Positions 1 to 64,000 of a stretch of 64,000 bases of DNA are shown piece after piece. The stretch lies in assembly GCA_020692355.1 (NCBI GenBank), contig JAIMKP010000006.1, positions 27,575-91,574 of the forward strand, given 5' to 3'. Source of the DNA: Desulfosporosinus sp. (GTDB lineage: Bacteria > Bacillota > Desulfitobacteriia > Desulfitobacteriales > Desulfitobacteriaceae). Under the pieces are notes generated by a model, which saw only the letters and a program-made list of their open reading frames with translations, did no database searches and had not been told where the DNA came from. The position numbers and the translations under genes are program-made. How positions within the stretch are numbered: the first letter of the stretch is position 1; each line of letters opens with the position of its first letter.

Positions 1-255
1 CTCCGCCCGGAATATGCCGCCTGGGACGCGCGCCAACGTTTTACCCTGGATTTGCCACCCTCCCAACTGCCCATGGGTTGTTTATGCGGGGAAGTACTCA
101 AGGGCAAAGCGCTCCCATTTGATTGCCCGCATTTTACCCGCTCCTGCACGCCCATTCATCCAGTCGGCCCCTGCATGGTGTCTGGCGAAGGCACCTGTGC
201 TGCCTATTACAAATACGAGCGAAGGGACGATGCTGCAAATGGCTCGAAGTCCTGA
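1..255 (+). CDS. hypD: HypD, [NiFe]-hydrogenase maturation protein (C-terminal part)
   Basis: Only the last 84 codons are inside the window; the gene starts to the left. HypD is an Fe-S protein that forms a complex with HypC and carries the Fe(CN)2CO moiety during assembly of the NiFe active site. The visible part holds the family's C-terminal signature: CLCGEVLKGK near positions 88-117, then FDC, CTP, a HPVGPCMVS stretch and GTCAAYYKY just before the end, with the conserved cysteines in place. The reading frame ends in TGA at 253-255, overlapping the start of hypE, so the two are translationally coupled. Confidence 0.92.
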   Translation, partial: LRPEYAAWDARQRFTLDLPPSQLPMGCLCGEVLKGKALPFDCPHFTRSCTPIHPVGPCMVSGEGTCAAYYKYERRDDAANGSKS

Positions 256-1258
256 GAATGAGCGCCTGCTTCTGGCACATGGCGACGGCGGGATGCTGAC
301 TCACCAACTGATCCAAAACCTTTTTCAACGCTATTTCACCGCCCCCGAGCTGACCGCGTTGACCGACGCCGCGCTACTGCCGGGAGCTGCTGAATTGGCC
401 CTGACCACCGATTCTTTCGTCGTCAACCCCCTCATTTTCCCAGGAGGCGACATCGGCAAACTGGCCGTGGCCGGTACGGTCAATGATCTGGCGGTCAGTG
501 GCGCTCTGCCTCGTTACTTAACAGCCGCCTTCATCCTGGAAGAAGGACTTGAATTATCCATTCTAGAACGCATCGTGGCCTCCATGGCCGCCACGGCTCA
601 AGACGCCGGGGTTACAGTCGTCACAGGCGATACCAAGGTTGTGGAACGCGGCAAGGGAGATGGCATCTATATCAATACCACAGGCCTCGGCTTTCGCGAT
701 AGCCGAGCCGACCTGGGCTATCCTCGAATTCAAGCGGGCGACAAGATCATCCTTAACGGTGGTATTGCGGAACACGGCGTGGCTGTCTTAGCTCAAAGAG
801 CTGGACTTTCCTTCAATCAGAGTATTCATAGCGACTGTACCCCTTTAAATACTCTGATTACCCCCCTCATCGCCGAGTTCGGGTCAGCCCTTAAATTTAT
901 GCGTGATCCGACTCGGGGCGGCTTGGCTACCACAGCTAAAGAAATCGCTCTATCCGCCAAGCTCGACCTTTGGTTGGAGGAGGCCACCATTCCCCTGCGT
1001 GACGATGTGCGCGGGGCCACAGAATTCCTGGGGCTGGATCCCATGTATCTGGCCAATGAGGGCAAGGTCATCATCATCGCCGCTTCCGATCAGGCCGATG
1101 CTATCGTCCGCTTCCTCCAGCGCTTCCCGGAAGGCCAACGGACTGCCATCATCGGCGAAGTACGCCCAGGCCGGGGCCAGGTTTTGCTGGAAACTCCACT
1201 GGGAGGTACACGCCTTGTGGACATGCTTGCCGGTGCTCCGCTGCCACGAATCTGTTAG
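239..1258 (+). CDS. hypE: HypE, carbamoyl-dehydratase for NiFe active-site cyanide
   Basis: About 339 residues, the usual HypE length. HypE takes the carbamoyl group from HypF on its C-terminal cysteine and dehydrates it with ATP to a thiocyanate, the source of the CN ligands. Visible support: the N-terminal HGDGGMLTHQL motif of the PurM/AIR-synthase-like fold, TTDSFVVNPL, GTVNDLAVSGA, a DPTRGGLATT motif, and the invariant C-terminal PRIC with the acceptor cysteine as last residue. The start lies inside the end of hypD: ATG at 230 or 239; 239 has the better distance to an upstream AAGGGA. A longer open frame reaching back to position 14 is hypD read in another frame. Confidence 0.95.
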   Translation: MARSPENERLLLAHGDGGMLTHQLIQNLFQRYFTAPELTALTDAALLPGAAELALTTDSFVVNPLIFPGGDIGKLAVAGTVNDLAVSGALPRYLTAAFILEEGLELSILERIVASMAATAQDAGVTVVTGDTKVVERGKGDGIYINTTGLGFRDSRADLGYPRIQAGDKIILNGGIAEHGVAVLAQRAGLSFNQSIHSDCTPLNTLITPLIAEFGSALKFMRDPTRGGLATTAKEIALSAKLDLWLEEATIPLRDDVRGATEFLGLDPMYLANEGKVIIIAASDQADAIVRFLQRFPEGQRTAIIGEVRPGRGQVLLETPLGGTRLVDMLAGAPLPRIC

Positions 1259-1264
1259 TCTGAC

Positions 1265-1303
1265 AACCCCACACCACCATGTCGTGATGTGGGGTTTCAT
1301 TTT
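1265..1303 (+). terminator. Rho-independent terminator after hypE
   Basis: A stem pairing AACCCCACA (1265-1273) with TGTGGGGTT (1288-1296), extended inward with one mismatch, is followed by a T-rich run. It sits 7 bases after the hypE stop. A near-identical hairpin occurs at 6032-6065, so the hydrogenase operon is bracketed by two related terminators. Confidence 0.8.
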
Positions 1304-1520
1304 GTCCTTTTTTAACTATTGCGCTTTGGGCTAATTAACGAATCATTTGAATTATCCTAATTGGTGCAAATCAATATATTCGATAGTTTAATACGAATTG
1401 GTACTAGTAAATGATTAAAAAAGTGGTTATTATGTGAATGAGATTACTAGAACAATTAATCGGCATTCTCTTCCCCTTGTAAAAACCCACATGTAAAATT
1501 TGCCGTGTAAGGAGGAGGCC

Positions 1521-3359
1521 ATGAGCATTAAAAAGATTAACCAGGAATCACTCTATTCTTGGGTAGACAGCCTGATCAGAAAACAACGTGTCTACGGCGT
1601 TCAGGCCAATGGTGAGCGTTTCGCCTTTGCCCCGCTGACAGACGCCCGGCTCTTGAAGCTGGACTATGACGTGACGATTCTCCCACCCAAGAAATATTTG
1701 CTTCCCCAAAGGGAGGATCTCATGGAATTTCATATTAAGGGCGAGTACAAAAGCCAGGTCGAAGCTGAGCCGTTTATTCTTTTCGGCGTACACCCTTACG
1801 ACGTCGCAGCCATCTCGCAAATGGACAGTATCTTTTGTGCCGACAATTACGATGTAAACTACATGAGCCGCCGTCACAGTGCCACAATCGTCGCCTGCGA
1901 TGTGCAAAAAGCATCCCCCAATGTTTTCGCCGGCTGCCTGAACACAGCCACCGTACAAGAAGGTTTTGACATCCTTTTGACAAATATCGGCAGCCAGTAC
2001 TTGGCGGATGCGCGGACGGCCAAGGGAGAGGCGTTGCTCAAAGATCTCAGCGGAGATACTCCGACGGCGCAGGATCTGGAAAAGCGGGAACAGGTATGGG
2101 AAAACAATCAGCGTCTGTTACGCAAGCACAAATTAAAATGCCATCCCGATGAACTAGCCGAACTCTTGGATCGATCCTATTACAACCCGGTGTGGGAAGA
2201 AAAGGCCAAACGCTGCTTTTCCTGCGGTTCTTGCAACCTGGTTTGTCCCACCTGCTACTGTTTTGACGTCCAGGACGACCTAAACTGGGACATGGAAACA
2301 GGCAAACGCACCCGGGCCTGGGATGGCTGCCTGCTGCGGGATTTTGCCGCTGTGGCAGGTGGACATAATTTCCGGCGCCAGCGTGCAGACCGCTACCGCC
2401 ACCGTTATTATAGGAAAGGAAAGTACATTGCGAATAAACTGGGCAAAATAGCTTGTGTCGGCTGTGGACGCTGTATCGACAACTGCGTCCCCGGCATTGC
2501 CAACCCTGTCGAGATCTACAACAGGCTGTATATGAGCCAAAAGAACATTTATGTTCCGGAGCCTGCCACCCTGATGCGAGTCTTGCCGATGACCTCACAG
2601 GAGACTTTTTATGAAGTCCGGCTGGATTCCGGTCGCGAACTGGGTCATGAGCCGGGCCAATTTGTGGAGATTTCTTTGCCGGGCATGGGCGAAGCTCCGA
2701 TCTCTGTCTCTTCCTCCCCTACCCAAACCGGAATCTTCCAGATGGTCGTGCGGAAGGTGGGTAATGTTACGACAGCTCTCAGTAAGTTCAAACCGGGTGA
2801 CAAAATAGGCGTCCGGGGGCCGTTTGGTTCCCAGTTTCCAGTGCATGATCTTATGAAAGGAAAAGATATATTGTTCATCTGCGGCGGCATTGGACTCGTT
2901 CCAGTCCGCTCCGCCATCAACTTCATTCTGGACAACCGGGAGGACTACGGTCAGATCATCATCATGTACGGCTACAAATCGCCGTCGGAACGCCTTTTTG
3001 CCAAGGAATTGGATGCCTGGAGAAAAGTCCCTAAACTCACCCTGCTCGAGACCGTGGATTGTCCAGATGATACCTGGACCGGCAACTGTGGGGTCATCAC
3101 GACGCTCTTTCCTCATATCAAAGTTGACCCTGCCCGAACCAGCGCCATTATCTGCGGTCCACCCCTGATGTACCGCTTCGTCGTGGCTGAACTGGCTCGG
3201 CAGGGGTTCACAGATGAGAGTATTTTCGTTTCTTTGGAGCGCCGCATGAAGTGTGGTGTGGGAAAATGTGGTCATTGTCAAATCAACAACATTTACGTCT
3301 GTCAAAAAGGCCCTGTCTTCAAGTACGCCGATATCAAAGAAGTCATGGAGGCACTATAA
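1521..3359 (+). CDS. [NiFe]-hydrogenase (group 3b type) fused beta-gamma electron-transfer subunit
   Basis: 612 residues. Two subunits that are usually separate in sulfhydrogenase-type enzymes (HydB and HydG) appear as one protein. Residues ~1-345 are the beta part: a ferredoxin-like subunit with Cys motifs CFSCGSCNLVCP (~232-243) and CVGCGRCIDNCVPG (~312-325) for two [4Fe-4S] clusters. Residues ~350-612 are the gamma part: an FAD/NAD(P)H reductase with an ISVSSSPT flavin-binding stretch (~394-401), a nucleotide-binding FICGGIGLVPVRS (~452-464) and a [2Fe-2S] motif with Cys 578, 583, 586 and 594. It passes electrons between the NiFe centre and NAD(P). The start at ATG 1521 follows AAGGAGGAGG. 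The AT-rich 1304-1500 region upstream probably holds the promoter, but I see no convincing operator. The small subunit starts immediately after the stop. Confidence 0.9.
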   Translation: MSIKKINQESLYSWVDSLIRKQRVYGVQANGERFAFAPLTDARLLKLDYDVTILPPKKYLLPQREDLMEFHIKGEYKSQVEAEPFILFGVHPYDVAAISQMDSIFCADNYDVNYMSRRHSATIVACDVQKASPNVFAGCLNTATVQEGFDILLTNIGSQYLADARTAKGEALLKDLSGDTPTAQDLEKREQVWENNQRLLRKHKLKCHPDELAELLDRSYYNPVWEEKAKRCFSCGSCNLVCPTCYCFDVQDDLNWDMETGKRTRAWDGCLLRDFAAVAGGHNFRRQRADRYRHRYYRKGKYIANKLGKIACVGCGRCIDNCVPGIANPVEIYNRLYMSQKNIYVPEPATLMRVLPMTSQETFYEVRLDSGRELGHEPGQFVEISLPGMGEAPISVSSSPTQTGIFQMVVRKVGNVTTALSKFKPGDKIGVRGPFGSQFPVHDLMKGKDILFICGGIGLVPVRSAINFILDNREDYGQIIIMYGYKSPSERLFAKELDAWRKVPKLTLLETVDCPDDTWTGNCGVITTLFPHIKVDPARTSAIICGPPLMYRFVVAELARQGFTDESIFVSLERRMKCGVGKCGHCQINNIYVCQKGPVFKYADIKEVMEAL

Positions 3360-4109
3360 ATGAGCAAACCAAGATTGGCCCTATTTGATTTCGCTTGCTG
3401 TGAAGGGTGCCAACTTCAAATCGTAAATATGGAAGAAGAGATCCTCGACCTGATTTCTGTAGTGCACCCTGTGCAATGGCGCGAAGCAATGTCTGAGCAG
3501 AGTGAAGAATACGATATTGCCGTCATCGAAGGTTCGATCACTCGACCCGAGGACGAAGAACGACTCCGTCGCATCCGCGAGCGCTCCCGCTTTCTGATCG
3601 CCCTGGGCTCCTGCGCGGCTACCGGAGGGATCAATAACCTTAAAAACCAGCTTAATCTGAAAGAAGCCCAGCGCATCGTCTATGGTGATGCTGCAGACAT
3701 GCCTCATCTGGATACCGACTCGACCAAATCAGTGGACGAAGTCGTCCTTGTAGACTTCAAAGTTTTGGGCTGTCCCATTGATCAACAGGAATTTGCCTAC
3801 ATCGTCCGTTGTCTCGTCCTGGGCAAAACACCGGAAATACCGACTTATCCCATTTGTGTGGAGTGCAAGCTGCAGGAAAATACCTGCCGTTACGAACACG
3901 GCGAAATCTGCCTCGGCCCGATCACCCGTGCCGGTTGCGGGGCACGCTGCCCCTCACAGGCCACTTGGTGCTTCGGCTGCCGCGGTCTGAGCGATGAACC
4001 CAACGTCTATGCAGCTCGTGAAGTTATGGATAAATACAGGAAAACCCCTAGCGATCTAGAGGAACGGATGGCCCTATTCTGCAGTAAACCGAGGTACGAC
4101 CATGAGTAA
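3360..4109 (+). CDS. [NiFe]-hydrogenase small (delta) subunit
   Basis: 249 residues. It carries the Fe-S relay between the NiFe large subunit and the beta-gamma protein. The N-terminus has the proximal-cluster motif CCEGCQ (Cys 14 and 17), followed by GSCAATGG and GCPID. The C-terminal third is cysteine-rich (CVEC, CRYE, CGARCPS, CFGCRG), enough for further clusters. There is no twin-arginine signal, so the enzyme is cytoplasmic, as expected for group 3 hydrogenases. The start codon abuts the previous stop and the end overlaps the large-subunit gene by 8 bases. Confidence 0.93.
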   Translation: MSKPRLALFDFACCEGCQLQIVNMEEEILDLISVVHPVQWREAMSEQSEEYDIAVIEGSITRPEDEERLRRIRERSRFLIALGSCAATGGINNLKNQLNLKEAQRIVYGDAADMPHLDTDSTKSVDEVVLVDFKVLGCPIDQQEFAYIVRCLVLGKTPEIPTYPICVECKLQENTCRYEHGEICLGPITRAGCGARCPSQATWCFGCRGLSDEPNVYAAREVMDKYRKTPSDLEERMALFCSKPRYDHE

Positions 4110-5397
4110 GAAAAGCATTAATATTCAACATGTCACCCGAATTGAAGGCCACGGCAATATCGTGGTCAACGCCGGAGATGGCCACATCGAAAAAGTTGAA
4201 TGGCAGGTGCCAGAGGCGCCCAGGCTCTTTGAAGCGATGGTTCTCGGTCGCAGCTGGGAAGACATGCAAACGATCGTCAGCCGGATTTGCGGGATCTGTT
4301 CCATTTCCCATTCCCTGGCCTGTATCAAAGGTATCGAAGCGGCGATGGGCATCGTGGTATCGGAACAAACCGACAAACTACGCTTGCTCGCACATTACTC
4401 AGAGCAGTTGCAGAGCCACGTCCTGCACATCGGCTATTTGGTCGCCCCTGATCTCCTGGGTGCTAAATCAGTGGTCCCTTTAGTGGAAACACATTTTGAT
4501 CTGGTGCGTTTGGTGATAAAATTGCACCGCCAGGCCAATGCCTGGTCTGATCTCCTGGCTGGCCGCACAACCCATCCGATTACGTTTAAACCAGGTGGTT
4601 TTAGCAAGGTACCCGCTGAGGCCTCCCTGAGAGACTTACATGCCGGTCTCACGAATCTAATCCCCGACTTGAAGACCCTGTCGAGTGTCCTCCTCAGTCT
4701 GGCCGACAAACTCCCGGCCTTTGAACGGGAAACGGAGTATGTGGCTCTCAGACAACCGGATACCTATACTTTTTACCACGGCCAAATCGGGAGCTCGGAC
4801 GCGACCGAAACAGTCCCTCTGAACCGCTTTGAAACTGTGGTCAATGAATATATTTCTCCCCAGTCCACCGCCAAATGGGCACGCTGGCACCGGGAATCTT
4901 ACGCCGTGGGTGCCTTGGCACGGTTCAACTTAAACTCCGCTTATTTGTCTCCCCTAGCCCAGGAAGTGGCGCACGCCTTCGGCCTGCGGGGCAAATTGAC
5001 CAACCCGTACCTCAATACGGTCGTCCAACTGGTGGAATGTGCGCATATCGTGGAAACATCCCTCGCACTGCTGGACAGCCTGCTAACGGCCGGAGTGCAG
5101 CCCGAAACACCCAACGTTAAGCCGAGGGCGGGCGAAGGAGTCGGGTGTGTCGAAGCTCCCCGAGGCATCCTTTTCCATCGCTATGCTTTTGATGCCCAAG
5201 GGATCTGCACGGCAGCCAACCTGGTTATCCCAACCAACCAAAACCACGGCAATATTCAGAAGGATTTTGAGGCACTCGTCCCCCAGATCATCGACAGGGA
5301 TGAAGAAGAAATCAAGCTGTGGTTGGAGATGCTCGTCCGTTCCTACGACCCGTGTGTATCCTGCTCTACCCACTATTTAAACGTGGAGTTCGTATGA
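4102..5397 (+). CDS. [NiFe]-hydrogenase large (alpha) subunit, group 3b type
   Basis: 431 residues; holds the NiFe catalytic centre that takes up or evolves H2. The N-terminal metal ligands lie in RICGICSISHS (Cys 63 and 66) and the C-terminal pair in DPCVSCSTH (Cys 418 and 421). The seven residues after His 424 (YLNVEFV) are the expected peptide removed by the maturation protease after nickel insertion. Both motifs fit the NADP-linked sulfhydrogenase/group 3b lineage; this subgroup call rests on motif recognition, not a tree. It overlaps its neighbours on both sides, showing tight coupling. Confidence 0.94.
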   Translation: MSKKSINIQHVTRIEGHGNIVVNAGDGHIEKVEWQVPEAPRLFEAMVLGRSWEDMQTIVSRICGICSISHSLACIKGIEAAMGIVVSEQTDKLRLLAHYSEQLQSHVLHIGYLVAPDLLGAKSVVPLVETHFDLVRLVIKLHRQANAWSDLLAGRTTHPITFKPGGFSKVPAEASLRDLHAGLTNLIPDLKTLSSVLLSLADKLPAFERETEYVALRQPDTYTFYHGQIGSSDATETVPLNRFETVVNEYISPQSTAKWARWHRESYAVGALARFNLNSAYLSPLAQEVAHAFGLRGKLTNPYLNTVVQLVECAHIVETSLALLDSLLTAGVQPETPNVKPRAGEGVGCVEAPRGILFHRYAFDAQGICTAANLVIPTNQNHGNIQKDFEALVPQIIDRDEEEIKLWLEMLVRSYDPCVSCSTHYLNVEFV

Positions 5398-5891
5398 AAA
5401 CGGGTACCGTACTGATCGGGCTCGGCAATCCCCTGTTGCGCGATGAAGGAATCGGCGTACACCTGGAGCGGGCGCTGGCGGCGAGCCACGCCAAGAAAAC
5501 TTCTGGATTGGGCTCGCCCTCTTTTCCTCAACCCGTGGAATTCCTGGATCTGGGGACGGCAAGCTTCAGGGTGCTGCACGCTATCGCCGGGAAAGCAAGG
5601 GTCCTCTTCATCGATTGCGCACTCATGGAAGAGGCCCCCGGCACGCTCAGACGGTTTACGCTGGACGAAGTGAGAACGCGCAAGAGTCTACCCCAGTTAT
5701 CCCTCCACGAAGGCGACCTGCTGCACACCCTGGATTTGGCGCAAAAAATGGGAGAATGTCCGCCAACCGTCGTCATCTTTGGCATTCAGCCCGAGGATAT
5801 TTCGCCAGGTGAAGCTCTTTCTCCCGCACTGACAGCTTCTTTTGCCGAATATATGCGGGCCATTGAAGAGGAAGTGAACTCGTTCAGCTAA
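5394..5891 (+). CDS. Hydrogenase maturation protease (HyaD/HycI family)
   Basis: 165 residues. It is predicted to cleave the large subunit C-terminal peptide once nickel is bound. The N-terminus has the family motif IGLGNPLLRDEGIG, with the acidic metal-sensing residue; a second acidic residue lies in FLDLGT (~residue 50) and a conserved His in LSLHEGDLL (~105). The start ATG overlaps the large-subunit stop in an ATGA arrangement. The last codons and the TAA stop fall inside a dispersed repeat that starts at 5873, so the C-terminal NSFS tail is probably repeat-derived. Confidence 0.9.
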   Translation: MKTGTVLIGLGNPLLRDEGIGVHLERALAASHAKKTSGLGSPSFPQPVEFLDLGTASFRVLHAIAGKARVLFIDCALMEEAPGTLRRFTLDEVRTRKSLPQLSLHEGDLLHTLDLAQKMGECPPTVVIFGIQPEDISPGEALSPALTASFAEYMRAIEEEVNSFS

Positions 5892-5994
5892 AGCTGAACA
5901 TCGAGACTTCGGTGGGGGAGTCTACCCCCACCGAAGCAGAGAACAGAATTCCCACTCCCACTTATAGAAGTGGGAGTCTTAAACGCTTGGATAA
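5873..5994 (+). repeat. Three-hairpin dispersed repeat, copy 1
   Basis: A ~120-base element that recurs in reverse orientation at 36161-36279. It has three back-to-back hairpins: GTTCAGC/GCTGAAC (5882-5899), CTTCGGTGGGGG/CCCCCACCGAAG (5908-5936) and ACTCCCACTT/AAGTGGGAGT (5954-5978). It ends with a GGATAA-containing tail. There is no ORF. The many imperfect palindromes suggest a non-autonomous element, perhaps derived from the ends of an IS200/IS605-type transposon; that origin is inference. Confidence 0.8.
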
Positions 5995-6031
5995 ACTTCC
6001 GAAATCAGTAAAACATTTGGGCTGTATTGCC

Positions 6032-6072
6032 AACCCCACACCACTGGCGAAGTGATGTGGGGGTTTGTTTAT
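6032..6072 (+). terminator. Terminator after the hydrogenase operon
   Basis: AACCCCACACCACT (6032-6045) pairs with AGTGATGTGGGGGTT (6051-6065), followed by a TTTGTTT tract. It is nearly the same sequence as the hairpin after hypE (1265-1296). It lies between the convergent hydrogenase and pilus operons. Confidence 0.75.
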
Positions 6073-6102
6073 CAGCGGTTGCCAGGGAGTCCCAGACTTA
6101 CC

Positions 6103-6639
6103 TTATGTTCCCGGGGAAAGCGCATATGCGAGAAACTTCAGTTCTCCGCGCATCACCCCCTGCTGCTGGGTGAGATTCAGACTTTGGGGCACCAGGCGCT
6201 GTTCTGAACCGTTTTTTAAGTCCTGGATCAGACGTAAAATATCCTCTGGTTTGCCTTCACAACTGAGGCTGAGTGCCATTTCCTGATAAAAACCTTTGGC
6301 TTGAATCGGCTCAAATTTAAGGGCCTGCGGCTTGACCCCATGCCCTTTTGCCATTGTGTAGAGATAGACCAGCATTTGCGGCTTGTCCAGGCGGCCAGGA
6401 ACACTCAGGGAAGCTTGCTTCAGTTTGGCATTGAGCTGACTGATTTCCGTCTGCAGCCCCGCCCTATTTCCCTCGTACGCCTGAAGTTGCTGATAATACC
6501 CCTTTCTTTGCCCAAGCGACTGCTGCACTGCTTTGATTTTTCCCCATTCAGGCAGGAGAAGATAGGTTGCATAGGCGTATATGGCCCCCGCTCCCAGCAG
6601 AATCAGGAGCATGATTTTTTGTCGTTGTTCTTTCTTCAT
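6103..6639 (-). CDS. pilO: PilO-like type IV pilus assembly protein
   Basis: 178 residues. A short cytoplasmic N-terminus is followed by one membrane helix (~9-30, MLLILLGAGAIYAYATYLLL) and a coiled-coil region (~35-75), then a small alpha/beta periplasm-side domain. This is the PilO layout. PilO pairs with PilN to form the inner-membrane alignment complex of the pilus machine. It lies last in the minus-strand pilus operon, 57 bases after pilN. Sequence conservation in this family is low, so the call relies on topology and position after pilM and pilN. Confidence 0.75.
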   Translation of the reverse strand: MKKEQRQKIMLLILLGAGAIYAYATYLLLPEWGKIKAVQQSLGQRKGYYQQLQAYEGNRAGLQTEISQLNAKLKQASLSVPGRLDKPQMLVYLYTMAKGHGVKPQALKFEPIQAKGFYQEMALSLSCEGKPEDILRLIQDLKNGSEQRLVPQSLNLTQQQGVMRGELKFLAYALSPGT

Positions 6640-6696
6640 GTTTTCTTTTTACCCCATGTTCACTCTCGATGTTTTGCTTAAGCAAAACGAGTTCAC

Positions 6697-7245
6697 TCAC
6701 TTTAGCTTTAGATTGAGATTCAGGGTCTGAACTTTATCCTGCAGGGAAACATTTTGAATGTCAACCTCCTGAAAAAAGTTGGAGTCGCGCAGCTTGATCC
6801 AAAGTTGAGCCACATCGACCGGGTTGGGTACGGCAATGGTCAAGGTTAGCCCTTTGTCGGCCTGTAAGGCAAAGGCATTGACCACCGTCCCGAGCGGAAA
6901 CAACGAATTTAACTTGACCCAGAGCGGACCCGGATCATGCGCGTTTTTTTGCATGATGGTTTGAAGTTCAGTCTGACTCTGCACTTGTTTCTGCAGGGAC
7001 TTGGCTTGCTGCCAGAGCACATCCACCTCACGCAGCTGATTGATGTTTCCATTCACTTGTTTCAGATCGCTTTGCAGTTTATACTCCCATAGCCAAGGTG
7101 CCGCTGCCACGGCCATGATGAGCACAGCCCCGCCGGCCCATCTTCCCAGCATCTTGACTTCTAATCCCAAAAGCCGATGTGACGGCTTTTGGTTTATTTT
7201 CTGTTCCCAACGTAAAGCAAAATTAAACTCACGTTTTTCCCGCAT
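6697..7245 (-). CDS. pilN: PilN-like type IV pilus assembly protein
   Basis: 182 residues. The N-terminus (FNFALRWEQKINQ) resembles the short PilN tail that docks on PilM. A membrane helix follows at ~32-50, then a coiled coil (~55-90) and a small globular domain. The start lies one base after the pilM stop, so the two are almost certainly co-translated. In known systems PilN links the cytoplasmic actin-like PilM to PilO. Confidence 0.75.
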   Translation of the reverse strand: MREKREFNFALRWEQKINQKPSHRLLGLEVKMLGRWAGGAVLIMAVAAAPWLWEYKLQSDLKQVNGNINQLREVDVLWQQAKSLQKQVQSQTELQTIMQKNAHDPGPLWVKLNSLFPLGTVVNAFALQADKGLTLTIAVPNPVDVAQLWIKLRDSNFFQEVDIQNVSLQDKVQTLNLNLKLK

Positions 7246-7246
7246 T

Positions 7247-8533
7247 TCAGTCCTCCCGGAAGGCTAACCCATAAAGGCTGGCATGCCTCATCCACTGTTC
7301 TTCGTAGGCTCGAACTTTCTTCTTGAAGCGAGGCCTCCACCCCCTAGGAAAACCGATCTGGGCTTCAATCCCAAGATTATCCGTGAACAATTCCTCCAAA
7401 AAAGGTAGGTCTGAATAACCTCCTGTGATAAAAACCTGATCGATCGACTTGCCAAAATGCCTTGCCGCAAAAAAGTTGAAAAACTCCTCCAGCGTTCGGA
7501 GAACCGGCAGCAAAGCCGTTTCCAACTCAACTCGCAGGAATTCCTGCCTATTTTCCAGGAGCAACTCCCCTGGGAGCACGAGTTCTCCTGCGCGCAAGCG
7601 TTCACCTTCGCTCAGGACTTCCGGGGCGCATTCCCGCTGACGGATGATCTTATATTCATACAATTCATCGACAACGCTCTCCAAAGCCAGTTCCATATCG
7701 GAATATAAAAAGAACTTCCCTTGTTCTAAAAGGATGAATTCCACGCGCCCCGCGTTCAAATCCACAATCGCCCAGTCCGACCCTTTTCCCGCGTTTACTG
7801 TTGCAACATTTTCTGCTCGGGTTGCTACGATCGGGCTTGTTTCGCCGGCTCTCGTCTCTATGCCTGGCGTTTCTCCTCTAACCTTAGCCGAACCCTCGTT
7901 CGATCCGACCTTCCTTTTCGTGTCCCGCCGCTGGCCCAGATTGGCGTAGAGGCGAAGCGTGCTGTCAGCGGCTAAATCAACGACTTCCGGCTTAAATCCC
8001 GCTCCCAGGCAGATCTGATAAAACCTTTCCCAGCGTGGTTTGGGCAAAGCAGCCAACAAGACCTTTTGTCTTTCCTGTTCCTCTTCGGTAAAGTGTTCGA
8101 TAACGCGGTAGTCCACCACATAATCTTCAATATTGAGGGTGAAATACTGATCAACGTGTTCGGTCAGGAGAATATGCAAATCCTTAGCTGACATCTTTGG
8201 CAGCACGATGATCCGAGTGATCACCCCTAAATAGGAGACCGCCAGCCTAAGCTGCTTCAACGGAACTTTCTCCCGGCGCAGCCAGAGTTTCAAGCGGGCC
8301 GCAGGCTCCAGCGCAGCGTCTCTGGCCGCTGCGCCCGTCCGCGCCGCTGGCCCTGCCTCGATGCTTGTCTCCACTGGCTCTCCCCCGACGCCCGCCTCCT
8401 TTGTTGGCACAAAATCCCCAAGTTCCAGTTCAGACAGGCGCAGGACGTGCAGTGTCCCTTTGCGGGACAGTACCTTGGCGAGCGTCCAGTGCTCATCCCG
8501 TACAACTGCTAACCATTTCTTCGCTTTAGACAA
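7247..8533 (-). CDS. pilM: PilM-like actin-fold pilus assembly ATPase
   Basis: 428 residues, longer than the usual ~350. Recognisable features are LAVSYLGVITRIIVLP with the following helix, VVDYRVIEHFTEEEQERQ, a DWAIVDLNAG phosphate-binding-like strand turn, and VFITGGYSDLPFLEEL near the C-terminus, typical of the PilM/FtsA fold. The extra length comes from two low-complexity insertions rich in Ala, Gly, Glu and Thr (~residues 44-78 and ~205-245). The start is TTG at 8533 behind AAAGGGG. It should form a cytoplasmic ring with PilN and PilO. Confidence 0.8.
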   Translation of the reverse strand: MSKAKKWLAVVRDEHWTLAKVLSRKGTLHVLRLSELELGDFVPTKEAGVGGEPVETSIEAGPAARTGAAARDAALEPAARLKLWLRREKVPLKQLRLAVSYLGVITRIIVLPKMSAKDLHILLTEHVDQYFTLNIEDYVVDYRVIEHFTEEEQERQKVLLAALPKPRWERFYQICLGAGFKPEVVDLAADSTLRLYANLGQRRDTKRKVGSNEGSAKVRGETPGIETRAGETSPIVATRAENVATVNAGKGSDWAIVDLNAGRVEFILLEQGKFFLYSDMELALESVVDELYEYKIIRQRECAPEVLSEGERLRAGELVLPGELLLENRQEFLRVELETALLPVLRTLEEFFNFFAARHFGKSIDQVFITGGYSDLPFLEELFTDNLGIEAQIGFPRGWRPRFKKKVRAYEEQWMRHASLYGLAFRED

Positions 8534-8721
8534 TTCCGGTATCCCCTTTAGCTCAAACTATCTTATCCGTCTATTCCAACTGCGAACCTCGAACCTTGAA
8601 CCCCAGCTTCACACCTCTGACTTGTGACTTCTAACTTTGCGACACCACGAACCGTCCCCAATGTCTCATCCCCAATGTCTCACCAAACCTCGTGCATCGG
8701 GAATCGGGCATCGGACCTCGA

Positions 8722-10779
8722 TTACGGCCTTTCCTCCGCTTCCCAGATCACTCCGCCTGTACTCACGGTCAAGGCCGCTGACCCGCTAATCCCGTTAAAG
8801 GTCGCAGTAATGGTAACGGGCAGCGGGTTCACACTTACTCCGGTAGCCAATCCGCTCGAGGACAGTGTCACGCCAGACCCCGAACTGGACCAGGTAGCAT
8901 CATTCGTAACATTGGTTTTATTCCCCTCCCCGTCGATCAAGTAAGCGCTGAATTGCACCGTGCCCCCGACCTCAACCGCTGCCGTCAAGGGTTCAATACT
9001 CAACTGAATCGATTGCAAATTGACCACAGTCACCGGCGCTTCAGCCCTAACTCCAAGGTACAACGCTGAAATGACCGCGCTGCCGGGTGTCAACCCGCTC
9101 ACCGTTCCCAAGCTTACACCGGCGACAGCAGAGTTGGAACTGTTCCATTCCACTTCCGCACTCGGCACATTCAGTGGGGTCACGTTATCCGCATCCGTAT
9201 AATTCGCTTGGAGGACAACGCTGGCACCGATACCGAGCACCGCGTGGTCGGGTGCCAGCGTCAATTTCGGTTGAACCACCGTAAGTTGACTCACTGCATT
9301 TAAGCTGTTGTACTGAACCTGAATATCGGCTGTTCCCGCGGCGAGCGCTTGAATCGTGCCCTTTGCCACAATACTGGCCACATCTGTCGCACTGCTCGAC
9401 CAATTCGCCGAAAGCGTCACATCCTGCCCGCTGTCATGGTAGGCATCCGTATACAGGGCTTTACCCGTCACCGTGGTTCCGGTATTCACACGCGTTTTAT
9501 CCAGATGAACGGTCAAGCTGGGCTGCACGACGGTCAAGCTGATCGTCGCCTCCACTGTACCGTAAGTTGCTCTCAAGACAGCGGTGCCGGCTCCCACACC
9601 TTGGGCTACTCCGGTATGCAGACCAATATTAGCGATACCCGAATTCCCGCTCGTCCAATCCACAACCGTCGTTACGTCTTGATTCTCATGCGTGGCATCC
9701 GTATAGGAAGCCTGGAAAGGCGTAGATTCTCCGACATTAATTTTCGTTTTCGTCCCTGAAAGGGTTAAGATCGGCTGTACCAGCGTCAGCGTGGCGCTTT
9801 TGCTAAGGCCTTGGTAAGTAACGGTTATGGTCGTCGTGCCGCTGTCCATAGGGGTCACCAGGCCAAGAGTGACAGGATTTAAGGGATTACTGGTTGTCCA
9901 TACGGCACCGGCATCCTTGGTTAGGTCAATCGGATCCGGAGAGATGCCATCCGTGTAAGTGGCTTGGAACTGGAACGGGATCCCCACATTGATCCTCGCG
10001 CTCAGCGGAATCAACTCGATACTTGGCTGGCTGACTTCAACCACCGCCGAGCCGGTGAACATCCCAAACAGAAAACTGGCTCGAATGGTCGTCGTTCCCG
10101 GACTGACTCCAGTCACTAAGCCAGGATCCCAATTTGGCCATATAAAGTTACCCGCGCTGGCGATATTTTCATTGTCGCTCGACCACCACACCAAGCTGGT
10201 TACATCCCAATCAATATGAAGCTCGGGAATCAGAAGCCGTGCTTTCAGGTGCTCCGTTCCATGCACAGGAATGCTGCTGTGATCCGGTTCGATAAAAAGC
10301 CCCGAGCCTGGGGTTGATCCAATCGTAAAGGTCCAGGGTTCGGGCTCAGAGTCCTTTCCGTCCAACTTCCCTTCCACCGAGAGCGTATACGTGCCAGAAT
10401 CCGGGCAGGAAATATTCAAGGTTCCATAGGTATCCCCTTTAAGTATCGTCAACGAAAAATCCTGTTTCGACTTGGGTCCATTCAAGGTGAGCTTCACGTC
10501 GACATTATAGGAGACACTCACCGGTTGGACTTGTCCATTATTAGTGATAAAGACATACACCGGGAAAGACGTGTTGACCAGATGGTCGTTGCTGATCCCG
10601 CCTTTCTTGACAAAATGCTCAGGATCACTGTCCTGAACTGTAAAACTTTTTGCCTCGTTATCGTTCCCTTTGTCATCATCATTCGCTAAGGACACGGTAC
10701 TGGACGCCAAGATCCCCGCACTAATCAAGAGCAACAACAGCAAAGGGAAAAAGAATTTTTTCATCCCGTTGGTCTTCAT
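8722..10779 (-). CDS. Secreted protein with six tandem Ig-like (BIG2) repeats
   Basis: 685 residues. A Sec signal peptide (MKKFFFPLLLLLLISAGIL) leads into an acidic stretch (NDDDKGNDNE), a ~120-residue domain containing a PDSGTYTLSV motif, then about six ~80-90-residue BIG2-type repeats. Each repeat has the pattern ...VNVG...F.A.YTDG...W.SS....A....G...G...GTA.I...Y.G......LTVVQP. Such repeats form cell-surface rods and adhesins. It is embedded in the pilus operon between the minor pseudopilins and pilM, so it may be displayed with the pilus. The ATG at 10779 was chosen for its AAAGGAG site. No sortase motif or SLH domain is visible. Confidence 0.8.
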   Translation of the reverse strand: MKTNGMKKFFFPLLLLLLISAGILASSTVSLANDDDKGNDNEAKSFTVQDSDPEHFVKKGGISNDHLVNTSFPVYVFITNNGQVQPVSVSYNVDVKLTLNGPKSKQDFSLTILKGDTYGTLNISCPDSGTYTLSVEGKLDGKDSEPEPWTFTIGSTPGSGLFIEPDHSSIPVHGTEHLKARLLIPELHIDWDVTSLVWWSSDNENIASAGNFIWPNWDPGLVTGVSPGTTTIRASFLFGMFTGSAVVEVSQPSIELIPLSARINVGIPFQFQATYTDGISPDPIDLTKDAGAVWTTSNPLNPVTLGLVTPMDSGTTTITVTYQGLSKSATLTLVQPILTLSGTKTKINVGESTPFQASYTDATHENQDVTTVVDWTSGNSGIANIGLHTGVAQGVGAGTAVLRATYGTVEATISLTVVQPSLTVHLDKTRVNTGTTVTGKALYTDAYHDSGQDVTLSANWSSSATDVASIVAKGTIQALAAGTADIQVQYNSLNAVSQLTVVQPKLTLAPDHAVLGIGASVVLQANYTDADNVTPLNVPSAEVEWNSSNSAVAGVSLGTVSGLTPGSAVISALYLGVRAEAPVTVVNLQSIQLSIEPLTAAVEVGGTVQFSAYLIDGEGNKTNVTNDATWSSSGSGVTLSSSGLATGVSVNPLPVTITATFNGISGSAALTVSTGGVIWEAEERP

Positions 10780-10814
10780 CCCATCACTCTCCTTTAACGT
10801 GCAGCTCCCGAACT

Positions 10815-11309
10815 TCAAGGCCCTGGTGGAATTGGCGGAAAGGCATACTGCTCTGTGACAGTCCGCTTGACATTAGCATAAGTGCCTTCTGTCGTCACGA
10901 TGATACTTTTTACTTGGGGATCTATCATAATTTTTTTAACCGTAAAGGCCGCCTGAGTCCCATATCCTGCATCCGAGGCAAACGGGGTTTTTGTTTGATT
11001 TAGGCTTGACTGCAATATGGAGTTGAGTCCATCCGCATTCGGACGAGGGCGGACATCCATGGCTTTTAAAGCCAATCCCACCTCATAATTGATCCCACTC
11101 TCCGCCATATAATAGGCTTTGAGGATCTTCTCTTCTGAAGAGGCCGATTTCATATTATAAAGAACAACGCCATAGAAGATGCCTGAAATCAAAAATAAGA
11201 CCATTAAGGAGACGATAACCGTTAATAGGGCTGAACCCCGCGACGGCTCTTGCCCCGTGTGTCGCGCCAGATCGCGCCCTGGGCAAGCCGCTGAATTTTG
11301 TGTCCGCAC
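10815..11309 (-). CDS. PilX-like minor pilus protein
   Basis: About 164 residues. After a polar N-terminus with a GSALLTVIVSLMVLFLISGIF membrane segment (~24-44) comes AYYMAESGINYEVGLALKA, a strong marker of PilX-type minor pilins. There is no canonical G-F-T-L-E prepilin site; the sequence before the helix reads SRGSALL. The GTG at 11309 is preferred because AAGGAGG lies ~11 bases upstream; a GTG at 11321 overlaps that site. It lies 35 bases before the Ig-repeat gene. Confidence 0.72.
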   Translation of the reverse strand: MRTQNSAACPGRDLARHTGQEPSRGSALLTVIVSLMVLFLISGIFYGVVLYNMKSASSEEKILKAYYMAESGINYEVGLALKAMDVRPRPNADGLNSILQSSLNQTKTPFASDAGYGTQAAFTVKKIMIDPQVKSIIVTTEGTYANVKRTVTEQYAFPPIPPGP

Positions 11310-11395
11310 CGTCCCACCCACCTCCTTGCCCTTGACAGTAACTGCTCCATCGCTCAGCCATCCAACTTAAGTATTAGCCGTGATGCCCCCCTGCC

Positions 11396-11989
11396 TTAGT
11401 AGAGACGAACCCAACTTACCAGTTCAAAGGTCTCTCCCCCTGACTCACCGGCCACCACATCAATCTTCACAAAACGGTTCGTCTCCGGAACCAGCGTAAA
11501 CGTTAAGATTTGATCCGCAATGAGATAGGCGTTGTCGGGATTATCCCCATAGCGCAATTCCTTTTTCTGATCATCATAATACACAGCCGTACCAGGCTTG
11601 AGGATGATTCGTCCCTGTCCATCTCGACCTGGATTGACATTAATCAAGGATTTTAGATCCCCCCGGCCCGGATTCCCCGGAACATTGGGATTGATATCGA
11701 AATAATATACTCCGCTGGCTTCTCCGGTTGGCGGGTCTTGGCGCGTTCCTTCACTATAAGAATAAAACGTATAGGCCTGCAGATGGATCGCATCCAGAAC
11801 CTGCATCATGGCCGTTCTGGCTTTCTGACTTATTTCATTTTGCTTCAGCGCTGTGCCCATGAGCCGGGTTTCCTGCCTCATGAACTGAGAAATACCCATC
11901 ATAAGAAAGCCAAAGAGTGCAATCGCAATCATCACTTCCAAAAGAGTAAAACCCGGTGCAGCTTCGGTAAAGTGGCGTTTTCTCATCAT
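11396..11989 (-). CDS. PilW/PulJ-like minor pseudopilin
   Basis: 197 residues. The N-terminus carries a class III prepilin signal with cleavage after Gly in PG|FTLLEVMIAIALFGFLMMG, including the Glu at +5. The mature part has a long N-terminal helix and a beta-rich C-terminal domain ending in SWVRLY, typical of PilW/PulJ-type tip pseudopilins. The start overlaps the end of the preceding pseudopilin gene (ATGA). Confidence 0.78.
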   Translation of the reverse strand: MMRKRHFTEAAPGFTLLEVMIAIALFGFLMMGISQFMRQETRLMGTALKQNEISQKARTAMMQVLDAIHLQAYTFYSYSEGTRQDPPTGEASGVYYFDINPNVPGNPGRGDLKSLINVNPGRDGQGRIILKPGTAVYYDDQKKELRYGDNPDNAYLIADQILTFTLVPETNRFVKIDVVAGESGGETFELVSWVRLY

Positions 11990-12393
11990 CGTTTCACCCT
12001 GTAGCCATAGAGTGTCACCGTATCCTCTGGGCTTCCTCCCTCTCGTACGATGGATACATGCACTTTGCTGAGGTGTGCCGGATTATCGCTGGTATTCTCA
12101 TCGGGCTCACTCACAACCCCTCCGGTAATAATGTAATGAACTCCGCCAATCGTCACATCCGGATCCGTGCTCCCCACCTCAATGAGCTTTTCCATCTGGC
12201 CCGCTGCCGCAAACATCATCTGTTGACGTGCTTCATTCTTGGCTCGGTAATGATAACTTACGGCATCACCCTTGACCAAAAAACCAATACCAAGCGAGAA
12301 GATCGTCAAGGCGATAACGACCTCTAATAATGTCATGCCCTCTGAACGTGGCCGCATCGTCCACCGCTTCCTCTCGTCTGATCCTGAAATCAT
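11986..12393 (-). CDS. PilV/PulI-like minor pseudopilin
   Basis: 135 residues. The prepilin cleavage site is SEG|MTLLEVVIALTIFSLGIG with a Glu at +5, at about residue 19. ATG at 12393 has a good AAAGGAG five bases upstream; an internal ATG at 12357 is a less likely start. It is presumably part of the initiating pseudopilin complex with the PilW- and GspH-like neighbours. Confidence 0.75.
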   Translation of the reverse strand: MISGSDERKRWTMRPRSEGMTLLEVVIALTIFSLGIGFLVKGDAVSYHYRAKNEARQQMMFAAAGQMEKLIEVGSTDPDVTIGGVHYIITGGVVSEPDENTSDNPAHLSKVHVSIVREGGSPEDTVTLYGYRVKR

Positions 12394-12430
12394 GCCGCTC
12401 CTTTAAACAATCCTTCCCCATTGATCGAAC

Positions 12431-12970
12431 CTATGGCCATGTTAAAGCAGGAGTACCCATCAAGGCATTCATATGTATCTCCGCCGTCTGCCCAAGACGT
12501 CCCTGTAAGGCAATCACGAGTTCGGCAGAAGACCCTCCTGCACCGAAAACGAAACCCTGCCAGTTATAATAAAGCCCCTGATAGGAAACTGAATTAACAT
12601 CGGTAAAACTCAGCAAGCCTGTACTCGCGCTCGCCACGAACGTTACCCCGGTAGCATAATGCTTTGGCTCATCCAACCCTTGCAATGCCGGGCTTGTTCC
12701 CGACAATAAACGCACATCCCCTGTCGTCAAGCCTACATACACACTCTGCCGTTGCTCAATCGCCAGCTGTTTGGCATAGCGCAAGCGTTCCATGACCGTG
12801 CGCGCGGATCCTTCCAGGCGATATTGCTCTGTCACCGCCGCATACCTAGGAACCGTGACAAGGGTCAAAATACTAATCACCGCCAGCACAATCATGACTT
12901 CCAGCAACGTAAACCCATATTGAGGACGATATTTTTTTTCGACCTGAGGCGCACTCGACAAACTTCTCAT
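12431..12970 (-). CDS. GspH/FimT-like pseudopilin
   Basis: 179 residues. It has a prepilin site at YG|FTLLEVMIVLAVISILT, then VPRYAAVTEQYRLEGSARTVMERLRYAKQLAIEQRQ..., split here only for brevity, a helix typical of GspH/FimT. The C-terminal domain is beta-rich. It starts two bases after the pilC stop, so it is probably co-translated. The ribosome site is weak, consistent with coupling. Confidence 0.78.
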   Translation of the reverse strand: MRSLSSAPQVEKKYRPQYGFTLLEVMIVLAVISILTLVTVPRYAAVTEQYRLEGSARTVMERLRYAKQLAIEQRQSVYVGLTTGDVRLLSGTSPALQGLDEPKHYATGVTFVASASTGLLSFTDVNSVSYQGLYYNWQGFVFGAGGSSAELVIALQGRLGQTAEIHMNALMGTPALTWP

Positions 12971-12972
12971 AC

Positions 12973-14178
12973 TTATTTCACCACATTGGCCATGTTAAAG
13001 ATGGGCAAAGCGATCGAGATAATCATCCCTCCGGCAAATATCCCGATGATGATGGTAAAGATGGGTTCCACCAAGGCCACCATACGGGCGATGCCAATTT
13101 CTACCCGTTTATCATAGTTATTCGCCACTTCTTGCATTAATTCCTCCAAGCGCCCTGTTTCTTCTCCAATTGACATCATCTGAATGACCAACGGATCAAA
13201 AAAATTCTCCTGGCCAAAGGCCGAAGCAAAGGTTTCGCCCCTGATCATGCGTTCTCGAGCCCGGACGACCGCCAAGCGGGGAACCTCATTGCCGACGATG
13301 TTCTCCATCGAGTTAAGGATGGGAACGATCGGAATCGAAGCGTGCAGAAAAAGAGCCAGGGTCCTGGAAAAGCGAGCCGTCACCACATTGCGGCTGTTTT
13401 TACCCAGCAGCGGCAGCCGCAGAAGCAAGTCATCCAGATAATAGCGGTATTTGGGGATGCGGAAAAGCCGGTACAGCACCAGCGAAAAACCTCCGATAAC
13501 TGCAACCAGCACCAAGCCATAAGCCTTCAGGAAGTTAGCGCTGTCCACGATGAACTGTGTAATCGCCGGCAGCTTCTGTCCGTTTTGGGTTAGGAGATCC
13601 ATGATCTCCGGCAGGATAAAACCGAGAAAAAAGGCGATCAAGCCGACAAGTACCACCGTCATGATCACAGGGTAGATGGCCGCACTGGCTATTTTCTTGC
13701 GGATAAAATTCTCCCGCTCATAATACTCAGCCATGCTCGTTAAGACCGAATCCAGCATCCCACTCTGCTCTCCGACCGCAACCAGGTTGATGAGAAGTTC
13801 CGGCAGGGCTCCCTGGGTGGCACGCATCGCCTGGGCTAACGAATTCCCCCGACTCACGCCACGAAACACCGTCTCTATGACCTCTTTCAAGCGTCGGTCC
13901 TCGGACTGAGCCTGCAGGATTTCCAAGCCGCGCACCAGATTAGCCCCCGAACGAATCATCATCGCCATCTGGCTGCAAAAAGCCGAAACAGATTCGTATT
14001 TCACCTTGCCCTTGATCTCTTTGCCGAGCATGCTGCTCCAGCCTTTGACCTCAGAGAGTTCGATCATCTGCCATTGGTTCTCTGACAGCGTGCGCTTGGC
14101 GGCGTCTAAATCCACCGCATCCAACACCCCGGTAGCAATCTTCATCTGCTCGTTGATGACTTTATAGCGAAACTGCAT
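12973..14178 (-). CDS. pilC: PilC/GspF inner-membrane platform protein
   Basis: About 401 residues. It has two T2SSF domains: FCSQMAMMIRSGANLVRGLEIL (~65-85; given in two halves FCSQMAMMIRS and GANLVRGLEIL) and the second copy FSRTLALFLHASIPIVPIL (~270-290). Membrane helices lie at ~165-190, ~215-240 and at the C-terminus. PilC anchors the PilB motor to the growing pilus. ATG 14178 is chosen because GGGAG lies eight bases upstream; three extra in-frame codons exist before it. Confidence 0.9.
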   Translation of the reverse strand: MQFRYKVINEQMKIATGVLDAVDLDAAKRTLSENQWQMIELSEVKGWSSMLGKEIKGKVKYESVSAFCSQMAMMIRSGANLVRGLEILQAQSEDRRLKEVIETVFRGVSRGNSLAQAMRATQGALPELLINLVAVGEQSGMLDSVLTSMAEYYERENFIRKKIASAAIYPVIMTVVLVGLIAFFLGFILPEIMDLLTQNGQKLPAITQFIVDSANFLKAYGLVLVAVIGGFSLVLYRLFRIPKYRYYLDDLLLRLPLLGKNSRNVVTARFSRTLALFLHASIPIVPILNSMENIVGNEVPRLAVVRARERMIRGETFASAFGQENFFDPLVIQMMSIGEETGRLEELMQEVANNYDKRVEIGIARMVALVEPIFTIIIGIFAGGMIISIALPIFNMANVVK

Positions 14179-14201
14179 CGACATCACTCCCAGCCCCGAG
14201 C

Positions 14202-15932
14202 CTAATCATTCACATATGTTACTCTCAAAAGTTCATCGACTGTCGTAACCCCTTGTTTCACGAGCTTGGCGGCCGCTTCCTTCAGAGTGACCATCCCCTC
14301 AGCGATCGCGTGCGTTTTCAATTCATCCGCCGTAGCCCGGCTATCGATCAAATGCCGATGTCCCGCTGTGAGACGCATGATCTCGAAAATAGCCACCCGC
14401 CCTTTATAGCCGCTGTTGTGGCAGTAAGCACAGCCCCGGCCCTTCTTTAAGCGAATCTGCGCTCCCGCTTTCAGCCCTAACAACTGCAGGTCCTTCGGGC
14501 TTGCCTCATACTCAGTCCCACATTGAGGGCAAACGCGCCGCACGAGGCGCTGGGAGATAATCCCCAAAAGCGAGGCGGAAATCAAGAACGGCTCGATGTC
14601 CATATCCACCAAGCGGGTAATAGCGCTCGCCGCATCATTCGTATGGATCGTCGATAAGACCAAGTGTCCGGTTAAAGCTGAACGCACCGCGATCTCGGCT
14701 GTCTCATTGTCCCGCATCTCACCCACCATGATGATATCCGGATCCTGACGCAGAATGGAACGGAGCCCCGCCGCAAAGGTCAGCCCGGCTTTCGGGTTAA
14801 CCTGCATCTGGTTGACCCCTTTGAAATTGAACTCCACCGGATCCTCCAGGGTGACAATGTTTTTCTCCGCCGTATTCAGTTGGTTCAGCATCGTGTAAAG
14901 GGTTGTCGTCTTGCCGCTTCCGGTCGGCCCCGTCACCAGGACGATCCCATACGGTTTCGTGCTCAGCTCATCAAAAAGCTCTAAATCGTGGCCCTGCAGG
15001 CCCAGCGCACTTTTCTCCAGAATGACGCTGGACTTGTCCAAAATACGCAAGACCACCTTTTCCCCGTACATCGTCGGGGTCGTCGAAACCCGCAGGTCGA
15101 TCGCTTTGCCTGCCGCTAGGTAAGAAATCCGCCCATCCTGGGGCAGCCGCCGTTCCGCGATATTCAGATCAGCCATGATCTTCACCCGACTGACCACCGG
15201 CCCGGCCATGCTGATGTGTGTGCGCATGATTTCCCGCAATACTCCGTCAATGCGAAAGCGCACCCTCAACTCCTCTTCAATGGGTTCGATGTGAATATCA
15301 CTGGCGAAATTATTAACCGCATTTTCGATAATGGTATTCAGGAAGCGGATGATCGGGGTAGCTTCATCTTCATTCTCAGCCGCAGTCGGCCCGGTGCTTT
15401 GGGGAAGCACCGCCGCAGCCGTCTGAGATGTGGCGGCCGTTTGCACGACTCCTAACTGTTTGGCATACTCGCGGGCCGCTTTCACCGCTTCACTGCGCCC
15501 ATAGAATCGATCGATGGCCTTCAGAATATCCCCTTTTTTCGCCAGGCAGGGCTTGATCATCATGCCCGATGCGAGCCGGATGTCATCCAGCGCAAAATAA
15601 TCCGTCGGATCACTCGTCGCCACCATCAGCTGCCCATTCGTCAGTTCAATCGGCAAAATCGTATATTTGCGCACCACCGTCTCCGGCAGCAGCTTCAATA
15701 TCTGCTCAGGAACAACCACCCGATTGAGATCAACCGCAGGCAGCCCCAACTGGCTCTGCATCGTGCGCAGGATGTCATCCTCCGTCACCAAGCCCTGGCG
15801 GATGAGAACTTCACCCAGACGCAACCCCAGAGCCTTCTGCATCTTTAAAGCTTCATCGAGTTGAACCGGAGTAATCGCTCCGCCGGCGATAAGGATTTCG
15901 CCGAGGCGTTTGCGTTCTTGGCGTAGAGCCAT
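14202..15932 (-). CDS. pilB: PilB/GspE pilus extension ATPase
   Basis: 576 residues. The N-terminal ~150 residues form an MshEN/T2SSE-N domain (LGEVLIRQGLVTEDDI). The ATPase core follows: Walker A GPTGSGKTTT (~335-344), Asp box LEDPVEF, Walker B DIIMVGEMRD, and His box LSTIHTNDA. A zinc-binding tetracysteine (CPQC ... CAYC, ~470-515) identifies an extension ATPase rather than PilT. The C-terminus carries the GRVAIFEIM signature. It lies between pilin and pilC. Confidence 0.93.
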   Translation of the reverse strand: MALRQERKRLGEILIAGGAITPVQLDEALKMQKALGLRLGEVLIRQGLVTEDDILRTMQSQLGLPAVDLNRVVVPEQILKLLPETVVRKYTILPIELTNGQLMVATSDPTDYFALDDIRLASGMMIKPCLAKKGDILKAIDRFYGRSEAVKAAREYAKQLGVVQTAATSQTAAAVLPQSTGPTAAENEDEATPIIRFLNTIIENAVNNFASDIHIEPIEEELRVRFRIDGVLREIMRTHISMAGPVVSRVKIMADLNIAERRLPQDGRISYLAAGKAIDLRVSTTPTMYGEKVVLRILDKSSVILEKSALGLQGHDLELFDELSTKPYGIVLVTGPTGSGKTTTLYTMLNQLNTAEKNIVTLEDPVEFNFKGVNQMQVNPKAGLTFAAGLRSILRQDPDIIMVGEMRDNETAEIAVRSALTGHLVLSTIHTNDAASAITRLVDMDIEPFLISASLLGIISQRLVRRVCPQCGTEYEASPKDLQLLGLKAGAQIRLKKGRGCAYCHNSGYKGRVAIFEIMRLTAGHRHLIDSRATADELKTHAIAEGMVTLKEAAAKLVKQGVTTVDELLRVTYVND

Positions 15933-15984
15933 GGAAAGACCTCCCGAACTGTGCTCTTAATATCCAGGTCCATAATATAGGAAA

Positions 15985-16006
15985 AGGGTGTTTTGGTAAA
16001 CACCCT
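15985..16006 (-). terminator. Hairpin terminator between pilin and pilB
   Basis: A stem AGGGTGTTT/AAACACCCT-like palindrome, read on the minus strand, is followed by TTTTCC. It sits ~33 bases after the pilin stop and before pilB, so it probably makes most pilin transcripts end here. That would give an excess of pilin over the machine proteins. Confidence 0.65.
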
Positions 16007-16038
16007 CTTGAAACTACTCGTATCTTTGGTAGCATAAA

Positions 16039-16527
16039 TTACGGTTTAATTGTAACTGTGCTATAAACATTACCGTTTTGATCTAGCCCATTTATCACAA
16101 TTCCGTCTGTTGTATAACTATTTGTAATCACCACTTCAACACTACCCTTGCCAGTTGCAACATGGCCAGAATTAATTTCTAATGCATCAGTAGCAGCTGG
16201 TGTATCTCCTGCCAATGAATTAGCTATAGTCGTTCCCCCTGTCCCGTTCACAAATGGATTTTTCATTTGCTCTTCACTGCTGGTAAATGCTGATTTTACA
16301 TCAGCAGCAACATCCGTGCTAGCTTTGCTCTTATCGTTCCAATAACCAATACGACTTTGTACATAACCTTGAACCATCCTGACGTTGGTATCAATCCCTG
16401 CAGCCTTCGCTTGTGTCTTTACCGTCCCAACCTTAGGAATCAACACGATCGCCAAAATCCCAATCACTGCGATGACAATCATAAGTTCGATCAGGGTAAA
16501 TCCATCTTCTTTTCTCCGTTTTTGCAT
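16039..16527 (-). CDS. Type IV major pilin (prepilin)
   Basis: 162 residues. MQKRRKEDG|FTLIELMIVIAVIGIL is a textbook class IIIa prepilin leader: basic, Gly at -1, Phe at +1, Glu at +5. The mature chain is ~153 residues, rich in Thr, Ser, Asn and Ala with few aromatic residues, and no cysteine pair is visible. The ATG at 16527 follows AAAGGA; longer in-frame extensions lie in the structured leader and are rejected. Base composition here is more AT-rich than in the rest of the pilus locus. It is separated from pilB by a terminator. Confidence 0.85.
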   Translation of the reverse strand: MQKRRKEDGFTLIELMIVIAVIGILAIVLIPKVGTVKTQAKAAGIDTNVRMVQGYVQSRIGYWNDKSKASTDVAADVKSAFTSSEEQMKNPFVNGTGGTTIANSLAGDTPAATDALEINSGHVATGKGSVEVVITNSYTTDGIVINGLDQNGNVYSTVTIKP

Positions 16528-16554
16528 TCCCGCATCATCCTTTCTCAAAATGGT

Positions 16555-16660
16555 CATTCTCGTCTGTGCTGAGCAGCAGAATGAGACGAAAGTCCTATTG
16601 ACGAGCAACCCATTATTAGTTCCAGTCTACACGAATTACGACGGAACGGTCAATAGGACT
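16555..16660 (-). promoter_or_regulatory. Structured leader upstream of the pilin gene
   Basis: A 12-base perfect inverted repeat, AGTCCTATTGAC (16591-16602) with its complement at 16649-16660, encloses a smaller GTTCC/GGAAC hairpin. Nearer to the gene, 16555-16588 can form two alternative pairings: CGTCT with AGACG, or CATTCT with AGAATG. A TATAAT -10 box on the minus strand (16731-16736) could start this RNA. No terminator-like T-run follows. It does not match the c-di-GMP riboswitches I know. Confidence 0.5.
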
Positions 16661-16951
16661 ATTTAGGAATTATTTGAAACAATTTCGTTCTCGGGGTCGT
16701 ACCCCCACACAATGGGGATCAATTCTGACAATTATAATCAACAGATATATTCAATCGACTAACATTTCTTTGATAATACTCTTCACTTCTAGTATTTCTT
16801 CAGTGTTCAAATTTCCTATTCTCCTTATTGAGTTATTACTTTGTAATTACACATTACCAGATCCATGATATTTACACAAGTTTTTTGGGGTCGAGGATGT
16901 CGTGGCTTTCAGGGTCGGAGGTCGTACCTAAGCGTAGCTGTTCCCCTTTAC
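16661..16951. other. AT-rich non-coding region
   Basis: No convincing gene in either strand. It contains a small CCCCATTGTGTGGGG hairpin and an adjoining GGGGGTACGACCCC palindrome around 16693-16717, just downstream (minus strand) of the putative pilin -10 box at 16731-16736. The rest is low-complexity AT-rich DNA at the border between the pilus locus and the accessory island. Confidence 0.4.
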
Positions 16952-17527
16952 TTAGATGCCTTGAAATACCGGTTTTAAATCGACGACAAAGTCCGGAAAA
17001 ATAGACACCGGCACTGTGTCTTCATCCGTATACGCTTCCGGCCGCCCATACCTTTTGTTTTCTTGCAGTGTGAACACGCTGATATATTTTCCCTCAGGTT
17101 CAACGATCCAATATTCCTTTACACCCGCTTTTTCATACTTATTAAACTTTAATACCCTGTCTCGTCTGGTAGTCGATGGTGAAGATATTTCAATAATGAT
17201 GGCTGGAACTCCGAAATATCCGGTTTTTCTGAGCTTGGTTTTATCACATACGATAACAATATCCGGTTGTACCACAAAAGTAGTCTCTTCGTCATCTTCG
17301 TTCGCATCAGGCAGTCGCAAATCGAAAGGGGACGTAAATATACTGCAAGGATTATCCACCAAATAATTAGCTATTTGTCTATAGAGTTCACCGGAAATGC
17401 TTTGGTGCTGCCACGTCGGAGCAGCCTGCATATATGGCACTCCATCAATTATTTCCCATCTTTCATCTTCCGGCCAAGTTAAATAATCGGCATAGGTGCA
17501 TTTTCTATCCAAACGAGGTATAGGCAT
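16952..17527 (-). CDS. Uma2 family (DUF820) endonuclease-like protein
   Basis: 191 residues. It has the family pattern YADYLTWPEDERWEIIDG near the N-terminus, QHQSISGELYRQIANYL, VVQPDIVIVCD (with the Asp of the PD-(D/E)XK fold), the core IIIEISSPSTTRRDR (EIxSPST) and YWIVEPEGKYISVF. Uma2 proteins are PD-(D/E)XK nuclease-fold proteins of unknown role, often mobile. ATG 17527 follows AAGGAG; an upstream in-frame extension is rejected. It starts 17 bases after the MNT-DUF4911 gene and looks co-transcribed with it. Confidence 0.88.
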   Translation of the reverse strand: MPIPRLDRKCTYADYLTWPEDERWEIIDGVPYMQAAPTWQHQSISGELYRQIANYLVDNPCSIFTSPFDLRLPDANEDDEETTFVVQPDIVIVCDKTKLRKTGYFGVPAIIIEISSPSTTRRDRVLKFNKYEKAGVKEYWIVEPEGKYISVFTLQENKRYGRPEAYTDEDTVPVSIFPDFVVDLKPVFQGI

Positions 17528-17544
17528 GTTGTCAACTCCTTCCC

Positions 17545-18114
17545 TTAACGGGTCTGGTACTTCCCGAAATTTGTTGAATGGCTCTGTTCCAAAACTTCCA
17601 CTGTAACGGGTAGGTGTCGCAAGGCTCTTTCCAGCTCGGGCCAACAACCAGAGGTCGTCTGGATGATGACTTCTCCTTGGGCCTTATCGACCGTCGTCAC
17701 CACGCCCAAGTGGCCCAATCCTTCAACGAGTTTGGTTAGGATCTGGATGTCAGACCGCTCGATTCGCGCGTGTACCAAAGTATCCCTAAACGAGTGCTCA
17801 GGAGATTGATCTCGGAGATAAAATGGCACTCCCACTCGATCAATATGCTTTTTCAGATCTTCGTGGGTTAAATGTGAATAATCAACAATGTCAAAGAAAT
17901 ACGGCATAGGGCTTTCATCTTCGAGCATCGCATGCAACCGCGATAGCGTTGAAAACGTAATATAATTACCCCACACGGCAATATCCACATCAGAACCCGG
18001 TTGGTATTTCCCTTTGGCTCGCGAACCAAAGATTGCTGCCTTCTCAATTTCGGGAAATTGCTGAACAGCATTCACAATATAGGTTATATCCTCATCGAGA
18101 AGTCCAAAGTTCAT
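17545..18114 (-). CDS. MNT nucleotidyltransferase antitoxin fused to a DUF4911 domain
   Basis: 189 residues in two parts. Residues 1-~102 are a minimal nucleotidyltransferase with the GSX10DXD motif (G30, S31, D42, D44) as in MntA antitoxins, ending at RVGVPFYLRD where stand-alone members usually stop. Residues ~111-178 (DTLVHARIERSDIQILTKL, LGVVTTVDKAQGEVIIQTTS) look like DUF4911, a small domain normally encoded by its own gene next to a U32 peptidase gene. The U32 gene lies just upstream here. This suggests that the toxin-antitoxin cassette inserted between U32 and DUF4911 and captured the latter. The DUF4911 call is from memory of the family and needs a profile search. Confidence 0.7.
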   Translation of the reverse strand: MNFGLLDEDITYIVNAVQQFPEIEKAAIFGSRAKGKYQPGSDVDIAVWGNYITFSTLSRLHAMLEDESPMPYFFDIVDYSHLTHEDLKKHIDRVGVPFYLRDQSPEHSFRDTLVHARIERSDIQILTKLVEGLGHLGVVTTVDKAQGEVIIQTTSGCWPELERALRHLPVTVEVLEQSHSTNFGKYQTR

Positions 18115-18512
18115 CCCGTTCCCTCCAAATATTCATAGAATTCTCGGAGCAACGTATAATAACTCGTACGAATCAGCTGTTCTGCTTCATCCGCCAAGCG
18201 TTCATCATAGGTATGGGCCATGAGATTTCTCTTCTCCAGGGCATCAATCCACTGATGCCCATTTTGTATTAATTGCATCTGAAATCCTGTTTGGATTGCC
18301 ATACGGGGGCTTCGAACCGTATAACCTTGTTCTTCCAAATAATCCTTCATAGTTTTCCATGCAAGTTCAAACGTGTATTCAAAACACTGAATGAGTCCCT
18401 GCTTTTCCAGCTTATTAAGGTCTGGCTTCTCAATAAACTCTGTTAATTGCAGCATTGCTTTTCTGAAGTTCGCCAACCTTTGCTGCCAGCGTATGTCCTC
18501 CTCATTTGCCAT
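18111..18512 (-). CDS. HEPN-domain protein, HI0074-type partner of MNT (toxin candidate)
   Basis: 133 residues, all-helical. FEYTFELAWKTMKDYLEEQG is the mark of the HI0074 nucleotidyltransferase substrate-binding family. It also contains RNLMAHTY (R95, H100, Y102), matching the RX4HXY ribonuclease motif of HEPN toxins, whose Tyr is modified by the partner MNT enzyme in HepT-MntA (type VII) systems. The stop overlaps the MNT start by four bases. Whether it is an active toxin is inference. Confidence 0.8.
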   Translation of the reverse strand: MANEEDIRWQQRLANFRKAMLQLTEFIEKPDLNKLEKQGLIQCFEYTFELAWKTMKDYLEEQGYTVRSPRMAIQTGFQMQLIQNGHQWIDALEKRNLMAHTYDERLADEAEQLIRTSYYTLLREFYEYLEGTG

Positions 18513-18627
18513 TACAATGCCCCCATCATTTAATGTTCTGCAGATTAATTCCCTATAAATACCATACCATAAGTTTCACCTGCTAGCAACACCTAACACC
18601 TAAGACACGGGTAAGACACAGGAACGG

Positions 18628-18664
18628 TTCTTCAGATGTCGTCCGGATGATGACTTCCTTGTCT
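18628..18664 (-). pseudogene. Short DUF4911 gene relic after the U32 gene
   Basis: Just after the U32 stop, about 30 bases (minus strand, roughly CAAGGAAGTCATCATCC then GGACGACATCTG) repeat, with a two-base gap and few substitutions, a segment inside the DUF4911 part of the antitoxin fusion (17648-17680). It has no start and no open frame of useful length. It looks like debris from a rearrangement that placed the toxin-antitoxin cassette here. Confidence 0.5.
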
Positions 18665-18669
18665 CACAC

Positions 18670-19965
18670 CTACTTTGCCTTTTTCGCCCGGCGCAAAATA
18701 CTGTAGGGTGGTAGGGGCCAAGGCACCATGAGATGAATCATTTGCTGGGCATGGGGAGCGACCTCAATCGGTTTACCGCCCGAGTCAAACATGTCCCTAA
18801 CCGTAAATGACTGAGCTGGGCCTGATGGTGTCAGGACTTCCAGCACATCACCTATTCTGAAATTATTTCTTTGCTCGACCCAAGACCATTCCTGCAGTGG
18901 CCGGGGACGCTCCGCTGCGTTTGAAGCTGCGTTTGGATCCTTGGGGAGGCTCACTCCCACAAAATCATACTCCCGCACATAATGCGAGCTTTCCAGATTG
19001 TGGGCCTGCGCCCCTGGCTTCCCGAAGAGAAATCCTGAGGAGTAATCCCGGTGGCTCACCTTATCCATTTCGGCCAACCACTCTGGCAGCCGCTCCCGGA
19101 AAGCTTCTTCTCCTTCATCCCAGAGGGTGTCGATCCCCTCCCGGTAGACCTTAACCGTGCTCGCCACATAGTGGATGCTCTTCATCCGCCCTTCGATCTT
19201 GTAGCTGTTAATCCCCAGTGGCTTTAAGAGCGGCAGGTAAGGCAAGAGGCACAAATCATGGGAGTTAAAGATATAGGTTCCCCGCTCATCCTCCTCGATG
19301 GGAAAGGTCTGTCCAGGCCGTTTTTCTTCCACCAAGCTATAGCCCCAGCGGCAGGGTTGAGCACATTCTCCCCGGTTGGCATCCCGGCCTGTCAAGTAAT
19401 TGCTGAGCAAACAGCGCCCGGAGTAGGACATGCACATCGCACCATGCACGAACATCTCCAGCTCTCCCTCCACCCGCGAACGCACTTGCCGAATCTCCTC
19501 TAAACTGAGTTCCCTGGCCAAGACCACGCGCTCAATCCCCTGTTTCTGCCAGAAACGCATGCTGTAAGCGTTCGTATTGTTTGCTTGGGTGCTCAGGTGC
19601 AGGGGAAGGTTCGGAGCCACCTCCTGCGCAAGGGCGATCACACCCGGATCGGATACTAAAGCGGCATCCACCTGCAAAGCTTCCAATTGACGCAAATAAT
19701 CCGGGAGCTCAACAAAATCCGCTTCATGGGCAAAGATATTGACCGTGACATAGACTTTGCGCCCTAAGCGATGCGCCCAGTCCACACCCTCAGCCATTTT
19801 CTCCGGAGTGAAATTCCCGGCAAATGCCCTTAAGCCAAAAGCTGTACCCCCAAGGTAAACCGCATCTGCCCCATAAGCCAGGGCGTACTTCAATTTCTCC
19901 AGATCCCCAGCCGGGGCGAGCAGCTCCGGTTTATCTTCAGATAAACGGATGCCCTGCTTAGTCAT
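18670..19965 (-). CDS. Peptidase U32 family protein, probable tRNA 5-hydroxyuridine synthesis (TrhP-like)
   Basis: 431 residues. The signature FVHGAMCMSYSGRCLLSNYL, followed by TGRDANRGECAQPCRW (~175-205), is typical of the YrrO/TrhP group, which binds an Fe-S cluster and helps make 5-hydroxyuridine in tRNA from prephenate. Other conserved parts are ELLAPAGDLEKLKYALAYGA at the N-terminus, YKIEGRMKS, and a C-terminal beta-barrel-like domain. A companion second U32 gene (TrhP1-like) is not in the window. Downstream of mltG, as in other Firmicutes. Confidence 0.9.
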   Translation of the reverse strand: MTKQGIRLSEDKPELLAPAGDLEKLKYALAYGADAVYLGGTAFGLRAFAGNFTPEKMAEGVDWAHRLGRKVYVTVNIFAHEADFVELPDYLRQLEALQVDAALVSDPGVIALAQEVAPNLPLHLSTQANNTNAYSMRFWQKQGIERVVLARELSLEEIRQVRSRVEGELEMFVHGAMCMSYSGRCLLSNYLTGRDANRGECAQPCRWGYSLVEEKRPGQTFPIEEDERGTYIFNSHDLCLLPYLPLLKPLGINSYKIEGRMKSIHYVASTVKVYREGIDTLWDEGEEAFRERLPEWLAEMDKVSHRDYSSGFLFGKPGAQAHNLESSHYVREYDFVGVSLPKDPNAASNAAERPRPLQEWSWVEQRNNFRIGDVLEVLTPSGPAQSFTVRDMFDSGGKPIEVAPHAQQMIHLMVPWPLPPYSILRRAKKAK

Positions 19966-20066
19966 CCTAGCAACAACCTCATTCCTAAAAGTTATGGTAA
20001 GCGCCTTCGCCTCATTGTGAGAAGTTGAATTCGAAAAGAGCTATCAAAAAAAAGTTTAAACTGGAT

Positions 20067-21080
20067 CTACTGATACTTTTTCTGATTCTGCAAATGCTCG
20101 GCAAACGTCTTAGCAAAGACATGGTAGCCATCAGGCTTGGCCAGGAAGTAGAGATAGTCACTCTGCGCCGGATGCAGTACTGCAACCAGGGAAGCATGGC
20201 CCGGATTGGCGATCGGCCCCGGCGGCAGCCCGGCATGCAAATACGTATTGTACGGTGAAGGGGTCTGTAAATCTTTGTCGTAGAGTATCGGCTTGGGCGT
20301 GCCCAATACAAACTGCACCGTGGCACAGGACTCCAGCTTCATCGACTTCTGCAGACGGTTCAAAAAGACCGAAGCGATCAAAGGGCGATCCGTCTCTTTA
20401 ACCGCTTCCTTCTCGACGATCGAGGCCAGAGTCACCCAATCATGAAAGGAAAGCTGCGATTTCTGCAGACTCGCCGTCAATTCCGGCGAGAGTTCGCGAT
20501 TAAAGCGTTGGAGCAAGATATCAATCAGTTGATGCGGGCTTGTCCCTCGCTTAAAGAAATAAGTATCGGGAAATAAAAAGCCCTCCAAACGATGCACCCC
20601 TGCAGGGGCACCCTTTAGAAAAGTATAGGGGAAGGAATCGCTCGTGACTACTTTGGTAAAGTCCTGTTTGCTCCCTAACCCTTTCTGAACGAAGATGTCA
20701 ATAATCTGTTCCGTGCTGAACCCTTCTGGAATCGTAACCCTGGCTGTTTCCACATCCGGCCCTTTAAGCAAAACCTGGATGATCTGGCTCGGGCTCATGG
20801 CCGCAGACAGATAATATTCGCCAGGCAAGAGTAAGGCATCGGCCTTAACCGTGCGGGCGAGATAACCAAAAGTCCAGGCACTGCGGATCAGCTGTCGCCG
20901 CTCCAACTCCGCCCCGATTTGACGAGCCGTCGCTCCCTGAGTCACCGCCAGCATCATCGTCTTTCCGGTCGCTGCGTACGGCTGGAGAGACCACTGCCAC
21001 CAACCCCAGCCGCTTACAACTAGAATCAGGCCCAATCCCAAGAAATACGCCAGAAACTTGTGTTTCTTCTTGCGTCCCAC
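20067..21080 (-). CDS. mltG: MltG endolytic peptidoglycan transglycosylase
   Basis: 337 residues. It has a basic N-terminus with one membrane helix (~10-28), a LysM-like region, then the YceG/MltG catalytic domain: EGFLFPDTYFF, LASIVEKEA with the catalytic Glu, ASVFLNRL, LESCATVQFVLG, SPYNTYLHAGLPPGPIANPG, and DYLYFLA near the end. It cleaves nascent glycan strands and helps set their length. It lies 100 bases upstream of the U32 gene. Confidence 0.94.
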   Translation of the reverse strand: MGRKKKHKFLAYFLGLGLILVVSGWGWWQWSLQPYAATGKTMMLAVTQGATARQIGAELERRQLIRSAWTFGYLARTVKADALLLPGEYYLSAAMSPSQIIQVLLKGPDVETARVTIPEGFSTEQIIDIFVQKGLGSKQDFTKVVTSDSFPYTFLKGAPAGVHRLEGFLFPDTYFFKRGTSPHQLIDILLQRFNRELSPELTASLQKSQLSFHDWVTLASIVEKEAVKETDRPLIASVFLNRLQKSMKLESCATVQFVLGTPKPILYDKDLQTPSPYNTYLHAGLPPGPIANPGHASLVAVLHPAQSDYLYFLAKPDGYHVFAKTFAEHLQNQKKYQ

Positions 21081-21105
21081 ATCCCCACGCTCCTGCTGTC
21101 CACCC

Positions 21106-22383
21106 CTATTTTACGCCATATCGGATGATCCGGTTGGCCGGGGCATAATCATCTTTCCCCAAATATTCCTTGCTCTCTTTGCCCTGGCTGTCGCGAAGGA
21201 TGCGCCAGCTTTCTACTGTATAGCCTTTGGAACCTGCCTGCTCCTGAATCGTTTTTCCCGGAGGAAGGTCAGGATCAGCACGCTTTTCAATTTGAAAATC
21301 CGTTTCCTTCTTGATCTCATGTTCGATTTGCACGGTCTGCCCGCTTTTTTTTCCGTAAAGCCGGATCGTGAGCTGTCCGCCCTTCGCCTCGGTACGGATA
21401 TAGATAATTCCCGGCGTATTGTTTTTAAACTTAAAGTCAATATTGGAGTAGTTAACCGTGGCATCTTGGCCCAGCGGCACATAGGCGATTGCAACCGCAT
21501 GGGGTACACGTTCCACGATAGGCAGCCCAGCCAGCAAAACCGCATTGTAGATTGTTGAAGAGACCTGGCAGACCCCGCCCCCTGTGCCTTGAACGTATTC
21601 ATTATTAACAATCACATAGGCGTCCTTGTATCCGGTCTCAGGTGTTCGCGGACCAACCGTGCCATTAAAAGAAAAAGTCTCTCCGGGTAAAACCGCTTTT
21701 CGATCCAAGGCTTTGGCAGCCTCCTGCAGGTTGGCCGCTCGGTTCTCTTCCTGAAGGGAATACTGAGTGGAAAACTCCCCAACGACCGCATCAAAAGCCA
21801 AAGCCTGAATCGTTTCGGTTGTCACGGCTGGCGAGACCTCCACGACAGGCACTTGAATCTGCCGAGGTATTTCCTGCGCTGACTTCACATCAAGCTGAGA
21901 AAGGAGGGAATCCACGACGACAGCCTTGCCTGGCACCCCAGGCTGCAGGACGAACTTGTCGTTGACGATACGGTAGGAGGCATCCTGGGCCGGTTTAGCC
22001 AACCCATTCAGTTTGCTGTGAAGTACCTCGGCAGCCTTCGTCTTATCAACCGTGACTTGCGCGGACACCGCACTGCCCTGAGCAAGGCTCACTTTTTCCC
22101 ACGTTTTTCCCAAGTCTAACTCAATTCCCAGTTCACTTAACGCGACTGGGATCTCGGTTTCATTGTACACCAGGACAATCTTTTCTGCCAGCCTGTCCTT
22201 GGCCCACCCTTCGAGTTTAACCTTACCGTCCTTCACTTCCAGCCCACTGAGATCCAAATTGTCCACATGGGTTCCCTGAGCCATCATCCCCCGAATTTCC
22301 GGAACCGCCCCGGAAGCACAACCGCTTAACCAGCTCGAACCCAACAACAAAAGGACGGCGAAGAAAATATTTCTCTGGCGCAC
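21106..22383 (-). CDS. VanW family lipoprotein with peptidoglycan-binding and G5-like domains
   Basis: 425 residues with GTG start behind GGGGGGTGG. The signal peptide ends in a lipobox (WLSGC), so it is probably a lipoprotein. Middle residues form putative peptidoglycan-binding domains. The VanW core follows with FSFNGTVGPRTPETGYKDA and GGGVCQVSSTIYNAVLLAGL (~245-310). The C-terminus resembles a G5 domain (PDLPPGKTIQEQAGSKGYTV). VanW biochemical function is not known; relatives accompany cell-wall and glycopeptide-resistance genes. It is next to mltG. Confidence 0.88.
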   Translation of the reverse strand: MRQRNIFFAVLLLLGSSWLSGCASGAVPEIRGMMAQGTHVDNLDLSGLEVKDGKVKLEGWAKDRLAEKIVLVYNETEIPVALSELGIELDLGKTWEKVSLAQGSAVSAQVTVDKTKAAEVLHSKLNGLAKPAQDASYRIVNDKFVLQPGVPGKAVVVDSLLSQLDVKSAQEIPRQIQVPVVEVSPAVTTETIQALAFDAVVGEFSTQYSLQEENRAANLQEAAKALDRKAVLPGETFSFNGTVGPRTPETGYKDAYVIVNNEYVQGTGGGVCQVSSTIYNAVLLAGLPIVERVPHAVAIAYVPLGQDATVNYSNIDFKFKNNTPGIIYIRTEAKGGQLTIRLYGKKSGQTVQIEHEIKKETDFQIEKRADPDLPPGKTIQEQAGSKGYTVESWRILRDSQGKESKEYLGKDDYAPANRIIRYGVK

Positions 22384-22506
22384 GCATCCACCCCCCGCTT
22401 TGTATTCAACCCATACCGCCTGAGCTTCAACAGGAATTTTCTAACCAAAGCAAGTCTCTATTTAGATTCTTAACAAAAACAAAAGAATTAATCGCTCATA
22501 ACAGAA

Positions 22507-22546
22507 AAAACCCACCGTTAAAACTTAACAGCGGGTTTTTCCCCAG
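22507..22546 (-). terminator. Terminator after the ruvX-DUF1292 genes
   Basis: AAAACCC (22507-22513) pairs with GGGTTTT (22533-22539), with TTAA/TTAA inside. Read on the minus strand, it ends in a T-run. It lies 16 bases past the DUF1292 stop, closing the alaS-to-DUF1292 gene run. Confidence 0.75.
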
Positions 22547-22561
22547 GTTATGTAAGTTTTC

Positions 22562-22897
22562 TTAGTCTTCCTCGTCCAGGCTTTCCCAAGCATCCGCAAC
22601 CTTTTCCCATTCCTCGTCATCTTCGATGTCGATTAGCATTTCGTTGCCTTCGGCATCATGCCCCAGCTTGAGGATAATAGCCTCATCTGATTCTTCGTCC
22701 TCTTCTTCCTCCTCTACCGGCATGAGAACAAAGTAGGTGGAGCCGTTAACTTCGAGTGTATCAAGATGGAGGAACTCGTGATCTACTCCTTCATCATCGG
22801 TTAAAATAATCGTGTCGAACTCCTCTTCGTGCATGTGGTCGTGATCATGGTCATGGTCATGGTCATGGTCGTGTCCATGATGATGATGGTCACTCAT
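22562..22897 (-). CDS. DUF1292 (YrzB-like) protein with His-rich N-terminus
   Basis: 111 residues, very acidic. The core (DTIILTDDEGVDHEFLHLDT ... YFVLMPVEEEEE ... EEWEKVADAWE) is DUF1292, the YrzB family, usually found after ireB and ruvX as here. Unusually the N-terminus holds HHHHGHDHDHDHDHDHDHMH, a likely metal-binding tract made by a six-base tandem repeat (CATGAC/GACCAT type, 22840-22890). The ATG at 22897 follows AAGAGGTG. Function unknown; the His tract suggests nickel, zinc or cobalt storage, which is inference. Confidence 0.85.
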   Translation of the reverse strand: MSDHHHHGHDHDHDHDHDHDHMHEEEFDTIILTDDEGVDHEFLHLDTLEVNGSTYFVLMPVEEEEEDEESDEAIILKLGHDAEGNEMLIDIEDDEEWEKVADAWESLDEED

Positions 22898-22968
22898 CAA
22901 ATTCACCTCTTAAACAAAGATAGTGTTATTTTACTCCCATAGGTAATGTTTGTCAAATTGTGTGCGAA

Positions 22969-23394
22969 TTATACATCCGACTCGCTGAGATGCGCCCTTC
23001 GATCCAAATACCCCTGGAGGATGAAAACGGCCGCCATTTTATCCACCACTTTCTTGCGTTTGGCCCGCGAAACATCCCCTTCTAAAAGGGTCCGCTGAGC
23101 TGCCACGGTGCTTAAGCGCTCATCCCAAAGCTCGACGGGGAGAGCAAACTTCTCTTTCAGCTTTTGCGCAAACTTCTTTGTCTTCTCGGCCCGGGGACCC
23201 GTAGTCCCGTTCATATTTTTCGGATACCCTAAGACGATTATCTCCACAGCATACTCGCGAATGATGTTTTCCAACATCTCCATGTCCTTAGAAGAGCGCC
23301 GAATCGTTAGAATCCCTTGGGCTGTCCATAAGAGTTCGTCACTCACGGCCACTCCAATCGTCCGCTCCCCAAAATCCAGCCCCATAATCCGCAT
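22969..23394 (-). CDS. ruvX: RuvX/YqgF Holliday-junction-resolvase-like nuclease
   Basis: 141 residues with RNase H fold: [17 protein letters not shown] (first Asp), [30 protein letters not shown] (second acidic cluster) and [18 protein letters not shown] at the end. YqgF is implicated in processing the 5' end of pre-16S rRNA in bacteria. It lies 15 bases after the aldo/keto reductase gene and before DUF1292, within a conserved Firmicutes cluster. Confidence 0.93.
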
Positions 23395-23409
23395 GCTATA
23401 CCACCTACT

Positions 23410-24351
23410 TTAAACAATCTTCAGGCAGAAATGGGGGCAAACTCTGCCGCAATATCCACAAAGCACACAAGCCTCTGCATTGACCTTCGCCTGTTCCTCC
23501 AGATAAAGTGCTCCTTGTGGGCAGACCTCTAAACACTTTCCACACCCCTGGCACCACTCTGCTACCACGAGCTTGCGTTCGCGATGTTGAACGGCGCGGG
23601 CGAGCACTTCCGGAATCTTTTGTCCGGCCAGAAAACGCAAGTTATAATCCACCTCAGCTTGGCTTGACATGCCCAAAGCCATGGCCTGCACGCCCGGGAT
23701 CGCCCGGACGAAGTCCAACGCCTCCTGGGGCGAATGCCCCAAATGCCCGCCACCAAAAACCTTCATCGCGTAAAGACCGATCCCTAGTTCCTGGGCAAAG
23801 GCAATGGCTTCCAGCATCTCCTCCAGCGTACCATCAATGATCCCAATGCCTTGACGATTGATAATCGGGTGCATGACATCCAACCCCGGCTGTAAAGCCC
23901 CCGCCCGGACTCCGGCTACCGCATGCGTGGAAATCCCGACCCAACGCACCATCCCTGTCTCTTTCGCTCGTAGGAGTTCTTCCCACGCCTCCCGGTGTCC
24001 CCGCAGGGTGAGGGCGCTTTCCTGCTCATGGAGCAGAAAGAAATCCAGCACATCCCGTTGAAGTCCCTGACGCGCCATCTCTAAACTCCGGCGCATCTGT
24101 TCACCCGTCACCGCATAAGACTTCGACACCACTCGAACATCCGGATGCCGCGCCAAAACCGGTTTAAGCTGAGCATAATTCGCATAAATTTCAGCCGTGT
24201 CCACCCAATTCACACCGCGTTCGATAGCGTATTCCAATACCGCTTGCCCCTCGGATTCCGTCACCCGCCCCTGTAGCGGAGAAATCGCCAGACTCCCGAA
24301 ACATACTTCTGACACCATCGGTCCCCGAAAACCTAACTTTACTGCTCTCAT
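23410..24351 (-). CDS. Aldo/keto reductase with C-terminal ferredoxin domain
   Basis: 313 residues. The TIM-barrel part starts at GFRGPMVSEVCFGSLAI and carries WVDTAEIYANY (catalytic Asp and Tyr) and DFFLLHEQ. The last ~55 residues hold two 4Fe-4S motifs, CQGCGKCLEVCPQGA and CVLCGYCGRVCPHFC. This fused class is common in anaerobes; substrates are unknown. ATG 24351 is chosen because the barrel begins there; upstream in-frame codons run into a hairpin and are rejected. Confidence 0.9.
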   Translation of the reverse strand: MRAVKLGFRGPMVSEVCFGSLAISPLQGRVTESEGQAVLEYAIERGVNWVDTAEIYANYAQLKPVLARHPDVRVVSKSYAVTGEQMRRSLEMARQGLQRDVLDFFLLHEQESALTLRGHREAWEELLRAKETGMVRWVGISTHAVAGVRAGALQPGLDVMHPIINRQGIGIIDGTLEEMLEAIAFAQELGIGLYAMKVFGGGHLGHSPQEALDFVRAIPGVQAMALGMSSQAEVDYNLRFLAGQKIPEVLARAVQHRERKLVVAEWCQGCGKCLEVCPQGALYLEEQAKVNAEACVLCGYCGRVCPHFCLKIV

Positions 24352-24423
24352 CGTTATCCTGATTTCTAAACCGTTCAAAATCACTATGCCAGAAACCAGG
24401 CTTTTCACTCCTCCCCACCATTT

Positions 24424-24461
24424 GCGAGGCTCCACCCCTCACCATTGGGGCGGAGCCTCGC
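24424..24461. other. Perfect long hairpin between ireB and the reductase gene
   Basis: GCGAGGCTCC (24424-24433) pairs with GGAGCCTCGC (24452-24461), with ACCCC/GGGG also pairing inside: about 14 base pairs. On the minus strand it is not followed by a T-run, so it is not a standard terminator. It could slow or process the transcript between the two genes. Confidence 0.55.
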
Positions 24462-24486
24462 TTAACCTCAGATGCAACCCATCTCG

Positions 24487-24741
24487 TCACTCTTTTTCCT
24501 GGAGGTAGGAACGAACCAGTTCTTCCAGAAGCTCATAGCGTTCCAATTTCCTGATCAGTCCCCTAGCCTGGTTATGACTCGTAATATAGACAGGATCGCC
24601 AGACATGAGATAACCCACCAGCTGGTTGATAGGATCATATCCCTTTTCCTGCAGGGCCGCATAGACTTTTTGCAAAACTTCCCTCGCTGGGATGTCTTCC
24701 CCCTGCGCCCTAAACATCATGGTTTGATCCAATCGATCCAT
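24487..24741 (-). CDS. ireB: IreB family regulatory phosphoprotein
   Basis: 84 residues, full length for DUF965/IreB. It begins [12 protein letters not shown] and contains [20 protein letters not shown] and [19 protein letters not shown], the family hallmark. In Enterococcus, IreB is a substrate of the IreK Ser/Thr kinase that controls cephalosporin resistance. It sits between alaS and ruvX, the classic Firmicutes order. Confidence 0.95.
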
Positions 24742-24804
24742 CAGCGTCTCCCCCTTTCGCCATCCTCGTGATCCATGAAATTCTCCTTTCCCCGGCCATT
24801 TCCT

Positions 24805-27435
24805 TTATTTTTGTAAAAAATTTCGCAGAATATTTGGGACGCGGCTCAATGCTTCACTGACTTTGCTCGGATCTTTCCCACCCGCTTGCGCCATATCCGG
24901 ACGACCGCCCCCTCCTCCACCTGTAATTTTCGCCACTTCCTTAATAATCTGCCCCGCATGCAGGCCCCTTAAACCTGATGGGGCCACCGATACGACCCAA
25001 TTCACCTTGCCATCGGCTACTGCGCCCAAGATCACAACACCGTTTTGCAGCTTGTCCCGCAAAAGGTCACTCATTTGTCGCAGGCCATCCATATCTGGGG
25101 TGTGAACCTGGGAGGCCAAGACCCGGACCCCTTCAATGTCCTGCATGGATTCCAACAGTCCTTCCACTTCCACTTTGGCGAGCTTGGCATTGAGCACCTG
25201 GATTTCCCGCTCCAAGTCCTTGACCTGCAAGACCAGAGCCGTCGCACGTTTCACTCCTTCGGAAGGCTGGGCCTTCATCACTTGAGCCATCGCTTGAATC
25301 TGACTTTCCAAACCCTTGAGATACGCATAAGCCGCCATTCCCGCCACCGCTTCAATGCGCCGCAGTCCTGCCCCAATGCCGCCTTCGCTTAAAATCTTAA
25401 CAAGTCCGATTTCCCCGGTGGCCCGGACATGGGTGCCACCGCAGAGTTCTTGGCTGAATTCGCCCATGCGCACGACTCGAACCACTTCCCCGTATTTCTC
25501 GCCAAAAAGCGCCGTGGCCCCGCTCGCCTTCGCATCTTGCAGGCGCATCTCACTCACCGTGACTCCGAGATTAGCCAAAACGGCCGCATTCATTTTCTCT
25601 TCGACTCGCTCGAGTTCCTCCGCCGTTAACGCCGAGAAATGGGTGAAGTCAAAACGCAGACGTTCCGGGTTCACCAGTGAACCCGATTGCTGGACATGCT
25701 CACCGAGCACGGCACGTAAAGCCGCTTGAAGTAAGTGGGTCGCACTATGATGACGGGCCGTCGCTTCCCGTGTCTCTTGCTCCACATTGGCCTCGACCAC
25801 ATCTCCCGCATGGAGAACCCCCTGCTTGATCCGTAGACGATGATAGACAGTACCAGAGACACCCTTCTTTACTTCCAACACCTCGGCTTCTGCCCTAGCT
25901 GCCCTCAATGCTCCCCGGTCAGCCGCTTGCCCACCGCTCTCCGCATAGAATGGGGTTTGGGAAAGAAAGGCGATCACTTCGTCCCCTTCTCCAGCATCTT
26001 CTACCCCTTCCCCTCCGAGGAAAAGCGCTTCCACTTTGACCTCAGCCGTCAAAGCTTCATAGCCCAGAAACGGGGTCATCCCTAAGTGTTTGGCCCGTTC
26101 GGTCATGGCCACGCTCTCACCGACAGCCTTCATCTTTTGCGACTGCTCTTGCGCCAGCCTACGATGTTCTTCTGCTGCCACTTGGAAAGCTTCCATATCC
26201 ACGTCAAGTCCCTGTTCCTGGAGGATCTCCTCCGTCAATTCCACAGGGAAACCATAGGTTTCATAGAGATTGAAAGCATCCACACCCGAGAGAATGTTTT
26301 GGTTGTCGGCCTGCAAAGAGCGAATCCGCTCCTGAAGGATCTGGGTGCCCTGTTCCAGTGTTGCTTGGAAATTCTTTTCTTCCAGCCGCAAATGGTTCAA
26401 GATGAAGTTTTGGTTATCGAGGAGTTCTGGATAATGGTGCGCGTAATCCCTTTGTATGATCTTAAATACCTGCTCTAGGAGCGGCTTCTCGATCCCGAGC
26501 AGACGGGCATAGCGCACCGCTCGTCGCAAAATCCGCCTCAGCACATATCCCCGGCCTTCATTGTCTGGCCGGATGCCATCCCCGAGCATAAACGATACTG
26601 CGCGGATATGATCCGAAATAACTTTCAGCGCCACATCCGTCTTGGGGTTATCCTTATAGCGGACACCTGCAACTTCTGCCACCTTGTCGATGATCGGGCG
26701 AAAGAGGTCGGTATCAAAATTAGACTCCACACCCTGCATGACGGAAGCGATACGCTCTAAACCCATGCCTGTATCAATGTTTTGCTTAGGCAAAGGCGTC
26801 AGGTTTCCGGCGTCATCGCGGTTATACTGCATGAACACCAGGTTCCAGATCTCTAAGAAGCGATCACACTCACAGCCCACACCACAATCCGGGCTGCCAC
26901 ATCCCCGTGCTTTCCCTAGATCAACGTAAATCTCAGAGCAGGGACCGCATGGCCCTGTCGGACCAGCCGCCCAGAAGTTGGATTCATCAATCACGATCCG
27001 TTCCGGGTTCACCCCAGCCTTGTGAATCCAGAGCTGGCGCGCTTCATCATCATCTGGGTGAATGGTGATCCAGAGCTTTTCGGCAGGAATCTTCAATACC
27101 CCTGTCACATATTCCCAGGCCCAAGGAATCGCGCTCTCTTTAAAATAATCTCCAAAGGAAAAGTTCCCCAGCATCTCGAAGAAGGTATGATGCCGGGCCG
27201 TCTTGCCTACCACTTCCAAATCCGGGGTACGCACACATTTCTGAGCCGTCGTCGCCCGTGGGAATGGGGGTTCGACCCGTCTCTGGAAATAGGGCTTAAA
27301 CGGAACCATCCCCGCCACGGTCAGAAGGAGGGTCGGATCATCTTTGGGGATCAGGGAGGCACTGGGAAGCGGACGATGTCCCTTGCTCTCAAAATACTTC
27401 AAAAACATCTCACGGAGCTGGTTGCCTGTATACAT
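24805..27435 (-). CDS. alaS: Alanyl-tRNA synthetase
   Basis: 876 residues, full length. The class II catalytic domain begins TGNQLREMFLKYFESKGH and includes TVAGMVPFKPYF and RTPDLEVVGKTARHHTFFE in two pieces. The editing domain has HHSATH (~562-567) and the zinc/editing CGGTH motif (~664). A C-terminal C-Ala domain contains GGGGGGRPDMAQAGG. It charges tRNA-Ala and clears mischarged Ser and Gly. Expression appears to be controlled by a T-box leader just upstream. Confidence 0.97.
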   Translation of the reverse strand: MYTGNQLREMFLKYFESKGHRPLPSASLIPKDDPTLLLTVAGMVPFKPYFQRRVEPPFPRATTAQKCVRTPDLEVVGKTARHHTFFEMLGNFSFGDYFKESAIPWAWEYVTGVLKIPAEKLWITIHPDDDEARQLWIHKAGVNPERIVIDESNFWAAGPTGPCGPCSEIYVDLGKARGCGSPDCGVGCECDRFLEIWNLVFMQYNRDDAGNLTPLPKQNIDTGMGLERIASVMQGVESNFDTDLFRPIIDKVAEVAGVRYKDNPKTDVALKVISDHIRAVSFMLGDGIRPDNEGRGYVLRRILRRAVRYARLLGIEKPLLEQVFKIIQRDYAHHYPELLDNQNFILNHLRLEEKNFQATLEQGTQILQERIRSLQADNQNILSGVDAFNLYETYGFPVELTEEILQEQGLDVDMEAFQVAAEEHRRLAQEQSQKMKAVGESVAMTERAKHLGMTPFLGYEALTAEVKVEALFLGGEGVEDAGEGDEVIAFLSQTPFYAESGGQAADRGALRAARAEAEVLEVKKGVSGTVYHRLRIKQGVLHAGDVVEANVEQETREATARHHSATHLLQAALRAVLGEHVQQSGSLVNPERLRFDFTHFSALTAEELERVEEKMNAAVLANLGVTVSEMRLQDAKASGATALFGEKYGEVVRVVRMGEFSQELCGGTHVRATGEIGLVKILSEGGIGAGLRRIEAVAGMAAYAYLKGLESQIQAMAQVMKAQPSEGVKRATALVLQVKDLEREIQVLNAKLAKVEVEGLLESMQDIEGVRVLASQVHTPDMDGLRQMSDLLRDKLQNGVVILGAVADGKVNWVVSVAPSGLRGLHAGQIIKEVAKITGGGGGGRPDMAQAGGKDPSKVSEALSRVPNILRNFLQK

Positions 27436-27475
27436 TGGTTTTCCTCCTTGTACTGGGAATTGCTGGTGGTAAAAA

Positions 27476-27604
27476 AATAAACCCGTCCCCTAGTTCAGGG
27501 GCGGGATGTTCCGCGGTAGGCCCTAGCCCCTTCCACCTGCCGGAGCCTCTCTAGGAGCGCTTTAAAGCTACTTGTTTCCTCATTGGTTTATCATGTTTCA
27601 GTTG
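27476..27604 (-). promoter_or_regulatory. T-box leader of alaS (short stem I, transcription attenuation)
   Basis: On the minus strand, the leader RNA from ~27604 contains AGAGAG (27546-27555 region), GTGGAAG, and the T-box core ACCGCGGAACA (27507-27517 region). A GC-rich terminator hairpin with T-run lies at 27475-27505 (CCCGCCCC / GGGGACGGG, then TTTATTTTTTT). The leader is only ~130 bases before the terminator, so Stem I must be short. The bases before ACCGCGG read GGCCT, not the usual TGGT, which would weaken pairing to the ACCA end of tRNA-Ala. Candidate. Confidence 0.65.
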
Positions 27605-27610
27605 TTTTGT

Positions 27611-27639
27611 AGTATATACGAATTGTCGGGGCTCGTCAA
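27611..27639 (-). promoter_or_regulatory. Sigma-A promoter of alaS
   Basis: Minus-strand TTGACG (27634-27639) and TATACT (27611-27616) are separated by 17 bases. The start of transcription would be near 27604, giving the T-box leader. Confidence 0.75.
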
Positions 27640-27835
27640 TAACATCCAGAGGACGGAGATCAGAGGCCATCCAGAGGCCAGAACTTGAAACTCAACGCAC
27701 GTACGTGCGCGACGAACCCCACGCACACCATGAAAAAACAGTGCTCGACATCAGATCACACGCATTATTTAAGTGTAGAGATTAAATGCATTAAACACGA
27801 CTAAGCCGAAGTGTAGCACACCGAAGCAATCGCTC
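27640..27835. other. Non-coding spacer between alaS promoter and AI-2E transporter gene
   Basis: No gene or clear RNA element is seen in this ~195-base stretch. It contains a GCACGTACGTGC palindrome near 27700 and a short repeat of CCATCCAGAGG-like sequence near 27645 and 27668. Confidence 0.4.
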
Positions 27836-28873
27836 CTACACTTGTGGGGACACCAAACGTAGGTAAATATGCCTGATTATCACTTTGAGCACAGCCGCAA
27901 ACGGTACCGCGAGGAGCATGCCCCAGAACCCGGCCAGCTCGCCACCGGCCAATAGGGCGAAGACAATCCAGAGCGGATGCAACCTGACGCTATCCCCCAT
28001 CAGTTTCGGTGAAATCACATTTCCCTCGAGTTGCTGAACGATCAGGATCACCAAAGCTACTTTCAGTACCACCCAAGGCGATTTTGTCAACGCCAAGAGG
28101 AGTACAGGCACTGCACCGATCAAAGGCCCAAAATAAGGAATGAGATCCGATAACCCGCTAATGATGCCAATGAGGAGGGCATAATCCATCCCCACGAGCT
28201 TGACCCCGATGCCGATAAGCACTCCGACAATCACCGCGACTACCAAATTTCCCCGCACAAAACGGCGCACCACATGGTTGATGTCTTGCCAGAGCCGCTG
28301 CCATTCGAGCCGCCATTTTTGCGGAATCAGGCGCATAAAAGAGCTTTCGAAGTTTTTCCAATCTGCAAGGAAATAGATGGCCAAAATAGGGGAAAGGATA
28401 TAGAAGGTTAATGATGCTAAGGTTTCTGGAAGGGTGCTCAGAAACCAACTTAATTTGGCCGCAACCCATTCCTCTCCTTGGCCAAGATGTCCATCCACGA
28501 CCAAAGCCACCCGATCCGGCAGACCTGAATCCTGAAACTGGGTGCGCACATTCTGAATGGCATGCTCGATCTCGTGCAGGGTTTGAGGCAAAACAAAGGT
28601 GAGCTTCGCCAATTCACTATAAAGCACCGGGATGATCAGAAAAAGTGAAACGCCCAAAGCGCCAACGATTCCGACAAATACGACTGCGATCGCCATCCTG
28701 CGGCCGAGGCCCTTCTTTTCCAGACCCTCCACCAAGGGGCTAAGCAGATAAGCCAACGCAAAAGCCAATAAAAAAGGCCCGATAATGATCCGAACCGCTA
28801 CCAGCAAACCGATGGCTAAGAAAACAATTCCCCCAATAAAGATCCAGCGCCATTTTTCCCTGCGCAAAATCAT
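27836..28873 (-). CDS. AI-2E family (YtvI/PerM-like) membrane transporter
   Basis: About 345 residues with seven to eight predicted membrane helices. Family signs include LLAFALAYLLSPLVEGLEKKG near the N-terminus (in halves LLAFALAYLL and SPLVEGLEKKG), ISGLSDLIPYFGPLIGAVP (~235-255), and VQQLEGNVISPKLMGDSVRL near the end. Family members are linked to autoinducer-2 export or Na+/H+ antiport; the substrate here is unknown. ATG 28873 is used; it directly follows a G-run, and a TTG at 28867 would have better ribosome-site spacing. A longer version would start inside a terminator hairpin and is rejected. Confidence 0.88.
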   Translation of the reverse strand: MILRREKWRWIFIGGIVFLAIGLLVAVRIIIGPFLLAFALAYLLSPLVEGLEKKGLGRRMAIAVVFVGIVGALGVSLFLIIPVLYSELAKLTFVLPQTLHEIEHAIQNVRTQFQDSGLPDRVALVVDGHLGQGEEWVAAKLSWFLSTLPETLASLTFYILSPILAIYFLADWKNFESSFMRLIPQKWRLEWQRLWQDINHVVRRFVRGNLVVAVIVGVLIGIGVKLVGMDYALLIGIISGLSDLIPYFGPLIGAVPVLLLALTKSPWVVLKVALVILIVQQLEGNVISPKLMGDSVRLHPLWIVFALLAGGELAGFWGMLLAVPFAAVLKVIIRHIYLRLVSPQV

Positions 28874-28884
28874 CCCCCCTGAAG

Positions 28885-28910
28885 AAAAAAAGCGCGCCAA
28901 AGCGCGCTTT
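28885..28910 (-). terminator. Terminator after the YtxH-like gene
   Basis: AAAGCGCGC (28889-28897) pairs with GCGCGCTTT (28902-28910). On the minus strand it is followed by a run of seven T. It lies six bases past the small YtxH-like gene stop and just ahead of the AI-2E gene. Confidence 0.85.
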
Positions 28911-28915
28911 CCATG

Positions 28916-29065
28916 TCAATGCCAAACTTTACGGCCTTTAGCCCATAATCTCATGCCTTGACGCATTAAGGAACTTCTCTTCTGACGTGGCAACATTAAA
29001 AGCCCGATGGCAGCCCCGGCCACACTTCCCGTGACCAGCCCGCCAACAACATATCTTGATCGCAA
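28916..29065 (-). CDS. Small YtxH-like membrane protein
   Basis: 49 residues with a TTG start, eight bases after AAAGGAGG (29073-29081). The sequence is a short positive start, a glycine-rich membrane helix (YVVGGLVTGSVAGAAIGLL), then a basic tail (PRQKRSSLMRQG ... KGRKVWH). This is the layout of YtxH-type small proteins: a glycine-zipper helix followed by a polar tail. It is tightly followed by a terminator and preceded by the zinc-ribbon and PRC-barrel genes. Function unknown. Confidence 0.7.
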   Translation of the reverse strand: MRSRYVVGGLVTGSVAGAAIGLLMLPRQKRSSLMRQGMRLWAKGRKVWH

Positions 29066-29092
29066 GGGTCATTCCTCCTTTGAGCATGCAGT

Positions 29093-29305
29093 CTATTCGA
29101 CGGCCGCCTCCGGATTTTGGTTGAGAACTTCCCCATTTACACCCAGCACAGGATCCTCCCAAGCCACCAGAGAGCCGTCTTCTGCTAAATCGTAAATTAC
29201 GACCTTATCTGCTTGGGTGGTAAATTCTATACAGCAATCCCAGCAATAGTACTGGCCTACACCGACTTTCCCGATTGTGCGGCCTCCGCAAACCGGACAG
29301 TTCAT
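29093..29305 (-). CDS. Small zinc-ribbon protein of unknown function
   Basis: 70 residues. The N-terminus has CPVC (residues 3-6) and CWDC (~21-24), a four-cysteine zinc ribbon, in MNCPVCGGRT and QYYCWDCCIEF. The rest is acidic. Its start overlaps the PRC-barrel gene stop (ATGA), so the two proteins are made together. I recognise similar small genes next to PRC-barrel genes in Clostridia but no assigned function. Confidence 0.75.
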   Translation of the reverse strand: MNCPVCGGRTIGKVGVGQYYCWDCCIEFTTQADKVVIYDLAEDGSLVAWEDPVLGVNGEVLNQNPEAAVE

Positions 29306-29790
29306 ACCGAACCCCCTCCATTTTCACCCCAGGGCCTTGCCTGGTCATCGACGACTAAGACATCTTCCCCATCGACAATGACATGCTGCTGTAAAATTGT
29401 ACCCCGCCCCTGAAACAGATCGGCCAAAAATCCATCCGAGACCTCGTACCCTACGATACGCTCCCCTGAATCATCCAGAAAGACATCTTCAATCTTACCT
29501 CTTGCTTCTCCATCTTCCGTATAGACTTGATTCCCAATCTTTTGCGACCACAAGGTTCCTTGAACCTCTTCAAGCTGAACGGTGTTGACGGTTAGGGCGT
29601 CTTTGCCGATAAAGGCCACCGCTTGGCGCGGGATCCCATTCATGGAGTGGAAGAAGTGTCCACCTTCCAATAGGACTCCTGAAACTCGGTCCAGCTCGGT
29701 ATCAAAGGTAATATCCTGCACCCAGCCGACTTGTTCCCCGGTTTTTATGTCCAAAACTGGCAGGCCGACTATTTCGCGCGTACGCCGCAT
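29302..29790 (-). CDS. PRC-barrel domain protein
   Basis: 162 residues containing two PRC-barrel units. The first starts EIVGLPVLDIKTGEQVGWVQDI and the second VYTEDGEARGKIEDVFLDDS followed by GERIVGYEVSDG. PRC-barrel proteins are small beta-barrels; relatives act in photosynthetic reaction centres, RNA metabolism (RimM) and sporulation. No membrane segment is present. It precedes the zinc-ribbon gene and follows mnmA. Confidence 0.88.
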   Translation of the reverse strand: MRRTREIVGLPVLDIKTGEQVGWVQDITFDTELDRVSGVLLEGGHFFHSMNGIPRQAVAFIGKDALTVNTVQLEEVQGTLWSQKIGNQVYTEDGEARGKIEDVFLDDSGERIVGYEVSDGFLADLFQGRGTILQQHVIVDGEDVLVVDDQARPWGENGGGSV

Positions 29791-29896
29791 GACTTTCTCC
29801 CCCGCCTATTTTGATCTTAGATGTACTATGCCCAAACCAGCCTTTCTTCATGCATGGAATATTACTATATTAAGCTTATTTCCGTGAATGTCAACC

Positions 29897-31015
29897 CTAT
29901 ATTTGTAGCCGTCGGCCCCGAGGATCGGATATAATCCTCCCCCCGCCGATCACTGCATTTCCCTGATAAAACACCACCGCTTGGCCTGGAGTGGCCGCCC
30001 GCTGCGGGGAATCGAATTCGACACGGACTTCTTTTCCATCTGATCCTTCAGGGTAGATCCAAGCTGGGGCAGGCTGAGCCTTATAGCGCACCTTGGCTTC
30101 TACACGCAGAGGCGAGTATAATCCGGAGATAGCAATCCAATGGAGGTCATCGGCCCAAAGGACTGGCGCAAACACATCTTTCCCTTCACCTAAAACCACT
30201 TCCTGGCGTTCAAAATTAAACCCAACAACAAACATCGGACGCCCAAAGGTGATGCCTAAACCCTTACGCTGGCCAACCGTATAATAAACGAGCCCTTGGT
30301 GCTTTCCAAGGACGTTCCCTTCTTGATCAACAAAGTTTCCCGGAACGATCCGCTCCGGCGCCCTTTCTCTAAGAAAAGTCGCATAATCATCGTTCGGCAC
30401 AAAACAGATCTCCTGGCTGTCCGGTTTATCGGCGACCCCCACAAGCCCGATATCTCGCGCCATCGCCCGCACCTGGCTTTTCTGATACTCTGCTAAAGGA
30501 AAAAGCGTATGTGCGAGTTGTTCCTGGGTGAGCGTATAGAGGACATAGGTCTGGTCTTTTGATGCATCCGCTCCCTTATATAATAAGAAGCGTTCACTAT
30601 CAGGATCCCTGACAATTTGGGCATAGTGCCCTGTGGCGATGTAGTCCGCACCCAGCCCCTGGGCTTTGCGCAAGAGTTCTCCAAACTTAATGTAGCGGTT
30701 GCAAGCTAGACACGGATTCGGGGTTTCCCCCTGAAAATATGTTTCTGTAAAATAGGAAATAACCTTTTCCTCAAACAGCGTTCGGAAATTCAAGACATAA
30801 TGCGGTATCCCTAACTGGTAGGCCACCCGCCGTGCATCATCGATGGCCGAAATGGAACAGCAGCTTTTGGGGGTCTCCACATCGCCTGAACGCCAAACCT
30901 GCAGCGTGACCCCAATCACATCATACCCTTGTTTCAGGAGCAAAGCGGCGGCCATGGAGCTATCCACACCGCCGCTCATCCCGACAACGACTCTTGTCAA
31001 AGCTGGCTCAGCCAT
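29897..31015 (-). CDS. mnmA: tRNA-specific 2-thiouridylase MnmA
   Basis: 372 residues. It has the PP-loop GMSGGVDSS (~12-20), NPCLACN with the first catalytic Cys (~100), the middle PDSQEICFVP with the second Cys (~198), and the TVGQRKGLGI region. It puts sulfur on U34 of Lys, Glu and Gln tRNAs. It lies three bases after iscU, so sulfur relay from the cysteine desulfurase upstream is a natural reading. Confidence 0.96.
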   Translation of the reverse strand: MAEPALTRVVVGMSGGVDSSMAAALLLKQGYDVIGVTLQVWRSGDVETPKSCCSISAIDDARRVAYQLGIPHYVLNFRTLFEEKVISYFTETYFQGETPNPCLACNRYIKFGELLRKAQGLGADYIATGHYAQIVRDPDSERFLLYKGADASKDQTYVLYTLTQEQLAHTLFPLAEYQKSQVRAMARDIGLVGVADKPDSQEICFVPNDDYATFLRERAPERIVPGNFVDQEGNVLGKHQGLVYYTVGQRKGLGITFGRPMFVVGFNFERQEVVLGEGKDVFAPVLWADDLHWIAISGLYSPLRVEAKVRYKAQPAPAWIYPEGSDGKEVRVEFDSPQRAATPGQAVVFYQGNAVIGGGRIISDPRGRRLQI

Positions 31016-31018
31016 TGA

Positions 31019-31399
31019 TCATCCCTTATCTTTCGTCATCTTCTCATGGTAATTTTTAATGGCCGCATGCAGAGCATCTGCCGCAAGATTCGAGCAGTGC
31101 AGCTTGTTGGGAGGGAGTCCGCCTAAGGCCTCAGCGACGGCCGCGTTGGAAATCTCCAGGGCTTCGTCGATGGTTTTTCCTTTGACCATCTCCGTCACCA
31201 TGCTGCTGGTAGCAACCGCCGCCCCGCAGCCAAAGGTTTTAAACTTTACGTCTTTAATGATATCCCCTTTTATATCGAGATAGATGCGCATGATATCCCC
31301 ACATTTCGCATTCCCGACTTCCCCAACCCCATCAGCATCAGGAATCTCGCCCACATTACGTGGGTTCGTGAAGTGATCCATCACTTTCTCTGAATACAT
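31019..31399 (-). CDS. iscU: Iron-sulfur cluster scaffold IscU/NifU-N
   Basis: 126 residues. Three scaffold cysteines are visible: GNAKCGD (C~33-34), FGCGAAVATSSM, and KLHCSNLAADAL. MYSEKVMDHFTNPRNVGE is the standard N-terminus. It is the NifU-type scaffold that receives sulfur from IscS and assembles 2Fe-2S or 4Fe-4S clusters. It lies 16 bases after iscS. Confidence 0.95.
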   Translation of the reverse strand: MYSEKVMDHFTNPRNVGEIPDADGVGEVGNAKCGDIMRIYLDIKGDIIKDVKFKTFGCGAAVATSSMVTEMVKGKTIDEALEISNAAVAEALGGLPPNKLHCSNLAADALHAAIKNYHEKMTKDKG

Positions 31400-31415
31400 C
31401 TCTCAACACCCCTTC

Positions 31416-32606
31416 TCATAAGGCTTTTAAGGTTCTTTGCTTAACTTGATCATAGAGGGGAGACATCATCCGTAAACGCTCCACAATCTTTGGCAGCTGA
31501 TCCAAGACATAGTCCACATCCTCTTGTGTGTTCTGCCGCCCCAGGGAAAAGCGCAACGAACCATGTGCAATTTCATGCGGCATCCCCATAGCCAGCAAAA
31601 CATGGGACGGATCCAATGAGCCGGAGGTGCAAGCCGAACCGCTGGATGCCGCAATCCCCAACATATCCAAGCTCAGAAGGAGGGATTCTCCTTCCACAAA
31701 CTGAATACTGACATTAACATTATTAGGCAGGCGCTCAGAACCTCGGGGGCCATTGACCTTGACATGATCAATGCGCTCGGTAATCCCATGGAGCAAGCGA
31801 TCCCGCAGCTTTTCCAAGCGTAGCGCTTCCTCCGCCATCCGTTCTTGGGAAAGCTCACAGGCCCTGCCAAAACCGATAATACCGGGCGTGTTCTCCGTAC
31901 CAGAACGACGTTTTTTCTCCTGCCCGCCCCCATGCGCCCGTGGGGCAAGACGGATCCCCTTGCGGACATAGAGCGCCCCGACTCCTTTAGGACCATAGAT
32001 CTTATGGCTGGATATCGTGAGCATGTCTACATTCATTGCATCGACGTTCACAGGAATTTTGCCTAAAGATTGAACCGCATCAACATGGAAAATGACCCCA
32101 CGTTCCCGAGCGATCCGCCCGATCTCGGCAATCGGCTGTATTGTACCCACTTCATTGTTCGCATGCATGATGCTCATGAAAATCGTATCAGGGCGAATCG
32201 CCTTTTTAACGTCCTCAACAGAGACCCGTCCGTTTTCATCCACGGGAAGGATCGTCAGATCAAACCCATTTTTAGCTAGATACTCCAGCGTTTCCAGCAC
32301 CGCGTGATGCTCCACTGCAGAGGTAATCAGGTGCTTCCCTTTCTTCTGATAAGCCTTAGTCACCCCGATAATGGCTAGGTTGTCCGCCTCTGTCCCACCG
32401 CTCGTAAAGATGATCTCTTCCGACTTGGCTCCGATGAAGTCCGCAACCTGTCTTCTCGCCTCTTCCAGAGCCTGCTTGGCTTCCTGTCCGAAACTGTGGA
32501 TACTTGACGGGTTGCCATACTTTTCTGTGTAATACGTCATCATCAAGGAAGCCACTTCCGGATCCACCGGCGTCGTTGCACTATGATCGAGATAAACCTT
32601 ACGCAT
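31416..32606 (-). CDS. iscS: Cysteine desulfurase IscS/NifS
   Basis: 396 residues, starting MRKVYLDHSATTPVDPEV at an ATG behind AAGGAGG. The PLP lysine lies in TISSHKIYGPKGVGAL and the catalytic Cys in SSGSACTSGSLDPSHVL (~325). It moves sulfur from cysteine to IscU, MnmA and other acceptors. It is in the iscR-iscS-iscU-mnmA run. The longer open frame upstream of 32606 is not needed. Confidence 0.96.
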   Translation of the reverse strand: MRKVYLDHSATTPVDPEVASLMMTYYTEKYGNPSSIHSFGQEAKQALEEARRQVADFIGAKSEEIIFTSGGTEADNLAIIGVTKAYQKKGKHLITSAVEHHAVLETLEYLAKNGFDLTILPVDENGRVSVEDVKKAIRPDTIFMSIMHANNEVGTIQPIAEIGRIARERGVIFHVDAVQSLGKIPVNVDAMNVDMLTISSHKIYGPKGVGALYVRKGIRLAPRAHGGGQEKKRRSGTENTPGIIGFGRACELSQERMAEEALRLEKLRDRLLHGITERIDHVKVNGPRGSERLPNNVNVSIQFVEGESLLLSLDMLGIAASSGSACTSGSLDPSHVLLAMGMPHEIAHGSLRFSLGRQNTQEDVDYVLDQLPKIVERLRMMSPLYDQVKQRTLKAL

Positions 32607-32672
32607 CGTATTCCTCCTTAAACTTAGGCAAAATTTCGCTTCGATTTTAAGCATTTCGCTTCTATCCTAAAT

Positions 32673-33125
32673 TCAGATATAATACATATAGTATTTCCGT
32701 TCATTTTCCTTTTTGGCGGCGTCCTGAATCATATCCGCCAAGGTGATCGAATCCAGCACTTCGGATATTGAGTTCCTGACCTTTTCCCAGATCGTACGCG
32801 TCACACAATAATCGGCCTTCTCACAACACTCCGGATCTTCTTCTGAGACACAGTCAACAGGAGCAATCGGCCCTTCCAAAACTCTGATAATATCTCCAAC
32901 CCGGATCTTCGAGGGTTCCCGTCCTAGGACATACCCGCCTTGGGCCCCGCGGACACTCTTGACTAACCCGGTTTTGCGCAAACCGGACACCAACTGTTCG
33001 AGATAATGCTCCGAAATATCTTGTCGTTCGGCGATGCTTTTCAAGGAAATTGGCCCTTCTCCCGCATGCTGGGCAAGATCAAACATGGCCTTCAAGCCAT
33101 AGCGGCCACGCGTTGAGAGCTTCAA
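32673..33125 (-). CDS. iscR: Rrf2 family regulator, IscR-like
   Basis: 150 residues. MKLSTRGRYGLKAMFDLA and ISLKSIAERQDISEHYLEQL form the winged helix domain. Cysteines in VDCVSEEDPECCEKADYC, a stretch matching the Fe-S binding site of IscR proteins, suggest a [2Fe-2S] sensor. It likely represses its own iscR-iscS-iscU-mnmA operon when clusters are plentiful. TTG 33125 is preferred to GTG 33134, which overlaps the AAGAGGTG ribosome site. Confidence 0.9.
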   Translation of the reverse strand: MKLSTRGRYGLKAMFDLAQHAGEGPISLKSIAERQDISEHYLEQLVSGLRKTGLVKSVRGAQGGYVLGREPSKIRVGDIIRVLEGPIAPVDCVSEEDPECCEKADYCVTRTIWEKVRNSISEVLDSITLADMIQDAAKKENERKYYMYYI

Positions 33126-33175
33126 TATTGACACCTCTTTTCGGAAACGATTCCAAATGACTTAACTCTATGGAT

Positions 33176-33204
33176 ATCTTATTAAACTGCTCGGAATTTG
33201 TCAA
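33176..33204 (-). promoter_or_regulatory. Sigma-A promoter of the isc operon
   Basis: Minus-strand TTGACA (33199-33204), a 17-base spacer and TAAGAT (33176-33181). It is a near-consensus promoter and lies ~50 bases before the iscR start, the place where IscR would bind to control itself. A clear palindromic operator was not identified. Confidence 0.75.
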
Positions 33205-33316
33205 GACTAAAACCGACTGTTCCCCTTAGAAATTAAATTTCTCTTGCATTATCCCCCATTTTTCGGCGAAATAATAGCCCTGTTTTTTTGATTTTATCTA
33301 CGAAAGGAGCATCCCC

Positions 33317-34612
33317 ATGGACTTATTTTCCGCCAGCTTTAATCAAAATCAGGTCGCTCCTCTGGCTGATCGCATGCGCCCGCGCACCCTTGACGAATAT
33401 ATCGGCCAGGCCCATATCCTGGGTCCGGGAAAACTTCTGCGCCGGGCGATTGAAGCCGATCGAATTTCTTCGCTCATCCTCTTCGGCCCGCCAGGAACTG
33501 GCAAAACCTCGCTGGCCCAAGTGATAGCCAACCACACAGAGGCAAACTTTGTGCGCATCAATGCCGTCGCCGCCGGGGTCAAAGACATCCGAGAAATCAT
33601 CGAACGCGCCACGGAACAACTCCATCTCTATGGGAAACGTACCTTGGTTTTCTGTGATGAAGTCCACCGTTTCAACAAAGGGCAACAAGACGCCCTCCTT
33701 CCAGCAGTGGAAAACGGAACGATCACTTTTATTGGGGCTACGACCGAGAACCCCTTCTTCGAGATCAATTCAGCCCTTCTCAGCCGCTCCACCCTCTTTC
33801 GCCTCGAACCCTTGAGCAACGAGGAAATCCGCCAAGGCCTGGAAGATGCCTTACAAGACAAATGTCGCGGCCTGGGGAATTACCAAGTGGAAATCCTCCC
33901 TAAAGCCTGGGAGCACTGGCTGAATTTTGCCGGTGGAGATCTGCGCCGCTCCCTGAACGCCTTAGAATTGGCCGTGCTCACTACCCCACCTGTGGATGGT
34001 GTACGACGCATTGATCTAAAAATTGCCGAAGACTCCATCCAGCAGCGGGCCATTCGCTATGACAAAGCAGGAGACAACCATTATGACATCATTTCTGCCT
34101 TTATCAAAAGCATGCGTGGCTCCGACCCGGATGCTGCCTTATATTGGTTGGCGGTTCTCTTAGAATCCGGAGAAGATCCCCGTTTTATCATGCGCCGGAT
34201 CCTTGTGCATGCTTCCGAGGATGTCGGTTTAGCCGATCCCACGGCTATGCTTCAAACACAGGCGGCTGCCAACGCCCTCGAATGGCTCGGACTCCCGGAA
34301 GCGCGTATACCCATGGCTCAAGCGGTTCTCGCCATCGCCACCGCCCCCAAAAGCAACAGCGTGATCAACGGCATTGACCAAGCCCTCGATTATGTAAAAA
34401 CTCACCCCGTTGGGGCCGTGCCCGCTCACCTGCGGGACGCTCACTATCCTGGAGCCAAAAAAATGGGGCATGGAGCAGGGTATCTTTACCCCCACTCCTA
34501 CCCCGAACATTGGGTTAAACAAGATTATCTCCCGTCCTCGATCCAGGGCGAGGTCTTTTTCACCCCTTCAAACATCGGTAAGGATACCTGGAAACGCTCG
34601 AACAACGTCTAG
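33317..34612 (+). CDS. rarA: Replication-associated recombination protein RarA (MgsA)
   Basis: 431 residues, plus strand. It has LADRMRPRTLDEYIGQ, Walker A FGPPGTGKTSLAQ (~55-67), Walker B VFCDEVHRFNKGQQD (~115) and GATTENPFFEINSALLSR, typical of the RarA/MgsA/Mgs1 AAA+ family. The C-terminal region (GNKMGHG-like YPGAKKMGHGAGYLYPHSY) is the tetramerisation part. It acts at stalled replication forks. It is divergent from iscR, and convergent with the threonine aldolase gene. Confidence 0.95.
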   Translation: MDLFSASFNQNQVAPLADRMRPRTLDEYIGQAHILGPGKLLRRAIEADRISSLILFGPPGTGKTSLAQVIANHTEANFVRINAVAAGVKDIREIIERATEQLHLYGKRTLVFCDEVHRFNKGQQDALLPAVENGTITFIGATTENPFFEINSALLSRSTLFRLEPLSNEEIRQGLEDALQDKCRGLGNYQVEILPKAWEHWLNFAGGDLRRSLNALELAVLTTPPVDGVRRIDLKIAEDSIQQRAIRYDKAGDNHYDIISAFIKSMRGSDPDAALYWLAVLLESGEDPRFIMRRILVHASEDVGLADPTAMLQTQAAANALEWLGLPEARIPMAQAVLAIATAPKSNSVINGIDQALDYVKTHPVGAVPAHLRDAHYPGAKKMGHGAGYLYPHSYPEHWVKQDYLPSSIQGEVFFTPSNIGKDTWKRSNNV

Positions 34613-34637
34613 AAGATGACGCTTACATAACGTCCGA

Positions 34638-35678
34638 TTAACGTGTGATCTTCCTCACGGCTGCAACCAGCCGCTCGGCATCCGCTTTCCCGACATCCTT
34701 ATGCACCACAAACCTCACCGTCTGGGAACCAAATGCATTGGCTAATACTCCTTCGTCCTTTAAACCCTGCAGGAGCTTCGCGGAATCACCCCATTCAGGG
34801 TTTACTTCGGCCAGAATGATATTCGTCTGCAGACGTTCCCGGTTCACTTTAACTTGCGGAATATCCGCCAGCTCCCTGCCGATCCATTGAGCTAAGGCAT
34901 GATCGTCGGCCAAGCGTCCCACCATCTCATGCAGAGCCACTAAACCCGCCGCTGCCAAAACACCCGCCTGGCGCATCCCGCCACCGAGCATTTTCCGCCA
35001 TTTCCGGGCCTCAGCGATAAACTCCCTGCTCCCAGCCAGGATCGAGCCGACCGGTGCCCCTAACCCTTTAGACAGGCAAAACATCACTGAGTCCACCGGA
35101 GCAACCAGTTCCTTCACATCCACTCCCAAGGCCAGGGCTGCATTAAAAACCCGCGCCCCATCCATGTGCACGGTTAACCCTGAGGCATGGGCACTTTGAG
35201 CCAAGGCCTCCACCTGTTCCGTTTGCCAGACTGTACCGCCGGCCCGGTTATGCGTATTCTCGATGCAAACAAGCGAAGGCTTAGGAAAGTGTATATTTTC
35301 CCCGCGCAGAGCCTCTCGCAGGGCTTCTGGGGTGATAACTCCTGCGTCTCCCTGAATCAGCCGGGGAATGACCCCACCTAAAGCCGACATCCCGCCAACC
35401 TCGTAATAGTAGACATGAGACTCCGCTTCGAGCAGAACTTCATCCCCCTTGTCTGTGTGCGTCAAAACCGCCACCAAGTTCCCCTGCGTGCCACTCGTCA
35501 CAAAAAGAGCTGCTTCTTTTCCGACTTTATCAGCCGCCTCAATTTCCAACCTCGTGAGGGTCGGATCCTCCCCATAGACATCATCCCCGACCACCGCCTC
35601 AGCCATCGCCCTACGCATTGCCTCCGTCGGCAACGTCACTGTATCACTGCGAAAGTCACTATTCTCAAGCTTGTCCAA
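34638..35678 (-). CDS. Low-specificity L-threonine aldolase
   Basis: 346 residues beginning TTG (M)DKLENSDFRSDTVTLPT, after AAAGGGG. It includes AVVGDDVYGEDPT, HVYYYEVGGMSALGGV, HMDGARVFNAALALG, and CLSKGLGAPVGSILAG with the PLP lysine in SKGLGAP. It splits L-threonine (or allo-threonine) to glycine and acetaldehyde. An in-frame extension to 35807 is available but lacks a good ribosome site. Confidence 0.93.
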   Translation of the reverse strand: MDKLENSDFRSDTVTLPTEAMRRAMAEAVVGDDVYGEDPTLTRLEIEAADKVGKEAALFVTSGTQGNLVAVLTHTDKGDEVLLEAESHVYYYEVGGMSALGGVIPRLIQGDAGVITPEALREALRGENIHFPKPSLVCIENTHNRAGGTVWQTEQVEALAQSAHASGLTVHMDGARVFNAALALGVDVKELVAPVDSVMFCLSKGLGAPVGSILAGSREFIAEARKWRKMLGGGMRQAGVLAAAGLVALHEMVGRLADDHALAQWIGRELADIPQVKVNRERLQTNIILAEVNPEWGDSAKLLQGLKDEGVLANAFGSQTVRFVVHKDVGKADAERLVAAVRKITR

Positions 35679-35875
35679 TGGACTATCCCCTTTCCTTGTC
35701 TTAGCAAAACTAATAAGTGCCGATATGCTCGACTCACGCGACGTGATCCATCTCAGTAATTTTTCAGAAAATTTCACTTGAACTATGATTTCCGTGACGT
35801 GTGTCACAGTCGCGCTTCCTATTCTGATCTATATTCTAACTAACCTTTAACATTCTGACCAGAGGGGGCGAGATT

Positions 35876-36073
35876 ATGTTAGAAAATAGGAATACCATCG
35901 TCTGTTCTGCCTGTGACATCTGTCATCAAGAAAAACCCGCCGATCTGATGTGCACTTATGTACTCGAGGGCGACAACATTACTGGGGCAGACCAAACCTG
36001 CTGGTGTGTCTGTGAAGACTGCCTGCCCATTCTGGAGAAAGTTGATAACTATTATGAGGATGCCAAACGATAG
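35876..36073 (+). CDS. Small Cys-rich protein of unknown function
   Basis: 65 residues with AGAGGGGGCG just before the ATG. There are seven cysteines: a CSACDIC cluster near the N-terminus, an MCTY, and a CWCVCEDC pattern near the C-terminus, consistent with one zinc or Fe-S site. It is acidic and has no signal peptide. I do not recognise a named family. It is an isolated gene on the plus strand with its own terminator. Confidence 0.7.
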   Translation: MLENRNTIVCSACDICHQEKPADLMCTYVLEGDNITGADQTCWCVCEDCLPILEKVDNYYEDAKR

Positions 36074-36086
36074 CAGCAGATTGCAA

Positions 36087-36112
36087 AAATCGCCCTTGCC
36101 GGGCGATTTAAC
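36087..36112 (+). terminator. Terminator after the Cys-rich small gene
   Basis: AAATCGCCC (36087-36095) pairs perfectly with GGGCGATTT (36101-36109), TTGCC loop. It is 14 bases after the stop. A second hairpin, GAGCCATGGG/CCCCGTGGCTC (36132-36157), follows before the dispersed repeat. Confidence 0.75.
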
Positions 36113-36160
36113 TCAAGGAGAGAACTCCAAAGAGCCATGGGACGAACCCCGTGGCTCAAT

Positions 36161-36279
36161 TTATCCAATCGTGAGACTCCCACTTCTACAAGTGGGAGTG
36201 GTACCTCGTACTTTGCTTCGGTGGGGGTAGACTCCCCCACCGAAGTCTCGATGTTCAACTTTAGTTGAACGAGTTCACT
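36161..36279 (-). repeat. Three-hairpin dispersed repeat, copy 2
   Basis: The reverse complement of this stretch matches the repeat at 5873-5994 closely along its length. It has the same GTTCAAC/GTTGAAC, 12-base GC-rich CTTCGGTGGGGG/CCCCCACCGAAG and ACTCCCACTT/AAGTGGGAGT hairpins. Between hairpins two and three the two copies differ most. On the minus strand it lies downstream of trxA, as copy 1 lies downstream of the hydrogenase operon. The remaining 36280-36421 holds nothing I recognise. Confidence 0.8.
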
Positions 36280-36421
36280 GACCATAAGCCGTGAATTGTC
36301 ACAGTAAATGTTACTGGCGGTCGAATCGTTATCTGACTAATATGGGGGCTGCAACACTTGATCGTGATTACCTATGTTGAGCAGTACACAAACCAATGAT
36401 CCTTGCCATTCCACGAAACTT

Positions 36422-36751
36422 TTAAGCATGCTTATTCAGCATCTTCACCAAATCCGCTTTGGAACGGAAACCGATGATCTTATCAACCATCTTGCCGCCC
36501 TTGAATATACCAAGGGTTGGGATGCTCATGATCCCATATTGGGATGCAACAGCGCCATGCTCATCCACATTCAGCTTGCCTACCGTGACGCGACCTAGGT
36601 ACTCATTCGCGAGTTCCTCGACGATCGGAGCGACCATGCGGCAGGGCGCGCACCAGACCGCCCAAAAATCGACTAAAACTGGCTTATCTGAGCCTAATAC
36701 CTCTTGATTCCAACTCCCTGCCGTAAAAACCTTAATATTTTCTCCAGCCAT
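36422..36751 (-). CDS. trxA: Thioredoxin
   Basis: 109 residues, a normal thioredoxin length. The fold markers are VLVDFWAVWCAPCRMVAPI (~29-46), LNVDEHGAVASQYGIMSIPT with the cis-proline, and GIFKGGKMVDKIIGF. The active site is WCAPC rather than the common WCGPC, which could shift its redox potential. Confidence 0.95.
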   Translation of the reverse strand: MAGENIKVFTAGSWNQEVLGSDKPVLVDFWAVWCAPCRMVAPIVEELANEYLGRVTVGKLNVDEHGAVASQYGIMSIPTLGIFKGGKMVDKIIGFRSKADLVKMLNKHA

Positions 36752-36841
36752 TGTCCATTCCCTCCTACCCTAATTTCCGAATCAGATTACCGTCAAAAAA
36801 GCCACTCCGTTCAACATCCTCCGCTAACTTCTTACCCAAAA

Positions 36842-37120
36842 CTACTTGACAAACTTGGTGAGCACGCCAATCAATTCTTCAATTGCGCCTTCCTTGTCGT
36901 CCGTTTGCACAGCGTTCATTAGACAGCCGCGGGAATGATGTTCGAAAACGATGGTCCCCACCTTATTGACGGCCGCTCGAACAGCCGCGACCTGAATTAA
37001 GACATCGACGCAGTACTTGTCATTCTCCACCATACGCTGCAGCCCTTTGACCTGGCCCTCAATCTTACGTAAACGGCGAATCAGATCCTCTTTGGCATCT
37101 GAATATGGAGCTGGACCCAT
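36842..37120 (-). CDS. CsoR/FrmR family metal- or formaldehyde-sensing repressor
   Basis: 92 residues, four-helix CsoR fold. RLRKIEGQVKGLQRMVEN is the family DNA-contact helix. Metal ligands for Cu(I) are present: CVDVL (C~37), the HHSRGC motif (H~61-62, C~66). That Cys-His-Cys set fits CsoR more than the FrmR/RcnR subgroups. No copper exporter is next to it; trxA lies downstream. An operator-like palindrome overlaps its own transcription start. Confidence 0.88.
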   Translation of the reverse strand: MGPAPYSDAKEDLIRRLRKIEGQVKGLQRMVENDKYCVDVLIQVAAVRAAVNKVGTIVFEHHSRGCLMNAVQTDDKEGAIEELIGVLTKFVK

Positions 37121-37135
37121 GAACCATCCCTCCTA

Positions 37136-37181
37136 TACCCCAAGGGGGTAGATACATACTTATTATACATATAAAGGTCAA
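37136..37181 (-). promoter_or_regulatory. csoR-like gene promoter with GC-palindrome operator
   Basis: Minus-strand TTGACC (37176-37181) and TATGTA (37153-37158), spacer 17. The palindrome TACCCC-AAG-GGGGTA lies at 37136-37150, over the expected start site. It matches the TACCC/GGGTA type recognised by CsoR-family proteins, so this is probably autoregulation. Confidence 0.6.
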
Positions 37182-37214
37182 TTTCTGTCAAAGGATTCTG
37201 AGGGGATACGCCAG

Positions 37215-38993
37215 CTATTTAATCTGGGCACCATTGGTTTTGATATGAAGTTCTTTCAGCTGCTTCGGGGCCACCGGTGAAGGGGCCTGAGTCATCAAGT
37301 CCGTCGCGCTCTGGGTCTTGGGAAAAGCAATAACATCTCGAATGTTATCTTTCCCTGTTAAGAGCATCATTAAGCGGTCAAGCCCGAAAGCAATTCCACC
37401 ATGCGGGGGTGTACCGTATTCAAAGGCTTCCAACAGAAACCCAAATTTGGCCATAGCATCCTCAGTGGAAAGCCCGAGCAGCTTGAACATCGTCTCTTGC
37501 ACATCCCGGCGGTGAATCCGAATGCTGCCTCCGCCAAGCTCCACGCCATTGAGCACCATATCATAGGCTTTGGCACGTACCCGCCCTGGCTCTGCCTCAA
37601 GTAACGAAAGATCCTCGTCCATAGGGGATGTGAATGGGTGATGAATAGCGACATAACGTTTTTCCGCCTCATCGTACTCCAATAAGGGAAACTCCGTCAC
37701 CCAAAGGAAATTCAAAAGCCCTTCTGGGATTAAGTTCAGGCGCTTGCCCAACTCCAGGCGCAAATGCCCCAAGGCATCAAACACGACAGCTTCTTTGTCG
37801 GCAACAAAGAAGAGAATATCCCCGGTCTTCCCACCCATGCGCTCGATGATACGCTTCAATTCTTCCTCCGTCAGGAACTTGGCAATCGGGGACTTTACTC
37901 CTTCTTCAGCCATGACGATATAGGCGAGCCCCTTGGCCCCGAACTGGCTAACAAATTTTGTCAAATCATCAATTTCACGTCTAGGCGTTCCTGCAGCCCC
38001 TTTGGCACAGATCCCTTTGACCCGTCCGCCTTTCGCCATGACATCGGCGAACACCTTAAATCCCGTTCCTGCGACCAGATCCCCCACCTCGATGAGTTCC
38101 AGCCCAAAACGGGTATCCGGCTTGTCCGAACCAAAGCGCTCCATCGCCTCCTTGTATGACAGGCGGGCAAACGGGGTGGCGATTTCTTTCCCCACTATCT
38201 CGCAGAAAATCCCGGCAATCAACGCTTCCATCAGCGGCAGGATGTCTTCAACCTCAACAAAAGACATTTCCACGTCTAACTGGGTAAACTCCGGCTGGCG
38301 GTCAGCCCGTAAATCCTCATCCCGAAAACAGCGGACGATTTGGAAGTATTTTTCCAGCCCAGAAACCATGAGCAGCTGTTTGAAAATCTGAGGGGATTGA
38401 GGCAAGGCATAAAACTCGCCCGGGTGTACCCGGCTCGGCACCAGGTAATCTCTAGCTCCCTCCGGCGTGGACTTGGTGAGCATCGGGGTCTCAATCTCCA
38501 AAAACCCATGCCCATCGAGAAAGTTACGCATGATCTGGGTTACTTTGTGCCGGGTCAGGAAGATCGCCTGCATCTCCGGTCGTCTCAAGTCTAAGTACCG
38601 GTATTTTAAGCGCACCGTCTCATCGACATCCACTTCATCGGTAATGTAGAAAGGTGGAGTCTTCGCCGCATTCAAAATCGTCACAGCGTGAGCCACGACT
38701 TCGACTTCACCCGTCGCCAAGTTCCCATTGATCGTGCCTTCCGGGCGAACCCGCACGAGTCCCTGCACCGAGACTACATATTCCGAACGCAGGCGTTCAG
38801 CAATGGCAAACCCATCCCCGGCCATATCCGGATTAAAGACCACCTGCACCAGGCCAGAACGATCCCGCAAATCCACAAAGATCAAGCCGCCGTGATCTCG
38901 CCGCCGCTGCACCCAGCCTAAAAGCTGGACATGCTCTCCCGCGTGCTCGGCCCTCAGGCCTCCCGCTTCCGTTCGTTCTGCTAACATCGTCAT
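37215..38993 (-). CDS. aspS: Aspartyl-tRNA synthetase
   Basis: 592 residues, bacterial type with GAD insertion. Anticodon-binding OB fold: [20 protein letters not shown]. Class II core: [51 protein letters not shown] in pieces, and [22 protein letters not shown] at the C-terminus. The start ATG overlaps the hisS stop (ATGA). A second ATG at 38987 is possible. Confidence 0.97.
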
Positions 38994-40267
38994 GATCCGT
39001 GTTCCTCCCTATATCGTTGACTGATAAGAGCTAAAGCGTCCTGCCAAGGAAATTCCTGTTGTTCCCCCAGGGATAAATCCCTGAGGATAAAGCTATCTTT
39101 CTGGAGTTCCTCTTCCCCGATGAGCAGGGCCAGCTTCGCTTCTTGGCGATCCGCGTTTTTCAACTGGGCCTTCAAACCCCGCCCTAAGAGATCCATTCCT
39201 GCAGGTATTCCTGCATGGCGCAGAGCCTGAAGCAAGGCAAACCCTTTGCCTTCTGCTTCCTTTCCTAATGCCGCCACCATGACAAACGGACGCTCCACCT
39301 GGTCTGGCATAGCCTTCTGAACCTCAATCGCGGCCAGAACCCGCTCCATCCCCATCGCAAACCCAATGCCTGGTGTCGGCGGGCCCCCGATCTCCTCAGT
39401 GAGCCCATCATAACGACCGCCGCCACAAATCGCACTTTGAGCTCCAATCTCCTCCACCATCACTTCAAAAGCAGTCTTACGATAATAGTCAAGACCCCGT
39501 ACCAAACGGGGATTCACCCGGAAAACCACCCCCGCCGCTTGCAAAAGTTCTTGCAGTGCGTTGAAATGGCCCTGGCAGTCCTCACATAGGGTATCGGCCG
39601 TGGTGGGTGCCCCCTGGGTCAGTTTCTGACATTTCGGGTTCTTACAGTCCAAAATTCGCAGGGGATTGCGCTCAAAGCGATCTTGGCAATCCGGACACAG
39701 TTCTTCCCGTCGTGGAGCCAGAAATTCCTGGAGCTTCTGGCGGTGATCCGCCCGACAGGACGGGCAGCCCACTGAATTAATGTGGACTTCCAAGTTTTTT
39801 AGACCTAGCCGCTGATAGAGATCCCAGACCAAACTGATCGTTTCGGCATCGACCACAGGCTTTTCCGAACCCAGCACTTCCACCCCAAACTGGTGGAACT
39901 GGCGGTAACGTCCTGTTTGCGGGCGCTCATAGCGAAACATGGGTCCGATATAATAGAGTTTGACAGGCTGAGGCCCGGCATACAGTTTGTTTTCCACATA
40001 AGCACGGCAGACCGAAGCCGTCCCTTCCGGGCGCAAGGTGATGGAACGCTCTCCTTTATCTAGGAAGGTGTACATCTCCTTGTTCACGATATCCGTCGTT
40101 TCGCCGACACCTCGTTGAAAAAGTTCAGTCGCTTCAAAAATCGGAGTCCGGATTTCTTCGTATCCGTATTCTCGGCAAACCTTACGCATCATTTCTTCTA
40201 AGTACTGCCATTTTGCCGTTTGACTCGGCAACAGATCCTGTGTCCCTTTCGGACGTTGGAGTGCCAA
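38990..40267 (-). CDS. hisS: Histidyl-tRNA synthetase
   Basis: 425 residues with TTG start behind GGAGGGG. Class II motifs include [28 protein letters not shown] (motif 1/2 region), [11 protein letters not shown] (motif 2) and [13 protein letters not shown], with GGGRYDGL (motif 3 region). The middle domain has several cysteines. It is first of the hisS-aspS pair, under a T-box leader. Confidence 0.96.
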
Positions 40268-40278
40268 ACCCTTCCCCT

Positions 40279-40542
40279 CCTCTTGCCAAAATAAAAAAAC
40301 CCTTCCCCTGCTTGCGCAAGGGACGGGAATTCCCGTGGTGCCACCCTAATTGACGAAATCCCAAAAGATTCCATCCACTTTGAAGCCGCTAACGGAGCCA
40401 CCCGCCAAGACAATCCCCTGCTTGAGTTGTCCTACCTTACGTCTCCCAGGCCGTTTCCAGTCGAGCCGGCCCTCCCTGTAGAGAGATCATGCAAAGTCTA
40501 TTCCCAAGCGTTCCCAGGTCATTGCATCCTAGGTTATTATTG
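40279..40542 (-). promoter_or_regulatory. T-box leader controlling hisS-aspS
   Basis: On the minus strand the leader contains the T-box core AGGGTGGCACCACGGGAATT (40327-40347) and a terminator with a seven-T run (40292-40330). The TGGC bulge would pair with the GCCA end of a tRNA with discriminator G73, as in tRNA-Asp; tRNA-His carries C73. So the sensed tRNA is probably Asp rather than His. The specifier codon was not assigned with confidence. Confidence 0.8.
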
Positions 40543-40548
40543 TCATCC

Positions 40549-40577
40549 ATGATAACAAGCTTGTCCTGGTTTGTCAA
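40549..40577 (-). promoter_or_regulatory. Sigma-A promoter of hisS-aspS
   Basis: Minus-strand TTGACA (40572-40577), a 17-base spacer and TATCAT (40549-40554), giving a leader of about 275 bases. Confidence 0.75.
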
Positions 40578-40787
40578 CACGTAGACGCTGCCAACACCAG
40601 GAAATCACACTCGCGCACCACATGGCACACCGTGAAATCCGATGATACTCGTTTCCCTAACCAGCCAGACCGGATTGAAAATTGACAGTCACATCCAACG
40701 GTCGCTATAATTAGATGAACCCTAATGCTTTTCTCACCGTTCAAGATGCCCACTCGCCCACTTCTTTAAGTGTGGCGTTGATCTCAT
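40578..40787. other. Spacer before the P-loop/Asp23 gene
   Basis: No gene was found. Near 40750-40775 there is a GCCCACTT-ctttaAGTGTGGC hairpin that resembles the third hairpin of the dispersed repeats and may be a decayed copy. A long GC-poor stretch around 40700 may hold the + strand promoter. Confidence 0.4.
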
Positions 40788-41624
40788 TTGGAAAAGGAGC
40801 TGGTCGTCACGGAAGTCATAGCCTTTGTTGGACCCAGCGGTACCGGCAAGAGCCACCGGGCCATCAAAACAGCCTTTTCTACCCATTCTGACTTAATTAT
40901 TGATGACGGGCTCCTGATTCAAGGGAGCCGAATCGTTGATGGAATTTCTGCCAAAAATCAAGCCACAAAGATTGCAGCCATTAAAACGGCTTTGTTTACG
41001 AATCCGGCGCACCGAACAAAGGCCCAGGAAACGATAGCTCGCCTTAAGCCTAGTCGAATCCTGGTTTTAGGAACATCTTGGGAAATGGTAGCCAGGATTA
41101 CAGAACACCTGAACCTACCCGTACCCGAACAACGCATTAATATTGAAGACATCGCGAGCTGGGAAGACATGCAAAAAGCCCATTATTATCGGAACAAGAT
41201 GGGAAAGCATGTGATCCCCGCTCCTACCGTCGAAGTGAAGAAGAACTTCCCCAATACATTCATTGATTCTCTGAAAATCATCTTGGACCGTAAGGACTCC
41301 GGCAGACAAACCATTGCCGAGCAATCGGTGATCCGCCCTACTTATTCTTCCTTGGGATACTTCACGATTGCCGAAAAAGTCCTCATGGAGATCACCCACA
41401 ACGTCGTCAATGAATTGCCCGGCGTGAGCCAGGCGGGAAAAATTAAAATTTCTTCAGGACAAGGCAACGCCGTCATCGATATTCATTATACCGCAAAGTA
41501 CGGCTATCACTTAAACGTGCTTTCCCGTAAAATCCAAGTCAAAGTAAAAGAAGCTCTCGAGCAGCAAACAGGATTGAACGTTACGGCTGTTCACATCTTG
41601 GTCACTAACCTGGACTTTTTATAG
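40788..41624 (+). CDS. P-loop NTPase fused to an Asp23/Gls24 domain
   Basis: 278 residues. Residues ~10-170 form a P-loop NTPase with Walker A FVGPSGTGKSHRA (~13-25) and a following LIIDDGLLIQG; I see no close named family. Residues ~195-278 resemble the Asp23/Gls24 (DUF322) family: GYFTIAEKVLMEITHNVV, GKIKISSGQGNAVIDIHYT and a GLNVTAVHILV end. Asp23 proteins act in cell-envelope stress; the ATPase role is unknown. The start is uncertain: TTG 40788 precedes an AAAAGGAG site, and no standard start follows that site at the right distance. Its 3' end overlaps the convergent gene by 34 bases. Confidence 0.75.
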   Translation: MEKELVVTEVIAFVGPSGTGKSHRAIKTAFSTHSDLIIDDGLLIQGSRIVDGISAKNQATKIAAIKTALFTNPAHRTKAQETIARLKPSRILVLGTSWEMVARITEHLNLPVPEQRINIEDIASWEDMQKAHYYRNKMGKHVIPAPTVEVKKNFPNTFIDSLKIILDRKDSGRQTIAEQSVIRPTYSSLGYFTIAEKVLMEITHNVVNELPGVSQAGKIKISSGQGNAVIDIHYTAKYGYHLNVLSRKIQVKVKEALEQQTGLNVTAVHILVTNLDFL

Positions 41625-42421
41625 CGTTTAAAATTTGGAAGGCGCTTTTCCACAAAAGCGCTAACTCCTTCCCGAAAATCAGCCGTATCCACCCAGAAAG
41701 GATTATTCCGGGGACGCCAGGGAACCTCGCGGTAAGGAATACATTGGGCTATCGCTTCTTTAGCTGTACGCACGGAAGCAGGAGAGTTGTTAGAGATCGT
41801 CTTGGCTAAGCGTAGAGCAACATAATCCACCTTGCGTGCGGGTGCTGCATAATTTGTAAGCCCCATTTCCGTTGCTTCACGAGATGTAAGCGTTCGCCCC
41901 GTAAAGAGAATGTCTTTAGCTTTGCTGGGCCCAACCAAATCCACCAGTCGTTTGGCAAAAGGTGTCCCAATCGTTATCCCCAGGCGGGCAATCGGCATCC
42001 CCAAACGGGCATTTTCCGCCATAACCCTCAGATCACAAGCTAAGGCCAGCTCCAGCCCGGCCCCCATCGCGGAACCTTTGATGCTGGCCACCGTTGGAAT
42101 GGGCAAGCGTTCAAAGGTAGAAATTGCTTCCTCCATCAAGGAAAATGCCTCATCGACCTCATCCTCAGACATATGAGAAAACTCCTTGAGGTCCGAACCC
42201 GCCGTGAAGTAGTCGAAAGCTCCACGTACCAGCACCACCCTCGTCCGAGGATTGGAACCGAGCTTCCGCCCGATATTCCTCAGTTCCCGCCACATCCGGC
42301 TGGTCATGGCATTATGAGCCGTCGGCCTTCTGATGGTCACCACAGAAATACTGGAAAAATCCCGCACATAAATTGTGCCCTCATTTGACGAAGGATCAGT
42401 CCGCTCAATTTGTTCAACCAT
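41591..42421 (-). CDS. Enoyl-CoA hydratase/isomerase family protein
   Basis: 276 residues with ATG behind GGGGGAGG. Crotonase motifs: ISVVTIRRPTAHNAM, FTAGSDLKEF (oxyanion-hole), IKGSAMGAGLELALACDL (the second oxyanion loop), and GLTNYAAPARKVDYVA. The catalytic Glu/Glu pair of classical enoyl-CoA hydratase is not obvious (alignment needed), so it may be an isomerase, hydrolase or other crotonase. Isolated between hemZ and the P-loop gene; the pathway is not clear. Confidence 0.85.
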   Translation of the reverse strand: MVEQIERTDPSSNEGTIYVRDFSSISVVTIRRPTAHNAMTSRMWRELRNIGRKLGSNPRTRVVLVRGAFDYFTAGSDLKEFSHMSEDEVDEAFSLMEEAISTFERLPIPTVASIKGSAMGAGLELALACDLRVMAENARLGMPIARLGITIGTPFAKRLVDLVGPSKAKDILFTGRTLTSREATEMGLTNYAAPARKVDYVALRLAKTISNNSPASVRTAKEAIAQCIPYREVPWRPRNNPFWVDTADFREGVSAFVEKRLPNFKRYKKSRLVTKM

Positions 42422-42526
42422 ATAGAACCCCTCCCCCAACAAATTAATGTCTACTCCTCTGTCTCACAAGGTTTGCTCCTCTAGAATAGTCTTTCGATAC
42501 TCCCATGCATGACTTCGTTCGGATCT

Positions 42527-44146
42527 CTAGTTCTCAGAGAATCGGGCCAGCCGGCGGGCATGCAATAGCTGCCATTTCTCCTCGTAGGCCTGAAAATCTG
42601 AAGGATGCTGCATATTCGTCAGTCCTTCCCCTGTCGGGCTTAGAATTTTGCTCGCCGCTCCTGCACCCAGGCCGATAATGCTTTGTTGCTCTTCCATGAT
42701 GGCGATGTTGTAGCGAGATTCCCGGTCTGGCAAGGCATAGCCGATATTCTCTAAATTGCCTGCGATCCGCTTCTGTCGGTATAGGTAGTAGGGCCGCATA
42801 CCCCAGGAACGCGCTGCCTGTGCAGCAAGCGCTTGCATCTGCTCTGCGAGTGCCGCTGTCACGGGAGCACTGTCCAACTCTAGCTCTAGTTCTAGTTCCA
42901 ATTCCCGTTCCCGCGCTCCCCGTTTCAGAGCCAGGGCATGCACCGTAAGGTTATCCGGCCTCAAAGGCGCCAGTTGCTCCAAAGTTGACTCCATCTCTGG
43001 CAGTCCCTCCCCCGGAAGCCCCAGGATTAAATCCATATTGATCACCCAGTCCTCCATGCTTCGGGCCAATCGGTACATTTCTACCACGCTTTGGGGATCA
43101 TGCGCACGCCCAATGCGTTTCAGGGTCTTCTCCTGCATCGTCTGCGGGTTGATGCTGAGACGGTTCGTTCCTAGTTCTGCCAGAGTTTTCAGTTTTTCTA
43201 GCGAGAGGGTATCCGGCCGCCCGGCTTCCACCGTAAGTTCCAGGTGAGAACTGAGAGGCAGGATCTTCCGGATATACAGAAAAAGCTCCCGCAATTCAGC
43301 CGCGCTGAGAATGGTCGGCGTCCCGCCGCCAAGATAAAGTGTGTCCCCTTCCAGGGCGAGGGAGCGCATCAATTCCCCAACCGCACGGATTTCCTGCTTA
43401 AGCGCCTCCAGATAAGGAGAAATCGCCTGGCGGCCTTTTCCTGGCACATAGGCCGGGAAAGAACAATAACTGCAGCGGGTCGGGCAAAAAGGAATCCCGA
43501 TATAAAGGCTCACGCGCTCGGGATGCTTCTTGAGCATCTGGAGATAAGGCTGTTGAACTCCGGCCACATCCTGAAGCAGCTTAATCTTGTCCAGGCGAAT
43601 CCCATAGAGAACGCTCAAGGTATTCTCCAGGCTCACTGGGGAAAGCCCCATATCCATCAGCCGGTGCGCCAATTTCATGGGACGAATGCCCGTCAGAATA
43701 CCCCAAGGAAGCTCTGCTCCTGTTACCAGGGAGAGAAGCCTCATCAGCACGTGCTTGGTCAGAATGCCTACAAGGCTACCGGGCCGGGGCACACTGAGAA
43801 TACGCTCCACCTCAGGCCGTGAGAGACTGCACTCCTGGGCCTCCTGTCTCCCACTTTCCAGCCAAACTGCCTTAAACAGCCCCCAGACGGAACTTTCTTC
43901 AAAAACTGTTTCCTCGCCAAGCCCGAAATATGCTGGAGCCACGCGTTCCACGCGAATCCATACTTGAGCCAAAGACGCTTCCCGCTGCCCCCCGAAAACC
44001 GCCTGGGCAGGCGGCGAGGCCTTAATCAAAGCCCGGGGAAAAAACGCGGAAACCAAGGCTTTGGACCCTTCCAAAACCTTAGACTCGATTGTCTCGCTAA
44101 TGAGAAAGATGGTTCCGGGAAATCCCCGCTTAATCTGGATACCCAA
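42527..44146 (-). CDS. hemZ: HemZ, oxygen-independent coproporphyrinogen III dehydrogenase
   Basis: 539 residues, TTG start. It has the radical-SAM motif YIGIPFCPTRCSYCSFPAYV (CxxxCxxC) and LYLGGGTPTILSAAELREL followed by INPQTMQEKTLKRIGRAH, typical of HemN-like enzymes; the N-terminal ~200-residue extension is that of HemZ. An ELELELELEL tract (~415-424) is encoded by a repeating GAACTA-type hexamer. It works in anaerobic haem biosynthesis. It lies downstream of dtd and the MBL hydrolase. Confidence 0.93.
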   Translation of the reverse strand: MGIQIKRGFPGTIFLISETIESKVLEGSKALVSAFFPRALIKASPPAQAVFGGQREASLAQVWIRVERVAPAYFGLGEETVFEESSVWGLFKAVWLESGRQEAQECSLSRPEVERILSVPRPGSLVGILTKHVLMRLLSLVTGAELPWGILTGIRPMKLAHRLMDMGLSPVSLENTLSVLYGIRLDKIKLLQDVAGVQQPYLQMLKKHPERVSLYIGIPFCPTRCSYCSFPAYVPGKGRQAISPYLEALKQEIRAVGELMRSLALEGDTLYLGGGTPTILSAAELRELFLYIRKILPLSSHLELTVEAGRPDTLSLEKLKTLAELGTNRLSINPQTMQEKTLKRIGRAHDPQSVVEMYRLARSMEDWVINMDLILGLPGEGLPEMESTLEQLAPLRPDNLTVHALALKRGARERELELELELELDSAPVTAALAEQMQALAAQAARSWGMRPYYLYRQKRIAGNLENIGYALPDRESRYNIAIMEEQQSIIGLGAGAASKILSPTGEGLTNMQHPSDFQAYEEKWQLLHARRLARFSEN

Positions 44147-44172
44147 CCTAATACCTCTTTTTCAAAGTGAAC

Positions 44173-44787
44173 TTATAAAAAGGGGTTCTCCACTCTTTCC
44201 CGCCCAATACTCGTAGACTCCCCATGCCCGGGGTAAACCGGGGTATCATCCGGAAGCGTCAAGAGCTTCGTTTCCACCCCGCGCAAAAGTTCGTCCAACG
44301 ATCCTCCCGGAAAATCCGTGCGCCCGATCGAACCAGCGAACAGGGTATCCCCGCTGATCACCCCTTCATCCGTCAGAAAACAGATGCTCCCCGGAGAATG
44401 GCCCGGTGTATGTAAAACCTTAAGCGACTTGTTCCCCACCGTCAAGATCTGTCCGTCCTGCAAGAATCCATCGGCCGCCTTAAAACTAAGCCCAGGGCCG
44501 AAGTAGGCCGACAAATTCTTACGTGCATTAGTCAACATCTCGGCATCAGCCGAGTGAATGAGGACTGGGCAGTCGAAACGTTCCCTCAGCTCATCCACCG
44601 CCCCGATATGATCGAGATGCCCATGTGTCAGCAAAATCCGGGTGATCTTGATCCCCAGTTCCGTAACCCAGCGGTAAATCCGCATCCCCTCATCCCCTGG
44701 ATCGACCAATACTCCCTGTTTCATGTCCTCACACCCGAACACATAGCAGTTGGCCCCCATCACCCCTATCGCCCGTCCTTGCAGCAT
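44173..44787 (-). CDS. Metallo-beta-lactamase fold hydrolase (glyoxalase II-like)
   Basis: 204 residues. THGHLDHIGAVDELRER is the HxHxDH metal motif (~54-60), with HTPGHSPGSICFLT and GDTLFAGSIGRTDFPGG further on. Together with SLDELL and YPGHGESTSIGRER it fits the YqgX/GloB-like group. Substrate unknown; it follows dtd and precedes hemZ. Confidence 0.9.
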   Translation of the reverse strand: MLQGRAIGVMGANCYVFGCEDMKQGVLVDPGDEGMRIYRWVTELGIKITRILLTHGHLDHIGAVDELRERFDCPVLIHSADAEMLTNARKNLSAYFGPGLSFKAADGFLQDGQILTVGNKSLKVLHTPGHSPGSICFLTDEGVISGDTLFAGSIGRTDFPGGSLDELLRGVETKLLTLPDDTPVYPGHGESTSIGRERVENPFL

Positions 44788-44806
44788 CTATGCCCTCCTC
44801 CTAACG

Positions 44807-45256
44807 TCAGAAGTTCTTCTCACTATCCAAAAGCAGCGTCACTGGCCCATCATTCACCAGTTCAACCGCCATGTCAGCCTGAAAGATCCCGGTTGCCACC
44901 GGGATTCCACGCTGTTTAACCAACGCAACCGCCTGGTCAAACAACTCCTTCGCCATGTCCGGAGGCGCAGCACTGGAAAAGCTCGGGCGTTTCCCTTTGC
45001 GACAGTCCCCATAGAGAGTGAACTGAGAAACCAGAAGAATCTCCCCGCCGACGTCCTCAACTGATAGGTTCATTTTTCCTTCTTCATCTTCAAAGATCCG
45101 AAGCCCAGCGATTTTCTCCACGATCCAGGCCAGATCGCTTTCTCCATCTTCCCCTCCCACGCCCAGGAACACGAGAAGCCCGTGCCCAATTTCCCCGACC
45201 AACACGTCATTCACCCTGACCGATGCCCGTTTCACCCGCTGCACAACTGCCCGCAT
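44807..45256 (-). CDS. dtd: D-aminoacyl-tRNA deacylase
   Basis: 149 residues. [15 protein letters not shown] is the standard Dtd start; [18 protein letters not shown] (catalytic Thr and Gly-cisPro-type region) and [18 protein letters not shown] follow. It removes D-amino acids from tRNA. It begins one base after the relA stop. An upstream in-frame extension overlaps relA and is rejected. Confidence 0.96.
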
Positions 45257-45257
45257 A

Positions 45258-47429
45258 TTACCCTCCCGAAATACGTTCAACTTCCAAGACATCCTTGACC
45301 CGGCGGATCCGGGACATGACAAAGTTCAGATGTTCCAGATTCCGGATCTCCAGGCGCAGCTGAATGTGCGCCACTCGGTCTTTGCTAACATGGGCATTAA
45401 TCCCGAGCATGTTGGTTCGCGTGTCCATGACGGCATTCATAACATCGGTCACCAAACGCGCCCTGTCTCCCACGGAGACATGAATATCCACGGCATATGT
45501 GGTATCAGTATTATCATCCCACATCACTTCTACAACCCGTTCACGGTCTTCCAGCGAACGCGCTAGAAAATTCGCACAGTCCCGACGATGAATCGAAACC
45601 CCGCGGCCTCTGGTAATATACCCGATAATATCGTCTCCTGGCAGCGGATTGCAACAATGCGAAAAACGCACCAGCAAATTGTCAATCCCTTTGACGAGCA
45701 CCCCATGCGAGACCTTGCCAAATTTTGCTTTGATATCCCCCTGCTGCAGCGCCTCCAGCTGGGCTTTTTCTCGTTCTTCTTTGGTTAATTCTTCCCTCAG
45801 TCGGGAGAGAATCTTATTCGTGCTTAACGCTCCATCCCCGATCGCCGCATAGAAGTCCTCAATTCCGACAAAATTGTGCCCTTTAGCCCAGCTGAAGAGC
45901 CGATCGTTTTTTAACACGATCAACGGTTCCAGCCCCAGCTTACGCACTTCCCGTTCCAAGCTTTCTTTGCCTCTGAGCATGTTTTCTTCGCGCTGTTCTT
46001 TCTTGAACCATTGTCGGATTCGGTTCTTAGCCTGGGACGTCTTGACAAAGTTGAGCCAGTCGCGACTCGGACCGTTGGCCTGTTTACTGGTGAGGATTTC
46101 AACGATATCTCCATTCGTAAGTTTCGTATCCAAGGGGACGATCCGGCCATTGATTTTAGCCCCGATGCAGCGGTGTCCAACATCGGTATGTACCCGGTAG
46201 GCATAATCCACCGGACAGGATTCAGCTGGGAGTTCAATGACATCTCCTTTGGGCGTAAAGACAAAAACGGTATCCGAAAATAGATCGACTTTAAGGGATT
46301 CCATGAATTCGCCCGCATCCCGGGAATCGTGCTGCCATTCAAGAAGTTGCCGCAGCCAAGAGAGTTTCTGTTCGAAATTGGAGTTGATCGACTTGCCGCT
46401 GCCTTCTTTGTATTTCCAGTGCGCTGCGATCCCATATTCACAGGTACGATGCATCTCCCAGGTTCGAATTTGAATTTCGAACGGCTCCCCATGCACCCCA
46501 ACTAAGGTCGTGTGCAGGGACTGGTACATATTGGGCTTCGGCATCGCGATATAGTCTTTAAAGCGGCCAGGAATTGGCTTCCACAACGTATGGATGATCC
46601 CCAAGGCCCCATAACAATCATTGACCGAGCTGACGATGACCCGCACGGCGGTGAGGTCGTAAATCTCGCTCAGCTCTTTGTTTTGCGCCACCATTTTCCG
46701 GTATATGCTGTAGAGATGCTTCGGCCGGCCGGCAATATCAGCCGTGATCCCCACTTCCTCCAAGCGTTTGCGCAGTTGCTCAATGACCTCGTTGATCTGG
46801 GCTTCTCTTTCGCGCCGTTTTAAGGCGATCCCTTCGACAAGGTCATAATACTCCTGGGGTTTCAGGTAGCGAAAAGCTAAATCCTCCAGTTCCCACTTAA
46901 TACGAAAAATTCCCAGGCGATTGGCCAACGGCGCAAAAATCTCCAGGGTCTCCTCCGCAATCTCTTTTTGTTTTTGTTCAGAATGATATTTTAAGGTCCG
47001 CATGTTGTGCAGCCGGTCCGCCAGTTTAATCAAAATAACACGAATGTCTTTCGCCATGGCCAAAAACATCTTGCGCAGGTTCTCGACCTGCTGCTCCATC
47101 TTCGTCTTATACTCCAGACGGCCCAGTTTTGTCACCCCATCCACCAGGATGGCAATCTCCGCACCGAACTCTTTCTCAATATCGACGAAATTATAGTCCG
47201 TGTCTTCGATCACATCATGGAGAAGGGCCGCCGCCAACGTGGGCTCATCAAGTTCCAGCTCAGCTAGAATCGAGGCGACTTCCAAAGGATGCTGAATATA
47301 CTCTTCCCCTGAATTGCGCAGCTGCCCGCGATGGGCATCCGCAGCAAACCGATAGGCCCTTTCCACCATGACCAAACGCGATGCGGGAATATACTTCTGC
47401 AATTTTTCAATGAGTTCGGTAATGGACAT
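45258..47429 (-). CDS. relA: RelA/SpoT (p)ppGpp synthetase/hydrolase
   Basis: 723 residues, long Rel type. The hydrolase HD domain has [13 protein letters not shown] (~69-81). The synthetase has [21 protein letters not shown] and the [17 protein letters not shown] region. TGS ([22 protein letters not shown]) and C-terminal ACT domains are present. It makes and degrades (p)ppGpp. The ATG at 47429 follows GAGGAG. The next gene upstream is apt, as in many Firmicutes. Confidence 0.97.
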
Positions 47430-47451
47430 TTCCGGACTCCTCTCGATGCTC

Positions 47452-47973
47452 TTAGTATTCAACCAGCGAAAAAACCGGATAATCTAAAAGTCTATCCCTC
47501 CCATTAAGGAATGTCAACTCGATTAGAAAAGCCATCCCCACAACGTTGGCTCCGGCCTTGCTCAGGAGGTTGGCACTGGCCAGCATGGTCCCGCCGGTCG
47601 CTAGTAGATCGTCGACAATGGCCACCCGCTGTCCGGTATGAATCGCATCAGCATGCACTTCCAGGGTGTCAGATCCATACTCCAAGGCATAGGTTTCTTG
47701 CATTGTCTCTGCCGGGAGCTTACCTGGTTTGCGCACCGGGATAAAGCCGAGCCCCAACGCATAGGCAACAGGTGCCCCTAAAAGGAACCCTCGCGCTTCC
47801 GGACCGACGATCACCTCAGGCTGCCACGGCTTCAAAGCCTCGACCAACGCATCCACGGCAGCATGGTAGACATCCCCATTTTTCAGCAGGGTCGTAATGT
47901 CCTTAAACGAGATTCCCGGCTTCGGGAAGTCTTCTATCACCCGGATTTCTTTCTGGAAATCCAATCCTATCAC
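47452..47973 (-). CDS. apt: Adenine phosphoribosyltransferase
   Basis: 173 residues. [19 protein letters not shown] and [20 protein letters not shown] are typical; the PRPP motif is [17 protein letters not shown] (~122-138). It salvages adenine to AMP. It lies immediately before relA and after recJ, forming the recJ-apt-relA cluster typical of Firmicutes. Confidence 0.96.
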
Positions 47974-47983
47974 CTCAAAATCC

Positions 47984-50161
47984 CTATTTTATGTTCTTAC
48001 GCCGCAGTGCACGTAGCCGCAAGGAGGACTCCAAATCAAGTTTTCCGGAAACGGGCAAGAGTTCCAACTGCCAGGGATTCGTCCCGCCCAAACAGCGAAT
48101 AAGTCCCAGTTCTTCAAATATCTTAATGGCCTGCACCTCCCACTCTTGGCTAGGCAAAGCGGGCCAAGCAAAAGGGTTCGCCGCTGCAGCCAATGAGCGC
48201 AGCGCGCGGTACATTTCAACCAATTTTTCCCTTTCCCAGCCCTTTGCAAGCTCCTGCGGGTCAGATTGGGCTATCGTTACGGTTACCACCCCTTCCACAC
48301 TAACTGCCACTTGCTCTATCCCAGCCACAAGCTCGGATACGCTGTCCCCAGATGCGCTCATCCCTGTCCCTGATTCGCGTTTCTCATCACTTGCGTCGGG
48401 CATACCCTCAGGCATCTCTGCTAGAGCCCTGGCCCGTTCACTCGGGTCTTCTACCGCCCTTTCCTGGCGCGTAGCCACTGCTTCGGCATCCTGAATAACG
48501 AGTTGGAGTTTTCTCTCCCCCCGAAACACGTTCAGTTCCAAACTAAAGGCTACATCGATGCGCGACAACGCTTGAAAAGACGCTAAACGGCCACCCTGGC
48601 GGTAAAAAACGCCCTCCCACTCTCCCTGGTTGCCGAAACGAAATTTCAGGTGCTGATTTTCCTTGCCGACCGTAGACACAGAGGCCAAAGGAATACCAAA
48701 GGCCGCCAATGTCGGCCCTGGATTACCAAAGCCAAAAGGAGCCATTTGCTCAAGCTCAGTTAGGAGTCCTTCTCCCAGTTCATCCAGACTCACCAGGTTG
48801 TCTATTCTCAAGCTCGCCTGATACAGTGAGTCCGGAAACCTTTCGGCTGTGCGGTTTAGCCCTTCTTTCAGCCCTAGGATTCCCGACCTTGCCACGGAAA
48901 AACCGGCAGCCTGCCGATGCCCGCCAAATTTTCGCAAATGTTCTTTCTGTAGGGTCAGCTGTTCCAAAACATGATAGCCCGGAATTCCCCGAGCCGACCC
49001 CTTGCCTTCTTCTCCATCTTCCGCGATCAAAAAAACCGGTCGATAATAGCGTTCCACCAAACGGGATGCGACGATTCCTATGACGCCATGATGCCAGTTC
49101 GGGCTTGACAAGACGATAACCCGTGGCAGCACTTCTTGTTCCAATTGAGCGATCGCTTCACTTAGGATTTGCTTTTCAGTTTCCTGCCGCAGCTGGTTCT
49201 CCTGGCTCAAGCGGCGTGCAAGTTCAGCCGCTTTATCCGGATTCCCGGTCAGCAAGAGTTCCAACCCTGTTCGGGCACTATCCATGCGGCCAACTGCATT
49301 GATTCGGGGTGCCAGGATATAGGCAACTTGGCCAGCTTTGAGTTCCTTGCCGCTTAGCCCACAAACTTCAAGAAGCGCTTGCAAGCCCGTATGTACAGTC
49401 TGTTCCATCTGCTTAAGCCCGGCCTTGACCAGGATACGATTTTCCCCGACCAGGGGCACAACATCGGCAATCGTTCCCAAAGCTACGAGATCCAGGATCT
49501 CCTGCTCCGCCTGCAGAGAGACACCCTTGTCCCCAAAGCGCCCAAATAAAGCCTGCGCCAGCTTGAAAGCTACTCCAACGCCAGCCAGTTCCCTAAACGG
49601 ATACCCCTTGTCCGCCTTAGGATTGATAATCGCCAAAGCTTCCGGCAACACCTCCGGGGGTTCGTGATGATCCGTAACAATGACATCTACCCCTAGGCTC
49701 TGCGCATAAGCGATTTCTTCCACTGCGGTAATCCCGCAGTCTACGGTAATTATCATCTTAACCCCAGCGCTGTGTGCTTTTTCCACGGCTTCGCGGTTTA
49801 ATCCATACCCTTCTTCCAAACGGTGAGGAATATAGGCAACCGCCTGGAAGCCGATATCTGTCAAAACCCGATAGAGTAAGGTGACGCTCGTTACCCCATC
49901 GACATCATAATCCCCATAGACTAAAACTTTTTCCTGAAGCTCATGAGCATGCTGCAAGCGTGCCATCGCTCTCTCCATATCCTGAAAGCAAAAAGGGGAT
50001 GCTAGATTCAAACGGGAAGGGCACAAAAATTCCACAGCCTGGTCCACCCGCTCAATCCCACGTTGAACCAGGATTCCAGCCACAGTGGGAGACAATCCTA
50101 AAGTACCAACAAGCTTCCCTGTCTGTCCGGAAGGCTGCGGCAAAGACCAAGTCCGCTGCAC
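47984..50161 (-). CDS. recJ: Single-stranded-DNA exonuclease RecJ
   Basis: 725 residues. Motifs: [40 protein letters not shown] (DHH), and [17 protein letters not shown], then the DHHA1 part [17 protein letters not shown] and [12 protein letters not shown]. The C-terminal half has a ~60-residue low-complexity insertion ([20 protein letters not shown]...) between the OB fold and the last ~100 residues. It is a 5'-3' exonuclease acting in recombination repair. Translation seems to start at ATG 50161. Confidence 0.93.
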
Positions 50162-50199
50162 AAGTTTACCTCCAACTCATTATCTTTATAGACTCTTTT

Positions 50200-51165
50200 C
50201 TACTTTTCCTGATTCGATTCCTGCTCCTGCCCAGTTCCCCGACAAAATTTTTCCCCGGAGCCGTAATTACACTCATCTTTCTCCTCACAAAGCGGACAGT
50301 TTTCACCTAAGTTGGCACAAGGTTCCGCATGAATCAAAACTGAGGTTCCAGGGATTTCCTGATTCACTTCCTTTTCGATCTGGTCACAAAGTTCGTGAAC
50401 CTTAACGACCGAAGCATATTTGGGAACAACCAAATGCAGATCGATGTAACGGTCAGCCCCGGCTTTACGTGTCCTCAGCTTATGAAACTCCACAAACTGA
50501 TGTGAATGGCGATTGATAATAGACGAGATGATCGCCTGCTCAGTGACCGGAAGCGCGGTGTCAACCAAGGGCATAAACGATTCTTTCGTTAAATCATAAG
50601 CCGCCTTGATAATGAGCAAAGCCACTCCCATGGCCACCAACGGGTCGAGCATTTTCCAACCCGTTAAGCGCATTAAGACTAAGCCCAGAAACACCCCAGC
50701 AGACGTATAAACATCCGTCCGCAAATGAAGGGCATCCGCTTCCAAAGCGACGGAGTCGGTTCGCTTAGCAACTTTCATTAACTGCCCCGAGATGATGAAG
50801 TTGCTCACCGTAGACACGGCCATCACCGCCAAGCCCAAGGTATAGTTCTCTACTTCCACTCCACCCCTCAGTTTTTGTATGGATTCCTGCATAATCCAGA
50901 TGGCCGCCACAAAGATGAGTACCGCTTCAACGGTCCCGGAGACATTCTCGATTTTTCCGTGGCCATAGGCATGGCGGTAATCGGCCGGCTTGCCGGACTC
51001 GCGCACGGCAAAGAGCGCGATCACCGAAGCCAACAGATCAATCCCGGAATGAATGCTTTCTGACATGATGCTGACTGATCCACTCATTAAACCAATCGTC
51101 ATCTTTCCCAGTGTCAAAAGCGCATTCGATGCCACAGACAGTGTGGCCACACCTGTCTTATTCAC
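50200..51165 (-). CDS. Cation diffusion facilitator (metal efflux) transporter
   Basis: 321 residues starting GTG (51165). Six membrane helices with SIMSESIHSGIDLLASVIAL (residues ~26-45, containing the D/S metal-site positions), DYRHAYGHGKIENVSGTVEA and SVALEADALHLRTDVYTSAG (the HxxxD site). The cytoplasmic C-terminal domain ends in a Cys-rich tail: CANLGENCPLCEEKDECNYG. It pumps divalent metals (Fe, Zn, Co or Ni) out of the cell. Upstream lies a czcD/NiCo-type riboswitch, fitting metal-responsive control. Confidence 0.92.
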   Translation of the reverse strand: MNKTGVATLSVASNALLTLGKMTIGLMSGSVSIMSESIHSGIDLLASVIALFAVRESGKPADYRHAYGHGKIENVSGTVEAVLIFVAAIWIMQESIQKLRGGVEVENYTLGLAVMAVSTVSNFIISGQLMKVAKRTDSVALEADALHLRTDVYTSAGVFLGLVLMRLTGWKMLDPLVAMGVALLIIKAAYDLTKESFMPLVDTALPVTEQAIISSIINRHSHQFVEFHKLRTRKAGADRYIDLHLVVPKYASVVKVHELCDQIEKEVNQEIPGTSVLIHAEPCANLGENCPLCEEKDECNYGSGEKFCRGTGQEQESNQEK

Positions 51166-51185
51166 GTTGCACCCCCATTCCACAT

Positions 51186-51270
51186 AAAAAAGGACTTCCG
51201 TATTAAGGAAGTCCCACGGAAACATCCGCTGCCCGTCATCGCCGGGCCCAGCCATTTAGCCTGACACACT
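51186..51270 (-). promoter_or_regulatory. czcD/NiCo-type metal riboswitch
   Basis: Minus-strand RNA reads GTGTGTCAGGCTAAATGG then CTGGGCCCGGCGATGACGG, GCAGCGG and CGTGGGACTTCC, ending in a hairpin GGACTTCC/GGAAGTCC followed by a run of six T (51186-51191). Conserved CAGGC, GGGCCC, ACGGGCAG and GGGACU elements match the czcD (NiCo) riboswitch class, which turns on metal exporters. Published work proposes Co2+/Ni2+ or Fe2+ as ligand. The terminator arms overlap the conserved GGGACU part, as expected for an attenuating switch. Confidence 0.8.
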
Positions 51271-51341
51271 ATTCTATGTATAAAATAGCAAATCCACTCG
51301 CTCGATGCAAGTGCTTTTTCCGCGATATCGACTTAATGTCT

Positions 51342-51785
51342 TTATAACACCAGTAGATTACCCACGATGATCCAGCCGATCCCCGTGACGACCCTGATCA
51401 CCGTGGGAGCAAAACTCCAATAAACCTGTTTCTTATGCATATGCGGGATCATCCCCGTACCGAGGATCAGCGCCCACACGGCCAAAGCCAGAATCGGGGT
51501 CACGAAGACCGCGAAAATGGCTAAACTTATGATTGAACCGGCCACCCCATTGACCAAACCATAGGCTTTTGCCTTTCGGTTAACCCATACCAGGAGAAGC
51601 GCAGCGAATCCAGCGACTAGGAGCAAGATGCCCTCCCGCAGCCAAAAGCCATGCCACGGCTGCATCACGTTCAGGACACTCAGCAGTGCGGCAGAAACTG
51701 CAAGTCCCGGGATCCCACCAAAAAAAGTCAATCCCGCAGCCAAGACCAAAATGCCTTCGCCCAAAAGCGCCTGTGCAAGCCCCAA
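51342..51785 (-). CDS. Small multi-pass membrane protein, unknown function
   Basis: 147 residues with TTG start after AGGAGGGG. At least four hydrophobic helices: GEGILVLAAGLTFFGGIPGL, EGILLLVAGFAALLLVWV, SIISLAIFAVFVTPILALAV and TGIGWIIVGNLLVL. I recognise no family. A longer open frame back to 51869 exists but has no good ribosome site. It stands alone between the cation exporter and the YjcZ-like peptide array. Confidence 0.6.
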   Translation of the reverse strand: MGLAQALLGEGILVLAAGLTFFGGIPGLAVSAALLSVLNVMQPWHGFWLREGILLLVAGFAALLLVWVNRKAKAYGLVNGVAGSIISLAIFAVFVTPILALAVWALILGTGMIPHMHKKQVYWSFAPTVIRVVTGIGWIIVGNLLVL

Positions 51786-51935
51786 TGCAAACCCCTCCTG
51801 CTCCATAGTATTGCCAGTCTGCCCCCATCTCCATCCATATCTCCCCAATTCAGGCCATTCAAAGCACACTGTCGATCCATCTCTCTTCTAAGCAGTGATA
51901 TAGAAACCCGAGACGCCCACTTCCCCCATGTGAAA

Positions 51936-51962
51936 GGCCCCCGCCAGACAGCGAGGGCCGAT
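51936..51962 (-). terminator. Terminator after the YjcZ-like peptide array
   Basis: GGCCCCCGC (51936-51944) pairs with GCGAGGGCC (51951-51959) with one mismatch. On the minus strand it is followed by TTTCA, a short T-tract. It lies 18 bases past the last small gene. Confidence 0.6.
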
Positions 51963-51976
51963 TTAATGTCAGAAGC

Positions 51977-52072
51977 TTAAAAGATGACGCCTAAAGCGAT
52001 TAAAATCAGAATCGCGATAGCGATGATCCCCACTCCAACGCCATGTCCACCATAACCGTATCCGCCGTACAC
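51977..52072 (-). CDS. YjcZ-like sporulation peptide 4
   Basis: 31 residues with GTG start behind GGTGAGGTT. A Gly/Tyr-rich N-terminus (YGGYGYGGHG) leads into a single membrane helix GVGVGIIAIAILILIALGVI. This matches the YjcZ/YjfA-type small proteins found in spore formers. The C-terminal half is almost identical in pattern to the peptide at 52263-52403. Confidence 0.7.
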   Translation of the reverse strand: MYGGYGYGGHGVGVGIIAIAILILIALGVIF

Positions 52073-52108
52073 AACCTCACCCCCGCTTCGATACTCCCCG
52101 AACCGGAT

Positions 52109-52213
52109 TTAGAAAACAATTCCTAAGGCGATGAGAAGCAAGATGATAACCACAACAATAGCAATTCCAGCACCCCAACCGCCGCCTGCAACTGCATTTG
52201 CACCAAATGCCAT
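52109..52213 (-). CDS. YjcZ-like sporulation peptide 3
   Basis: 34 residues, ATG preceded by AAAAGGAGGGC. Ala/Gly-rich start (MAFGANAVAGGGWGAG) and the helix IAIVVVIILLLIALGIVF, shared with peptide 1 (52435-52536). Too short for most gene finders; supported by its ribosome site, by the conserved helix and by its neighbours. Confidence 0.75.
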   Translation of the reverse strand: MAFGANAVAGGGWGAGIAIVVVIILLLIALGIVF

Positions 52214-52262
52214 GATAGATGCCCTCCTTTTAAATCAATCACTCAGCTTTACTGAATTCGAA

Positions 52263-52403
52263 CTAGAAGATGACGCCCAATGCAATCAGGATAAGAATGG
52301 CAATCGCGATAATCCCGACACCTACGCCCCAGCCACCGGTATAACCGACGTAACCACAGCCGGCACCATAACCTACGCCGCCAAATCCACCGAATCCGTA
52401 CAT
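52263..52403 (-). CDS. YjcZ-like sporulation peptide 2
   Basis: 46 residues, ATG preceded by GAGGAGGAAATAGA. The first ~28 residues are Gly/Tyr-rich (MYGFGGFGGVGYGAGCGYV), followed by GVGVGIIAIAILILIALGVIF. This is the classic YjcZ-family pattern (tandem GY repeats then one membrane helix). Confidence 0.8.
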   Translation of the reverse strand: MYGFGGFGGVGYGAGCGYVGYTGGWGVGVGIIAIAILILIALGVIF

Positions 52404-52434
52404 TCTATTTCCTCCTCTCAAACTTAATTCAACT

Positions 52435-52536
52435 TTAGAAAACGATACCCATCGCGATGAGTAGGAGAATAATCACTACGACGATCGCAATTCCGGGTAA
52501 GAAGTTTGGTCCGCAGCCGTCAACACCGTAAGCCAT
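52435..52536 (-). CDS. YjcZ-like sporulation peptide 1
   Basis: 33 residues, ATG preceded by AAAGGAGGAGG. MAYGVDGCGPNFLPGIAIVV then VIILLLIAMGIVF: a short N-terminus with one helix matching peptide 3. It is first in the four-gene array, with 32 to 50 bases between members. Each gene has its own strong ribosome site, suggesting high translation. Confidence 0.75.
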   Translation of the reverse strand: MAYGVDGCGPNFLPGIAIVVVIILLLIAMGIVF

Positions 52537-52650
52537 TATGCCTCCTCCTTTCCTCTTCGGAATCCCTGGACCTAATACAGGATATGGTAACCTAGCCAAA
52601 GGTGTTATTGTTTTGTCAAAATAATCCAACCCCAGAGCCCAAAATAGATC

Positions 52651-52691
52651 AACGCCCACTTGTAGAAGCAGGCGTCTTGAACACGGATAAC
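52651..52691 (+). repeat. Degenerate third copy of the dispersed repeat (partial)
   Basis: The sequence ACGCCCACTTGTAGAAG...GGCGTCTTGAAC..GGATAA matches the third hairpin and its GGATAA tail in copies 1 and 2, with substitutions. It is on the plus strand, in the spacer between the YjcZ-like array and the deacetylase gene. The spacer 52537-52738 has no gene. Confidence 0.55.
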
Positions 52692-52738
52692 CTATGACGT
52701 AGGGCTGGTGGATAAGCGATAGGATCAGATTTATGGAA

Positions 52739-53620
52739 TCAGTAATTGGGATTTTCGATTCTCCGCTGGAATTCCTGGAGACCCATATTCGCGTACAAGT
52801 AAACGCGGTGCAGCAACAGTGGATCCGCGCCTTGCTTCGCCCAGCCCCGCTCAGTGGTAAAAGCGAGAGCATACCCGTCATCCTGAACAGCCTTTTTGAC
52901 CTGTGCATTATATTCTCCATACGGATAGGCAAAGACCGAGACTGGCCGCCCCAGCTTTTGTTCAAGTACGGCTTTTGAATCTTTCATTTCTTGGGCCTGA
53001 TGAGCCGCATCGAGCTGAGGCAAATGCTCATGATTCTTGGTATGCCCGCCAATCGTCCAGCCATTCGTTGAGAGTTCCTGAATCTGGCGCGTCGACAAGA
53101 ACCCGCTGCTGTCGAGAGCGCCGGAAATCATAAACACCGTAGCGGTAAACCCGAATTCTTTTAAAATCGGATAAGCATCGGTGTAGTTGTTGGCATACCC
53201 ATCATCAAAAGTAATGAGAACCGGGTGCTCTGGCAGGATTCCCTCTCCTTTGAGAAAAGATGCCATTTGAGCAGGCGAAATCGTCTGATAACCATGCTCC
53301 TTCAAGTAGTTCATTTGCTCGCGCAACTGATTCGGAGGCATGCAAAGTTCATTTCCTTGCTCCACCTTGACTGAATGATAATAGAGTACTGGAAGTGCAC
53401 TGATATCTTGAGCTGGGACACGCGCCTGTTGAAGCGGTGTCGTTGAATTGGATGTTGCGGATGATGGCCCAACTGATACGGACGCTGGTGCGTCTGCGGC
53501 TGGCGTCGGCTTAGCCATAGTCGCCTGCGCGGAACTGGCATTCTCACCCGCTTGACTGCCACATCCAGTAGCAACGATCAAGATACTCAACATGAAAGAG
53601 AGCAAGGTGATTCTCTTCAT
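52739..53620 (-). CDS. Polysaccharide deacetylase lipoprotein
   Basis: 293 residues, starting MKRITLLSFMLSILIVATGC with a lipobox (TGC at ~19). After a Ser/Ala/Thr linker comes a NodB domain: ALPVLYYHSVKVE (motif 1 region), HPVLITFDDGYANNYTDAYPI (motif with DD), GGHTKNHEHLPQL, and FAYPYGEYN (C-terminal). Enzymes of this family remove acetyl groups from peptidoglycan or related polysaccharides. Anchored outside the membrane. Confidence 0.9.
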   Translation of the reverse strand: MKRITLLSFMLSILIVATGCGSQAGENASSAQATMAKPTPAADAPASVSVGPSSATSNSTTPLQQARVPAQDISALPVLYYHSVKVEQGNELCMPPNQLREQMNYLKEHGYQTISPAQMASFLKGEGILPEHPVLITFDDGYANNYTDAYPILKEFGFTATVFMISGALDSSGFLSTRQIQELSTNGWTIGGHTKNHEHLPQLDAAHQAQEMKDSKAVLEQKLGRPVSVFAYPYGEYNAQVKKAVQDDGYALAFTTERGWAKQGADPLLLHRVYLYANMGLQEFQRRIENPNY

Positions 53621-53744
53621 TTTCTCAGCACACTCCCTAAATCCTTCAATTTTTTGGGTTGCATCGCAATCGTTCAACTCATGTATAATTCGCCATACGA
53701 CGGCGAATTCCTATCCAGAAAGTCTATCCCCAGCGAAGAAGCGT

Positions 53745-53777
53745 TAAAAAACCCCTGTCACATAAACGCAACAGGGG
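53745..53777 (-). terminator. Terminator after the DUF1638 gene
   Basis: CCCCTGT (53752-53758) pairs with ACAGGGG (53771-53777). On the minus strand it is followed by a seven-base T-run (53745-53751). It lies ~50 bases past the DUF1638 stop. Confidence 0.8.
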
Positions 53778-53825
53778 GCCTTTCACAAAAATTCCTTTTA
53801 ATTTGCAGTTTTGACCTCCTGACTT

Positions 53826-54506
53826 CTACGGCCTGTCTTCCGGAGCCAAAGCGCTGATGAGCACATTTTTCAGGCGCTCCAAACCGACCGAGCGAGCTTC
53901 CAACGGGATCGAAGCCCAATCTGAGAAATCGAGGACTTCTTCCACATGTTCGAGGGCAAACTCATCGAAAAATCCAATGGGGTCAAGCATGATGCCCCCG
54001 CCGGTATATTGCGGGAAATTCTCATTGGCATTCGCCTTGTCCCACCCTTTAAAGACCAAATCCCGGTACTTGAGCCAGCCCGGCGTGCAGTACCAAATCT
54101 TTTCGCCCTGGGCCATTTCATCGCGCTCTGCGCTTGTGGCTAACATATCAACACAGTTCTCTACATCCGTGCGTGCGATATAATACCCATCTTCCCGCAT
54201 CTCTTCGATCACCGTGTCGATCGTCCGGTAAGAATCGCGAATATTAATATAACAATACTTGCCGCCGTAGACCACGATAATTTTTTGGGCCTGCTTCTTG
54301 GCAGCCTCCAGTTGTTTTTGTAGCTGTTTATCCAGTTCATCTGGAACTTGGTGCAGTCCCGGCGTTGTGTAGATGATCTGAGCATCCAACCAGCCGCTTT
54401 CTTTTAAATGATTCAATTCCGGTATCATAGTTCCACAGGCTACAATGGCATAGTCCTTAAATGTCACATCTTGAGCCACATCAATCCCCACCTTCTCTGT
54501 TCTCAT
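53826..54506 (-). CDS. DUF1638 domain protein
   Basis: 226 residues from ATG 54506. Recognised by YAIVACGTMIPELNHLKESG near the N-terminus, YTTPGLHQVPDEL and IVVYGGKYCYINI, and an FDEFALEHVEEVLDFSDWA region. DUF1638 proteins are often next to corrinoid methyltransferases or in methanogen methylamine loci, but no such gene is close here. The ribosome site is weak and the exact start uncertain. Confidence 0.8.
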   Translation of the reverse strand: MRTEKVGIDVAQDVTFKDYAIVACGTMIPELNHLKESGWLDAQIIYTTPGLHQVPDELDKQLQKQLEAAKKQAQKIIVVYGGKYCYINIRDSYRTIDTVIEEMREDGYYIARTDVENCVDMLATSAERDEMAQGEKIWYCTPGWLKYRDLVFKGWDKANANENFPQYTGGGIMLDPIGFFDEFALEHVEEVLDFSDWASIPLEARSVGLERLKNVLISALAPEDRP

Positions 54507-54600
54507 GTCCAGAAGGCGCTTTTCTTTTCTTTTCGAAAATTCGCCCCTTTCCCGCTTCTTTGAGTTTAATACCCTATACCGGTATATGTCAATCCTGAGA

Positions 54601-55095
54601 TTAGAGTTCTTTGGCGGGAATCGGCCCTCGAGACAAAGCGATCTTACCCGTACGCACGATCTCGATAATCCCATAGTCGTGTAACACTTCGCATAAAGCA
54701 TCAATTTTCGTCTCTTCCCCTGTGAGTTCAATGACCATGGTTTCCCGGTTCACGTCCACGATCTTGGCGCGGAAAATATCGACGATATCCACGATGTCCG
54801 AACGAGTTTCAACACTCGCTTTAACTTTAATCAAGGCTAGTTCCCGATGAATGGCATCCATCCCCGTCAGATCCGTGATCTTGATCACATCTACCAGCTT
54901 GGAAAGCTGATTGACGACCTGCTCCAACTCGATCTCATCGGCTTCGACCACGACGGTAATCCTTGTCGTATCCGCCTCTTCCGTATACCCGGCGGCAATG
55001 CTCTCGATATTAAAAGCCCTACGGCTAATCAGCCCGGAAATATGTGTCAATACCCCGGGACGATTTTCCACTAAGACGGCCAACGTGTGCTTCAT
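54601..55095 (-). CDS. ilvN: Acetolactate synthase small subunit
   Basis: 164 residues. MKHTLAVLVENRPGVLTHIS (ACT domain), FNIESIAAGYTEEADTTRITV, and LTGEETKIDALCEVLHDYGI. It activates IlvB and gives feedback inhibition by valine. Starts two bases after ilvB ends. Confidence 0.95.
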   Translation of the reverse strand: MKHTLAVLVENRPGVLTHISGLISRRAFNIESIAAGYTEEADTTRITVVVEADEIELEQVVNQLSKLVDVIKITDLTGMDAIHRELALIKVKASVETRSDIVDIVDIFRAKIVDVNRETMVIELTGEETKIDALCEVLHDYGIIEIVRTGKIALSRGPIPAKEL

Positions 55096-55097
55096 CC

Positions 55098-56795
55098 TTA
55101 CTTCCCTCCCATCACCATCTGGTCGAGCCGGGCTCCGCCTGGCACCATCGGCATAACATCTTCATCACTGGGAATACGGAAATCCACGAGAACCGGGCCA
55201 GGCATGGCCAAGGCTTCTTGCAAAGTCCTGCGCACCTCATCCGGCTGAGTCACCCGCATCCCCGGAACCCCCATCGCTTCTGCCAGCTTCACCAGATCCG
55301 TACGGCCTTCCATGTTCGTATGAGCATAGCGGCCACCGTAAAACATCCGTTGCCACTGGGCCACCATCCCGAGCACCTGATTGTTGAGAACCATGATCTT
55401 CACCGGGAGGTTGAATTTAGCCACAGTGTCGAGTTCTTGACAGTTCATCATAAGCCCGCCATCCCCTGTAATAACCACGACCTTCTTATTAGGGCAGCCG
55501 ACTTGTGCCCCTAGACCCGCCGGAAGCCCGTAGCCCATCGTTCCCAATCCTCCCGAAGTCAACCAGGATCGGGGGTTTTTAAAGTGGTAGAACTGAGCCG
55601 CCCACATCTGGTTTTGCCCAACATCCGTCACGATCACCGCATCCCCCTGCGTCAGCTCATCCACGATCTCGATCACCGCTTGGGGCATGACTTGCCCAGC
55701 ACGAGCTTCATATGACAAAGGATTCTCAGAGCGCCACTCATTTAATTGGCCCAGCCAAGGGCGCATCTGTTCCTGCATCGCCTCACAGTCAAATTTATCC
55801 CTCGAAATGTCTACTAGCTTGCTGAGGGACCACTTTAAATGCCCGAGAACACGAATGTCCGTACGCACATTCTTATTGATTTCAGCGGCATCAATATCAA
55901 AATGCACCACTTTGGCTTTAGGGGCAAACTGTTCCAAGAGCCCCGTCACCCGGTCATCAAAGCGAACCCCAATACCTATCAACAGATCGCATTCGGTGGT
56001 CGCCATGTTGGCCGCATACGTCCCATGCATGCCGACGAGACCAAAATTCAGGGGATGGTCATCAGAAACCGCTCCCAACCCCATCAAGCTGGTAATCAGA
56101 GGAAAACCAGTGAGTTCTACCAGGGCTCGAACCTCTGGAGCTGTATCTGAAAGGTTAACCCCCCCGCCGACAAACAACAAAGGTTTCCGCGCTTTCTCCA
56201 TTTCGACGGCTAGCCGTTCCAAGACCCCTTCATCTCCCTCATAGAGCGGGTGATAGCCGCGCAACTCCACTTTCTCCGGGTAATAAAAGTCGATTTCTGC
56301 CGCAAAAACGTCCTTGGCAATATCTACAACCACAGGGCCTGGCCGTCCGGTCGTAGCGATATGAAAAGCTTCTTTTAAAACCTTGGGCAACTCGTCCACT
56401 TTTTTTACCAAATAATTATGCTTGGTAATCGGGGTGGTAATTCCCCGGATATCTGCTTCTTGAAACGAATCCCGGCCAATCAGGGAAACGGCGACTTGGC
56501 CTGTAATGATCACCAAGGGAATCGAATCCATATAGGCCGTCGCAATCCCAGTCACCAGGTTAGTCGCTCCAGGCCCTGATGTGGCCATGACGACACCTGG
56601 TTTGCCGGTTGCCCTGGCATACCCGTCTGCGGCGTGAATCGCTCCCTGCTCATGACGCGTAAGGATATGCGGATATTCGCTTTCATACAAGGCATCATAT
56701 AAGGTTAAGACGGCACCTCCGGGATAGCCGAAGATTATCTCGACGCTTTCCTTTTTTAAACTCTCCACAACTGCTTGTGCGCCTGTCATCCTCAC
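55098..56795 (-). CDS. ilvB: Acetolactate synthase large subunit
   Basis: About 565 residues. The thiamine diphosphate enzyme: GYPGGAVLTLYDALYES, HEQGAIHAADGYARATGKPG, GPGATNLVTGIATAYMDSIP, GDGGLMMNCQELDT (TPP-binding). It makes acetolactate or acetohydroxybutyrate for Val, Leu and Ile. GTG 56795 fits AGGGGGAG five bases upstream; ATG 56789 is an alternative. Confidence 0.95.
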   Translation of the reverse strand: MRMTGAQAVVESLKKESVEIIFGYPGGAVLTLYDALYESEYPHILTRHEQGAIHAADGYARATGKPGVVMATSGPGATNLVTGIATAYMDSIPLVIITGQVAVSLIGRDSFQEADIRGITTPITKHNYLVKKVDELPKVLKEAFHIATTGRPGPVVVDIAKDVFAAEIDFYYPEKVELRGYHPLYEGDEGVLERLAVEMEKARKPLLFVGGGVNLSDTAPEVRALVELTGFPLITSLMGLGAVSDDHPLNFGLVGMHGTYAANMATTECDLLIGIGVRFDDRVTGLLEQFAPKAKVVHFDIDAAEINKNVRTDIRVLGHLKWSLSKLVDISRDKFDCEAMQEQMRPWLGQLNEWRSENPLSYEARAGQVMPQAVIEIVDELTQGDAVIVTDVGQNQMWAAQFYHFKNPRSWLTSGGLGTMGYGLPAGLGAQVGCPNKKVVVITGDGGLMMNCQELDTVAKFNLPVKIMVLNNQVLGMVAQWQRMFYGGRYAHTNMEGRTDLVKLAEAMGVPGMRVTQPDEVRRTLQEALAMPGPVLVDFRIPSDEDVMPMVPGGARLDQMVMGGK

Positions 56796-56823
56796 TATCG
56801 CTCCCCCTATTCCTTTTTTATGT

Positions 56824-56853
56824 ATTATAGTACACCTAACCGTTTTTTGCACT
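56824..56853 (-). promoter_or_regulatory. Putative ilvB promoter
   Basis: Minus-strand TATAAT (56824-56829). The -35 around GTGCAA is poor. Transcription would start about 15-20 bases before the ilvB ribosome site, so the leader is short and no attenuator or T-box is seen. Confidence 0.5.
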
Positions 56854-56872
56854 ATGTAATAGATTATGAGAC

Positions 56873-56898
56873 AAAAAAACCGGGCAAACAACCCGGTT
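56873..56898 (-). terminator. Terminator between secF and ilvB
   Basis: AACCGGG (56878-56884) pairs with CCCGGTT (56892-56898) and is followed on the minus strand by seven T. It ends the secD-secF transcript before the ilvB promoter. Confidence 0.85.
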
Positions 56899-56968
56899 AA
56901 AATTTACCATTCACGGCCTCACGTTCTTAAGGTAAAGATTCAAGGGTACCTTGTCGTTTTAGGCGTCC

Positions 56969-57012
56969 GTCTTTACACGTTACACCTTGCGTCTTTACAC
57001 GTTACACCTTGG
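56969..57012. repeat. 22-base tandem duplication at the secF end
   Basis: GTCTTTACACGTTACACCTTG is present twice in a row (56969-56990 and 56991-57012), differing only at the last base. The second copy contains the secF stop codon region. It looks like a recent slippage or duplication event. Confidence 0.8.
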
Positions 57013-57982
57013 CCCGTGCTAGCTTGCGGCCATTATTCGACAGGCGCAATTTAATTTCGACCAAAATCTGGCTTGCATTGAAAATCGAGGAATAGGCCCC
57101 ACTAAAAACTCCGATGAGCATCGCTAACGCGAACGTTTTCGTGGATTCCCCGCCCAGAATGAAGATAGCAAAGAGCGCGATGAGTACAGTGACAACGGTC
57201 TTTACCGAACGGCCCATCGTCTGCCACACTGATTTGTCGACCATGTCTTCATAGCTGTCCCCGCGCTTGAGCCGTATTTCGTTTTCCCGAATCCGGTCAA
57301 AGATCACGACGGTATCGTTGATGGAATAACCGAAAACAGTCAAAACTGCAGCGATGAAGGAGGCGTCCACCTGCCATTGAAAGATGGAAAAGAGCCCGAC
57401 AGTCACCAAGATATCGTGGAGCAACGCAAGAATCCCGGAAACAGCAAACGCAAATTGAAAACGAAACGATATATAGGCGAGCATCAAAACGGAGGCGATC
57501 GCCAAGGCCCAAAAGGCACTGTGCGTCAGTTCGCTCCCAATGGCCGCTCCAACCTTGTCCTCCTTGAGCGCAGTCCGATCAAAATCTCCTACTTTTTTCT
57601 GAAGCGCTGTCAGCAGGTTATTACGTTCTGTTTCTTCCAAGGCCTTCGTGCGAATCAAAGCAACCGTATTTCCATTAGACAGCTGAACATTTCCTTCAAG
57701 ATTGACGGATTTAAGCGTGTCGGTAATCGCGGTTTGCGTAACAGGCTTGTTAAACTTCATATCAAGCATCGTGCCACCGGTAAAATCAATTCCCAGATTC
57801 AGCCCCTGTATAAATAAGGAGATGATACCCGGGATAATAATTAAAAGGGAGAGAGCAAACCACCAATACCGTTTTTTGACGATATTGAAATACATTGGAT
57901 GCATTTTCCGGACTTCTTCATACGTCATCGCCTTGGCAATCGGTGTTTGGGGAGTATTCGTCGTAGTTTGTTTTCCAGCCAT
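57002..57982 (-). CDS. secF: Protein translocase subunit SecF
   Basis: 326 residues, six membrane helices. GLNLGIDFTGGTMLDMKF near the N-terminus, and ISFRFQFAFAVSGILALLHD, GYSINDTVVIFDRIREN and FALAMLIGVFSGAYSSIF in the C-terminal helices, are typical. The start overlaps the secD stop (TAATG). Confidence 0.95.
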   Translation of the reverse strand: MAGKQTTTNTPQTPIAKAMTYEEVRKMHPMYFNIVKKRYWWFALSLLIIIPGIISLFIQGLNLGIDFTGGTMLDMKFNKPVTQTAITDTLKSVNLEGNVQLSNGNTVALIRTKALEETERNNLLTALQKKVGDFDRTALKEDKVGAAIGSELTHSAFWALAIASVLMLAYISFRFQFAFAVSGILALLHDILVTVGLFSIFQWQVDASFIAAVLTVFGYSINDTVVIFDRIRENEIRLKRGDSYEDMVDKSVWQTMGRSVKTVVTVLIALFAIFILGGESTKTFALAMLIGVFSGAYSSIFNASQILVEIKLRLSNNGRKLARAKV

Positions 57983-59211
57983 TATGCATTCCTCCTTACG
58001 CCAAACCAGGCCGGGTTCATCCGCGGGCTAATTCCCACAATCCAGCGCATGACAAGGCGGGTAAAGGTCACGGCTGTAAACAGGCTGGCGATAATCCCGA
58101 TACCGAGCGTAACCGCAAACCCTTTGGTTGAACCACTCGTAAAGAAGAACAAGGTGGCTGCGGCAAACATGGTTGTGATGTTCGAGTCAAACACAGTCAA
58201 AAAGGCACGGCTGAACCCTGCTTCCATAGCAGCCCTGAGGGATTTGCCCAAGCGCATTTCTTCTTTAATTCGCTCATACACGATGATATTTAAGTCTACG
58301 GCCATGCCAATCGAAAGCACAAATCCCGCGATGCCCGGCAAGGTTAGCACGGCGCCAAAGCCCTTGAGAACCCAGAGAATAATCAAGGCATATACCAATA
58401 GCGAAAAATTAGCCACCAACCCGGGCAAACGATAAAATGCCAACATAAAAAGGACAATGAAAACGAGCCCATAGATTCCAGCCGTAAGGCTCTTCTGTAA
58501 GGAATCCACTCCGAGCGATGCCCCGACTTGACGTTTCTCTGCAATGGACATGCTGACCGGGAGCGAACCCGAACGCATTAAGACTGCATCATCAGCTGCC
58601 TGCTGCAGGGAGGAATACCCAGTGATTTCAGCTTGGCCATCGGCAATCACGGAATTTACCGTGGGATTTGTTAATGGCCTCTCATCGAGATAAACCCCAA
58701 TTCTCTGTCCTAAATACTTTTTAGTGAGGTCGGCAAACTTCTTAGCGCCATCCGTTGAAAACGTAAGATTGACAACAAACCCTGACGGACTCTGGCCAGC
58801 CCGCGCGTCTTTAAGTTCCGCCCCTTGGAGGACAATATTACCAGCGGGATCCCTGAACGTGAGCTGTGCGGTTGTTTTCAGTACCTCCACGGCTTTATCA
58901 GGATCTTGAATCCCAGCTAAATCAACAATAATCCGTTTTTTGTCATAATCGGATTGAACTACCGGTTCAGAAACCCCTAAATCATTAACCCGCTGAGATA
59001 TAATTGCTTTAGCCTTGTCTATATCCTCATTGGTGATCGCTTTGCCATCTTTCCCCGGCTCAGCCTGCAACACCAAATGGACACCACCGCGCAAGTCCAG
59101 CCCCAGCGAAATCCCACTCTTTGGATCCGTTAGAGGACGGATAGAAAAGACTGTCGCGGCAACCACAAGCAGGATTAAGACCACCAATTTCATAATATTA
59201 CTCCGTCTCAT
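57982..59211 (-). CDS. secD: Protein translocase subunit SecD
   Basis: 409 residues from MRRSNIMKLVVLILLVVAA, after AAGGGAGG. It has GISLGLDLRGGVHLVLQ, the extracytoplasmic P1 domain, and the C-terminal transmembrane part with LTLPGIAGFVLSIGMAVDLN and VYERIKEEMRLGKSLR. SecD and SecF help pull secreted proteins through SecYEG. Downstream of the HD gene and yajC, as in many Clostridia. Confidence 0.95.
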   Translation of the reverse strand: MRRSNIMKLVVLILLVVAATVFSIRPLTDPKSGISLGLDLRGGVHLVLQAEPGKDGKAITNEDIDKAKAIISQRVNDLGVSEPVVQSDYDKKRIIVDLAGIQDPDKAVEVLKTTAQLTFRDPAGNIVLQGAELKDARAGQSPSGFVVNLTFSTDGAKKFADLTKKYLGQRIGVYLDERPLTNPTVNSVIADGQAEITGYSSLQQAADDAVLMRSGSLPVSMSIAEKRQVGASLGVDSLQKSLTAGIYGLVFIVLFMLAFYRLPGLVANFSLLVYALIILWVLKGFGAVLTLPGIAGFVLSIGMAVDLNIIVYERIKEEMRLGKSLRAAMEAGFSRAFLTVFDSNITTMFAAATLFFFTSGSTKGFAVTLGIGIIASLFTAVTFTRLVMRWIVGISPRMNPAWFGVRRNA

Positions 59212-59341
59212 CAACTTTCCTCCCTTATAATATGTATGGGACTTGCCCATGCCGAATTCTATTATACGTCCCTGCTTGTCCGAGTGTCAATGAGTGAACG
59301 CTCGCACTGATTTTACCAGATTAGGGGCTAAGCCATTTTGG

Positions 59342-60004
59342 TCACAGTAATTTAACTCCATTAATAACTAATTCAAACTGTGCCCCTAAGAATTCAGCTG
59401 CTTTGCGAGACAACAGCATGCGTGCCATAAAGATCTCGAAATAGTCCATGACTGGACAAATTTCCGTATTAATGGTCAATTCCAAAGCGACATGGTTCTC
59501 GGAGTACACTCTAAGAAAAGAACGTTCGACCGCATAATTTACGCGGTCGTGAATATCAAAGGTTGAGAGATCTGGATTGCGTACCCGCGAACGGTGCACA
59601 TCGGATTTATCCGCTAAAATCAGAGCAGCTGACACGGGGCTTACCGGGTGTCCATCCCCTTCATCATGGTTGCCAATGGCTCCAATGATCGTCGTGATCT
59701 CTTCGGGCGGCATCGTGTGCCGTTCGAGAATTCCGGCAGCTAGTACTGCCCCGGTATGTGCGTGCCCAACCCGGTTTACCGCATTGCCAATATCATGGAG
59801 ATACCCGGCAATAGCCGCCAGTTCGCACTCACGAGCTGGATGCTCCAACTTTTCTAACAGGTTGGAGGCAATATGGGCTACCAGATTGACATGGCGAAAC
59901 CCGTGTTCCGTATACCCAATCGCCCCGAGGTGGCGGTTCCCTCCCTCAATGTATCCCTGCACAAACGGATCCGTTTTCAAGTCCGCTAAGGTAACCTGTT
60001 TCAC
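59342..60004 (-). CDS. HD-domain metal-dependent phosphohydrolase
   Basis: 220 residues with GTG start. RHVNLVAHIASNLLEKLEHP gives the first His, AAIAGYLHDIGNAVNRVGHA the HD pair and following residues, and IGNHDEGDGHPVS a further metal ligand set. Often found beside secD/yajC in Peptococcaceae and thermophiles; substrate unknown. Confidence 0.85.
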   Translation of the reverse strand: MKQVTLADLKTDPFVQGYIEGGNRHLGAIGYTEHGFRHVNLVAHIASNLLEKLEHPARECELAAIAGYLHDIGNAVNRVGHAHTGAVLAAGILERHTMPPEEITTIIGAIGNHDEGDGHPVSPVSAALILADKSDVHRSRVRNPDLSTFDIHDRVNYAVERSFLRVYSENHVALELTINTEICPVMDYFEIFMARMLLSRKAAEFLGAQFELVINGVKLL

Positions 60005-60031
60005 AAGAACCCTCCCCTGGTAGTGCTATAC

Positions 60032-60062
60032 AAAAAGCAAGCGGACACCCGCTTGCTTTTTT
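60032..60062 (-). terminator. Hairpin between the yajC and HD genes
   Basis: AAGCAAGCGG (60035-60044) pairs with CCGCTTGCTT (60049-60058), with A and T runs on both sides, so it can end transcripts from either strand. It lies about 30 bases past the yajC stop. Confidence 0.8.
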
Positions 60063-60094
60063 CCTGGCGTACCTTCTTGCTTTGAAGCGTTTCC

Positions 60095-60472
60095 TTAGCC
60101 TTCACTCGACTGGGTCTGTTCCTCTTCAGTTTCGGTCGACTTGTCTTTTTTGTCTTCTTTTTTGTCTTCTTTTTTGTCTTCTTTTTTGTCCTTCTCTACC
60201 GTAACCTCCCGATTCTCTACACTGCCGATCCCGGCCTTCGCAACCTCGATTTCAACTTTGTCCGCCACTTTAAGCATGATGGATTTGTCCTTGACTTTGG
60301 TGATCTTGCCATAAATCCCGCCTGAGGTCACGACCTTGTCATTGACATGCAAGCTGCTCAGCATCGCCTGCCGCTGTTTCTGTTGCTTCTGTTGGGGGCG
60401 GATCATGAGAAAGTACATGATACCAAAAAAGACGACGAAATAGAGCACTAGGGTCATGGTGTTTCCACTCAC
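60095..60472 (-). CDS. yajC: Preprotein translocase subunit YajC
   Basis: 125 residues. A membrane helix (TLVLYFVVFFGIMYFLMI) then RPQQKQQKQRQAMLSSLHVNDKVVT SGGIYGKITKVKD, given here in two runs only for length, the YajC core. The C-terminal tail has a KKEDKKEDKKEDKK repeat made by a 12-base tandem repeat. It associates with SecDF. It lies between tgt and the HD gene. Confidence 0.93.
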   Translation of the reverse strand: MSGNTMTLVLYFVVFFGIMYFLMIRPQQKQQKQRQAMLSSLHVNDKVVTSGGIYGKITKVKDKSIMLKVADKVEIEVAKAGIGSVENREVTVEKDKKEDKKEDKKEDKKDKSTETEEEQTQSSEG

Positions 60473-60568
60473 AGAATAATCCTCCTTTAAATCGTTTCTC
60501 CTAAATCACTCGAGCTAGTAAATTCACCATAAGGGCCTAAAAATCCTTCCTCTATGAGAAGATTTTAC

Positions 60569-61711
<1,143 letters not shown>

Positions 61712-61727
61712 TCAAAAAAACTCATTC

Positions 61728-62753
61728 TTACAAAATCAGCATCGCATCCCCAAAACTGAAAAAACGGTATTTCATCTCCATGGCCGTTTCATAGGCCTGT
61801 AGCGTGAACATTTGGCCCGCCAAGGCACTGACAAGCATAATCAGGGTGGATTTCGGGAAGTGAAAATTGGTAATAAGCCCATCGACCGCTTTGAAAGGGT
61901 AGCCGGGATAAATGAAAATGTCCGTCCACCCTGCTTGGGCTTTCATCGTCCCATCTGGGGCCGCAATCGTCTCCAGGGTCCGCGTAACCGTAGTTCCCAC
62001 CGCGATGACCCGCCTTTTCTCCGCTTTGGCCCGATTAAGCCGAGCGGCAGTTTCTGCATCCATCCGATAGTATTCGGAGTGCATCACATGCTCCTGAATA
62101 TTTTCAACTTTCACCGGTCGGAACGTGCCCAGGCCGACATGGAGCAGGATCTCCAAAACCTCGATGCCCCGCTCCCGTAAAGCCGCCAACAACTCGGGCG
62201 TAAAGTGCAGCCCTGCCGTCGGAGCAGCTGCCGAGCCCCGTTCTTGCGCATAAACGGTCTGATAGCGTTCCGAGTCGGCGAGCGTTTCGGTAATGTAAGG
62301 CGGCAGGGGCATCTGCCCGAGTTCATCGAGAATCTCTTCAAAGACCCCTGGATAGGAAAAGTGCATGATCCGATTGCCATCAGGAAGGATATCAAGCAAC
62401 TCCCCCTGTAAAATCCCGCCCCCAAAATCCACGCTCTGACCAAGTTGCAGTCGCTTTGCAGGTTTAAGCAATACCTCCCAGATATCCCGCTCCAGACGCT
62501 TTAAGAGTAGAATTTCCATCCGAGCGCCGCCCTGGGTCTTTTCCCCCAGGAGGCGGGCCGGAATCACCCGCGTACGATTCAAAACCAGAACGTCCCCTGG
62601 CTGCAGATATTCTGGCAGGTCGTAAAAATGGCGGTGTTCCAGGGTCTGCGTACCTCGCCGAAGCACCATTAAGCGGGAAGCATCCCGCTGTGCCAGGGGA
62701 TGCTGGGCGATCAGTTCTTCTGGTAAATGAAAATCAAAATCTGAGACGTTCAA
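61728..62753 (-). CDS. queA: S-adenosylmethionine:tRNA ribosyltransferase-isomerase QueA
   Basis: 341 residues. [58 protein letters not shown], and [17 protein letters not shown] near the end. It makes epoxyqueuosine in tRNA after Tgt. It lies 16 bases upstream of tgt, forming the queA-tgt pair. Confidence 0.97.
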
Positions 62754-62798
62754 TCCAAATACTCCTTATCTACCTATCTTCACTCCCCTGGCTTAATC

Positions 62799-64000
62799 TC
62801 ACCTAGGCGTCTTGCCCAAGGTTGTATTTTCGTAGTAAAACGCCAGGATGTCTTTGTAACTGTAACCGAGCTGGGCCATGTGGTAAGCACCCCACTGGGA
62901 CATCCCGACACCATGCCCCCAACCCATCCCGTGAAAGACAAAAACACCATACGGTTGGTTAAAGGCCAGGATTTCTTTCGAACTCCATATTTTCCCGAGG
63001 CGCGGGCCGGGCAACACCGCCCAAGGCAAAGGATCCGATAAACGCAGGCCCGGCTTTACCCAAACGCCTGGCTCTGTTTCATAATGATTCACCTCAAAGA
63101 GACTTCCCAAGAAGGCCTCTTCCTGAATCGGCTGGCCAAATGGATAAAAGGCTTGGACAAACGTTTTCCCCGTAACCTCTTTGGTTTTGCCGTCCCAGGC
63201 CTCCAGCTTGACCTTGTATACACGACCAGAAGGGTATTTCGCTAAGTCGATTTTTCGTATGGGTCCCAAGCTAAACGCTTCTCCCAAGGCCGGTGCCGAA
63301 AGAATATAATGCCAGCTTCCAGCCGCCCCGCCCACTCCTAAGGAAAACGGATCCGGTTTAGAACGAAAATGCCAATCCGTCTGGCCCCAGACATTCTTAG
63401 CATCTTCCGTGTACCCTCCATCGTGGGAGGAATAAAGCGCATCGAGCGGTTGTTTCGTATGGGCGTCCTCCAGAATCTCGAAAGCGGTCGCGTCCACGGC
63501 GAGACTCGCAGTCCCTTCTACATTCTTACCCAAATAGGCTTGGTCTGTATCCGGGGAATCTGTGATGGCTTTCCCACCTACCGTCCGTTTAACCAAATAG
63601 GTACGGGCTGCTACCGATTGTGCTTTCAACGCTTCCAGGCCATCCTTAGCCCAAGCGTTGCTCATCTCAATCGGAACAACTCCTTTGAGATAATCCTCAG
63701 CCTCAAGGCGGTTCGTAAGCTGCCAAGCCCCTGCATTCCATTCACAGTGCAAATTCCCTCGGTAGGCTACTTTCGTCCCTTCAGGAGTTTTTACCGAAAA
63801 GGAACCCTCCCCTAAAAGATCCAAGCTGGGAGGGGCAAACTGAAACTCCCCGTCATTCAAACGCCAGATCGGAGCCCAGCCTCCCCAGCCTAGCTGCAGG
63901 CGCGAACCGGGAGCGAGCATTGAGTTTTCCGACTTGTCAGGGTTTGCTCCCTTACTTAAACCCTGTCTAAGTTGATAAATACCCCCGTCAATCTGAATCT
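62799..64000 (-). CDS. SpoIID/LytB domain protein (N-terminus outside window)
   Basis: The reading frame stays open to the right edge, so the true start lies beyond position 64000; at least 399 residues are visible. Core SpoIID motifs are VVPIEMSNAWAKDGLEALKAQ followed by VAARTYLV (~130-160), SHDGGYTEDAKNVWG and WGHGVGMSQWGAYHMA. SpoIID-type proteins are peptidoglycan transglycosylases of sporulation and related surface proteins. Adjacent to queA, as in other Peptococcaceae. Confidence 0.88.
   Translation of the reverse strand, partial: IQIDGGIYQLRQGLSKGANPDKSENSMLAPGSRLQLGWGGWAPIWRLNDGEFQFAPPSLDLLGEGSFSVKTPEGTKVAYRGNLHCEWNAGAWQLTNRLEAEDYLKGVVPIEMSNAWAKDGLEALKAQSVAARTYLVKRTVGGKAITDSPDTDQAYLGKNVEGTASLAVDATAFEILEDAHTKQPLDALYSSHDGGYTEDAKNVWGQTDWHFRSKPDPFSLGVGGAAGSWHYILSAPALGEAFSLGPIRKIDLAKYPSGRVYKVKLEAWDGKTKEVTGKTFVQAFYPFGQPIQEEAFLGSLFEVNHYETEPGVWVKPGLRLSDPLPWAVLPGPRLGKIWSSKEILAFNQPYGVFVFHGMGWGHGVGMSQWGAYHMAQLGYSYKDILAFYYENTTLGKTPR

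Follow-up and report, generated by a model that had tools for sequence, protein, structure and literature searches.

The window, by which we mean the whole 64,000-nucleotide stretch of Desulfosporosinus sp. DNA that was analysed, contains a hydrogenase maturation protease gene whose 3' end is overlapped by a small repeat, a second and inverted copy of the repeat, and a unit consisting of its right end only. The left and right ends of the element are abbreviated LE and RE. The features are as follows.

5394-5891, plus strand: hydrogenase maturation protease gene (HycI family; Pfam HycI, E 8.4e-22); by its translation, the last five codons and the TAA lie inside the element right end.
5874-5990, minus strand: element copy 1 (subfamily A), 117 nt, LE at 5990 and RE at 5874, from empty-site alignment against G001, a genome of the same genus, and from BLAST matching.
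5874-5878, minus strand: right-end terminal pentamer TTCAC, presumed right cleavage site, from sequence comparison and the empty site.
5882-5899, minus strand: right-end hairpin, 7-bp stem, from the fold and from compensatory stem variants in 102 copies.
5907-5936, minus strand: middle hairpin CTTCGGTGGGGG..CCCCCACCGAAG, 12-bp stem, from the single-stranded DNA (ssDNA) fold; expanded in the ~250-nt class.
5954-5977, minus strand: left-end hairpin, 10-bp stem, from the ssDNA fold.
5978-5981, minus strand: putative left guide TAAG, just 5' of the left hairpin foot, from the guide/target base association, its position by analogy with GL of IS608 (PMC5934647, in excerpt).
5991-5995, minus strand: target pentamer TTTAT (ATAAA on the plus strand), directly 5' of the left end of copy 1, from the empty site GAGGAA/ATAAAC in G001 and the TTNAT pattern of the family.
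6659-6697, plus strand: right-end-only unit, consisting of the RE hairpin and GAGTTCACT, preceded by TTCACT and having neither left end nor middle hairpin.
36160-36164, plus strand: target pentamer TTTAT of copy 2, from the sequence and the family pattern.
36165-36278, plus strand: element copy 2 (subfamily C), 114 nt, with boundaries by comparison with copy 1.

Three palindromes are present in each of the two copies, as the sequence-only reading had claimed for an element of about 120 bases at both sites, and the copies are 89% identical over the whole element length. Their alignment, which had been proposed as a check, gave 72-nt cores that are inverted and 94% complementary. The relative inversion therefore stands, but it is copy 1, not copy 2, that is written backwards, its LE-to-RE strand being the minus strand. 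Both copies are indeed near gene ends; copy 2, however, gives no stop codon to either of its convergent neighbours, lying about 90 nt from a 65-codon ORF (35876-36073) and 143 nt from an ORF ending at 36422. The count of two copies was also right as far as it went, but the right-end-only unit at about 6659-6697 had not been listed.

The exact boundaries of copy 1 come from its empty site in G001, where GAAGAGGAAATAAACTTCC corresponds to GAAGAGGAA, then 5874-5990, then ATAAACTTCC in the window. At this one empty site the insertion is precise, directly 3' of TTTAT on the minus strand and without target duplication. The element does lie in the interval 5873-5994 originally given to it, but the inserted DNA is 5874-5990 only; from the empty site, base 5873 and bases 5991-5994 belong to the target. 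A second empty site was sought for copy 2, and the flank adjacent to the element had no match in G001.

The claim that the repeat supplies the stop codon of the protease gene was borne out: the gene ends with GTG AAC TCG TTC AGC TAA within the element, the TAA being at 5889-5891. According to the translations, the protein terminates with ..AIEEEINFRNQ* in the element-free G001 and with ..AIEEEVNSFS* in the window, from which we conclude that the element supplies the stop. On these predicted proteins, then, one copy has truncated and re-ended a hydrogenase-maturation gene. Re-termination was also found elsewhere in the host genome. In 50 copies the RE points towards the 3' end of a predicted gene (the ORFs being mechanical calls). 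For 10 of these the stop is at the junction or no more than 25 nt into the RE, five using the TGA of AGTGA; another four ORFs continue a long way into the element.

At about 6020-6035, beyond copy 1, the window and G001 diverge; by eye, G001 (L321) continues into a small HypC-like gene, and the window genes on the far side are found on another G001 contig (L330). These genes we take to be type IV pilus-like. As judged from this comparison, a rearrangement joint lies about 30 nt from copy 1. On the second G001 contig a diverged hairpin occupies the place of the right-end-only unit of the window.

In the loci of the host genome we catalogued 105 right ends, and a left end was found within 420 nt in 89 of them. 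Of the 16 others, 10 reach contig ends, one (on contig C3) has its left end under an N run and five are interior; no gene-carrying element was found in the 420 nt inspected at these five. Read from LE to RE, the leader is succeeded by three hairpins, namely that of the LE (10-bp stem), the middle one and that of the RE (7-bp stem), after which comes GAGTTCAC. The leader occurs in the variants CCAATCGTgAG, CCAATCGTaAG and CCAAGCGTTTaAG. Terminal inverted repeats are absent, as CCAATCG.. at the left end and ..GAGTTCAC at the right end are not reverse complements; instead, subterminal hairpins are found just inside both ends, from the folds and the covarying RE stem. By approximate length, 45 of the 89 copies with both ends are of 130 nt or less, 10 are of 131-235 nt, 30 are of 236-262 nt and 4 are longer (up to about 375 nt), so that 85 of the 89 do not exceed 262 nt. 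Copies of the ~250-nt class correspond to the short form with its middle hairpin enlarged. Copies are mostly 114-262 nt long, which is too short to code for a transposase.

Folding of the element as single-stranded DNA and as RNA had been proposed as a check, and stable hairpins were obtained for both. As ssDNA, copy 1 has z = -8.2, with none of 200 shuffles folding as well, and its plus strand as RNA has z -6.5. Pairing in the RE stem is kept through double changes (CAAC/GTTG in 43 copies, CAGC/GCTG in 42, TAGC/GCTA in 5 and TTGC/GCAA in 2), and all three variable pairs are intact in 95 of 102 stems. An identical 111-nt body is shared by sixteen copies, which points to a recent spread of the family. 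The base following TTCAC is T in 105 of 105 copies of the host genome (the search pattern includes this T, with mismatches allowed); since in copy 1 it derives from the target, we read it as a probable +1 preference. In the excerpted text of PMC5934647, the corresponding preferences are C in IS608 and G in ISDra2. All three interior right-end-only units considered in the host genome (6659-6697 of the window, C40:5560 in L282 and C11:30228 in L271) have TTCAC within about 20 nt before them, as if the RE hairpin were acting as both ends; against this, TTCAC is absent before the solo right ends of two loci in relatives (L085 and L362).

A search of the genome for further copies, also proposed at the outset, was productive. 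The right-end pattern, allowing up to 3 mismatches, has 149 occurrences in the host genome, against 0 for the reversed control pattern. In two relatives, G003 and G014 (1 and 3 contigs), it occurs 83 and 71 times, again with 0 control matches. BLAST of copy 1 against the host genome, scoring 40 of 197 first-look candidates, gave at least 41 matches, including one short piece. The outcome under which the two sites are just two unrelated terminator clusters presupposed that no further copies exist, and it is contradicted by the many present. Many contigs of the host genome start or stop at the repeat (C2, C23, C27, C32, C60, C80, C84 and others), and the copies are therefore probably undercounted. 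Judging from these sequence matches, the element is gene-less mobile DNA with well over a hundred copies in the host genome. Across the host genome and 40 relatives, the short form matches 19 of the 41 genomes and the long-form search 25, some weakly. Among named records, 52 stretches carry the exact middle hairpin; they belong to Desulfosporosinus, Acididesulfobacillus acetoxydans and Peptococcaceae bacterium CEB3, and to metagenome-assembled genomes of a Desulfitobacteriaceae, a Desulfotomaculaceae and unclassified Bacillota. No match of the element was found in plasmids or phages at E 1e-5, and the exact middle hairpin was not found in viral contigs.

At least 79 of the 89 copies of the host genome have TTNAT immediately 5' of the left end, by a regular expression that also demanded the next bases, and the flanks have no other fixed base. 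The split is 35 TTTAT, 30 TTGAT, 13 TTCAT and 1 TTAAT; on both strands of the window, these pentamers number 113, 171, 149 and 117, respectively. The variable base N of the target covaries with one base of the leader, two positions before the foot of the LE hairpin (TaAG or TgAG): the former accompanies T, the latter C or G. In the host genome, leaders with the A (43 copies, targets written by N) have 33 T, 10 G and 0 C, and leaders with the G (38 copies) have 3 T, 20 G, 14 C and 1 A (Fisher 2.2e-10; 81 of the 89 copies counted, 8 not countable). The association recurs in relatives, where the 26 A leaders have 23 T, 1 G and 2 C and the 37 G leaders have 9 T, 7 G, 20 C and 1 A (p 4.8e-7). This second set comprises 63 of 79 copies with both ends present under looser patterns, the 16 without TTNAT in range being left out. 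When only leaders differing solely at the guide base are compared, the effect remains, with p 3.7e-5 in the host genome, on a slightly different tally with at least one misread row (44 A and 37 G leaders; Fisher 2.3e-10), and 2.4e-4 in relatives. Because the guide is inherited in common within a subfamily, all these p-values measure association and not the number of guide changes.

The link between the target and the bases next to the hairpin foot is therefore a statistical association in two data sets. In the sections of PMC5934647 used here, IS608 has a four-base guide 5' of the hairpin foot that pairs with the target. Here, A with T and G with C would be Watson-Crick pairs, and the data point to DNA-guide targeting as in IS608, in which the end sequence of the element appears to choose its five-letter target by base pairing. 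The frequent TTGAT (20 of 38 G leaders and 10 of 43 A leaders in the host genome) is not explained by such pairing, and copy 2 is an exception, having a TGAG guide with a TTTAT target. We lean towards the fuller reading that this is a natural, evolving DNA-guide system, in which a change of TaAG to TgAG would have re-aimed subfamilies from TTTAT to TTCAT or TTGAT, the insertions would record the guide-target code, and insertion in the host genome would have the strand polarity opposite to that of the lagging-strand rule.

Taken together, we regard it as very probable that the family is a non-autonomous, PATE-like member of the IS200/IS605 type, moving as ssDNA with a Y1 (HUH) TnpA provided in trans. 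The single-strand mode of action is strongly supported by the anatomy and by the guide-target covariation. In this mechanism, TnpA would bind both end hairpins on the LE-to-RE strand, and the four bases 5' of each hairpin would serve as DNA guides, the left one pairing with TTNAT (at the left end and in the target) and the right one with TTCAC. The excised single-stranded circle would then insert behind a TTNAT picked by the left guide. Insertion at gene ends would be a by-product, the TGA and TAA in the right end re-terminating the gene.

A full transposon with matching ends, which the sequence-only reading had named as the thing to look for, was not found: at none of the loci examined do these ends surround a tnpA or tnpB. 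None is enclosed at 8 TnpB and 4 Y1 places of the host genome (by pattern and by inspection of the ends), none was seen on inspection of 27 TnpB and 13 TnpA loci of the host and its relatives, and none was found by BLAST in 60 TnpB/Y1 loci of relatives. For the relatives, each search covered up to 30 loci, not every match, together with about 1.5 kb of flanking DNA; a parent that is longer, or that was outside the sample, might have escaped notice. As no transposase is enclosed by matching ends, the helper would act in trans, and descent from a particular IS is for the same reason only a possibility; the parental transposon may be lost or unsampled. The host genome has IS200-type TnpA genes of 136, 141 and 138 codons between stops on contigs C8, C31 and C90, and one gene for a REP-associated tyrosine transposase (RAYT). 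These Y1 genes are open, and none is enclosed by repeat-like ends. The C31 protein is closest to PDB 2xm3 (E 5.5e-50), which we take to be the ISDra2 transposase, and its locus is preceded by TTTGAT; the C8 protein is closest to IS608, and the C90 protein is far from either, so that the genome contains three separate IS200/IS605 TnpA lineages (L031 on C8, L032 on C31 and L033 on C90). The C90 gene is in a tnpA-tnpB element with right end GTTCAC, and the same end is found at the tnpB copies of C45 and C29. A long copy of our element lies 53 nt from the C29 tnpB remnant (L057, 1853-2345), whose own GTTCAC end is further downstream. The missing helper is a puzzle similar to that in the Haloquadratum PATEs, for which the consulted sections of PMC3119063 describe strain-specific insertions even though the IS200-type transposases of one strain are all pseudogenes.

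The best surviving alternative, which we nevertheless consider improbable, is that the repeat is of the REP/REPIN type and is mobilised by RAYT. A RAYT match is present in 14 of the 19 genomes with the short form and in 17 of the 25 with the long-form search, and the RAYT gene of the host genome (NF047646, 82.9 bits at a cut-off of 80; contig C75) is followed, 18 nt after its stop, by a long diverged copy of the element. At this locus (L202, 1501-2537), that copy lies downstream and a 123-base N run upstream. However, at the other RAYT loci fetched (L203-L231), BLAST with E up to 0.5 did not detect the element. In the relatives inspected, a different motif, GAACCGTCCCC, which is a separate repeat, flanks some of the RAYT genes, and this motif also occurs beyond the element at the host RAYT, so the element copy there is read as an insertion into the RAYT flank. 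Co-occurrence is partial: the element is found with no RAYT match in G001 (83% complete), G003, G013, G015 and G017, RAYT is found with neither element form in G033 and G040, and with long-form matches only in G004, G009 and G018. Moreover, the tetranucleotide GTAG/GGAG, given as a REP hallmark in the excerpted part of PMC6006769, was not seen in the element. RAYT was accordingly rejected as the cognate enzyme, since the RAYT genes inspected in relatives have other flanks, some of them GAACCGTCCCC, and the element in the host genome lies inside that flank.

Slightly less probable still is that the repeat is immobile and kept by selection at gene ends, as a terminator of transcription or a regulatory RNA unit. 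In favour of this, either strand forms stable hairpins, copies lie near gene ends, mostly antisense to the neighbours, and there is one terminator-like match on the minus strand inside copy 1; against it, unrelated locations share one precise junction sequence, an empty site exists, no terminator-like site was found around copy 2, and at gathering scores the window gave no Rfam match. The element may still have a secondary part in termination or in the stability of mRNA. We give a very low probability to the view that the element is a TnpB guide-RNA (omega/reRNA) carrier, namely a shrunken tnpB element whose guide RNA reads into the 3' flank. Its right end does consist of a hairpin and TTCAC, like the three resident tnpB copies ending in GTTCAC, and the long copy on C29 is close to a tnpB remnant; yet BLAST of 30 TnpB loci of relatives, together with their RNA scaffold regions, revealed no similarity to the element, the sole match at the TnpB loci of the host genome (checked by pattern only) is the copy neighbouring that remnant, and G014 and G005 have the element and no TnpB match. 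A classical MITE of a DDE transposase has next to no chance of being correct. The element is indeed small, non-coding, high-copy and mostly intergenic, but terminal inverted repeats are absent and there is no duplication at the empty site of copy 1.

We return to the IS200/IS605-type reading and the strand on which insertion occurs. Transposition of IS200/IS605 elements takes place on the lagging strand, according to the excerpted text of PMC8612924. In G014, the polarity expected for the lagging strand was found in 45 of 67 listed copies (of 71), with a 2x2 Fisher value of 0.019 for a boundary that follows the GC skew, while four other boundaries gave p 0.0002 to 0.004. The origin of G014 was placed by a DnaA-like motif near base 1053, and its sampled GC skew switches between 2.62 and 2.85 Mb. 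In G003, whose origin was placed by skew only, the expected polarity was found in 35 of 83 copies (p 0.19). In the host genome, the flanks are C-rich in the element direction in 68 of 92 copies, which is the opposite polarity, and accordingly there is an antisense excess next to genes. Lagging-strand bias is not consistent between genomes. For gene context, 85 of the 89 copies were tallied: 40 are antisense to both neighbours, 9 are sense, 28 lie between divergent or convergent genes and 8 lie inside a called ORF. Target-site availability was considered as the cause and rejected: in the co-directional gaps of the window, TTNAT (N = T, G, C) occurs 11 times in the sense and 10 times in the antisense direction, and this near-equal availability, in a small sample, does not explain 40 against 9. 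Selection on orientation near genes is possible.

The family is a major repeat of the Desulfosporosinus/Acididesulfobacillus group; it lies at the ends of many contigs and alters the 3' ends of some genes. Retargeting of IS608 is known from engineering, and a natural family with two guides that differ by one base makes the pairing code testable from genomes. The unexpected orientation in the host genome is relevant to the question of whether transposition of single strands is invariably tied to the lagging strand.

As for its class, the suggestion of a MITE-like, possibly IS200/IS605-derived element was essentially right, except that it is no strict MITE, the traits of which (terminal inverted repeats and, at the empty site, target duplication) are absent. 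The IS200/IS605 trait of insertion 3' of a fixed tetra- or pentanucleotide is present in the TTNAT of the host copies. Y1 TnpA coding is absent in an element this short, which can hence be a non-autonomous relative only. The PATE features of no terminal inverted repeats, palindromes near both termini, non-coding length and no duplication (one site) are all present. Palindromes and boundaries shared with an IS605-type transposon were also looked for, and in the loci examined no tnpA or tnpB enclosed by matching ends was found. In the sections of PMC3119063 drawn on, the palindromes of PATEs and IS605-type elements are similar, some PATEs descend from such elements, and a shared parent is absent from the feature table. 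With four features of this table present and a shared parental transposon not found, we call the element PATE-like, and its sequence would make it a new family of a known kind. As far as titles and abstract openings show, the open-licence papers listed in our searches contain no description of the repeat in the Desulfosporosinus/Acididesulfobacillus group.

REP/REPIN sequences with RAYT are likewise high-copy intergenic hairpins tied to a Y1 enzyme; our family differs in the other flank motif at RAYT genes, the fixed TTNAT target and the distinct LE and RE. A further comparison is offered by Halanaerobium, presumably a Bacillota genus. The PATE-like sequence of H. hydrogeniformans is also an ends-only IS605 relative, of 271 nt, in another bacterium, but as excerpted from PMC7290912 it is single-copy and built from resident IS605 pieces. 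The PATEs of Haloquadratum walsbyi, with 177 and 194 copies in two strains, resemble our family in having no terminal inverted repeats, near-terminal palindromes, no duplication, non-coding length and high copy number; ours is instead bacterial (Bacillota), gave no IS605-type parent with the same ends when one was sought, shows guide-target covariation and has three hairpins with an expandable middle one, as compared with the excerpted PMC3119063. With ISDra2 it shares insertion 3' of a pentamer (TTGAT in ISDra2, TTNAT here), no duplication and subterminal hairpins, whereas ISDra2 carries tnpA and tnpB and our element is non-coding, with a middle base of the pentamer that varies with the subfamily (PMC2806898 and PMC8612924, both in part). 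Finally, it resembles IS608 in the four-base guide 5' of the hairpin foot, and engineered guide changes retarget IS608 insertion; the IS608 target is TTAC and its change was engineered (PMC5934647, in the sections used), while in the present family the change appears natural.
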